Shown here in pieces: positions 1 to 31,527 of a stretch of 31,527 nucleotides of DNA. The notes under the pieces were generated by a model, which did no database searches, was not told the DNA's origin, and saw nothing but the letters and a program-made list of their open reading frames with translations. Numbering within the stretch: position 1 is the stretch's first letter; every line of letters begins with the position of its first letter. The stretch spans positions 1 through 31,527 of the IMG/VR virus record IMGVR_UViG_3300008050_000177; one strand, given 5' to 3'. This DNA comes from a virus. The position numbers were made by a program, and so were the translations under genes.

Positions 1-264
1 CATTGTAAAGTTGTTAGCACCAAAAACGATTTGATGTTTTGAAACTCTAAATAATTCATCCCAATATTTTTGAGTTGGTTTTATATCGTTAACTAATTCC
101 ATACCTTGAAACCTTTTAGCGTGAACGCTTTTGGTGTCTAAATCTTTTTCACTACACTTTTTAAACCTCTCTATTCCATAAGGCGGATCAACTATTGCCA
201 ACTCAAAATGGTTGTCTTTATACCTCGCCATTAATTCCATGTTATCTTCGTTTGTGATTTTCAT
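1..264 (-). CDS. DNA N6-adenine/N4-cytosine methyltransferase, N-terminal part (runs off the window)
   Basis: The reading frame starts with ATG at 264 and stays open for 88 codons to base 1, so the 3' part lies outside. The first 27 residues match the methyltransferase at 25565-26200 almost exactly, then the sequence diverges. Motif IV is DPPY at residues 26-29, which is known to accept the target amino group in N6-adenine and N4-cytosine enzymes. The AdoMet-binding motif I follows the catalytic motif in this permuted class (N6_N4_Mtase family) and should be C-terminal. It is missing here, but a matching C-terminal half sits at the other end of the window (31222-31527). ATG overlaps the stop of the upstream 67-aa gene (ATGA), so the two are probably coupled. 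The likely role is modification of phage DNA against host restriction; the target base is not determined. Confidence 0.85.
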   Translation of the reverse strand, partial: MKITNEDNMELMARYKDNHFELAIVDPPYGIERFKKCSEKDLDTKSVHAKRFQGMELVNDIKPTQKYWDELFRVSKHQIVFGANNFTM

Positions 265-464
265 AGAAATAAATTTAATTGTGTGTTATCTGTTGTTTTC
301 GTGTTGATTCCTTTGCTTAACTCATCCCGGACAATGTCCATTGAATATGTAAATAAATGTTTGCCGTTTACAAATTCGATCAAATACATTTTCTGCCCGT
401 TGTCCTTTGTGAATGAATAATAGGCAACGCCCGTTTCCGTTCTGTGTACCTCGTTAGGTTTCAT
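261..464 (-). CDS. small hypothetical protein, 67 aa
   Basis: No family recognised. The product is a soluble mixed alpha/beta protein of 67 residues with several aromatic and charged positions and no membrane segment. It sits between the cytosine-5 methyltransferase, whose stop it overlaps by 11 nt, and the adenine-type methyltransferase, which it overlaps by ATGA. All three are therefore probably translated from one message. The position suggests an accessory to DNA modification or early takeover, but that is only inference from the neighbourhood. Confidence 0.6.
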   Translation of the reverse strand: MKPNEVHRTETGVAYYSFTKDNGQKMYLIEFVNGKHLFTYSMDIVRDELSKGINTKTTDNTQLNLFL

Positions 465-1539
465 TAATAGGCTTTAACCATTGTTCTAAAATCCGCGTTG
501 CTATCTGTGCAACCATAACCGGCGGGACACTCATACCAATTAAATATTGGGATTGATTTATCCCGTGGTTGTAGTCAATTGGATAGCTGCCCAAATATGC
601 AATTTCGCTGTCCGTCAATAGTCCATTATCATAAATGGGCCGTTGTGTCCTTAGTGTAAACCCCGGGCGCGTTGGGTCGGTGACCATTTCATTGAAATGG
701 CTCCTTTTTCCTAACCGTTCGGCCGTTTCACCAAGGCAAAATTCCGTTGGTAATCTCTTATTGTACAAACGCTGTACGGACGGGCTTAATGGTTTACGGT
801 CTGCTCCGGATTCTAAAAATTCCCCGGCTGCAATTTCATCCTCGTTAAATTCCATGTCTAATTTCGGGGCCGTCTGAAACATATCTATTTGTTCCATAAA
901 TGGCCCGGCTAAATCATTACGCAATGCAATGAAAAACACCCTTTCCCGGCGTTGTGGTACGCCCATTGTTGAAGCGTCCAACAAATACGGGGCAATACGT
1001 AATTGGTAGCCGGCTTCTTGAAATGCTTTGTATATTTTCCGGACATAGCTTTTGGCCTCGCCCTGAATCAGTCCCTTTACATTTTCGGCAACAACTATTT
1101 TTGGTTGTAACTCTTTTGCAAGGTCGATAAAATCAAAAAATAATGTGTCCAAAACCTGTTGCGCCTGTCCCTCCCGAAATTTCTTTTCCTTGCTCCAATC
1201 CTTTTCGCGGTTGCCTGCCATGCTAAAAGATGAGCAAGGCGGTGAACCGTCCAAAATATCAAGGTTGTAAAGTTCGGCCGGTAAATCCTTTCTGAGTTTA
1301 AACGTTTGGATTGGTTCCAAAAATGCAAATTTGGGGTTGTGGTTGGTTTTGTATGCCTCCATCATTTTTGGGTCAATCTCGTTACAACCGATAACGTCAA
1401 ACCCGGCTAACTTGTAACCCATTGTAGAACCTCCTCCACAAGCAAAGCAACTAAAAACGGTTCCTTTGTCCTTGGTAAAATTGGCCCCCTCTAAGGTCCA
1501 ATTATATGGAAATTTGTGTTTTGTGTTTTGTGCTTTCAT
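454..1539 (-). CDS. DNA cytosine-5 methyltransferase
   Basis: This is a C5-cytosine methyltransferase of about 361 residues, close to the usual length. Motif I, FACGGGSTMGYKLAGF (near residues 32-47), binds AdoMet. Motif IV, GSPPCSSFS (98-106), holds the catalytic cysteine Cys102. Motif VI is ENVKGL (152-157) and motif VIII is QRRERVFFIA (196-205). A motif X-like segment, IGMSVPPVMVAQIA, closes the protein near its C-terminus. The region between VIII and X would hold target recognition. ATG at 1539 is preferred to the TTG one codon upstream. It starts just after the stop of the 96-aa gene and overlaps the following small gene. No cognate endonuclease is visible, so it is likely an orphan anti-restriction or epigenetic enzyme of the phage. 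Confidence 0.95.
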   Translation of the reverse strand: MKAQNTKHKFPYNWTLEGANFTKDKGTVFSCFACGGGSTMGYKLAGFDVIGCNEIDPKMMEAYKTNHNPKFAFLEPIQTFKLRKDLPAELYNLDILDGSPPCSSFSMAGNREKDWSKEKKFREGQAQQVLDTLFFDFIDLAKELQPKIVVAENVKGLIQGEAKSYVRKIYKAFQEAGYQLRIAPYLLDASTMGVPQRRERVFFIALRNDLAGPFMEQIDMFQTAPKLDMEFNEDEIAAGEFLESGADRKPLSPSVQRLYNKRLPTEFCLGETAERLGKRSHFNEMVTDPTRPGFTLRTQRPIYDNGLLTDSEIAYLGSYPIDYNHGINQSQYLIGMSVPPVMVAQIATRILEQWLKPINET

Positions 1540-1542
1540 CAA

Positions 1543-1833
1543 TTACGGTTTGTAGCTGTCATTAATTTGGTCCGCTGTGATCTGTTGCATCTCCCGGACC
1601 TCCTCAACTGAATAGTCTTTTGTTATGTCGTTCCCTTGCATGTCTTGGATTGTTTCCAACTCATACGTTGGCTGTTGGCATGGTTCGGAATATACGCCCC
1701 CAACCTCTAACTGGTCGCCCCTGTACTCAATTATTTCTGTTTCCATTGTGTTTTGGTTGGCTTGGTCCTGCTTTGCTTGGTGAAGCATTTTTAACGCAAC
1801 CATTGCGGCCCGTTGTTCGTGTGTGCTTTCCAT
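1543..1833 (-). CDS. hypothetical protein, 96 aa, acidic and glutamine-rich
   Basis: No family recognised. The 96-residue product is soluble, rich in Gln, Glu and Asp, and probably helical at both ends. It has no cysteine pair, signal peptide or membrane segment. The ATG is preceded by a short A/C-rich leader of the kind seen before most early genes here. It lies between the 83-aa gene at 1843-2094 and the cytosine methyltransferase, apparently in the operon served by the promoter near 2132-2160. Confidence 0.65.
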   Translation of the reverse strand: MESTHEQRAAMVALKMLHQAKQDQANQNTMETEIIEYRGDQLEVGGVYSEPCQQPTYELETIQDMQGNDITKDYSVEEVREMQQITADQINDSYKP

Positions 1834-1842
1834 TGTGTGTGT

Positions 1843-2094
1843 TTATGCTGTTTTTAATAGAGTGATTTTTCCAAGTTTTGAGTTTCTTTTTGAAAAGGTT
1901 AATATTGTTTGCTTCCCTGTTTTATAAAACCCCTCAACCGTTGCATCTAATACCAATACCATCATTATATATTCATTTTTGTATGCCCGGCTTTGCTTGG
2001 CCTTACTTAACGCTTTAAATGTAACTGTTCCGTTGTGTTGGATGCTCTTTTTGAATGTTTGCCCTATCTCAATATGATTTGCTCTAACTTCCAT
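1843..2094 (-). CDS. hypothetical protein, 83 aa, basic; first gene of an early operon
   Basis: The product is a small basic protein with beta-strand character, with no family recognised. It is the first gene after an intergenic interval of about 100 bases carrying the repeated early promoter/operator. Its ATG follows an A/C-rich leader with ACAAAAACACAAAG. The adjacent genes downstream (96-aa protein, cytosine methyltransferase, 67-aa protein, adenine-type methyltransferase) appear to share the transcript. The function is unknown. Confidence 0.65.
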   Translation of the reverse strand: MEVRANHIEIGQTFKKSIQHNGTVTFKALSKAKQSRAYKNEYIMMVLVLDATVEGFYKTGKQTILTFSKRNSKLGKITLLKTA

Positions 2095-2129
2095 TGCTTT
2101 GTGTTTTTGTTGATTCCTTATTGCTCTAC

Positions 2130-2162
2130 TAATGTAAGTATAATTACGATACTAACAACATT
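2130..2162 (-). promoter_or_regulatory. early promoter/operator copy 1
   Basis: The plus strand contains ACGATACTAACAAC at 2146-2159, identical to the core at 3996-4009 and 6394-6407. Read on the minus strand it gives TTGTTAGTATCG followed by an AT-rich stretch with TATACTTA about 20 bases on, a weak version of the Bacteroidota -33 TTG / -7 TAnnTTTG pattern. It lies about 38 bases upstream of the ATG at 2094. The shared core may also bind a regulator. Confidence 0.6.
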
Positions 2163-2195
2163 ATCAGTAAAATAAAGTTATGACAAATGTCAGTT

Positions 2196-2588
2196 TTAAA
2201 TTGGCATGGTGTTTAATAGTGTCGGCTCAACCTTGGTTTCCGGCTGCGAAAAATATAGATCGACAACCTTTTTGAACTGGTCAAAGGACCAACAAACGGC
2301 AACCATATAACCGGCCTGTCCTGCTCTATTTATAAACCGTTTTTGACTGTCAGTTTCCCGGCCCTTTGGTGCTTTCAATTCTATACATGCCCCAAAGTAG
2401 GCACCCCTCGCCTGCATTATAAGAATGTCAGAAACGCCGGCCAATACGCCCATCCGTTTTAATTTGGCCCCTCTCATTTTGCTCGTCTGCCTTTCGTTTG
2501 CTACGTGGAAACATAATGCCGCCGGGTACTGCAAACGCAAATAACCCATTGCCGCAATTTGTAGATTGTCCTCTAATTGTCGCCTCAT
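2196..2588 (-). CDS. VRR-NUC domain nuclease
   Basis: This is a 130-residue PD-(D/E)XK nuclease of the VRR-NUC type, a family linked to Holliday-junction and other branched-DNA cleavage. The signature is visible: GVSDILIM with Asp54, then IELKAP with Glu70 and Lys72, then a downstream Gln (TDSQKRF, Gln82). The N-terminal helix ahead of the core is also typical. The length fits stand-alone phage VRR-NUC proteins. The gene overlaps the 89-aa gene upstream by four bases (ATGA) and ends the operon with YqaJ. With RecT and the exonuclease nearby, it probably completes a phage recombination and junction-resolution set. Confidence 0.88.
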   Translation of the reverse strand: MRRQLEDNLQIAAMGYLRLQYPAALCFHVANERQTSKMRGAKLKRMGVLAGVSDILIMQARGAYFGACIELKAPKGRETDSQKRFINRAGQAGYMVAVCWSFDQFKKVVDLYFSQPETKVEPTLLNTMPI

Positions 2589-2854
2589 TTCTTTTTGGTG
2601 TTTTCCTTAAAACTAATTGTGCATTCCCGGCCATTCATGTATTTATTGCCGTTGGTAATCTCAACCTTTAATTTGTAATATTTGGTTTTCTTGTCAAAAT
2701 TCCCGGCAATGATTCGCCCAAATTTTTTGCCGTTATACATAACCGTTCCGTCATCCGGGTAGATGGTCCAAAGGCCGGAATTGATAACCGTCTGAACTTT
2801 GCAATCAATACTGGCGTTGCCTATGTCGTAATTAATAGCTGTGCAATTGCTCAT
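2585..2854 (-). CDS. hypothetical protein, 89 aa
   Basis: No family recognised. The 89-residue product looks like a small all-beta domain with a basic C-terminal tail and two N-terminal cysteines. It overlaps the exonuclease gene by ATGA at its start and the VRR-NUC gene at its end, so all three are translationally coupled. A single-strand-binding or recombination accessory role would suit the position, but no diagnostic motif was found. Confidence 0.65.
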   Translation of the reverse strand: MSNCTAINYDIGNASIDCKVQTVINSGLWTIYPDDGTVMYNGKKFGRIIAGNFDKKTKYYKLKVEITNGNKYMNGRECTISFKENTKKK

Positions 2855-3696
2855 GCTGTAACTTTTGGTTGCTCTGCTAACGCAACGGTTAAACTATTTA
2901 GATAATCGCGGCAAATATCAATTTGGCTGTAAAGTGATTCTATTGCTGCCGGGTCCTGCTTGATCTCGAAAGTCTTAATTCTTAACTCCGGGGCAATGTC
3001 TGAGTAAATCATGTTTTCCCTCGTTTCCTGCTCTAACTCCTCCGGAATGTCGCCAATGTAGCCAAGTTTCCAAGATAGCCGTCTGAGTTCGTCATTTATC
3101 AAAAGTTCCGGCGTATCAACCAAGCAATAAATTACTTCGGCAACTGGCAATTTGTAAAGTTGCATGTACCCTTGCATCTGCCAAAAATAAACCGGGTCCG
3201 GCAATTCTGTTGCATGTAAAGGAAACGTTGTAAAATCCCAACTACTCTTGATGTCCCTAATACGCCCCTGAGCGTTGTCACATTCGCCGGTGATATACGC
3301 GTTTTCTTTGCGCTCCTTATTTTTAATAAATAGTTGGCCGGTTACTTCGCTGTACAATGTAATTGCGGCCTCCTCTACCTGAATACCTTTATCCAAGTAT
3401 TTATTCTGCAATTCCTTTCTACGTCCAAAAACCTCCTCTTTGTGGATTTTCTCCAAATAACTTTTGGCCGTTTGGCTCAATTGTGGGCCTGCCTTTTTCT
3501 TGGCCAATAGTTGCCCGTAGTCCATCAACTGTTTTTCTGTTAATGGTTTTGCCTCCGGGTTGTTGTGGCGGTCTGTCATGCTCTGCAAATACTCCGTTTG
3601 TTTTGCTGTCAATACTGGTTTGACGCCTTGCATAATGTAGCCCAATGATGAGCAACGGAACCGGTATTTACTGAAATCCAAATTTTGTGTTTTCAT
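2851..3696 (-). CDS. YqaJ-type viral recombinase / PD-(D/E)XK exonuclease
   Basis: This 281-residue protein fits the lambda-exonuclease-like YqaJ family. After an N-terminal region beginning KYRFRCSSLGYIM comes the conserved G-x-x-x-E-E segment near residues 104-110. It is followed by TGECD (Asp140) and RDIKSSW (Asp148, Lys150), the catalytic D...D-x-K core, and by the WQMQGYMQL helix typical of the family. Such enzymes degrade the 5' strand at DNA ends to give 3' tails for an annealase, here most likely the RecT at 4046-4906 in the same cluster. ATG at 3696 follows an A/C-rich leader ending ACACC. A 60-aa gene and a GC-rich hairpin separate it from recT. Confidence 0.88.
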   Translation of the reverse strand: MKTQNLDFSKYRFRCSSLGYIMQGVKPVLTAKQTEYLQSMTDRHNNPEAKPLTEKQLMDYGQLLAKKKAGPQLSQTAKSYLEKIHKEEVFGRRKELQNKYLDKGIQVEEAAITLYSEVTGQLFIKNKERKENAYITGECDNAQGRIRDIKSSWDFTTFPLHATELPDPVYFWQMQGYMQLYKLPVAEVIYCLVDTPELLINDELRRLSWKLGYIGDIPEELEQETRENMIYSDIAPELRIKTFEIKQDPAAIESLYSQIDICRDYLNSLTVALAEQPKVTA

Positions 3697-3721
3697 GGTG
3701 TTTTTGTTTGGTGTTTATAAT

Positions 3722-3743
3722 GGCCCGGACATTCGCCCGGGCC
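3722..3743. repeat. GC-rich hairpin between two early genes
   Basis: GGCCCGG at 3722-3728 and CCGGGCC at 3737-3743 form a perfect 7-bp stem with an 8-base loop. It lies between the stop of the 60-aa gene (3754) and the start of the exonuclease gene (3696). Neither strand has an immediate long T tract; the plus strand has TTGGTTGTTTTT a little downstream. It may act as an mRNA end, a processing site or a weak terminator. The minus-strand transcript must read through it to reach the exonuclease unless another promoter exists. Confidence 0.5.
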
Positions 3744-3753
3744 TTGGTTGTTT

Positions 3754-3936
3754 TTAATCAATTGTTACTGTCCATCCCTCAAGGCTGCAACCCTCGTGAA
3801 CTTTCGCGGCAATTAGTTTGTCCCAATCTTTGTTGGTTACTCCTATTGCAACATGGTTGCATTCGGTGCACTCATTATTCCAAGTGAAAGTTGCTGTAAT
3901 AAAGTTGTCGTTGTTGTTGATTGCTGTGATTTTCAT
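3754..3936 (-). CDS. hypothetical protein, 60 aa with a C-x-x-C pair
   Basis: A 60-residue protein with a central NECTECNH segment (C-x-x-C followed by N-H) and one further cysteine, which could coordinate a metal. No family recognised. It is the first gene after the second copy of the early promoter/operator (3979-4012). Its stop is followed by the hairpin at 3722-3743. Confidence 0.65.
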   Translation of the reverse strand: MKITAINNNDNFITATFTWNNECTECNHVAIGVTNKDWDKLIAAKVHEGCSLEGWTVTID

Positions 3937-3978
3937 AACTTGTGTTTTAGTGTGTGTATCTGTTCTTATTTGTTACCC

Positions 3979-4012
3979 TAAAGATATACATTATAACGAT
4001 ACTAACAACTAT
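3979..4012 (-). promoter_or_regulatory. early promoter/operator copy 2
   Basis: The core AACGATACTAACAAC is at 3995-4009 on the plus strand. On the minus strand TTGTTAGTATCG is followed at promoter spacing by TATATCTTTA, close to the Bacteroidota -7 box. The similarity to copy 3 (6377-6410) extends to the flanking TATACA and CTATT. It lies about 44 bases upstream of the ATG at 3936 and just after the recT stop. Confidence 0.65.
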
Positions 4013-4045
4013 TAATGCAACTATTTGCAAATTATTTTGGTTTTT

Positions 4046-4906
4046 TTACTTCTTTAGGGTTTCGCGTTTGTTCTTGATCGCCAAGGTAACACCCTCGTTT
4101 GCTTCCGGGTAGCTTGTTTCTATTAGGTCCAACTCCTCTTGGGTTGTGGCCTTTTCAATGAACGCCAAAACTCTGTTTGTTTCCTCCTCTAAATTGTCGG
4201 CCTCAATATCAACAACGTTGTCTGCATATCTGTATTGGTCCGGCTGTTCAATAACGGCTTGGTCCGCCAATTGTGCTGTCTGCATTTCAACGGTCATAAT
4301 TCCCCATTTGCTCAACATACTTTTTAGGACGGTTTTTTTTGCCATTGCCTCAAACTGGTTTTTCCAAATGCTGTTTTTGTGGTTATAGCTTTGGCTGTAT
4401 TGCTTGGCATGTTCGGTAACCTTTGCCAATGACCAAAATACGGTTTTGCAAAATCCGTTGTTCAATTTCATATATGCAACATAACCTGCAACGGCTCCTT
4501 TGCCCTCAATAGTAAAGTCTGCATCCAATTCCTCGGTCAATGCGTTGAATCCTTTATACTGGTTTTCAAATACGGCAATTACGTTTATATTTTTATACTG
4601 TCCTGAACGCAACGCCAACTGAACGAGGCCCCTATATCCCAACTGAAATTGTGCTTGGCCTTTGTAGGGTACGATATACGCAAACCCCAATGAGTGTTGT
4701 ATTGGCAAATCCAACGCGGCCGCTGTTGCCGCTGCATTCAATACTGTATTCGGGTCCGCCTTGGATAATAGGCCATTGTTTTGGACGGCCTGCAATACGC
4801 TCGTAATAAATCCGGGTGCTTTATTACCTAATAACTGCTCAAACCTTTGTTGAACGCTTACTTGGCCGAATAATTGCTTTGTGGTAACTTGTGTTAATTG
4901 TGACAT
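4046..4906 (-). CDS. recT: RecT family single-strand annealing protein
   Basis: The 286-residue protein carries the recognisable RecT core: an N-terminal helical region with a NAAATAAALDLP segment, then FAYIVPYKGQAQFQLGYRG, the best-conserved RecT signature, and the WKNQFEAMAKKTVLK helix near residues 185-200. The C-terminal tail is acidic (VDIEADNLEEETN) and probably interacts with partners. RecT proteins coat single-stranded DNA and anneal homologous strands. With the YqaJ exonuclease it makes a RecET-like system able to circularise or recombine phage DNA. The start is clear: ATG follows an A/C-rich leader (CACAACAAAAAA) and a short AT-rich intergenic stretch at 4907-4967. Confidence 0.93.
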   Translation of the reverse strand: MSQLTQVTTKQLFGQVSVQQRFEQLLGNKAPGFITSVLQAVQNNGLLSKADPNTVLNAAATAAALDLPIQHSLGFAYIVPYKGQAQFQLGYRGLVQLALRSGQYKNINVIAVFENQYKGFNALTEELDADFTIEGKGAVAGYVAYMKLNNGFCKTVFWSLAKVTEHAKQYSQSYNHKNSIWKNQFEAMAKKTVLKSMLSKWGIMTVEMQTAQLADQAVIEQPDQYRYADNVVDIEADNLEEETNRVLAFIEKATTQEELDLIETSYPEANEGVTLAIKNKRETLKK

Positions 4907-4967
4907 TTTTTTGTTGTGTTTGTTTTGTGTTAATTATCTGTTAATATACGCATAAAATACGGGCAAT

Positions 4968-5270
4968 TTACATTGGAATTACATTGGTTTGCCCTGAAAA
5001 ATAACGCCCTGTAATATCAACGCAAATTTCCATTTCATTATCCCAAATCCTGACAAAATCCAACGCCCGGCCGGTTGGGTTTTCGGACCATCTTGTTGGC
5101 TTAATTCGCAACGCTCGGCAAAGATCGCCAAATGCCGGAATTGTGGTTTCAATGCTTACCTCCTCATTATTATTCAACGCGCTAATTGTCATTTGCGCGG
5201 CCTCCCTTGCCTGTGGTAGCAATAGCGGTTTGTGGATGTTTACTTTGTCGATAAATTCTTGTAATTTCAT
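4968..5270 (-). CDS. hypothetical protein, 100 aa
   Basis: No family recognised. The 100-residue soluble protein begins with a helix (MKLQEFIDKV) and has a conserved-looking centre with W and R residues (ALRIKPTRWSENPTGRA). It is encoded upstream of recT in the early cluster. Its 5' untranslated region is unusual, with two consecutive GC-rich hairpins sharing the same loop (5285-5302 and 5318-5343). Confidence 0.65.
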   Translation of the reverse strand: MKLQEFIDKVNIHKPLLLPQAREAAQMTISALNNNEEVSIETTIPAFGDLCRALRIKPTRWSENPTGRALDFVRIWDNEMEICVDITGRYFSGQTNVIPM

Positions 5271-5284
5271 GGTTCCAAATATTG

Positions 5285-5302
5285 CGCCGGGGTTGTGTCC
5301 GG
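5285..5302. promoter_or_regulatory. leader hairpin upstream of the 100-aa gene
   Basis: GCCGG and CCGGC arms (plus 5285-5289 and 5298-5302) flank a loop that reads ACACAACC on the minus strand. The hairpin lies just before the start of the gene at 4968-5270 and may affect its translation or message stability. It resembles the neighbouring hairpin at 5318-5343. Confidence 0.45.
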
Positions 5303-5317
5303 CTTTGTGTGTGTTTT

Positions 5318-5343
5318 AACCCCCGGTTTTGTGTCCGGGGGTT
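5318..5343 (+). terminator. hairpin with T tract, intrinsic-terminator-like on the plus strand
   Basis: AACCCCCGG (5318-5326), loop TTTTGTGT and CCGGGGGTT (5335-5343) make a perfect 9-bp stem followed by seven consecutive T (5342-5348) on the plus strand. In that direction it is a textbook intrinsic terminator. On the minus strand, the coding direction, the hairpin follows the stop of the 78-aa gene directly but is trailed only by UU and then AAAAC. It could stop antisense transcription, or mark a processing site in the early message. Confidence 0.6.
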
Positions 5344-5346
5344 TTT

Positions 5347-5583
5347 TTATTGCTCTGTGAATGTAATACCTCTGGCCGCTAAAATCTCAACCGCTGTATT
5401 ATAGATCAAATCCGTATCGGTCCGCCTTGCTCTGTCTATCCTGAATACATCGGAAACGGTTGCAAATGGAATTTCTAACGTTTTACTGATTTCCAATATA
5501 ACGCCCCTTGGTAGCATCATGTATAACCGGTTAACGTTGGCCCGGTCTGCCCAATTGAATACTGTTTTTTTTACTTTGCTCAT
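5347..5583 (-). CDS. putative helix-turn-helix DNA-binding protein, 78 aa
   Basis: The segment LEISKTLEIPFATVSDVFR (near residues 30-48) has the spacing of a helix-turn-helix of the Cro/LacI kind, preceded by MLPRGV and followed by a basic RARRTD and a last helix (TAVEILAARGI). This arrangement is common in small Bacteroidota phage regulators. It is encoded in the early region just downstream of a structured element (5615-5700) and ends next to a strong hairpin. It could be the regulator that binds the three early operators, but nothing in the sequence proves this. Confidence 0.7.
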   Translation of the reverse strand: MSKVKKTVFNWADRANVNRLYMMLPRGVILEISKTLEIPFATVSDVFRIDRARRTDTDLIYNTAVEILAARGITFTEQ

Positions 5584-5586
5584 CTT

Positions 5587-5605
5587 CGTTTTTTTATGTG
5601 GTTAT
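5587..5605. repeat. direct repeat, left copy, flanking the structured element
   Basis: The plus strand reads CGTTTTTTTATGTGGTTAT here and CGTTGTTTTTTTATGTGGTT at 5701-5720. The shared part (GTTTTTTTATGTGGTT) is 16 bases. On the minus strand it gives the leader AACCACATAAAAAAAC immediately before the ATG of the 78-aa gene. Confidence 0.65.
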
Positions 5606-5614
5606 TGTTAATTA

Positions 5615-5700
5615 ATAGCGGCTAAATTTTGGCTTTGCCTTTTCGGCTGAACTTAGACTGTTTTGAGTTACCAAAATTCACCATCGATGGTTGCCGCTAT
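5615..5700. ncRNA. candidate structured element: nested inverted repeats, 86 nt
   Basis: The outer arms are ATAGCGGC (5615-5622) and GCCGCTAT (5693-5700), 8 bp. The inner arms are AATTTTGG (5625-5632) and CCAAAATT (5671-5678), 8 bp. A perfect palindrome, CCATCGATGG, is at 5681-5690, and a small GCC/GGC hairpin lies within the inner loop. The whole sits between the 115-aa and 78-aa genes and is flanked by direct repeats. On the minus strand it also contains a 20-codon frame (ATG at 5684 to TAG) with a very basic product. It could be a structured RNA, a leader-peptide control region, a protein-binding site or a small inserted element. Confidence 0.45.
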
Positions 5701-5720
5701 CGTTGTTTTTTTATGTGGTT
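5701..5720. repeat. direct repeat, right copy, flanking the structured element
   Basis: This is the partner of 5587-5605. It overlaps the stop of the 115-aa gene, so on the minus strand the same AACCACATAAAAAAAC leader is found before the structured element and again before the next gene. Confidence 0.65.
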
Positions 5721-6067
5721 TATACTTCTCCTAATTCTTTTTTTAACGCTTCCAATTCTGCTTTCTTGGCTTTCATGTAATCGCTGTTTTTATCGGTTAA
5801 CCTTTGCGCTTGGAACCTGTCAAAGATGGTTTGCTTTTCCTCAATAAATATGCTATCAAAACCAATGTAAATTGTATTTCTGCGATCGTCATAGCTTTTA
5901 AGATGGCTTGGCCCGTTGGCAATCCATATAACAAACGGATATTTTGCAACAACTATTTCGGCCGTATGTTGCGTTATTTTGGTAATGCTGTAATTGCCCT
6001 TTAAAATCTCGGCCTCAAAATGGTTTTGCAACACGGTAATCAGTTTTTCAATTTGTGCTGTTTTCAT
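5720..6067 (-). CDS. hypothetical protein, 115 aa, C-terminal coiled coil
   Basis: No family recognised. Residues 1-85 look like a compact alpha/beta domain containing a hydrophobic IVVAKYPFVIWIA strand and a FIEEKQTIFDRFQ helix. The last 30 residues (KAKKAELEALKKELGEV) are a charged helix likely to form a coiled coil. It is the second gene after the strongest early promoter and may be made immediately after infection. No membrane segment or signal peptide is seen. Confidence 0.65.
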   Translation of the reverse strand: MKTAQIEKLITVLQNHFEAEILKGNYSITKITQHTAEIVVAKYPFVIWIANGPSHLKSYDDRRNTIYIGFDSIFIEEKQTIFDRFQAQRLTDKNSDYMKAKKAELEALKKELGEV

Positions 6068-6081
6068 TGTCTGTTGGTTAT

Positions 6082-6345
6082 TTATTTTAATAGTGCATTA
6101 ATGTATTTCATATCAAATTCAGAAGCCTTTTCAATAGGAAAATTGACGAAGTTGTAACCCCCGAAATGACCACAATTGTTATATTCTTTCTTAGTAACGA
6201 ATAACCCTTCGTAGCCCTCGTAAGTGTGTACTGAATAAATGAAACCCATTTTATCGCTGTCGGTCATGTATGGATTCATTTTTGGCATATTCATGAGAAG
6301 CTCCGTTCTTACTTGATTTCCTGTTGATGTCGTTTCGATTGTCAT
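6082..6345 (-). CDS. hypothetical early protein, 87 aa
   Basis: This is the first gene behind the best early promoter copy (6377-6410), with a leader of about 31 bases. The 87-residue product is rich in aromatics and glycine in its second half (GYEGLFV, GHFGGYNFVNF) and has a methionine-rich start (MNMPKMNPYM). No family recognised. An immediate early host-takeover role would fit its position but is only inferred. Confidence 0.62.
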   Translation of the reverse strand: MTIETTSTGNQVRTELLMNMPKMNPYMTDSDKMGFIYSVHTYEGYEGLFVTKKEYNNCGHFGGYNFVNFPIEKASEFDMKYINALLK

Positions 6346-6376
6346 GATTTCGCTGTTTTTGTTTGTTTGAATACTT

Positions 6377-6410
6377 CAAATATACACATTATAACGATAC
6401 TAACAACTAT
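6377..6410 (-). promoter_or_regulatory. early promoter/operator copy 3 (best match)
   Basis: On the minus strand TTGTTAGTATCG is followed, 19 bases after the TTG, by TATATTTG (plus 6377-6384). This is an exact match to the Bacteroidota vegetative -7 box TAnnTTTG at correct spacing from a -33 TTG. The core AACGATACTAACAAC (plus 6393-6407) is shared with 3995-4009 and nearly so with 2145-2159. It would drive the early operon starting at 6345. Confidence 0.72.
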
Positions 6411-6478
6411 TTGGTTGTTTATTTTCAAATTATTTTGCTTTTCTTTATGGAATCAGTCAGAATGAACGCATAGAACAA

Positions 6479-6709
6479 TTGCAACTATTGTTGCAATCCG
6501 GCACCATCGGAATAAATCAACCGGGGTTTATTATGGACCAACTCGCTATTGTGTCTGCTCAAATGCAAACAAACCGCGTTTTGCTTGCTTCTGTCCTGTC
6601 CAATCTTACAAATGTCAATGTTGATAGTGTATTAGATAATGCAAACGACATGGACGTTGATAACCTTCTGACATTATACGAATCGGCCCCGAAATTTACA
6701 AAGGGCTGA
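6479..6709 (+). CDS. plus-strand hypothetical protein, start uncertain
   Basis: An open frame on the plus strand runs from 6404 to 6709. The only usual start codons are TTG at 6479 (76 aa) and ATG at 6533 (58 aa). The translation upstream of 6479 (GISQNERIEQLQ) still looks like real protein, so the true start may be non-standard or hidden by a frame change near the ATG at 6447. The product is rich in Leu, Asn, Gln and Asp, probably helical, with no known domain. It converges on the gene at 6696-7382 and overlaps its 3' end by 14 bases. It is one of only two plus-strand genes I can support. Confidence 0.42.
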   Translation: MQLLLQSGTIGINQPGFIMDQLAIVSAQMQTNRVLLASVLSNLTNVNVDSVLDNANDMDVDNLLTLYESAPKFTKG

Positions 6710-7382
6710 TTTTCAACTTTGGTTTCTTGAATCGTATTACTTGGCCTGCTCTAATGGTTCCGAAATGTCCACTCCCGGCCATATATCCAATGCTAAAATA
6801 TGTACCCGATTTGAATTTTAAGCCAAGATCAACGCCGGCAAATATTGCGTTTGGTTGATTGGTGTAACTCATCCCGGCCCCTGCCTGAAAACTTGCGATC
6901 AATTGGAACCGGTCCGGCTTGTAAATATTCGTGACCTCTTTAACTGGCTGCAATAGCTTGTACTCGAAATGACGGGCCTCAATTCTATTCCTAAAAATCG
7001 TGTCCAATATAATGGCCTGTAATGCATTATCTCGAATTGTGTCTATGTAGGTAACGGCTTGTGTTAGATAGTGGCTAATTATGCCCTCTGTGTCAATGTC
7101 GGCTGCCAACATGTATATTGGAACCTCTGCACCTTCAATGGTAATTGTGTCCCGGACCTTTGCACCCGGCAACCAACGCGTTATTGTTTCACCCTCAATA
7201 AATATTGTGTCCGCTTCCGGTACCTCGGATAATACAACGCGTTTAATGCTGTCATAAATCAACTTAACATCAACCCGGGTTGGGGCGGTTCTGTTCCCAT
7301 TACACCCCGGCCGGGCCAACGTAAGGAACACAACGCCGGCAATTAATGCCAAAATCATTATGTCCCTAAATCCTAACTTCAT
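6696..7382 (-). CDS. membrane-anchored lysis-module protein, possible spanin
   Basis: ATG at 7382 is chosen because it overlaps the endolysin stop as ATGA; a start eight codons earlier is possible but less likely. Residues 4-25 (DIMILALIAGVVFLTLARPG) form an N-terminal membrane helix. Next comes a region with repeated RDTI and DTI motifs (VRDTITIEG), as in Bacteroidota phage proteins of the DUF6808 kind, then a glycine- and aromatic-rich C-terminal part likely to be beta-strands. A single anchor with a long periplasmic part directly after the endolysin is what an inner-membrane spanin would look like. That function is inferred. It is the last gene of the late transcript and meets the plus-strand gene tail to tail. 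Confidence 0.72.
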   Translation of the reverse strand: MKLGFRDIMILALIAGVVFLTLARPGCNGNRTAPTRVDVKLIYDSIKRVVLSEVPEADTIFIEGETITRWLPGAKVRDTITIEGAEVPIYMLAADIDTEGIISHYLTQAVTYIDTIRDNALQAIILDTIFRNRIEARHFEYKLLQPVKEVTNIYKPDRFQLIASFQAGAGMSYTNQPNAIFAGVDLGLKFKSGTYFSIGYMAGSGHFGTIRAGQVIRFKKPKLKISPL

Positions 7383-7939
7383 AATGCAACCCTCCTTGCA
7401 ATCCAACCATTAAAAAACCTTTCGTTTTTTTGGTTGGCCTCTGTTATTTCAACGTATCGTTGCCCCTGTAAAACATTAAGAGTAACGAATAATGCCTTTT
7501 TGTTTTTGCACTTCATGGCCGCGCCGGCTGTTGCGTTGCCAATTTTACCATCAACAACAACGTCTGCAAAATCTTTACCGTTTCTGTTTAGTAGATTCAA
7601 CGCCCGTTGTAAGAATTGCCCGGCCCTTTTTTTGCCTTGGTTTATTGCTGTGTCGAACAATTCAAGGCGTATTTCATGCGGTAACTGGTCACACTTTAAT
7701 TGGTCCCAATATTGCACCCGATAAAAATCGGCAACTTCCTGTTGAAGCACTTTATCTTTTTCCAACTCATCCCTGAATGCTGAACTATTGGACCACATAT
7801 CAACCAATACCCAACCTCCCCATTTTGGCCAATGTTTCCGGGCAATGCCTTTGTACGTTTCGCCTCCGCTATCCTTTGGGTCGTTTACGTAGCCCCCTTC
7901 ATTTGCTAAAATCTCAATATATGCCTCGTCAAATGTCAT
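7379..7939 (-). CDS. endolysin, glycoside hydrolase family 108 type
   Basis: This 186-residue lysozyme-like peptidoglycan hydrolase has the GH108 signature at its N-terminus: NEGGYVNDPKDSGGETYKGI, with the catalytic Glu14 followed by GGYVND and later G-G-E-T-x-x-G. The C-terminal part (VDGKIGNATAGAA...) resembles the peptidoglycan-binding domain usually paired with it. There is no signal peptide, so export would need a holin; small membrane proteins are encoded just upstream. It overlaps the 45-aa gene by 11 bases and the spanin-like gene by four. Confidence 0.92.
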   Translation of the reverse strand: MTFDEAYIEILANEGGYVNDPKDSGGETYKGIARKHWPKWGGWVLVDMWSNSSAFRDELEKDKVLQQEVADFYRVQYWDQLKCDQLPHEIRLELFDTAINQGKKRAGQFLQRALNLLNRNGKDFADVVVDGKIGNATAGAAMKCKNKKALFVTLNVLQGQRYVEITEANQKNERFFNGWIARRVAL

Positions 7940-8066
7940 TTTTTGCCTCGTTATATCCTTTAGCTTTTGCGCCCTCTAATAACTCATCAAATACAACCTT
8001 TGCACCTGTCCCGGAACCTCCCAAAATAAACGCAATGATAGGCCAATACTTTTTGAGCCAATCCAT
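7929..8066 (-). CDS. small membrane protein, 45 aa, possible holin component
   Basis: ATG at 8066 opens a 45-codon frame ending inside the endolysin start. The product begins DWLKKYWPIIAFILGGSGTG, giving one short hydrophobic segment (residues 8-22), and ends with a charged helix. Length and position, seven bases after the stop of the 72-aa gene and overlapping the endolysin, fit a holin or holin-partner gene. No family is recognised. Tight packing and lack of any other content in this interval support its being real. Confidence 0.55.
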   Translation of the reverse strand: MDWLKKYWPIIAFILGGSGTGAKVVFDELLEGAKAKGYNEAKNDI

Positions 8067-8072
8067 GCTGTT

Positions 8073-8291
8073 TTATAGCTTCATTTTAAACCAAGTAACC
8101 AACGCGCCAACGGCCAATTGTAACCCGGCCAAAATGCCAACGGCCTTTTGTTTAAATTGCTTGTCTTTTTCAATGTACCGGGCGTTGCAGTCAACCTTGT
8201 GAACCAATCCTTTTTGATTCATTTCTTTGTTGCCTATCAATGCGCTCTTGATCTCTGCTACATCCTTTTTCAATTGCTCCATTTGCTCCAT
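8073..8291 (-). CDS. holin-like / XhlA-like membrane protein, 72 aa
   Basis: ATG at 8291 is preferred over the TTG at 8306. The N-terminal half is a charged helix (MEQLKKDVAEIKSAL). The C-terminal half ends in one membrane span (AVGILAGLQLAVGALVTWF) with a short basic tail. This layout is that of haemolysin XhlA-type phage proteins, which associate with holins. It is followed immediately by another small membrane protein and the endolysin, so a role in lysis is likely though not proven. Confidence 0.7.
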   Translation of the reverse strand: MEQMEQLKKDVAEIKSALIGNKEMNQKGLVHKVDCNARYIEKDKQFKQKAVGILAGLQLAVGALVTWFKMKL

Positions 8292-8321
8292 TGTTAACAG
8301 TTCCAAAGATTAACAGACGGT

Positions 8322-8387
8322 TTAAACTAATGTTTCTCTATTGCTCGGCAAACTGGTTGTTGTTGTTCCTGCGTTTGTTAATGCCAT
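8322..8387 (-). CDS. possible micro-ORF, 21 aa
   Basis: ATG at 8387 opens a 21-codon frame ending in TAA. Its first five residues (MALTN) and the DNA around its start copy the start of the structural gene at 8842-9159. It fills an otherwise empty gap of about 100 bases between the 2-TM protein gene and the XhlA-like gene. It may be a remnant of a duplication rather than a gene. Confidence 0.25.
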   Translation of the reverse strand: MALTNAGTTTTSLPSNRETLV

Positions 8388-8399
8388 AATTTCTATTTT

Positions 8400-8735
8400 T
8401 TAGGGTTTAGTTTCTTCTTTTTGTTTGCTTAATGCTTCGACAAATCCGCGAATTTCGGCGGTGTTCTTAAACTGTTTTGGTGCAAATGTTGCTGTTAATG
8501 TCAACACGTAGAACGCCAATATAAAAACCAACGTATTGAGGCTTACACTTTCGGCCTCAAATACATTGATAAAGATCAATTTGGTAAATAGAAAAAGGAA
8601 ACCTACCATGCAAAGTTGAAACAGCCGGGTGCTACTATTTTTGATTTTCCCGGTCTTACTGTCCCACTCCTGAAAAAAACCAATATCCGCTTTGGGCGGT
8701 AAAATCCTGTCTATAATGTCACGTAATAAACCCAT
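8400..8735 (-). CDS. membrane protein with two transmembrane helices, holin candidate
   Basis: ATG at 8735 gives a protein of 111 residues and overlaps the stop of the 36-aa gene as TAATG. A longer frame starting at 8894 would overlap the structural gene by 53 bases and is less likely. There are two hydrophobic helices (LFQLCMVGFLFLFTKLIF and LVFILAFYVLTLTATF) separated by a short loop. Both termini are charged, with a lysine/glutamate-rich C-terminus. Two spans, small size and the neighbouring endolysin make it the best holin candidate in the window. No sequence family is recognised. Confidence 0.65.
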   Translation of the reverse strand: MGLLRDIIDRILPPKADIGFFQEWDSKTGKIKNSSTRLFQLCMVGFLFLFTKLIFINVFEAESVSLNTLVFILAFYVLTLTATFAPKQFKNTAEIRGFVEALSKQKEETKP

Positions 8736-8845
8736 TATCTCAACGACATTGTGTTGCCTTGGTCCCGGTAACGTATATGTCCATCTTGTGCAAATACCGT
8801 TTGAACGGTCAAAAATGCAATTGCTATAAATAGTATCTTTTTCAT
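8735..8845 (-). CDS. secreted micro-protein, 36 aa, with signal peptide
   Basis: ATG at 8845 overlaps the stop of the upstream structural gene (ATGA), and the TAA overlaps the next ATG (TAATG), so the frame exactly bridges two real genes. The product starts MKKILFIAIAFLTVQTVFAQ: two lysines, a hydrophobic core and an A-x-A-like cleavage site. That leaves a mature peptide of about 17 residues rich in charged residues. There is no lipobox cysteine. The function is unknown; a small periplasmic lysis or envelope factor is a guess from the context. Confidence 0.62.
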   Translation of the reverse strand: MKKILFIAIAFLTVQTVFAQDGHIRYRDQGNTMSLR

Positions 8846-9159
8846 CCTGCAAGCAAAATATTGACCTCAACGTTGGATTTTCCAACGCTTGCATTTATAA
8901 TGATCTTGTTGTTTTCGTCTGTCGAATCTCTCCGCCAACTAACCCCGAACTCCTCGCCGTTGCTGTCCAATACCTGTACAATACGCGCTTTTTCCGCTGC
9001 ACTATGCGTAATTGTATAGTCTGTATCTTTAACCAAAGTGATGGTTTCGGTGTAAACCATTGGAAAGGCATCTATTAAAGTAGAAAATTGCACCTCCGTT
9101 GGGACATCGCCCGTATTGAAAAACGCCTTTAATGCTGCTCTTGTGTTTGTTAATGCCAT
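8842..9159 (-). CDS. small structural protein, 105 aa
   Basis: The start (residues 1-33, with FFNTGDVPTEVQFSTLIDAF) matches a short helix-turn segment often seen at the N-terminus of Bacteroidota phage tail or fibre-associated proteins. The remainder is beta-rich. It is likely a virion or appendage component because it follows the portal and connector genes and precedes lysis. The exact role is unknown. It ends in an ATGA overlap with the secreted micro-protein. Confidence 0.62.
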   Translation of the reverse strand: MALTNTRAALKAFFNTGDVPTEVQFSTLIDAFPMVYTETITLVKDTDYTITHSAAEKARIVQVLDSNGEEFGVSWRRDSTDENNKIIINASVGKSNVEVNILLAG

Positions 9160-9161
9160 TT

Positions 9162-9815
9162 TTATCTGTTCAATGGGTCTATATACCGGGTTGTCCCTCC
9201 TATTTGTCTGATTCTAAAAGTACTCCGTTTTTTGTTGCTATTAATACTATCATAGGTTGTGCCGTCCAACGTGTTACTATTGTCATAATCTAAGTATTTC
9301 AACATTACACGTTTTAATTTGTCGGCCTCTGCTTTCCAATAGCCCAAATATGCCTGTAATTTGGTGCCATCCAATGCCGCTGCCGTTTCATTGCTGATTT
9401 CTTGCAACCCTTGGTGCGATACATTAACGCTTGCATTCACTGCATACGCGCAATAAACTACATGGGCCAAATATGGCTGTACGTAATGAAATAAGAATGT
9501 ACCAAGTTCCAATTCCGACCAATTTGTTGTGTTGGCCGTTGTCGGCTCCTCATTGCTGTTTGTTGTCAATGATTCCCAACCCCTAACAATACCGTCCTCA
9601 ACATGAAATACTTTATTTGTTGCAACGTAATCATTAGTTGCACTCCATGCTGTAACTTCCTCCTCAAATAACTCTTGCAATGCTGCATACAATGCGGCCG
9701 GCAATATCGCCCTCAATTGCCGTAATGCTTTTGGGATGTATGGGTTAACCTTCACCTCTGCAACATTGGTGTTAATTGGGACCTCTGAGCCTATTATGTA
9801 ATTTCTTGTTATCAT
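9162..9815 (-). CDS. putative head-tail connector protein (DUF6712-like), 217 aa
   Basis: The protein begins MITRNYIIGSEVP and is mainly helical. It contains ILPAALYAALQELFEEEV and a LHYVQP-like segment (LFHYVQPYLAHVVYCAYA) in the middle, and ends with a basic region. It resembles Bacteroidota phage proteins of the DUF6712 type that lie directly after the portal and are thought to act as adaptor or neck proteins. Its ATG overlaps the portal stop (ATGA), consistent with a shared role at the portal vertex. Assignment rests on general pattern and synteny. Confidence 0.6.
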   Translation of the reverse strand: MITRNYIIGSEVPINTNVAEVKVNPYIPKALRQLRAILPAALYAALQELFEEEVTAWSATNDYVATNKVFHVEDGIVRGWESLTTNSNEEPTTANTTNWSELELGTFLFHYVQPYLAHVVYCAYAVNASVNVSHQGLQEISNETAAALDGTKLQAYLGYWKAEADKLKRVMLKYLDYDNSNTLDGTTYDSINSNKKRSTFRIRQIGGTTRYIDPLNR

Positions 9816-10975
9816 GTCGGCTCCGTTGTTTCTGTTGTTTCCGGTTTTATCAACTCCAACTGTTCAATTGTCCAATCCAACGTAGGATAGACTCGGCTCA
9901 ATGCTCTTGTGATCATGCGTTGTTTCCTGCCAATTGTCCGCTGAAACATTTTTAACGTGTTTTCCATTTCCTGAACGTTGCCCAATTGGCCCGTCTTAGC
10001 AAATCCCGGCACCAATACTTCCGGCACCTCCATGGCCCGGCAAACCCTCCGGCCTATTCTATCCGCTGCCTCGGTTGTGCTGTTTAACACCTTCTCTTGG
10101 TTGAACGTTTCCAACTTCGGGGCCTCCTCTACGCTGTCAACATTTATATGCATTATCGGGGCTGCATCTTCACCGGTAAATGCCTCTAAATCTTTGTCAA
10201 AATAATCTTGCTCGGTTTTTCCAAATTCATCTTCCGTTTCATTGTCCAACGTTCCAACGGTTGTTAAAATAGCATCAGGCCGAAAACCTTTTTTAACGTT
10301 TCGCCAATCCATAAATCCAAGGGCCGCGTCTGCCTCTATTTCTTCCATCCCGGACCATGCTGTTGGAACCGGGTATTCCTTTTGGCCTGCCTTTTTATTG
10401 TAGCTGTAAATAATATCACCGGTTTGGAATCCATACTCCTCTATTTGTTCACCTATTCGCTTCAACCGGCTTTGGGGTGTTTCCGTTGGGTCGTACTCCT
10501 TATAGTAAACGCGCTCTTTTTTAACGTCTTTACCCTTCGCCAATCCCTCATTATAATAGTATTGGTCACCTGTTGTTTTTCGGACCAACTCAAACGGCAA
10601 ATTGTAAACGTATTTACGCACCCCTTCCGCGTTGAACTTCACAACCAAAACAAGGCCATCAAATACTCCAACAACATCTGACAACTCGGTAATTAGATCA
10701 TCCCCGGTTTGGTCCGGGTTGACAACCATCAATGCAACGTCTTGGTCCTTTATCCCGTTTCCCTCAATAAACTCTTGTTTCTTACCTCTGCATGCTGTTG
10801 CTGTAATACTGGCCTCAATACCTTTTAATAAAGTGTTGGGCAATGTATTTCCTTTGCCATAATCAAACCGCTTTTGGCTTTTATTTTCTGTAATGACTGC
10901 AACCCGGTTAAACGTAGGTTTTAACGCCTTTGTTGATCGGGTGCGGTGCTTTTGCTTTGTGGCCTTGCTTTCCAA
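9812..10975 (-). CDS. portal protein
   Basis: The 387-residue protein has the layout of Bacteroidota siphovirus portals: a basic N-terminus, then FDYGKGNTLPNTLLKGIEAS, the typical W/Y-G-x-x-N-x-L-P segment. A beta-rich wing domain with YNLPFELVRKT follows, then the long C-terminal helical part with GRRVCRAMEVPEVLVPGFAK and MENTLKMFQRTIGRKQ. The ring sits at the capsid vertex and takes DNA from the terminase. It lies unusually far from the terminase genes, downstream of capsid and tail genes. The connector gene follows with an ATGA overlap. Confidence 0.82.
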   Translation of the reverse strand: MESKATKQKHRTRSTKALKPTFNRVAVITENKSQKRFDYGKGNTLPNTLLKGIEASITATACRGKKQEFIEGNGIKDQDVALMVVNPDQTGDDLITELSDVVGVFDGLVLVVKFNAEGVRKYVYNLPFELVRKTTGDQYYYNEGLAKGKDVKKERVYYKEYDPTETPQSRLKRIGEQIEEYGFQTGDIIYSYNKKAGQKEYPVPTAWSGMEEIEADAALGFMDWRNVKKGFRPDAILTTVGTLDNETEDEFGKTEQDYFDKDLEAFTGEDAAPIMHINVDSVEEAPKLETFNQEKVLNSTTEAADRIGRRVCRAMEVPEVLVPGFAKTGQLGNVQEMENTLKMFQRTIGRKQRMITRALSRVYPTLDWTIEQLELIKPETTETTEPT

Positions 10976-10981
10976 TAGCTT

Positions 10982-11497
10982 TTACTTTTTGGCTTTGGGC
11001 TTTCGCTTCTTTGGTTCCGGTTTTGCAACCTCCTCCGGGGCCTCCTCTGCCTTTGGTTTGGCTTTTGCTTTTGGCTTGGCCGCTGCCGTTTCCTTTTTTA
11101 ACTCCTCTGCCCTCTCATTGGTAACGATCAACTCCATATTGTCCCAACTGCCAACGCCTAATATATAACGCGCCTGCTCATCTGTCAACGTTTCGGCTGT
11201 AATGCTCCAACGTTTCGACTTTACACTAACCGTTGCATCTGCATATTTTGGGTTGAAAGTGTATTTTTCGCTTGGTACCTCTGCCTTTTTCATTTCAAAG
11301 TTGTTTTGCTTAAACCTCGTTAACCGTATGTATGCTAATATTTGCTCATTTTGGCATGTATCGCACAATTTAACAAAAAAAACCGCTTCGTATAGATCAA
11401 CGAGGCGGCTTTTGTTTGTCCTTTTATCATTAAAGGCGAATTGTACCGCCTCTATAATGTCGCTCTCTAAGTTTTTATCAAACTTCGTACGCTTCAA
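10982..11497 (-). CDS. hypothetical structural-region protein with Lys/Ala/Pro-rich tail, 171 aa
   Basis: The frame begins at TTG (11497), the only possible start after an upstream in-frame TAG, and overlaps the preceding gene by 20 bases. Residues 1-120 look globular with a C-x-x-C pair (CDTCQ). The last 45 residues are low-complexity repeats of K-P-K-A and E-E, probably disordered and able to bind DNA or partners. It sits between the candidate tail-tube gene and the portal. No family was recognised; a head-completion or chaperone role is possible. Confidence 0.65.
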   Translation of the reverse strand: MKRTKFDKNLESDIIEAVQFAFNDKRTNKSRLVDLYEAVFFVKLCDTCQNEQILAYIRLTRFKQNNFEMKKAEVPSEKYTFNPKYADATVSVKSKRWSITAETLTDEQARYILGVGSWDNMELIVTNERAEELKKETAAAKPKAKAKPKAEEAPEEVAKPEPKKRKPKAKK

Positions 11498-12053
11498 TTG
11501 CTGTAATGTTGGCGGCTAATGCCGTCCCCTCATCAAATACAAGGTTGAAATTATCAAACTCTCCTGAGAATGTCATTTTCACGCTCGTATCATCATTAAG
11601 TAACGCCCCATCATTCTTTTCAACGGTACTCACCATCAACCCATAATTATCAAACTGGCTGTTGTCGCCTTTGTTGATTCCGTACACCTCAATCTGCCCA
11701 TGGTTACCCTCTGCAATAACAAAAACATCTTCTGCATCAATTAACTCCTCAACACCTCCGCGCTCCGCTGCACTTCTGCAATACAAAACCGCGTTGAAAT
11801 TCTGCACCCTCATTTTGGCGTTTTCACCTACCTCAACGGAATGATTGGCGCCATGTTTCAGGCGTTTGCCCTCATACACTTTTAACCCTTTTGTTGACGC
11901 AAATGTCAATGCTGTAACCTCTTGGTCTGAGCCAAATGTTACGCCGTCCAAGTCTGAAATTGAGCCAACCCAAAAACGTTTGTCAAATCCTCCCTTTTTC
12001 CGTGTTGCCTCGCAACTTGCTGAAAGGCCGGATAATGTATTGCTACAACTCAT
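11478..12053 (-). CDS. putative major tail tube protein, 191 aa
   Basis: The product is beta-rich, begins MSCSNTLSGLSASCEATRKK and contains the segment VFVIAEGNHGQIEVYGINKG followed by NYGLMVSTVEKNDG. This resembles tail-tube-like proteins of Bacteroidota phages, which start with two cysteines and a 'kGG-ik-x-V/F' stretch. It is the first gene after the major capsid protein and is separated from it by a hairpin, consistent with independent high expression. Tail tube is inferred from pattern and size; another virion protein is possible. Confidence 0.55.
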   Translation of the reverse strand: MSCSNTLSGLSASCEATRKKGGFDKRFWVGSISDLDGVTFGSDQEVTALTFASTKGLKVYEGKRLKHGANHSVEVGENAKMRVQNFNAVLYCRSAAERGGVEELIDAEDVFVIAEGNHGQIEVYGINKGDNSQFDNYGLMVSTVEKNDGALLNDDTSVKMTFSGEFDNFNLVFDEGTALAANITAIEAYEV

Positions 12054-12080
12054 TTGCTATTTTTTATAAGTAAGTAAAAG

Positions 12081-12100
12081 CAAAGGGCCTTGGCCCCTTG
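12081..12100 (-). terminator. hairpin after the major capsid gene, partial terminator
   Basis: CAAAGGGCC and GGCCCCTTG (plus 12081-12089 and 12092-12100) pair over nine positions with one mismatch. On the minus strand the hairpin follows the capsid stop (12121) and is trailed by GCTTTTACTT, a broken U tract. It is probably a leaky terminator or RNA-end stabiliser that raises capsid message over downstream genes. Confidence 0.45.
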
Positions 12101-12120
12101 CGTAAAATCTCAACCTGTTA

Positions 12121-13164
12121 TTACCCTCCGTAAAGTGTAATGTACTTCTGTCCAACTACCCAGCAAGCCATGCTCTGAACGTTTTTAATGTAACGCTGTC
12201 TTGCTCCGTTTGCCATTTGCCCAATTTCAAGGCTTGCAACATCACTCTGCAAATCCATCAACACTTTTAAATAAGATGGTATCGCCAAGATCATGAACCC
12301 AACCAAAGGGACAAAGTTTATTTTGTGCCCGTTGTAGCTGATAACCTCATTTTCACCGGACCCTTCAACCAAAAAGTTAACCTGTTGTGCTGCTCCAACT
12401 GCATTGTTGGCCGTTTTAATAAACTGACGGTGTGCCAATGGTGCGAATATCTCCGCCGGTTCTGCTCTGTGGTTGATCGTCTTTGTATCGCTTGCCAAAT
12501 ACATAATTGAATACTGGGCCGCAATGTTTGCCGCTGTAATGGTTGAAATGGATAGGCACTTTAGATAATCACCCAATCCTGCACCCGGCGTTGCTTTCGC
12601 GTTGGAATCGTTTTCCAATATGATTGCCGGTATTGAGCTAATTAGGTTTACTGGCATTGCTGCAACCAATGTTTGCGCTCCTGCCGAAATTGAACCCTGA
12701 CCGGCTCCCGGTGTTAATGCTGCAACCAAAACTTTGTGGGCTGTTGTATCACCGTCCCAAATCATGCTTTCCACAACTTCACCGATTGCCGGGGCAACCT
12801 GAATTAGTACCTTTTTGTCGAACTCATCCGAAACAACATCAAACGCGCCTGCATTCATTGAACGTTCAAAACGCGTTCCTTTTAATGCGTTGTCGTCCAT
12901 TGTGTCCTCAAATTGATAAGACACCAAGGAAACTGCCGTTCTGTTGGCGTTTAGATCAATATCACCTGTTGCCGAAACTGCCGTTGTTGTGGCTGCGCTT
13001 GCTGTAACAACTGCCTCTGATTCGTAAACGTCCGCGCCGCTTTTGTGTCCCTCTTGGACATCAATAAGACCGTCCCGAAGTGTGAACGATTCAGCATATA
13101 ACTCTTGCGTTATTTCCTGTAACTCTGTTTGGTTTTGGGTACCACCCGTAAAAGATATGGCCAT
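12121..13164 (-). CDS. major capsid protein
   Basis: This 347-residue protein follows the protease/scaffold gene, the usual place for the coat protein. The N-terminal arm (residues 1-60) is polar and probably extended. The middle contains FERSMNAGAFDVVSDEF and alternating Ala/Gly/Thr-rich strands. The C-terminal part (RYIKNVQSMACWVVGQKYITLYGG) has the hydrophobic strands expected at the end of an HK97-type fold. There is no clear protease cleavage site to the eye. The fold is inferred from position, size and composition. Confidence 0.8.
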   Translation of the reverse strand: MAISFTGGTQNQTELQEITQELYAESFTLRDGLIDVQEGHKSGADVYESEAVVTASAATTTAVSATGDIDLNANRTAVSLVSYQFEDTMDDNALKGTRFERSMNAGAFDVVSDEFDKKVLIQVAPAIGEVVESMIWDGDTTAHKVLVAALTPGAGQGSISAGAQTLVAAMPVNLISSIPAIILENDSNAKATPGAGLGDYLKCLSISTITAANIAAQYSIMYLASDTKTINHRAEPAEIFAPLAHRQFIKTANNAVGAAQQVNFLVEGSGENEVISYNGHKINFVPLVGFMILAIPSYLKVLMDLQSDVASLEIGQMANGARQRYIKNVQSMACWVVGQKYITLYGG

Positions 13165-13170
13165 TACTTT

Positions 13171-13356
13171 TTATTTTTTTGCTTTATATTGTTTCAATTC
13201 TGTTTTGATGTACTCAATTTGTTCTGTGGTGCATTTGCCCTTTAGATATTCTGCCGGGGTTTTGCCTTTCATGGCTGCCAACAAATCCTTATAGGTAACG
13301 CCCTTATCAAAAGGATTTACAAAGGCCGCTGATTTTGTCGCTTTTGCCTTTGCCAT
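13171..13356 (-). CDS. small hypothetical protein between protease and capsid, 61 aa
   Basis: The 61-residue product is lysine-rich at both ends with a compact helical middle (YKDLLAAMKGKTPAEYLKGK). Its ATG overlaps the protease/scaffold stop (TAATG), and the capsid gene starts seven bases after its stop. The position suggests a capsid decoration, accessory scaffold or assembly factor. No family recognised. Confidence 0.68.
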   Translation of the reverse strand: MAKAKATKSAAFVNPFDKGVTYKDLLAAMKGKTPAEYLKGKCTTEQIEYIKTELKQYKAKK

Positions 13357-14528
13357 TATTTCCCCCTGTTAAATTCCATTTTCTCTTTGTTGCTCATGTC
13401 TTTATACTCCTTCACAACTGGCTTTTTATCCTCAACAACTTTTTTGCTTGCTCCCGGAACAATGTTTTTCATTGTGTCCATGGCCGTTGTCATATCTTGC
13501 AACGCTCCCGTTACACTTGTCAACGCCTCGGTCAATTCGTTGGTTGTGCTTTCCATTGCATCCAATCTTGAATTGATCGCCTCAACCTCTGTTTTGCCTT
13601 CCGGCTCCGGGGCCTCTGCAATTGATTCAACCGCACCCTCTGCAACCGTTACTGTTCTGCCGTCCGAAAGTGTCAATTCACCATCCTCAACCGGGGTTTC
13701 CATTGCCTCATCCGAAAATACTGCAACGCCCTCTGCAAGTTCGTCACCTTCAAAATAAACGGAACCTTCACCATCCAATGCAATACTTGCATTTTCAGTT
13801 ACTGGCTCATCGCTGTTATTCGTTATAAGGTTTGCTAACTTTTCAGTTATGCTATTTAGCGTATCGGTTACTTTTTGTAGGTTGCTCATTTCTGTTTTAT
13901 TTCCGTTTTTGTTTTTCAATACCAACGCGGCCATCTTTTTATTAAATGTAATGGCTCGTTTGTTTTCTGTTTTGGTTCCTTTTTCCTCCAATTTACCTGT
14001 TGCAAATCCTAAGTCTAAGCATTGGGTAGTGGATAGGTTGGTACTGTTTGCCATTAACTCGGCAACGTCAACCCGGTTTTCCTCACCAATAACACCAATA
14101 TAAAGGTCCAATAGTTTTGCCTCCTCTGCCTTGATCTCGTTTGCAAAATCCTGTAAATCTTCACCCGTCAACTGCCAAGGCAAACCCATTGCATCAATCC
14201 AAACCGGATGTATTACAAAGTCTGCATTTTCCGCAACCAACCTTTCCGTCCCGGCTAAAAATATCATTACCGCCGAACTGTTTACTTTGTAGCCCTTGGT
14301 AATTATTTTTTTGCCGCAATTTTTCAGCATGTCGTAAATAATACGCGCCTCACTTGTACTGCCTCCATCACTTCGGACCTCAACAATGATTTCCTCCGCT
14401 TCTTGGTTGTCGTTTAGAAAGTCTGAAAGTGTGGTTGTACTAAAAACCGGCTGTGAATCGCCCCACATTTCGGCCGCAATATCGAATTGCGCAATATCTC
14501 TATCAATAATTAATACTGGTGTTTCCAC
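13356..14528 (-). CDS. ClpP-type prohead protease fused to a scaffold domain
   Basis: Residues 1-185 form a ClpP/S14-like serine protease. VRSDGGSTSEA matches the early ClpP loop, KVNSSAVMIFLAG contains the nucleophile (Ser84 or Ser85), ADFVIHPVW carries His107, and CLDLGFA (Asp172) would be the third catalytic residue. Residues 214-390 are acidic and coiled-coil-like, as in phage scaffolds. An internal ATG at residue 214 (base 13889, MSNLQKV...) could yield free scaffold, as in lambda C/Nu3. The enzyme would mature the prohead by cutting scaffold and itself. A TAGTTTTG box lies five bases upstream of the ATG. Confidence 0.88.
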   Translation of the reverse strand: METPVLIIDRDIAQFDIAAEMWGDSQPVFSTTTLSDFLNDNQEAEEIIVEVRSDGGSTSEARIIYDMLKNCGKKIITKGYKVNSSAVMIFLAGTERLVAENADFVIHPVWIDAMGLPWQLTGEDLQDFANEIKAEEAKLLDLYIGVIGEENRVDVAELMANSTNLSTTQCLDLGFATGKLEEKGTKTENKRAITFNKKMAALVLKNKNGNKTEMSNLQKVTDTLNSITEKLANLITNNSDEPVTENASIALDGEGSVYFEGDELAEGVAVFSDEAMETPVEDGELTLSDGRTVTVAEGAVESIAEAPEPEGKTEVEAINSRLDAMESTTNELTEALTSVTGALQDMTTAMDTMKNIVPGASKKVVEDKKPVVKEYKDMSNKEKMEFNRGK

Positions 14529-14533
14529 AAATC

Positions 14534-14541
14534 CAAAACTA
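14534..14541 (-). promoter_or_regulatory. -7 box TAGTTTTG just upstream of the protease gene
   Basis: This exact TAnnTTTG match on the minus strand ends five bases before the ATG at 14528. A transcript starting at the usual distance would be leaderless or nearly so. The -33 region is not convincing. Confidence 0.4.
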
Positions 14542-14553
14542 CAACCCTTTTTA

Positions 14554-14561
14554 TATATTTG
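14554..14561 (+). promoter_or_regulatory. -7 box TATATTTG for the plus-strand RHH gene
   Basis: This exact TAnnTTTG match on the plus strand is about 30 bases upstream of the ATG at 14592. It lies back to back with the minus-strand box of the protease gene, making a divergent promoter pair. Confidence 0.45.
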
Positions 14562-14591
14562 TTAGGCTGTTCCGATAATATGCGCCCATAA

Positions 14592-14771
14592 ATGAGCAAT
14601 AAAGATAAGGACAAAAACAAGGTTTGCAATTGGCCGGAACTAAAAACGCGCGTTGATTCCGAAACAAAACAACAATTTCAGGACAAATTAAAAGAAACGG
14701 GCGAAACTCAAAGCCACGCAATGCGGCGGATGATTCGGAATTACTCAAAGGATTCTGATTCTACAAAATAG
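14592..14771 (+). CDS. ribbon-helix-helix DNA-binding protein, 59 aa
   Basis: ATG at 14592 opens a 59-codon plus-strand frame. After a lysine-rich start, the segment KTRVDSETKQQFQDKLKETG (residues 18-37) and then QSHAMRRMIRNYSK fit an Arc/CopG ribbon-helix-helix: beta strand, helix A, turn, helix B. The phage early region has its own helix-turn-helix gene, so this may be a late or accessory regulator. It lies within the otherwise minus-strand late operon, between tail fibre and protease genes. It has its own promoter box and its 3' end overlaps the minus-strand gene at 14741-14902 by 31 bases. Its operator may be the divergent promoter region at 14530-14590. Confidence 0.7.
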   Translation: MSNKDKDKNKVCNWPELKTRVDSETKQQFQDKLKETGETQSHAMRRMIRNYSKDSDSTK

Positions 14772-14902
14772 CCGTTTTCATCTTCGCCGGCTGCATACCA
14801 AAATATTGTGTTTTCCATGTCGCAACCTCTATACATTGCTTCGCCTGCGTTGTAGGCATCGCGCTCTAATTCAGAATCAAAGTAAAGTTTAGTAGTAGCC
14901 AT
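14741..14902 (-). CDS. small acidic hypothetical protein, 53 aa
   Basis: ATG at 14902 lies inside the last codons of the tail fibre gene (14-base overlap) and the frame runs 53 codons to TAA. The product is acidic, with SELERDAYNAGEAMYRGC and IFWYAAGEDENGYF. No family was recognised. Its start overlap is of the type used throughout this genome. Its 3' end is antisense to the end of the RHH gene. It may be a tail-fibre companion such as a chaperone or an unrelated small gene. Confidence 0.52.
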   Translation of the reverse strand: MATTKLYFDSELERDAYNAGEAMYRGCDMENTIFWYAAGEDENGYFVESESFE

Positions 14903-16466
14903 AGTAATCGTTCATTTCTGCCTCAATGTATGCTTGTTGCTCTGTTCCGTTATTGATATAAATTATCATATCGCCAATATCGCTGCCGACATCGCACCAC
15001 TCGAAAATTTCCGGTATCGCACTTATCCATTGTATATGTCCGGACCAATCAATTTCCTTTATGGTAACAATACATTCGTTGTTAAGCGTTGCCGTACCTA
15101 ATGCCCCGGCCTGCTCCGGTGAAATTTCCGAGCCGTTAACCTTTGTCGTGGGTGTTCCTGAACTTGTGGATGTTGCCAATGTTGACGTTTCATTATCGTC
15201 TGACATTCCAATACGTGGGTTGGCATCTTTGGAAACTATATAATAGTAACGACCTGCGTGGGCCCCTCCTAACGGTTTATAACTGGCGTAAACGGTCCCG
15301 GATTCTCCTTGCATGAATGCGTAAAATCGCATTGCTTGCGTTGTGCTTACTATTTCAGCAACCGGGTTGCTGTTTGAATCAGTTAGCAATGTGCCGGAAC
15401 TTACCAATTTAGGTTGATAGGCTGCCGTTGTTTGGAAATCATCATGTCCCAACCCTGCTTGGTCATATCTACGGGTAACCAATCCATCATTTGCCCCTGT
15501 CCATGTTGTAAGTGTTCCGTCTGTTATTTCATCGGCTGTAAAATCAGCCGTTGCATTGTCTGAACTCCTACGAATGTTTACGATCGGTAACGCTGCATAA
15601 TTTGTTGAAAGTAGCCTAAAACTTGTGGCCTTGTTCGGCTCGTCAATTAGACCGTCCAATAAATAACCTGTTGCTGTTAATGTCGCCCCGTCTATATCAT
15701 AACCTGTTGAGGTTGCTTCGTTCGCGCCTCCGTAAACTGTAACGGCTCCAACTGCTCCAACCGTCCAAACGTAGGTGTTTGAGGCTTGTGTTATTAATTG
15801 GTAGCCTCCGGGCGTTGGTAACCAAAATCTGTAACTGGTAGGCGTTCCTGAACTTGTGATTGTAATGGTTACAGAATCGCCAAAATCCGGCGTTGAATCA
15901 CTCAACGCAACCGATACTGTAAGGCCGGCGGCTCCGCATGTTGCCGCTGTAAACATAAACCCGGAACCGTTCGGCAAATAGTCTGCCAATACTGTGGTTG
16001 TTCCGTCACTATCCAACATTTTTGCTTGGTCCAATGTAATGGTCCCCTCTGCTTCAACCGTATCTGACCAAGTAGGGGTTGCATTATTTCTAACCGCAGC
16101 ATCTGCAACAACGGATGGATTTGCAGCCGTTCCAACGTCCGCGCCTGCACTATCATGAATTTGTTGGTCGTGTGTCCCCTCTGCAACCGTTTCGTCTGAA
16201 ATGTCAACGCCGTTTACTTCGTTTGTTGTATTCGACACAATGGATGGATTTGCAGCCGTTCCAATTGTGTTGTTGGCTGTATCTTTTATCAATTGGTTGT
16301 TGGTGCTACCGCTTGGAACTGTTCCTATTGTTGTCCCGTTGATCTGCTCGGTAACGTCCCCGGCTGAAACTGTACAATTAGTCAAAATTGCCGTAATGGT
16401 CGGCTTTGCTTCCAACGTAACAACAATGCTTGGTTTAGCTTCTAAAGTTACCGTTATACTTGCCAT
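14889..16466 (-). CDS. tail fibre / receptor-binding protein with arabinofuranosidase-like domain
   Basis: The 525-residue protein begins with a duplicated VTLEAKP motif (residues 5-24). A Ser/Thr/Asn-rich stalk follows with two copies of an IGTAANPS-type unit about 43 residues apart. From about residue 275 to 385 comes a module with FRLLSTNYAALPIVNIRRSS, WTGANDGLVTRRYDQAG and YQPKLVSSG. That module resembles the alpha-L-arabinofuranosidase B catalytic/lectin-like domain often used in phage and prophage surface proteins. This suggests binding or cutting of host glycans. It lies right after the tape measure and a small beta-sandwich protein and before the capsid genes. Confidence 0.75.
   Translation of the reverse strand: MASITVTLEAKPSIVVTLEAKPTITAILTNCTVSAGDVTEQINGTTIGTVPSGSTNNQLIKDTANNTIGTAANPSIVSNTTNEVNGVDISDETVAEGTHDQQIHDSAGADVGTAANPSVVADAAVRNNATPTWSDTVEAEGTITLDQAKMLDSDGTTTVLADYLPNGSGFMFTAATCGAAGLTVSVALSDSTPDFGDSVTITITSSGTPTSYRFWLPTPGGYQLITQASNTYVWTVGAVGAVTVYGGANEATSTGYDIDGATLTATGYLLDGLIDEPNKATSFRLLSTNYAALPIVNIRRSSDNATADFTADEITDGTLTTWTGANDGLVTRRYDQAGLGHDDFQTTAAYQPKLVSSGTLLTDSNSNPVAEIVSTTQAMRFYAFMQGESGTVYASYKPLGGAHAGRYYYIVSKDANPRIGMSDDNETSTLATSTSSGTPTTKVNGSEISPEQAGALGTATLNNECIVTIKEIDWSGHIQWISAIPEIFEWCDVGSDIGDMIIYINNGTEQQAYIEAEMNDYYGYY
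16113..16264. repeat. in-frame direct repeat in the tail fibre gene
   Basis: An identical 23-base sequence occurs at 16113-16135 and 16242-16264, 129 bases (43 codons) apart, and encodes the G-T-A-A-N-P-S stretch in both copies. It marks an internal duplication of the fibre stalk unit and could support unit gain or loss by recombination. Confidence 0.75.
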
Positions 16467-16467
16467 T

Positions 16468-16836
16468 TTACAGACCCCCGTAATTTACAACTTCAACATT
16501 AAAAAGGTGTGTTTTGCCCATTGGTTTGTAACCGTCAACAAAATCTGCATCCGTTATATTTATGTGCCATGTCAAATAAACCTTCCCGGCCGGCCAATCC
16601 TTGCTGTGCTTTTCCTGTACTTCAAAACTAAAAACCCCGTCCCCGGCTTCTGTTGTTACCGCGTCCCAATCTGTTGGTGCTGTTTTTCGGAATTTTAGTA
16701 ATGTGTCGCCGTTCTCATGTTCTAAAATATACCGTACCTCATCAATTGACGCATGAGGAATTGCAACGCTTACGCTGTCAACGTGTGAAACTGTGACCAA
16801 TTCGGCCTGTCCGGTGTAAAGTGTTGTTGCTGCCAT
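16468..16836 (-). CDS. small tail-associated beta-sandwich protein, 122 aa
   Basis: The product is beta-rich and resembles the N-terminal domain of Bacteroidota phage appendage proteins. The charged segment IDEVRYILEHENGDTLLKF is followed by a long loop and a strand-rich half with WPAGKVYLTWHINITDADF. It is encoded between the tape measure and the tail fibre with almost no spacing, so a baseplate or fibre-attachment role is likely. Not a confident family assignment. Confidence 0.6.
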   Translation of the reverse strand: MAATTLYTGQAELVTVSHVDSVSVAIPHASIDEVRYILEHENGDTLLKFRKTAPTDWDAVTTEAGDGVFSFEVQEKHSKDWPAGKVYLTWHINITDADFVDGYKPMGKTHLFNVEVVNYGGL

Positions 16837-16844
16837 TTGTTCTT

Positions 16845-19481
16845 TTAATTTAAATCTGAATTAACTTTTACAACCCTCTGTTGGTTATTAACTCGGTTTA
16901 TGTCTGTAACTTTTACAATGGGTGCCGGTTGTTCTGCCAATGCTTCTGTCATTGCTTCGCTCAAATCCCTCTTGCTCAACCCTCCATTATTTGTTGCACT
17001 TCTTGCTGCAAAGGTAGAAGAACCTCCTAAAATTCCCCCGGCTGCCATGAAATTGCTATTGCCTGTAAATAGGTTTTTGCCTCCTCCGGCCTCGTTTAGA
17101 TTGCTTGCAATTTGTCGTAATTGTGGGTTTTGATATACGCCTTTTGTTAGTACAATCTCATTGCCCTCTGCCTCATAACCTCCGGCTCCATCAACTGTTA
17201 TTGGTATGCCTCCCTGTGCATGGCTTGGCCCCTGTAAAATTCCCCCTTCTGCAAATTTTTGGTTTTTAATGTTTGCTACTTGTGCAAGCCCAAACGCAAC
17301 CGCTGCCGCCGCTGCTATTGGCCCCAATGCAACACCAACTATTGGAACCGCTGAACCTGCACTATATGCCGCAATTGCCGCTTGGAATGTTTGAATAATT
17401 GCCGATGCAATGGCAAACCCTTTTGCCGTTTCCCTTGCTTTTTTTGTCTGTTCTGCAATCTCCTCCTCTGTTTTGCCGGCTGCTCTTAATTGTTCTTCTG
17501 TTGCTTTTATATTGGATTCAATGACTGCCCTTATTGAATCTAATACATCAATAGTTGTGCTAATTGTCGCGTTCCTTGCTTCTATTTCATCCTTTGCAGT
17601 CTCTTTGTTTTTCTCTGCAACTTCGTCTGCATGTGCTTTTAATTGGTCTGTCTTTTGCCTGTCTAATTCAACAATTTGCGCGTCAACCTCCGCCTTGTCT
17701 GTCAACAATTGGGTCTGCCTTTCCTCATCTACAACGCCCAAATCATCAATGCTTGCTTGGTATGCGTTGGCTTCCATGTCCAACAACTGTTGCTTTGCAA
17801 GTAGTAATTCCTCATCTATTGCAAGCAATGCAATTGCTCGGGCCCCCTCATCTTCAACCTCACTTCTTATTTTAACCCTTGCGGCCTCGGCTTGGTCCTC
17901 GTAACCTTTTAGCTTTTCATCTAAAATTGCATCCTGTTCTGCTCTGTGAATCTCCAACAATTCTTGGCTCAAAAACCTTTCAACCTCAACCTCTGCAACC
18001 CCGGCGGCCTTTAACTCATCTGCTTTACTTAATGCCTCCGCTTTTCGCTGCTCTAATTCGGTCATTTGTTCATGCTTGAACTGGTCCCGGATTTTTTTGC
18101 TATCCTCCGCTGCCTTGGCCTCTGCCTTGGCCTCCTCCTCTGTCAACTTTCGTTTTTCGTTTTCACGTTTTACCAATTGTGCATGCTCCTGTTTAACAAT
18201 GCTATTTTCTTTGGCTTTTAATGTCCTCATCTTTTTGAGGTTTGCCGCTTCGATCTCTCCAAGTTTTACCCTTTCCTCTGCTAACCTGTTCTCATCCTCC
18301 TCTAAATTTTCGCCCAACTCCAATTGCTCCTCCGTTATCCGCACCCGTTCGCGCTGCAATGCCAACTGCTTTTGCATTAGGTCGGTCTGTATTTCGGTTG
18401 CTTTCTTGATCGCTTCGCCTCGTTCTGCAAATGTCTTTGTTTCATCTTCTGCCAATAGTTGCAACTCTGCAACCTCTGCTTTTCTGCCTGCCTGCTCAAT
18501 TTTCAACGCTCGTTCCGAATCAACTAATTTTTGCATTTGCTTTTCCAATGCAACGGCCGCTTTTGTTTCGTTTACAATTTCCTCTCCTATGTCCTTAAAT
18601 GCTCCGGCCGCTGTTTCTGCTGCTCCTGAAACGTCCCCTGAAAATAGCGTTGTAATGGCCTCGCCCAATATGCTCAACCTGTCCGTTACAACTGATAACG
18701 TGGCCTTGAATCCGGCCATTACTCTATTGGTTAACTCAACACCTCTTTTGGTTTGTGTTAGAAATGTGACCAAGGCACCCAACGCAACAACTACTAACCC
18801 AATCCCGGTTGCTGCTAATGCTATTTTAAAAATCCTCAACGCCTTTGTCCCGGCACCTGTTGCAACATTGCTTGCTTTTTGGGCCGCTGCCATTGCTGCC
18901 AATCCCTCTTTCTGCTTTTTCAAGGTGTTAACAACGCCCCCAACATTTACGCCCATTATATTTAGGCTACCGGCTGCCGACATAATCGCCTCGTCATAAT
19001 TACCGACATTGCGCCGATTATCTCCAACTGCCTTTTCGTTTTCTTTTAACTTGTCGGTTGTTGCCTTTATCTTGGCACCTAATGCTTTGCCTGCCTTGGT
19101 GTTTTCCCGTTGCTCCTTGCTCAACGCGTTATATTCCTTTGTCATTAATGACAATGAGGCCCTCAATTGGTCATTGGAACCCTTCGCGGCCTCAACAACA
19201 ATTTTGTTGTTGGTGTATTCTTTATTGGCCTCCCGGACCCCTTTGTTGGCCTCGGTTGTTTGCTTCTTTAGTTCGGTTTGCTTCTTTGCGTATTGGTCCG
19301 CGTTGACTGCTCCGACCTTATGCAATGCGTTCAACTCCTTTTGGTCCAACTTTAATTTGTTGACTTCTTTTTGATATTCGGCCGCTGTTGTCTTTGCCGT
19401 TTCCATTGCCTTTTTGGCCGCGTCAATGTCCTCTGCCTTAATGTCAATGTCAACAACAACTTTTTTACTGCTATCTGCCAT
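16845..19481 (-). CDS. tape measure protein
   Basis: This 878-residue protein is the longest in the window. The N-terminal 160 residues are a long Lys/Glu/Ala coiled coil. Residues 217-241 (IFKIALAATGIGLVVVALGALVTFL) form a membrane-like helix, then more coiled coil (300-690) rich in E/K/A/R. A hydrophobic Ala/Gly-rich region follows near residues 700-755, then a glycine-rich C-terminus (FAEGGILQGPSHAQGG), typical of tape measures. At about 0.15 nm per residue it would give a tail of roughly 130 nm, consistent with a siphovirus. It follows the 814-aa tail-tip protein and precedes the fibre-associated genes. Confidence 0.93.
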   Translation of the reverse strand: MADSSKKVVVDIDIKAEDIDAAKKAMETAKTTAAEYQKEVNKLKLDQKELNALHKVGAVNADQYAKKQTELKKQTTEANKGVREANKEYTNNKIVVEAAKGSNDQLRASLSLMTKEYNALSKEQRENTKAGKALGAKIKATTDKLKENEKAVGDNRRNVGNYDEAIMSAAGSLNIMGVNVGGVVNTLKKQKEGLAAMAAAQKASNVATGAGTKALRIFKIALAATGIGLVVVALGALVTFLTQTKRGVELTNRVMAGFKATLSVVTDRLSILGEAITTLFSGDVSGAAETAAGAFKDIGEEIVNETKAAVALEKQMQKLVDSERALKIEQAGRKAEVAELQLLAEDETKTFAERGEAIKKATEIQTDLMQKQLALQRERVRITEEQLELGENLEEDENRLAEERVKLGEIEAANLKKMRTLKAKENSIVKQEHAQLVKRENEKRKLTEEEAKAEAKAAEDSKKIRDQFKHEQMTELEQRKAEALSKADELKAAGVAEVEVERFLSQELLEIHRAEQDAILDEKLKGYEDQAEAARVKIRSEVEDEGARAIALLAIDEELLLAKQQLLDMEANAYQASIDDLGVVDEERQTQLLTDKAEVDAQIVELDRQKTDQLKAHADEVAEKNKETAKDEIEARNATISTTIDVLDSIRAVIESNIKATEEQLRAAGKTEEEIAEQTKKARETAKGFAIASAIIQTFQAAIAAYSAGSAVPIVGVALGPIAAAAAVAFGLAQVANIKNQKFAEGGILQGPSHAQGGIPITVDGAGGYEAEGNEIVLTKGVYQNPQLRQIASNLNEAGGGKNLFTGNSNFMAAGGILGGSSTFAARSATNNGGLSKRDLSEAMTEALAEQPAPIVKVTDINRVNNQQRVVKVNSDLN

Positions 19482-19483
19482 GC

Positions 19484-21928
19484 CTATGGTAATTTTATCA
19501 ATTCAACCTCTGTGCTGTCAACCTCGTTAACTTTGTATTGCTCCACAAATGAAAGGTAAAAATAGCAACCGAAATACTCAACCCATTTTGGTTTGCGAAA
19601 ATCAAGTTGGTTTATGTCTGCCGCTGATAATCTCATTAAACAACGGACCATTTGCGGTTGCTGAATTATCCAAGATATACTAACCCAATACTCTGCAACC
19701 AACGCGTCCCAAGTTGCCGAACTATAAACCAACTCTGCAACTTGTGTTTCTGTTGTTTCGTCAAATAACGTAATTGCATTATCAGCATCCGTTGAAATTT
19801 CAATATTTCCTACCCTTGGTTTTGCGTCCTTGTTTGTATATGCTGCAATTACCCTAACATTCCCCTCTGTTATTAGATCATCGTCAGACACCGTTGCATA
19901 AACAAACCCCGTTTCCGTTGTGTATGTCGGCAATTCTTTAATTCTCACGCATTTGGTGCCAATCACTTCGTCAATTAATACGTCACTCCCGTTTGTTGGC
20001 CTGCTTGTGTCCCCGTTGATATATGTCACTCCGTCCGTATCGTAAAAAATCAACGTGTCCCCTTCTGATTTGTCGCCAAGGTTTGAAACGTTCACATAGG
20101 TTTGACTGAACTTATCAACCATAACCCCGGCCCGTAGTTTTCCGGCTGTAATTGCTTGGTAGTGAAAATCCCCCTCCAATTGGAAACTGGTATCTGAGGT
20201 AATACTACCAATAATAAAAACCCTTTCTTCTGCCCAAAAATCAAGGTCCGGGTAGAACCCGTCACCCTCCATTAAAAACGCGTCCAAATCATACAAATAA
20301 ACACCCATTCCAATACGTAATGATGTGGCCCCGGCTGCAACGGTAACTGTTCCTTCTGTTGTTATAGCTGTAATTGCCAACTCCTCCCTCGTCACTATTT
20401 CCGCGTAATTACTATCAATGTCGCTTCTATTTATCAACGCTTTTTCAATGCTATTGTCAAACGTTAACCCCCTTGCAACCAAGCTAAAAGGTGCTTTGTA
20501 AATTGTGGTTGTGCCGCTTTCAATATGCGTATTTTCAACGGTTGACTTTCCAAGGTCCGGCGTTGCTTTTAAAAACTCATCATCCGTATTAGTGGTATAT
20601 TCTAAGATGTTGGAATTTTTATAATCTCCATATTCAAAAACATGAACCGGGCTGTCTGTAATGTCTAATTTATCACTCCAATCTTCAATGGTGTTTGCCC
20701 TAATTTCATCAAATGCTGAAATCCTAACTGATTTATCATAACTGTTTGTTTCAATGATCGCACAAAACGCGTTAACTACATATTTCAACAAATCCGTTTG
20801 TTTCATGTCCGGTAAATTCTCGGCCATATTCCATTGAGATGACCGGGCAAACTCTTTTGAAACTTCAATGCTCTCTAAATATCCATCGTCAACTGTCATG
20901 TCTAACGAATAAAGGCCGGTTGCATTCCAAATTATCTTGATCGGGTTGCCGGTGTCGTGAATCTCAAAAGTTGCTTCAACTGTAAAGGTTCCGGTACTTG
21001 ATGGGCTGATTGTCGCAATATCAACTGAGGTATTGGTTGTAAATGCTCTAAACTCAAATTCGTTAAATGTTCCCAACGAATTTACGGTATATGTAATGCT
21101 TATGTTGAACGTTTGCGAAACAACATTTTCTGCCAACTCATACTGGTTTAATGTTGTATCAACGTTTCCCCCGTTATCGTAATACGGGGCAACAATTGGT
21201 AAAAAATCGAGGTTTACAGAAATGGGGGCATAGGTGACCGGACCCAACCGGACCCTAAATTTTTTATCCTCTGTCCACTCCTCGGAATGGATAACCGTAT
21301 TATTTGTAAATGGCAAAACCATTGTTTGGTAGTCGGTAAAATCCTCCAACTCATTGGTCAACGTATAACCAATATCTGTGAACATTTGTCGAATTAACTT
21401 ATAGACAAATGCGGCCGGATAGAAATAATACCAATGTGGGTTGCCGTTTACTTCGTTATGCAATAAGCCGTTATCAATATCCGGGTAAATATATCCATCT
21501 GAATAAGTGTTGAATCTGTCACCTTGCACAATGGTTTGGTTGTGCATGTGGTCCAATGTTCTTAGGTTCAAATCCTGCAAGTCTAACCCTTTCAAAAGTT
21601 CGGTCCAATTTGCGTTTCCTGCTTTTACTACAACCTCAAAACTATCTGCAACGCTCTTTAATTCTGCAAAACCATATACAACCAAGGCCCCGTTAATTTG
21701 AACCCATGCAACCAACCTTTCCCAACGCTTGCTGTTGTTCGCGTTTAACTCTATTGCATGGCCGAAAATATCCCGGTTTGTTGCTGTGTTCGGTAACTTA
21801 AATGTATTACTATAAAATCCTTGCCTGCTTTGTATATCGGACAACCGATTTACTGCATAGGACATGGCAACAACCTCCTCTTTGGATAGTTCGGCCTCTT
21901 TATAATCTATGAATAAACGCGCCTGCAT
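19484..21928 (-). CDS. large tail-tip / baseplate-type structural protein, 814 aa
   Basis: The N-terminal region carries a conserved motif of Bacteroidota phage tail proteins: SRQGFYSNTFKLPNTATNRDIFGH (residues about 34-57, shortened here). Next come a beta-rich domain and segments such as AENLPDMKQTDLLKYVVNAF. The middle includes a TFEIHDTGN-type beta-sandwich and the end a YFGCYFYLSFVEQYKV segment. It is likely a hub or tip protein that meets the tape measure, which follows directly. The ATG overlaps the stop of the 228-aa gene (TAATG). The function within the tip is inferred. Confidence 0.7.
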   Translation of the reverse strand: MQARLFIDYKEAELSKEEVVAMSYAVNRLSDIQSRQGFYSNTFKLPNTATNRDIFGHAIELNANNSKRWERLVAWVQINGALVVYGFAELKSVADSFEVVVKAGNANWTELLKGLDLQDLNLRTLDHMHNQTIVQGDRFNTYSDGYIYPDIDNGLLHNEVNGNPHWYYFYPAAFVYKLIRQMFTDIGYTLTNELEDFTDYQTMVLPFTNNTVIHSEEWTEDKKFRVRLGPVTYAPISVNLDFLPIVAPYYDNGGNVDTTLNQYELAENVVSQTFNISITYTVNSLGTFNEFEFRAFTTNTSVDIATISPSSTGTFTVEATFEIHDTGNPIKIIWNATGLYSLDMTVDDGYLESIEVSKEFARSSQWNMAENLPDMKQTDLLKYVVNAFCAIIETNSYDKSVRISAFDEIRANTIEDWSDKLDITDSPVHVFEYGDYKNSNILEYTTNTDDEFLKATPDLGKSTVENTHIESGTTTIYKAPFSLVARGLTFDNSIEKALINRSDIDSNYAEIVTREELAITAITTEGTVTVAAGATSLRIGMGVYLYDLDAFLMEGDGFYPDLDFWAEERVFIIGSITSDTSFQLEGDFHYQAITAGKLRAGVMVDKFSQTYVNVSNLGDKSEGDTLIFYDTDGVTYINGDTSRPTNGSDVLIDEVIGTKCVRIKELPTYTTETGFVYATVSDDDLITEGNVRVIAAYTNKDAKPRVGNIEISTDADNAITLFDETTETQVAELVYSSATWDALVAEYWVSISWIIQQPQMVRCLMRLSAADINQLDFRKPKWVEYFGCYFYLSFVEQYKVNEVDSTEVELIKLP

Positions 21929-22614
21929 TACTGGGTTTGAATTATATCTTCTGTTGCGTAGCGGAACTCAAACTCATACGCCCCGTATGGCTCGTATGTT
22001 TTCACCCTTTTAAACGTGGATGGGTTTATTATAATTGGCTCGTATGCGTTGCCCCCTGTCCATAAATAAACCTGTATTGATTTGTGCAAGTCTGCCAAAA
22101 ACTCAATATGTGCCGGCGGAATGTTTCCCGTTGATGCAATAACGCCTTGGTGTATTTCGTCTTTTCTGTGCCAACGTTTCTGTCCATCCGGCTTTATAAA
22201 ACTTGCTGCATTTCCTTTATCCTGAAAGGTTTGTTGCTTTCCGCTGAATAGGTATGATTCCCAACCCCCTGACGGGTCCAACCAAACGAGGTTGGCCGTA
22301 TGACAAAAATCAACTATCCAAGGCGTTGCCGTTAGTTCCTGTACGTTTATTGTAATTATTCCACTATCAACCAACGTTCCTGTCAAAAACTCATATTTCT
22401 TAATTCCAAATGTACTGGTGCCGCTTGTTCCTTGTGGCGGTTTGAATGTAAAAGATGGAAAATAAAAGGTCGGAAACAAAATTGATAATTGCTCTTTATT
22501 AAACCAACTCGGAACTGTTCCGGTGTACTCGTAATGATGCGTTGAATCGAACGGCTCCAACTCGTCCACAATATGCCCCATGTCGAACACTTTATAAAAT
22601 CTGTTTAAACTCAT
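21928..22614 (-). CDS. tail structural protein, 228 aa
   Basis: The product is beta-rich with many aromatics (LFPTFYFPSFTFKPPQG, WLDPSGGWESYLFSGKQ). Its last third contains IIINPSTFKRVKTYEPYGAYEFEFRYA, a pattern seen in Bacteroidota phage distal-tail proteins. Both ends overlap neighbours by TAATG, so it is coupled to the 258-aa protein and the tail-tip protein. A distal tail or tip-connecting role is likely, but no precise family could be named. Confidence 0.6.
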   Translation of the reverse strand: MSLNRFYKVFDMGHIVDELEPFDSTHHYEYTGTVPSWFNKEQLSILFPTFYFPSFTFKPPQGTSGTSTFGIKKYEFLTGTLVDSGIITINVQELTATPWIVDFCHTANLVWLDPSGGWESYLFSGKQQTFQDKGNAASFIKPDGQKRWHRKDEIHQGVIASTGNIPPAHIEFLADLHKSIQVYLWTGGNAYEPIIINPSTFKRVKTYEPYGAYEFEFRYATEDIIQTQ

Positions 22615-23390
22615 TATCCTACTGTAAAAGTTGTTCCTATTGCATCAAATCCAAGTCCCCCGGGGTTGCCTGTTCCATGTATGCCCATCACATTAAAAAT
22701 ATGTTCCCCATGTTGCGTTGTGTCCGGCCAAATCATGCTGTAAATCCATGTTCCGTTTTCAAATGTGATTGGCTCCCTTGCATTCAAAACTGCAAAATTA
22801 TCATCGTAATTTTGCAAAATCGTTTGGTCAAAGGTTCCGTTCAATGCGTAATATGTGACCTGTGGCAATGCTCCTCCAAGTATCGGGTCTGTTGCAACTA
22901 TCCGAAATGGCACCGACATAGCAAAATCATGGCCCAATATAGGGGCAACAATATCTTTAAAAACGGATTTTAAATAACCGGAAACGTCCAAGGTTATATC
23001 CCCTGTCAAACCCGGTATTGCTTCAAATGTGGCAATTTGTCGGAATGGATAAATAGAATATCCTGCATGTCCTGACTGATAACCGGCCCAAATTGCACCG
23101 GACATATTGAGTAACGGCTTTATACTGGCTGCATCTGTTCCAATGTAGCTTGTGTTGATAGTGATAACGTTGGTATCTGTTGCCGTTACAACCCAATTGC
23201 CGGCGTAAATCCCGGAATCAATAAAAACCCGTTGATCTACTTGGAACAATATCCAAGCACTACCAACAACAATTTCCGCGTTGCCGCTGCCATCATCATT
23301 AACAACTGCAAACGCATAAGGCGTGAAACTGTAATTATAATTTACTGCCCGGTGGGTGCTGTTCCAAAGGTTCGGTCCGCTTAATGCCAT
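22614..23390 (-). CDS. tail-associated structural protein, 258 aa
   Basis: The product is all-beta in appearance with repeated motifs of the form 'SGIYAGNWVVTATDTNVITI', common in phage fibre or appendage proteins, and an end rich in glycine (GTGNPGGLGFDAIG). It begins MALSGPNLWNSTHRAV. Its place between the gp10-like protein and the tail-tip genes suggests a tail-tip or adsorption component. No specific family recognised. Confidence 0.58.
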   Translation of the reverse strand: MALSGPNLWNSTHRAVNYNYSFTPYAFAVVNDDGSGNAEIVVGSAWILFQVDQRVFIDSGIYAGNWVVTATDTNVITINTSYIGTDAASIKPLLNMSGAIWAGYQSGHAGYSIYPFRQIATFEAIPGLTGDITLDVSGYLKSVFKDIVAPILGHDFAMSVPFRIVATDPILGGALPQVTYYALNGTFDQTILQNYDDNFAVLNAREPITFENGTWIYSMIWPDTTQHGEHIFNVMGIHGTGNPGGLGFDAIGTTFTVG

Positions 23391-23393
23391 CTT

Positions 23394-23897
23394 TTACGCT
23401 GTTTGCAATGTTTCAAATAAATCTAACACCTCGGACGTGATCGAGTTAATAACGCCCTCGCCTAACTTGTCGGCAAAACTGTTAATTTTCTGCTCATTAA
23501 TTGCCTCATCCAATAGGCCGCTGTTGCTGCCTTTATATTGCCTATACATAACCGACCCCTCTCTCTCAATTTTCTTTGCTATCAAATACGCAAGGCTATC
23601 AATTGATAACTCGCCTTTTCCCTGTGGAACCGGTTTTTCTTGAATCCAACTTTTGATTGCTGAAACACTTACTTTGGTCCCCGGCTGTATTCCATAAATT
23701 ACGTTCTCAATATATTTATTAGCTAATATTTTAAACCCATGTTCGCTATAAACTATTTCAACGCTATCATGTAAACGGCCGGATGAATTAACTGCACCGT
23801 ATTTTGTCACTCGCTTGGATTTAATGGCCTGTTGAATTGCGGCCTTTGTTTCCTCTGCGAACTGGTGTATAATTATTTCCTCTGCCGGTCCTAACAT
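23394..23897 (-). CDS. HK97 gp10-like head-tail joining / tail completion protein, 167 aa
   Basis: The central part (SSGRLHDSVEIVYSEHGFKILANKYIENVIYGIQPGTKVSV) has the pattern of HK97 gp10-like and virion-morphogenesis proteins: a helix, then two strands ending in a conserved Y-x-x-x-x-x-G. Flanking helices at both ends fit the family, and the length of 167 is usual. It starts just before the stop of the upstream gene (7-base overlap). Such proteins help terminate or join tail to head. Confidence 0.68.
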   Translation of the reverse strand: MLGPAEEIIIHQFAEETKAAIQQAIKSKRVTKYGAVNSSGRLHDSVEIVYSEHGFKILANKYIENVIYGIQPGTKVSVSAIKSWIQEKPVPQGKGELSIDSLAYLIAKKIEREGSVMYRQYKGSNSGLLDEAINEQKINSFADKLGEGVINSITSEVLDLFETLQTA

Positions 23898-24307
23898 GAT
23901 ACGCTTGTTGTTATGTCCATACTTAACCCGTAACCCGTAACGCCCTCCAAAATATTATATAATGGCTCATCCCGGACCCTGTCAAACTGCATTGAGTTTT
24001 CAAAGTCGGTTTCCAATTGAGTAATAAAACTATCAACCAAGGTTTGCATTTCTGCAATTGTGGCCTCCCGTTCTGCCATGTCATTCTCACCGGAATCTGC
24101 CTTTACAAAGTACATGAGCAAATTACTCTTGCGTTCATGTAAATTGCCTGGGGTGCGTTCCTGAATAAATGGAAATAGATTAATGCGAGGGTACGCCTTT
24201 TCCGGTGTGTTTGCTTGGTCGGAATTTCGCCCATGCGTAAATGTTCCCGTTGGGTTTACTTCGTTCGCGGTGTCCCGGATTGCATCAACAATGGTTTGGT
24301 AATTCAT
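23891..24307 (-). CDS. putative tail terminator / neck protein, 138 aa
   Basis: The 138-residue protein begins MNYQTIVDAIRDTANEV and has KAYPRINLFPFIQ, then DSGENDMAEREATIAEMQTLVDSFI, which recalls tail terminator-type proteins of Bacteroidota phages. The YPRINLFPF segment and the late EGVTGYGLSMDITTSV strand fit that fold. Order with the gp10-like gene supports it. Assignment is by pattern and synteny, not a certain family match. Confidence 0.58.
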   Translation of the reverse strand: MNYQTIVDAIRDTANEVNPTGTFTHGRNSDQANTPEKAYPRINLFPFIQERTPGNLHERKSNLLMYFVKADSGENDMAEREATIAEMQTLVDSFITQLETDFENSMQFDRVRDEPLYNILEGVTGYGLSMDITTSVSC

Positions 24308-24759
24308 GCGGCCAACTGGTCTGTCTTAGTTAAAATTTCATTGTACCAACTAATTAATTGCTCCATGTGGTATTTCTTGAATTGGTCCGGGTCGTAATTC
24401 GGGCAAACTTGTTCCAATTGGATGAAATCTTTGTTTACTGTTTGACCTCCTGACAATTTGTATATGTTGTCAAATGCCTCTGACAAATGTATTGGCGGCT
24501 CCTCATTTCTATAAATGAATGTTTGCCCTAATGCAATAAGCATTGATCTGTGCGGCCGGGTTGTTTTTCCGTTTAACCAATTTCTCATGGATATATTGCC
24601 GGCCTTATCCGTACCCTTTGCCAATGGATAATGCAACCCGGTGTGGCCCTTTACCCTGTAAAGTAGCTTAATGTTGATTCGTTCCGAAATGGTAACCGGC
24701 TCCTTTTTCTTGTTGAAAGTCAACGCGTTTTTGATCTTGTCGATAAATGTGGTTTTCAT
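24304..24759 (-). CDS. hypothetical structural-region protein, 151 aa
   Basis: No family recognised. The protein is soluble with a basic N-terminus (TFIDKIKNALTFNKKKEP) and a helical C-terminus (MEQLISWYNEILTKTDQL). It overlaps both neighbours by ATGA. Its place between the 251-aa protein and the terminator-like protein implies a role in head-tail joining or assembly, but nothing more can be said. Confidence 0.62.
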   Translation of the reverse strand: MKTTFIDKIKNALTFNKKKEPVTISERINIKLLYRVKGHTGLHYPLAKGTDKAGNISMRNWLNGKTTRPHRSMLIALGQTFIYRNEEPPIHLSEAFDNIYKLSGGQTVNKDFIQLEQVCPNYDPDQFKKYHMEQLISWYNEILTKTDQLAA

Positions 24760-25511
24760 GCTTCCGCTGTTTGGTGTGTTTCTGTTTGGTTGTCTGTGAA
24801 ATCTTGGTATTCTCGCAACTTGGTTGCGTAATCGTTTGTTGTTTTATTCAATAGCAACTTGGTGTATATATTAACGGCCTCAACCCTCAACATATCATCA
24901 TAGAGTAACGGGTTGCCGCTGCAAAGTGTGTCTAACGTTGCAAAGTGTTCAAATGCGTTAATGTTATCAATTCCGGCTGCAATCTCGTTTTCGTCCGGCT
25001 CATCTTTTGACAATGCCTCGTAGGTTTTACTCCAATTCTCGAATTGTTCCAAAAAGAAATTGACCAAGGGCAACGCCTTTGCTGTTGGCGTTTCGTCTGT
25101 TATTTCAATACCTGTATAAATTCTTACAATTTCGGCTCCTGCATGGTACTCCGTAACCTTGCTTTCTGACGCTGTTTTTAATGATCGCCTCGCGTTAATC
25201 ATGTCCTCCCAACTCATTAACCCAATTTCAACGGCTGCAACCTCATCCGGTATTGCCTCCATTATTTGCGGCTCATCACTCCAAAAGAAACTGCAAAGGT
25301 TGACCATTAAATTATAATGCTCCGGCCTCATGTTTCCAATGGCCGTTTGTGGTATGTCTGTCAATGCTGAAAGTACGGCGTTTTCTTTTACCGTTTCTGC
25401 CCTTGTTGCTTTTACTGCTTTCAAATATCGGGACCAATTCAACTGTTGCAAGTTGGCCGGTATCTGCTTTGCTTTGCTCTGCCCTTTATGTGTAACGGTT
25501 ATTTGCAGCAT
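24756..25511 (-). CDS. hypothetical structural-operon protein, possibly tail-assembly-chaperone-like, 251 aa
   Basis: The 251-residue product is mainly helical and acidic. Its start, QITVTHKGQSKAKQIPANLQ followed by LNWSRYLKAVKA, fits small tail-assembly or chaperone-type proteins of Bacteroidota phages. It is the first gene of the head-tail run after the methyltransferase. Its ATG at 25511 lies four bases after a perfect -7 box TATCTTTG, so it likely starts a transcript that could be leaderless. No catalytic motif is visible. Confidence 0.6.
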   Translation of the reverse strand: MLQITVTHKGQSKAKQIPANLQQLNWSRYLKAVKATRAETVKENAVLSALTDIPQTAIGNMRPEHYNLMVNLCSFFWSDEPQIMEAIPDEVAAVEIGLMSWEDMINARRSLKTASESKVTEYHAGAEIVRIYTGIEITDETPTAKALPLVNFFLEQFENWSKTYEALSKDEPDENEIAAGIDNINAFEHFATLDTLCSGNPLLYDDMLRVEAVNIYTKLLLNKTTNDYATKLREYQDFTDNQTETHQTAEA

Positions 25512-25515
25512 TTTT

Positions 25516-25523
25516 CAAAGATA
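25516..25523 (-). promoter_or_regulatory. -7 box TATCTTTG before the structural operon
   Basis: This exact TAnnTTTG match on the minus strand ends four bases before the ATG at 25511, in the AT-rich gap after the methyltransferase. The -33 region is poor. It is the likely start of the structural transcript, probably with no 5' leader. Confidence 0.45.
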
Positions 25524-25564
25524 GCATTTTGTAGTATGCGAATTTATTACTATGGGCGCAAAAA

Positions 25565-26200
25565 TTAAAACATTCTTAGTTGAGCCTTGTGCTGCTCTAT
25601 TCGTTTCATTGCTGCGATAAAATAATCTTTATCTAATTCACAAGCAGTTAAATCAAAACCTAAGTTATGACAAGCAATTGCAATGCTACCACTACCAAGA
25701 TGTGTATCGAGTATCTTGTCCCCTTCTTTAGCGTAGTTCATTAATAGCCATTCGTAGAGTTTGACGGGTTTTTGGGTTGGGTGTTGTTTTATGCCGTAAC
25801 CCTTACTAAAATGGTGCATATTAAACCGCCTACAACTGCCATTAAAACTTGTCCATGCTATCTCGAAATCTGCCATGTTATTTGTCCCGTTCATTTTGTC
25901 CCAACTTAACAGGCACCTTGTTGAATCCAAGTAATCAAGAAAGTAATTACCTCCCCAAATTATACGGTTTTTACTTACTCGCTCCAATTCTGTAAAATAT
26001 TCTTTTGTTGGTGTTGCGCTGTCCCATTCCGACCCCTTTATCCCGTTCATGCCTTTCATCATGGAATTTTCAGATTTAACCGTTTTTGTAAATTCCGTTA
26101 CTATCCCAATCCCAAAAGGCGGGTCAACAATAGCCAACTCAAAATGGTTATCGGGGTAACGTGCCATTAATTCCATGTTGTCCTCGTTTGTGATTTTCAT
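25565..26200 (-). CDS. DNA N6-adenine/N4-cytosine methyltransferase, 211 aa
   Basis: Complete permuted methyltransferase of the N6_N4_Mtase family. Motif IV is DPPF (residues 26-29) and motif I is DTHLGSGSIAIAC (165-177), with a TQKP segment near 143-146. The N-terminal 27 and C-terminal 60 residues are nearly identical to the two half genes at the window ends, while the middle differs. The position, between terL and the head-tail genes, is unusual and suggests an inserted duplicate. The ATG follows an A/C-rich leader. It is expected to protect phage DNA; target base and site are unknown. Confidence 0.9.
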   Translation of the reverse strand: MKITNEDNMELMARYPDNHFELAIVDPPFGIGIVTEFTKTVKSENSMMKGMNGIKGSEWDSATPTKEYFTELERVSKNRIIWGGNYFLDYLDSTRCLLSWDKMNGTNNMADFEIAWTSFNGSCRRFNMHHFSKGYGIKQHPTQKPVKLYEWLLMNYAKEGDKILDTHLGSGSIAIACHNLGFDLTACELDKDYFIAAMKRIEQHKAQLRMF

Positions 26201-26211
26201 AGTGTTTTGTT

Positions 26212-27448
26212 TTATGCCCTTTGCCTCCTGCCGTATGTTTTTGTTCTCATTCTGCCCTTTGGTTTTAATCGAAAGGTTGTTTCAATATAGCGCATTGCGT
26301 CAATGCAATGATTATACGCGTCTATTGGGGTGTTTAATTCTTTGCCCTCTTTATCGGTGTCCCAACAATAGTGCCGCAACTCCTCAATGATATTTGTGGA
26401 CCGCTTGGTTACAAGAAACGGGTTTTCCTGCATTACTCCGATTCCAAAGTTAATTGAGCCGGGGCCTTTCTTAACGCCTTTTATGTTCCATTTGAAATTT
26501 TTATGCAAATCTGCAATGTCCTTTGGGGCTGAACTGTCCGCAACTCCTCGGTCTGTTGGCTTTAACCCGGCTGCATTCATCAACTTGGACAATTCCCGGT
26601 TACCCAACCCTGTATTATAAACCAATTCATCATACACCCGTTGCCCGTTGTACTCATAGGCACCAATTACGGTTGTCGGGTCGGCTGTATAGCCAAAATC
26701 AATGCCGTAACCAATCAATTTGGCCTCTGTTGGTAGTCTGTCTATTTTCTGCCAATCGTTCAGGATAACGCCTTGTAATTTTCCGGTCTGTCCAAGGCCG
26801 TAAACGGTCCACCAATTACTCCAAAAATCACTCGTTTTTGCTTTTTCCTTTGCCTGCTCAATGTCGGCCTTTATTGTGTCGGGTAACGCCTCATTGTGTT
26901 TGTATGTTAGAATCAAATGCTCGCTGTCCGGCTCCTCCAATACCTCCGTATGCGCCCAAAATGTTGCCGTTGGGTTGAAATCAATGTAAATGTCCTGACT
27001 GGTTCTGATTGCCAACTGATGATAGGCTGCAAACGGAATGTTGTTTGCCTCGTTTACATACAATACATGCCTCCTTGCTCCTCTTAACTTATCCTCTTGG
27101 TCTGCGCTGAAAAACTCAATAAAGGAACCATTGGCGAAAGTGTAGGTTAAATGGGTTTTGTTCCAACCGTTCGGCCTCATTCGCCCGGTGTCACGCATTA
27201 TTTTTAAAAAATCCTTGATCGCTCCGCGGCGTAAATGTGGGACCGATTCGGAAACAACGGATATTTCGAGGCCCTCAACTTTGGTTGCCCGGTCAATGAG
27301 TAATGGTAAAATCCCGTAAGTTTTGCCGGCTGAACCTTTCCCCCTAACGAAAAACGAAAGGGGGCTAACACGATGTGCCGCCTTGGATTACCTTTTTACG
27401 GGCAACCATTGCGGCAATCTTATTTATTGCTGTTGTTCTTATAAACAT
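26212..27448 (-). CDS. terminase large subunit, interrupted by a 40-nt segment in the Walker A motif
   Basis: The product is the ATPase-nuclease that packages DNA. It starts at ATG 27448, inside the 3' end of the HNH gene: 26 codons MFIRTTAINK... to VIQGGTS, then TGT and an in-frame TAG. Omitting 27331-27370 continues as AGKTYGILPLLIDRATKV, giving Walker A GGTSAGKT (residues 23-30) and a 398-residue protein. Walker B is VLYVNE (115-120, Asn for Asp). The nuclease acidic residues are Asp237 (GIDFGYT), Asp291 (VADSS) and Asp370 (HCIDAMRY). Without recoding, the first ATG after the gap is at 27198, giving 328 residues that lack the P-loop. The rest of the gene is intact. Confidence 0.85.
27331..27370 (-). 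other. 40-nt intervening segment within the terL P-loop: candidate ribosomal bypass element
   Basis: On the minus strand the order is TCG (27373-27371), TGT, TAG stop (27367-27365), a hairpin (27364-27340), AAAGGT, TCA (27333-27331), then GCC GGC AAA ACT. The hairpin arms CCCCCT/AGGGGG and inner CG/CG enclose two U-U mismatches and a five-U loop. TCG and TCA are both Ser and both readable by one tRNA, so they could be take-off and landing codons. A purine run (GGGGGAAAGG) stands just before landing. 40 is not a multiple of three. A +1 frame change before the TAG would also read through and give GKGSAGKT. Confidence 0.6.
27414..27448 (-). repeat. terL 5'-end copy carried by the HNH gene (functional copy)
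   Basis: These 35 bases match 28026-28060 at 30 of 35 positions; four of the five differences are silent and one changes Arg to Lys. This copy begins the terL frame that continues into the terminase, and it lies within the last 29 bases of the HNH frame plus six more. Confidence 0.85.
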
Positions 27449-27986
27449 AGTTCCATTTATACCCGTAGGCTGTTTTATATTTCTTTTTCTTTTTGCAGCA
27501 CCCAATTATACCAACTGAATTAAACCCTAATTCCCTACATGCCTCTTTTATTGACCCCCAAATTTTTACCAAGTCCCCGGTTGTTGTCCTTTGTTCAATT
27601 GGTTTTGAAAAAGGCGAATTTGCCCCGGACCGTATTTTTTGCAACCCTAATAGATATGCGTGTTTTTGGTTTTCGCTTGATGTTACCCATTCTAAATTTT
27701 CAATGCAATTATTTGTTTTGTCCCCGTCTTTATGATTAACCTCTTTTTTTTTGTCCGGGTTATCAATGAAATGCAACGCAACCAACCTATGCACCAATAA
27801 ATGATGGGCTTTGCCTTTGTTTAATAGCTTGCAATTTATGTAACCATTTGTTGTTGTTTTCAACTTTAACCCCCTTGCAATACAGTTATTAGGATTTGTA
27901 GATTTTCCTTTGCCTAATGATTTAACGCGCCCTTGGTCGCTTATCTCATACAGTCCCTCAAATCCTTTTATTGATTCCCAACGCAT
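27420..27986 (-). CDS. HNH homing endonuclease (NUMOD4-HNH-NUMOD1)
   Basis: The 188-residue protein starts with a NUMOD4 domain (WESIKGFEGLYEISDQGRVKS, residues 3-23, shown shortened). An HNH core follows with VHRLVALHF (His66), EVNHKDGDKTNN (82-93) and ENLEWVTSSENQKHA (96-110). It ends with a NUMOD1-like DNA-binding repeat (IWGSIKEACRELGF to TAYGYKW, 142-178). This is the layout of I-HmuI-type mobile endonucleases. It lies between terS and terL and has replaced the native terL start while supplying a copy of it. A TATATTTG box ends four bases before the ATG, so it may have its own leaderless transcript. Base composition is poorer in GC than the neighbours, as expected for an insert. Confidence 0.93.
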   Translation of the reverse strand: MRWESIKGFEGLYEISDQGRVKSLGKGKSTNPNNCIARGLKLKTTTNGYINCKLLNKGKAHHLLVHRLVALHFIDNPDKKKEVNHKDGDKTNNCIENLEWVTSSENQKHAYLLGLQKIRSGANSPFSKPIEQRTTTGDLVKIWGSIKEACRELGFNSVGIIGCCKKKKKYKTAYGYKWNYVYKNNSNK

Positions 27987-27990
27987 ATTG

Positions 27991-27998
27991 CAAATATA
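27991..27998 (-). promoter_or_regulatory. -7 box TATATTTG before the HNH gene
   Basis: This exact TAnnTTTG match on the minus strand ends four bases before the ATG at 27986. No clear -33 box is seen at 19-21 bases. Confidence 0.4.
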
Positions 27999-28025
27999 GT
28001 GTTTTGCATGGTTTTACACCCCTTT

Positions 28026-28060
28026 GCAATCCTGTTTATTGCTGTTGTGCGTATGAACAT
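28026..28060 (-). pseudogene. displaced original 5' end of terL
   Basis: ATG at 28060 overlaps the terS stop (TAATG), the spacing expected for the native terL start. Twelve codons match the functional copy at 27414-27448 (MFIRTTAINRIA). The frame then departs and ends after 30 codons, just inside the HNH gene. It is best read as the stub left when the endonuclease gene inserted. Confidence 0.8.
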
Positions 28061-28449
28061 TAATTTACATCCTCACTTGCAATATCTTCTGCATTGCTGC
28101 CAAGGTCCGGGAATAGTGGTTGCTCCTTTATTTCTTGAATCTCAAACCGTTCTGCATAACCTCTGTGCTTTCCTTTTGTTTTCAAGAAAAATATAATACT
28201 GGCAACGTCCCCGGCTGTGATTAATTGTAATAGTTTCCCCTCTACAAAATCAACCCGGGCCTCTAAAATCTCATCAACACTTTCTGCAAATGGTTTGTCA
28301 TTTTCGCACCACAAATAATAACATTTTCGGCTGATTCCAATCTGTTTGCATGTTTCTGAAATGTTACAACTACATTCAAGAAATGCAACCAAGAAATTGG
28401 CTTTGTTTTTATCTGTTCTGCTATTTGCTTTGCTTGGCTTCATTGACAA
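28060..28449 (-). CDS. terminase small subunit
   Basis: The 129-residue protein has a helix-turn-helix (CNISETCKQIGISRKCYYLW, residues about 28-47) and the segment DFVEGKLLQLITAGDVASIIFFLKTKGKHRGY. Both are characteristic of phBC6A51-type small terminases. The N-terminus is basic. It would recognise phage DNA and load the large subunit. A second in-frame ATG two codons downstream is equally possible as start. It overlaps the PLD-like gene by 29 bases and its stop overlaps the old terL start. Confidence 0.88.
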   Translation of the reverse strand: MSMKPSKANSRTDKNKANFLVAFLECSCNISETCKQIGISRKCYYLWCENDKPFAESVDEILEARVDFVEGKLLQLITAGDVASIIFFLKTKGKHRGYAERFEIQEIKEQPLFPDLGSNAEDIASEDVN

Positions 28450-29062
28450 ATTTATTGCAAAAATTAAACATTCCTTCCCGGTCCTCGCTTCGTTCTATCA
28501 TTACATTTTCCCAACGTGGGTTGTTGCTAAGATTCATTGAACCAATGAACGAATAACAACCGGCCTCGGTTTCAATGCAAATAAACTTGGCGTGGTTATC
28601 CACAAAAATAAACTCAACCCTTTTGTGCAAAATATCAATAGCACCCGAAGCAAACACCCATTTGCTGCTATGTAATTTATCCATCACAACAGAAACATTA
28701 ACGGCCGGGTGTGCATTAACCAAATCCTGCAACGCGCCAATCCCTCCGTTGGTTATTGCCCATGTTCCAACCAAAACTGTTTTGATCTTGTAGCCCTCGT
28801 TTATGAAATGCTGCAAAATGTTGGGGCTGTCAAACTCGTTACTAAATAGCATTGTATTATGGCCCGGCTCCATGTCTGCAATGATTCCTTTTATATTTTC
28901 AACGTCCAACTTTATTTTGTCGGCGTACTTTATCCGGTTCTTATTCAGTCGAATTTGATACTTCGCCTTTTTTAGGTCGGTTTTGGTTCCTATGGTTTCC
29001 ACTTGTTCATTGCTAAATAAACCTGTATTTGTTCCAAGGCTGAACGGGTTTTTGTTGTCCAT
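28421..29062 (-). CDS. phospholipase D-like domain protein, 213 aa
   Basis: The C-terminal half carries one HKD-type motif: NHAKFICIETEAG (His157, Lys159) followed by SFIGSMNLSNNPRWEN (172-187). The Asp of the usual motif is not obvious. The GSMN-S-N signature is typical of PLD superfamily nucleases. One motif in a short protein means a dimer would be needed for an active site, as in Nuc/BfiI-type enzymes. It lies directly before terS and could act in DNA processing or packaging, or in defence against host DNA; this is inferred. An A/C-rich leader precedes the ATG. Confidence 0.8.
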   Translation of the reverse strand: MDNKNPFSLGTNTGLFSNEQVETIGTKTDLKKAKYQIRLNKNRIKYADKIKLDVENIKGIIADMEPGHNTMLFSNEFDSPNILQHFINEGYKIKTVLVGTWAITNGGIGALQDLVNAHPAVNVSVVMDKLHSSKWVFASGAIDILHKRVEFIFVDNHAKFICIETEAGCYSFIGSMNLSNNPRWENVMIERSEDREGMFNFCNKFVNEAKQSK

Positions 29063-29114
29063 GTTCGGTTGTGTTTTTATTGTTTGTGTATTCTGTGAAG
29101 ATACAATTTACCAA

Positions 29115-29327
29115 TTATTCTGTTGATTTGGTTGTTTTATCCTGTTCAATTATGGGTTTTAATTTCGGATAGTATCGCCTGCATCTTGCAATCAATTGGT
29201 CCTCTGTTGCTCCTTTTGGTGCCTGAATAAAAACCCTGTGATTATTTACATACAATTTAGCTTTCATCCATCCTGACTTTTCAGGATACAACTCCAACGC
29301 TCGTTTTTCTGCTTCTTCTCTTGTCAT
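29115..29327 (-). CDS. hypothetical protein, 70 aa
   Basis: The 70-residue protein is basic, with an N-terminal helix (TREEAEKRALELYPEK) and a second charged half. No family recognised. It lies three bases after the stop of the 109-aa gene and before an AT-rich gap with a TATCTTCA box, so it may end the early replication transcript. Confidence 0.6.
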   Translation of the reverse strand: MTREEAEKRALELYPEKSGWMKAKLYVNNHRVFIQAPKGATEDQLIARCRRYYPKLKPIIEQDKTTKSTE

Positions 29328-29330
29328 GGC

Positions 29331-29660
29331 TTATGATCTTAATCTACGGGTTGCAACTTTGTCTGCATGTTCCGGGTAGTCTGAAATAAACAACCGGGTA
29401 TAATATGGTTTATAGCTATTATTGATCTTGAAAGTCTGCTTTTTCTCACCATCAAATATTTCCAATTGTTCCTTTGTTTTAATGAATACCTCCCAACGCA
29501 CAACCTCAATAATTAGCGAAAAACTGATTTTGTCTTTGCCCAATGCAATGGCCTGAAATGCTTTTGATTTTATGGCCTCATAAACTCCGGGGTTGGCCTT
29601 GTGGAATTGTGCAAATGATTCTGCAATTGTTTTGCCTGTTTGTTGTAGTGTTGTGCTCAT
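29331..29660 (-). CDS. conserved phage hypothetical protein, 109 aa
   Basis: The product begins with AESFAQFHKANPGVYEAI and ends with NNSYKPYYTRLFISDYPEHADKVATRRLRS, a pattern found in a widespread but uncharacterised family of phage proteins next to replication genes. A helical core with an IIEVVRWE strand suggests a winged-helix-like fold. Its ATG follows the leader AAAACCAAAACACC, like other genes of this cluster. The function is unknown. Confidence 0.72.
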   Translation of the reverse strand: MSTTLQQTGKTIAESFAQFHKANPGVYEAIKSKAFQAIALGKDKISFSLIIEVVRWEVFIKTKEQLEIFDGEKKQTFKINNSYKPYYTRLFISDYPEHADKVATRRLRS

Positions 29661-29685
29661 GGTGTTTTGGTTTTATGGTTTGTGT

Positions 29686-30150
29686 TTAGTCTTCGTAAAT
29701 AATCGTTTCCGGCTTGTTTAAAAATGCCTTGTTTCCCTCTATTATTCTCAACGCCTCATTGTGCTTTTCAACTGTGATTCGGTCGTTAACGCTCAACAAC
29801 TCATGGTGCTTCCGTAGGTTGTAAAGTACGGTTGTATGCTTTCCAACACCTACAAACCCCATCAACTCCGCAAGGTCGTTATATGTCAACTCATAAAAGT
29901 ATTGCCGCATTAAGTATAGGCAAACTTTCCGGGCTGCAACCTTTTGTGATTTCCGGCCCTTGATTTTTATCTGCTCTGAATTGTAACCGGTTGCCGGTTC
30001 TAACATATCAATAAATTGTGTTGCTGTCATTTTGGTTTTTGGTTTTTGGTTTGTGTGTTTGCTTGTTATTAGTCTTATGGTCTGTGCAATAACGCCTGTT
30101 GTCATTATCAACGCCAAAATCTGCATTGGGTGTTGTGTGATTGTTTCCAT
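29686..30150 (-). CDS. DnaA domain IV-like replication protein, possibly membrane-anchored
   Basis: Residues 66-116 match the DnaA DNA-binding domain: a basic RKSQKVAARKVCLYLMRQYF helix, then YNDLAELMG and the signature GKHTTVLYNLRKH (103-115, compare G-R-D-H-T-T-V in DnaA). No AAA+ domain is present. ATG at 30150 overlaps the preceding stop (TAATG) and adds a hydrophobic helix (residues 9-27) that would anchor the protein. ATG at 30030, after an A/C-rich leader, would give a soluble 114-residue form. It probably binds the phage origin or recruits host replication factors. With the DUF6291-like protein it forms the only visible replication module. Confidence 0.82.
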   Translation of the reverse strand: METITQHPMQILALIMTTGVIAQTIRLITSKHTNQKPKTKMTATQFIDMLEPATGYNSEQIKIKGRKSQKVAARKVCLYLMRQYFYELTYNDLAELMGFVGVGKHTTVLYNLRKHHELLSVNDRITVEKHNEALRIIEGNKAFLNKPETIIYED

Positions 30151-30350
30151 TATTTTTTATCAAGTTCATCAATTAGGGCGTCTGCTGCTTTTACTGCCAT
30201 TGCCGCGCTCAATTTTATTGTTAGTGTTGGTACTGCACACAAACCTTGCATTGCTAACGCTGCAAAATATTCTCTTTTGGTTACTCCTATTTCGTTCGCC
30301 GCGTAACTTTCGGGTGTTTGCGAATATGCCCCTTTATCTCCGTTTTTCAT
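30150..30350 (-). CDS. small conserved phage protein, 66 aa
   Basis: The sequence includes VTKREYFAALAMQGL and a C-terminal helix (AVKAADALIDELDKK). This pattern recurs in small Bacteroidota phage proteins encoded next to DnaA- or replisome-like genes. No known function. It has a leader ending ACACC and its stop overlaps the next ATG, so it is coupled to the DnaA-like gene. Confidence 0.68.
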   Translation of the reverse strand: MKNGDKGAYSQTPESYAANEIGVTKREYFAALAMQGLCAVPTLTIKLSAAMAVKAADALIDELDKK

Positions 30351-30368
30351 GGTGTTTTTATTTGTGGT

Positions 30369-31064
30369 TTATTTTTTGCTTTGTGTGTTTCCAATGTTAG
30401 TTGCTAAATTTTGCATGCTCCGGACCATTTCAGGCGGCGGTGTATATTTCACTTTCTCCGGTTCGCCTTTCTTGTATTGCTTCTTTTCAACTGGCACCAA
30501 TTTCAACCAACTGTTTTGTAATGACTGTTCAACCATGGCAATATTATCCTCTTGGCTGTTGTAGTTCATTTTCATTTGTAGCTGCTCAATAGAGGTTGCA
30601 GCCAATGGCCGGGCTTTTAATTCGTGCCTCATCTTTAACCATTTCTTGAATATGTCGTTTAGCTTTTGATTTTTAAAGTAAACGCGCTCACTCTTTTTTG
30701 TTGTTTCTTTTACATTAACATTAGCATTAACATTAGCATTAACATTAACATTATCAGCTTTTTTGGGTTCTGAAATAAAGGGTTGGGTTAATTGGGTTGT
30801 TGTGGCTTTCTTTGGCCTTCCTCCTTTTGCTCCGTTTACCTTTTGTTTGGCAATGTACTTCTCGTACTTTTTTAGGTCCCTTTTAAGTGATTGTTTAATT
30901 GGCTCAAATGCAATTTCTGTTATGAAGTCCCCGGCCTCCGGGTTCTCATCATTAACATAACTGAAAATGTGCTTTATCAACGCCCCGGCCTGCTCGTTAC
31001 TCAACTTGTCCCAAACTCCGCGTTGGTCGCAATAAAGAATAAATGATTTCTTACCGTTTGCCAT
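30369..31064 (-). CDS. DUF6291-like replication/primosome-type protein with Asn-Val repeat linker
   Basis: ATG at 31064 (MANGKKSFILYCDQRG) is chosen over an upstream start that adds a spurious hydrophobic stretch. Residues 1-80 match DUF6291 (KLSNEQAGALIKHIFSYVND), seen in Bacteroidota phage proteins that sit where replication initiators do. Next are a basic GGRPKKA turn, a repeat linker of N-V-N-A units (near residue 105-118) and a C-terminal helical domain. Such two-domain layouts resemble DnaD/phage initiator proteins. The linker is encoded by a hexamer repeat that could vary in length. It is proposed as a replication initiation or loader protein. Confidence 0.78.
   Translation of the reverse strand: MANGKKSFILYCDQRGVWDKLSNEQAGALIKHIFSYVNDENPEAGDFITEIAFEPIKQSLKRDLKKYEKYIAKQKVNGAKGGRPKKATTTQLTQPFISEPKKADNVNVNANVNANVNVKETTKKSERVYFKNQKLNDIFKKWLKMRHELKARPLAATSIEQLQMKMNYNSQEDNIAMVEQSLQNSWLKLVPVEKKQYKKGEPEKVKYTPPPEMVRSMQNLATNIGNTQSKK
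30714..30752. repeat. hexanucleotide repeat within the DUF6291-like gene
   Basis: Six tandem units ATTAAC/ATTAGC (plus strand) encode alternating Asn-Val and Asn-Ala pairs in the linker. Units change the frame by six bases, so gain or loss would only lengthen or shorten the linker by two residues. Confidence 0.85.
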
Positions 31065-31065
31065 T

Positions 31066-31173
31066 TTATGTTGATACAAATAGAAAAGGGCAAGCATTGA
31101 CAATGCCCCGGACCATGCCAACCTCAACATTGGTTGGCCCGTTGCCCCTTTCTAAGTAAATAAAGTTTTGCAT
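31066..31173 (-). CDS. possible small protein, 35 aa
   Basis: ATG at 31173 opens 35 codons to a TAA one base before the DUF6291-like start. The product is MQNFIYLERGNGPTNVEVGM... with a hydrophobic end. Spacing relative to the next gene resembles the rest of the operon, but there is no family support. It fills most of the gap between the methyltransferase and the initiator-like gene. Confidence 0.4.
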   Translation of the reverse strand: MQNFIYLERGNGPTNVEVGMVRGIVNACPFLFVST

Positions 31174-31221
31174 TTGTTGAGGTTTTAAGATGTGCGGTTG
31201 TCATTCCGCGTTGCTAATATA

Positions 31222-31527
31222 CTAAAACATTCTCAATTGTTGCTTGTGTTGCTCAATTCGTTTCATTGCTGCGTTAAAATAGTCTTTATCTAACTCGCAC
31301 GCTGTAAGGTCAAAGCCTAAATTGTGGCAAGCTATGGCAATGCTTCCAGAACCAAGATGTGTGTCGAGTATCTTGTCACCTTCCTTTGCGTAGTTCATTA
31401 ATAGCCATTCATACAAATAAACAGGTTTTTGCGTTTGGTGTATCTTATCTACTTGGTTGTGTTTATGTATTGAGTATTCGCAAATTTTAGCAGGTTTTTT
31501 TAAACTCATACTCACCCAAGCATACTC
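31222..31527 (-). CDS. DNA N6-adenine/N4-cytosine methyltransferase, C-terminal part (enters from outside the window)
   Basis: The frame is open from base 31527 to TAA at 31222. It ends with a C-terminal block nearly identical to that of 25565-26200, including TQKP, the motif I segment DTHLGSGSIAIAC and the helix ending LRMF. At its upstream end EYAWVSMSLKKP corresponds to the residues after ADF in the complete paralogue. The N-terminal part is found at 1-264 on the same strand, in frame; about 22 codons are missing between the two. On a circular molecule it would be one gene. Confidence 0.85.
   Translation of the reverse strand, partial: EYAWVSMSLKKPAKICEYSIHKHNQVDKIHQTQKPVYLYEWLLMNYAKEGDKILDTHLGSGSIAIACHNLGFDLTACELDKDYFNAAMKRIEQHKQQLRMF

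What the first reader, a model, noticed from the sequence alone, without database searches (positions are those of the whole stretch)
27319..27382. 40-nt non-coding gap inside the terminase Walker A: candidate programmed ribosomal bypass
Seen: the terL frame reads ...QGGTS-C-stop, and exactly 40 nt later resumes as AGKT..., rebuilding GGTSAGKT. The gap holds TGT, TAG, a GC-rich hairpin with a five-U loop, and a purine-rich run just before a second Ser codon (TCG before, TCA at the end). There is no usable start between the gap and codon 71, so normal translation cannot make a terminase with a P-loop. Established: T4 gene 60 has a 50-nt bypassed gap with a stop beside the take-off codon, a hairpin, and matched take-off and landing codons; mitochondrial byp elements in yeast are similar. 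Inference: the ribosome hops from TCG to TCA. Alternative: a +1 shift before the TAG also reads through, adds 13 residues and yields GKGSAGKT. No other gene in the window looks broken, which argues against general decay.
Basis: partly seen in the sequence, partly recalled or inferred. Interest (0 to 1): 0.9.

Follow-up and report, generated by a model that had tools for sequence, protein, structure and literature searches.

The report
Ribosome-skipped hairpin in phage packaging gene
A phage's essential DNA-packaging gene is cut in the middle of its ATP-binding site by a 40-letter untranslatable hairpin; dozens of other uncultured phages carry different versions of the same hairpin at the same spot, often beside a homing-endonuclease gene, which strongly suggests that ribosomes jump over it, as so far well documented in a bacterial virus only for T4 gene 60.

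Summary
The terL Walker A box (GGTS|AGKT) is split by 40 nt with a stop and a hairpin. Pattern searches of IMG/VR found 96 loci, 55 distinct inserts in 32 terL clusters, at this spot, in three registers: Ser→Ser (the window), Ala→Ala and Gly→Gly. Offsets are 35-44 nt in all three phases, so no single frameshift or readthrough explains them. The stem covaries. In 32/32 clusters the landing codon matches the take-off codon in its first two bases, or differs only by GC→GT, which keeps a G·U pair with an Ala anticodon. terL is under strong purifying selection. Insert-free relatives are interspersed (at least 13 state changes).

In half the clusters a NUMOD4-HNH-type homing endonuclease ends at the terL start. 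In six such loci, the window included, a broken second terL 5' end lies upstream of the HNH gene. Best reading: an HNH plus bypass-hairpin cassette aimed at the Walker A coding DNA, analogous to T4 mobA/gene 60. Translation and nuclease immunity are inferred, not shown.

The parts
27331..27370 (-). 40-nt insert in the terL Walker A codons; the bypassed gap proper is 27370-27334 (37 nt) between take-off TCG and landing TCA
27371..27373 (-). take-off codon TCG (Ser)
27331..27333 (-). landing codon TCA (Ser); decoding would resume at GCC (27330)
27365..27367 (-). in-frame TAG, second codon after take-off
27340..27364 (-). hairpin CCCCCTTTCGTTTTTCGTTAGGGGG; stem covaries across the family
27371..27448 (-). 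terL 5' part, ATG to GGTS (26 codons), the copy that would be translated
26212..27330 (-). terL 3' part, AGKT... 372 aa and stop (Terminase_3C; PHROG terminase large subunit)
27420..27986 (-). NUMOD4 + HNH_3 homing endonuclease gene, overlapping the terL start
28025..28060 (-). broken second copy of the terL 5' end (MFIRTTAINRIA...), relic upstream of the HNH gene
28060..28449 (-). terminase small subunit gene (weak PHROG matches)

Best explanation
The 40 nt are a programmed ribosomal bypass element inside terL, part of a mobile cassette made of a NUMOD4-HNH homing endonuclease gene, a replacement terL 5' end and a bypass hairpin. Shown by sequence: a hairpin insert recurs in many diverged but selectively maintained terL genes at the same Walker A codons; its stem covaries; the codon before the gap and the codon at its end can pair with the same anticodon; the joined product is always GGTSAGKT. 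Inferred: the ribosome decodes TCG, the stop-containing hairpin ahead stalls it, peptidyl-tRNA-Ser lets go and re-pairs at TCA, and decoding resumes at Ala-Gly-Lys-Thr, giving full-length terminase. Inferred, with independent sequence support: the Walker A coding DNA is the endonuclease's target; the hairpin splits that target and so protects the phage, which would explain why it persists with or without the nuclease gene.
For: 96 loci, 55 distinct inserts and 32 terL clusters, all at GGTS(A)(G)|AGKT. Offsets of 35-44 nt, phases 0/1/2 = 18/7/7 clusters, and a stop in the take-off frame in 30 of 32. Three registers, Ser to Ser, Ala to Ala and Gly to Gly, none of them one clade. Landing matches take-off at bases 1-2 in 27/32; the other five are all GC to GT, which keeps a G.U pair with an Ala anticodon. 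The landing third base is A in 25/32 against 3/32 at take-off (sign test p = 3e-6), as expected for weak pairing at take-off and strong pairing at landing. The C-run starts 5-7 nt after the take-off codon in 55/55 inserts. Covariation: 92.5% of cells pair, all six variable pairs show double changes, score 0.53 against 0.15 in shuffles (0/500), slid controls fail; GNRA-type loops recur. dN/dS is 0.01-0.09 in the pairs where it could be computed. HNH at the cassette position in 16/32 inserted clusters. Upstream terL relics in window, L014, L047 and L111, with L262 and L278 visible in flanks printed; L014's relic with its terS end is about 98% identical to L182's native sequence while its working start is not. 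T4 precedent: matched GGA codons, stop, stem-loop and a 5' HNH gene mobA (PMC5009743, PMC3014915, PMC11194080).
Against: No protein product or reporter. All carriers found are uncultured contigs: the surroundings of three inserts found no isolate match and the genome-contig scan gave no true hit. The window's own hairpin is one of the weaker ones (two U.U mismatches, z -2.07). The stop is the second, not the first, codon after take-off in the window and many others. The nascent peptide at take-off is only about 26 aa, and no T4-like nascent-peptide signal can be identified by sequence. One locus (L098) has a mismatched pair (TCG take-off, GCA landing). Cleavage specificity of the HNH enzymes is untested.
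Confidence: 0.88

Rival explanations
1. Conventional recoding: a +1 frameshift (window) or stop readthrough (phase-0 relatives) translates the gap, and the Walker A box is rebuilt with gap-encoded glycines (GKGSAGKT in the window, GGDNAGKT in A-type inserts).
For: The window's +1 frame through the gap is open and gives a P-loop-like motif; many phase-0 A-type inserts end in GGDNAGKT.
Against: Needs a different mechanism in each lineage (phases 0, 1, 2). Stops lie directly before the landing codon in the AGKT frame of several (L145, L097, L083/L120, L127). It does not explain the take-off/landing match or the landing-A bias. Glycines fall out of any GGGG arm.
Confidence: 0.05
2. RNA-level removal: the hairpin is cut out of the mRNA and the ends are rejoined, a minimal intron.
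For: Would also give GGTSAGKT in every phase; a covarying hairpin could be a processing signal.
Against: No Rfam family matches the window; about 40 nt is far too short for known self-splicing introns (general knowledge). Removal anywhere would not require a landing codon that pairs with the take-off anticodon, nor explain GTN in place of GCN or the base-3 asymmetry.
Confidence: 0.04
3. Broken gene or assembly error: terL is dead or misassembled in this contig.
For: The gene is interrupted and normal translation ends at the TAG.
Against: The same site is interrupted by covarying hairpins in 95 further loci from many metagenomes, with dN/dS 0.01-0.09 and an intact downstream frame.
Confidence: 0.02
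4. Bypass is real but has nothing to do with the HNH gene: the hairpin is an independent mobile or regulatory element, and the HNH adjacency reflects a hot spot or a packaging-type HNH.
For: Half of the inserted clusters have no HNH member; HNH genes near terminases can belong to packaging (general knowledge).
Against: The HNH proteins carry homing-type NUMOD4/NUMOD1 modules; in the insert-blind sample all three cassette-position HNHs are in insert or AGY alleles (p = 0.024); terL relics upstream of the HNH gene mostly break off near the Walker A codons.
Confidence: 0.2

Closest known systems
Bacteriophage T4 gene 60 programmed translational bypass with the 5' HNH gene mobA
   Same: Non-coding gap near the start of a gene; matched take-off/landing codons; stop at or near take-off; tetraloop stem-loop; HNH homing endonuclease directly 5'; gap-free homologues in relatives.
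   Different: Different gene (terminase, Walker A), phage group, endonuclease and gap length (32-41 nt between codons against T4's 50); hairpin starts 5-7 nt after take-off; Ser, Ala and Gly registers; many lineages instead of one; no KKYK-type signal identified.
Magnusiomyces capitatus mitochondrial byp elements
   Same: Short blocks of untranslated nucleotides inside genes, bypassed in translation; imperfectly matched landing codons tolerated (PMC5009743).
   Different: 81 sites in 12 mitochondrial genes and reported as seemingly independent of mRNA context; here one site in one phage gene, with a conserved covarying hairpin.
Streptomyces phage Hau3 terminase, putative bypass
   Same: A terminase gene suggested to be read by bypassing (PMC5009743).
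   Different: Described there as a much shorter gap tied to the UUA codon and not as the bypass of a deleterious insert; not examined here.
Prevotella loescheii plaA 29-nt translational hop
   Same: A reported hop in a Bacteroidota gene (PMC5009743; gene name from own knowledge).
   Different: Bacterial adhesin gene; the review notes lack of follow-up; no homology tested.

Membership tests
T4 gene 60-type programmed bypass | Non-coding gap absent from homologues, product restored by joining the flanks | tested here: met
T4 gene 60-type programmed bypass | Take-off and landing codons pair with the same tRNA | tested here: met
   32/32 clusters match at bases 1-2 or differ by GC to GT; one locus, L098, is an exception
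T4 gene 60-type programmed bypass | Stop codon immediately 3' of take-off | tested here: inconclusive
   True of S-TAA and GCG-TAA lineages; second codon in the window; 19/32 within two codons
T4 gene 60-type programmed bypass | Stem-loop at the take-off site | tested here: met
   Covarying hairpin starting 5-7 nt after take-off; unlike T4 it does not include the take-off codon
T4 gene 60-type programmed bypass | Nascent-peptide signal | not testable with these tools
   The N-terminal peptide is conserved also in gap-free terL, so conservation is uninformative
T4 gene 60-type programmed bypass | Fused product made by ribosomes skipping the gap | not testable with these tools
   Needs reporter or mass spectrometry
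mobA-bypass mobile cassette | HNH homing endonuclease directly 5' of the interrupted gene part | tested here: met
   Window and 16/32 clusters
mobA-bypass mobile cassette | Evidence of horizontal insertion into the target gene | tested here: met
   terL relics upstream of the HNH gene; L014 relic about 98% identical to L182; patchy distribution on the tree
mobA-bypass mobile cassette | Gap protects from cleavage by the endonuclease | not testable with these tools
   Indirect: HNH at the cassette position only in insert or AGY alleles
Group I intron or other Rfam RNA | Match to an Rfam covariance model | tested here: not met
   No gathering-level hit in the window
+1 programmed frameshift | One overlapping-codon shift joins the frames | tested here: not met
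   Phases 0/1/2 across the family and stops in the AGKT frame of several
Mitochondrial byp elements | Many insertion sites in many genes | not tested
   Collection patterns were aimed at the Walker A codons only

The most novel reading that the evidence does not exclude
A widespread family of endonuclease-linked ribosomal bypass cassettes in uncultured, probably Bacteroidota-infecting, phages. NUMOD4-HNH homing endonucleases attack the conserved Walker A coding DNA of terL; phages answer either with a bypassed hairpin at that spot or with a synonymous TCN to AGY recoding of the P-loop serine. The hairpin has settled in three codon registers and many lineages, with weak take-off and Watson-Crick landing pairing.
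Probability: 0.7. Interest if true: 0.96.

Novelty: new variant of a known kind. Interest (0 to 1): 0.94.

Why it matters
T4 gene 60 has stood almost alone as an efficient bypass in bacterial translation; one review states that counterparts were long presumed to exist (PMC5009743), another called the process apparently unique to T4 gene 60 (PMC3014915). Here are 55 natural variants in 32 terL clusters, with covarying stems and the permitted take-off/landing pairs: a ready-made comparative data set for the mechanism. It also offers a second case of a homing endonuclease paired with a translated-over gap, placed in some of the most constrained codons of a phage's packaging motor. Ordinary gene callers would truncate such terL genes.

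Tried and rejected
Exact search for the window's hairpin in viral contigs (30 nt) and genome contigs (25 nt): none. Genome contigs pattern: 4 hits, none true. Isolate searches with three inserts' surroundings: no match; two earlier DNA searches with cassette regions matched methyltransferase and HNH genes in the rows shown, not the insert. One search used a partly hand-typed protein and is not relied on. Among pattern hits, L128, L129, L141, L143, L146, L149 and L167 were chance matches and removed. A first contingency counting any HNH within 1 kb (p = 0.0017) was discarded because L177's HNH interrupts a terS-like ORF and L209's HNH lies upstream of another ORF; the stricter count gives p = 0.024. 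Hairpins near HNH genes in other contexts (L016-L040): no comparable insert seen. Group I intron, +1 shift, readthrough and assembly error: see rivals. Limit: the collection patterns were aimed at the Walker A codons, so absence of inserts elsewhere is not shown.

Full report
WHAT IS THERE. On the minus strand, terL starts at ATG 27448 and reads MFIRTTAINKIAAMVARKKVIQGGTS, then TGT and TAG; 40 nt after GGTS the reading continues as AGKTYGIL... to 26212. The 3' part matches Terminase_3C and PHROG terminase large subunits. The first start after the gap is at 27198, beyond the P-loop. Directly upstream is a 188-aa ORF (27420-27986) with NUMOD4 and HNH_3 domains, and beyond it, at 28060, a second copy of the terL start (MFIRTTAINRIA...).

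THE INSERT IS A FAMILY. Relatives at 53-60% identity encode the Walker A box without a gap. A search with the HNH protein brought in two contigs (L014, L015) with a hairpin at exactly the same terL codons. Four pattern scans of IMG/VR then gave 96 true loci, counting the window, with 55 distinct inserts in 32 clusters at 88% terL identity within each register. In a sample of 80 terL loci drawn with a profile that excludes the P-loop, three carry inserts, so the trait is a minority state.

ARCHITECTURE. The inserts share one plan: last sense codon; 5-7 nt to a run of C; a stem, usually 8-12 bp by an automatic fit (the window's best fit by that method differs from its folded stem); a loop, in many cases GCAA/GUAA/GAAA; the 3' arm; a few nt; a codon that can pair with the same anticodon; then the rest of GGTSAGKT. 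There are three registers: hop after Ser (window), after Ala, and after Gly. In 20 alignable 24-nt cores (the window's core not among them) the stem pairs in 92.5% of cells, with double changes at all six variable pairs (score 0.532; shuffles 0.145 +/- 0.030, 0/500; slid controls at most 0.16). Related sequences inflate such scores, but the number and kind of changes (AU, UA, GC, CG at one pair) and the slid control argue for structure.

WHY BYPASS. Offsets cover all phases (18/7/7 clusters) and 30 of 32 have a stop in the take-off frame. Several have stops in the AGKT frame immediately before the landing codon. Landing codons agree with take-off codons at two bases in 27/32 clusters; the remaining five are all GCN to GTN, the substitution that leaves a G.U pair at the middle position of an Ala anticodon (the pairing argument is inference). 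Landing codons end in A in 25/32, take-off codons in 3/32 (p = 3e-6); Ala take-off is never GCA in 16 A-type clusters against 27/71 in gap-free genes (p = 0.0013). That fits a U34 tRNA leaving a wobble codon and landing on its Watson-Crick codon (inference; host tRNAs were not examined). dN/dS of 0.01-0.09 in the pairs where dS could be estimated shows that the gene downstream of the gap is used.

WHY A CASSETTE. HNH ORFs end at or overlap the terL start in 16/32 inserted clusters, in all three registers. Most of those scanned have NUMOD4 + HNH_3, one also NUMOD1; one (L134) lacks the NUMOD4 match. In six HNH loci a second terL 5' end remains upstream of the HNH gene: window, L014, L047, L111 by motif search and L262, L278 as read by eye in the printed flanks. 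In most the relic breaks off near the Walker A codons; the window's relic is shorter. L014's relic plus terS end is about 98% identical to gap-free L182, while L014's working start is clearly more diverged. In the pair L258 (insert) and L220 (none) the DNA upstream of terL is identical and divergence begins within the terL 5' end and is high at the P-loop, with patchy divergence further downstream. The tree needs 20 changes of insert state, at least 13 forced by supported branches, and close pairs differ. This is what homing into the P-loop DNA would leave.

A SECOND WAY OUT. The four gap-free genes closest to inserted ones all encode the P-loop serine as AGY instead of TCN; AGY alleles lie nearer to inserted genes than TCN alleles (p = 0.007, not corrected for kinship), while inserted loci found by serine-blind patterns have AGY in 1 of 38. 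L179 has an HNH at the cassette position without a hairpin, and its serine is AGT. In the insert-blind sample all three cassette-position HNHs lie in insert or AGY alleles (Fisher p = 0.024). Suggestive of target-site escape, not proof.

PLACE AMONG KNOWN SYSTEMS. T4 gene 60 has a 50-nt gap, matched GGA codons, adjacent stop, tetraloop stem-loop and the HNH gene mobA upstream; the gap has been proposed to derive from an element that protected against the endonuclease (PMC5009743, PMC3014915, PMC11194080). The primary mobA cassette paper could not be read here. The present family works like that by anatomy but lies in an unrelated gene and differs in hairpin placement. Membership is met for gap, codon match, stem and 5' HNH; inconclusive for the adjacent stop; untestable here for nascent peptide, product and protection. 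No paper found in the held library describes it; most subscription journals are not covered.

LIMITS. No experiment; all carriers are metagenomic; hosts are inferred to be Bacteroidota only from terL kinship with Flavobacterium phages. The patterns looked only at the Walker A site. Counts of changes cannot separate gain from loss.

Noticed in passing
L174, L176, L177, L179, L182, L220, L241 and others, P-loop Ser codon: Gap-free terL genes closest to inserted ones encode the P-loop serine as AGY rather than TCN, a two-base synonymous change that could abolish an endonuclease site.
   Followed up: partly
L256, L257, L263, L266, L269, L274, L276, L278, L283: Ala take-off (GCN) with landing codon GTA or GTT, always C to T at base 2, which keeps a G.U pair with an Ala anticodon.
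   Followed up: partly
L098, terL insert: Outlier with take-off TCG but landing GCA; near relatives L059, L081 and L084 have GCG. Broken allele, sequencing error or tolerated mismatch.
   Followed up: no
L094, terL downstream of 4240: terL reading frame continues 671 aa instead of about 360, with a weak HNH match at about +1071; possibly an intein.
   Followed up: no
L177 upstream of terL (ORF beginning MARPFGTKAIETPEKMW); L157 similar: An HNH domain follows the first residues of a terS-like start, suggesting a different HNH insertion into terS.
   Followed up: partly
window 25565-26200 (-): N6/N4 DNA methyltransferase gene directly downstream of terL; in L070, L077, L100 and L117 a similar gene sits directly upstream of terL.
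   Followed up: no
window 28421-29062 (-): 213-aa ORF before terS with only a weak PHROG match to an endonuclease (phrog_16945) and no Pfam hit.
   Followed up: no
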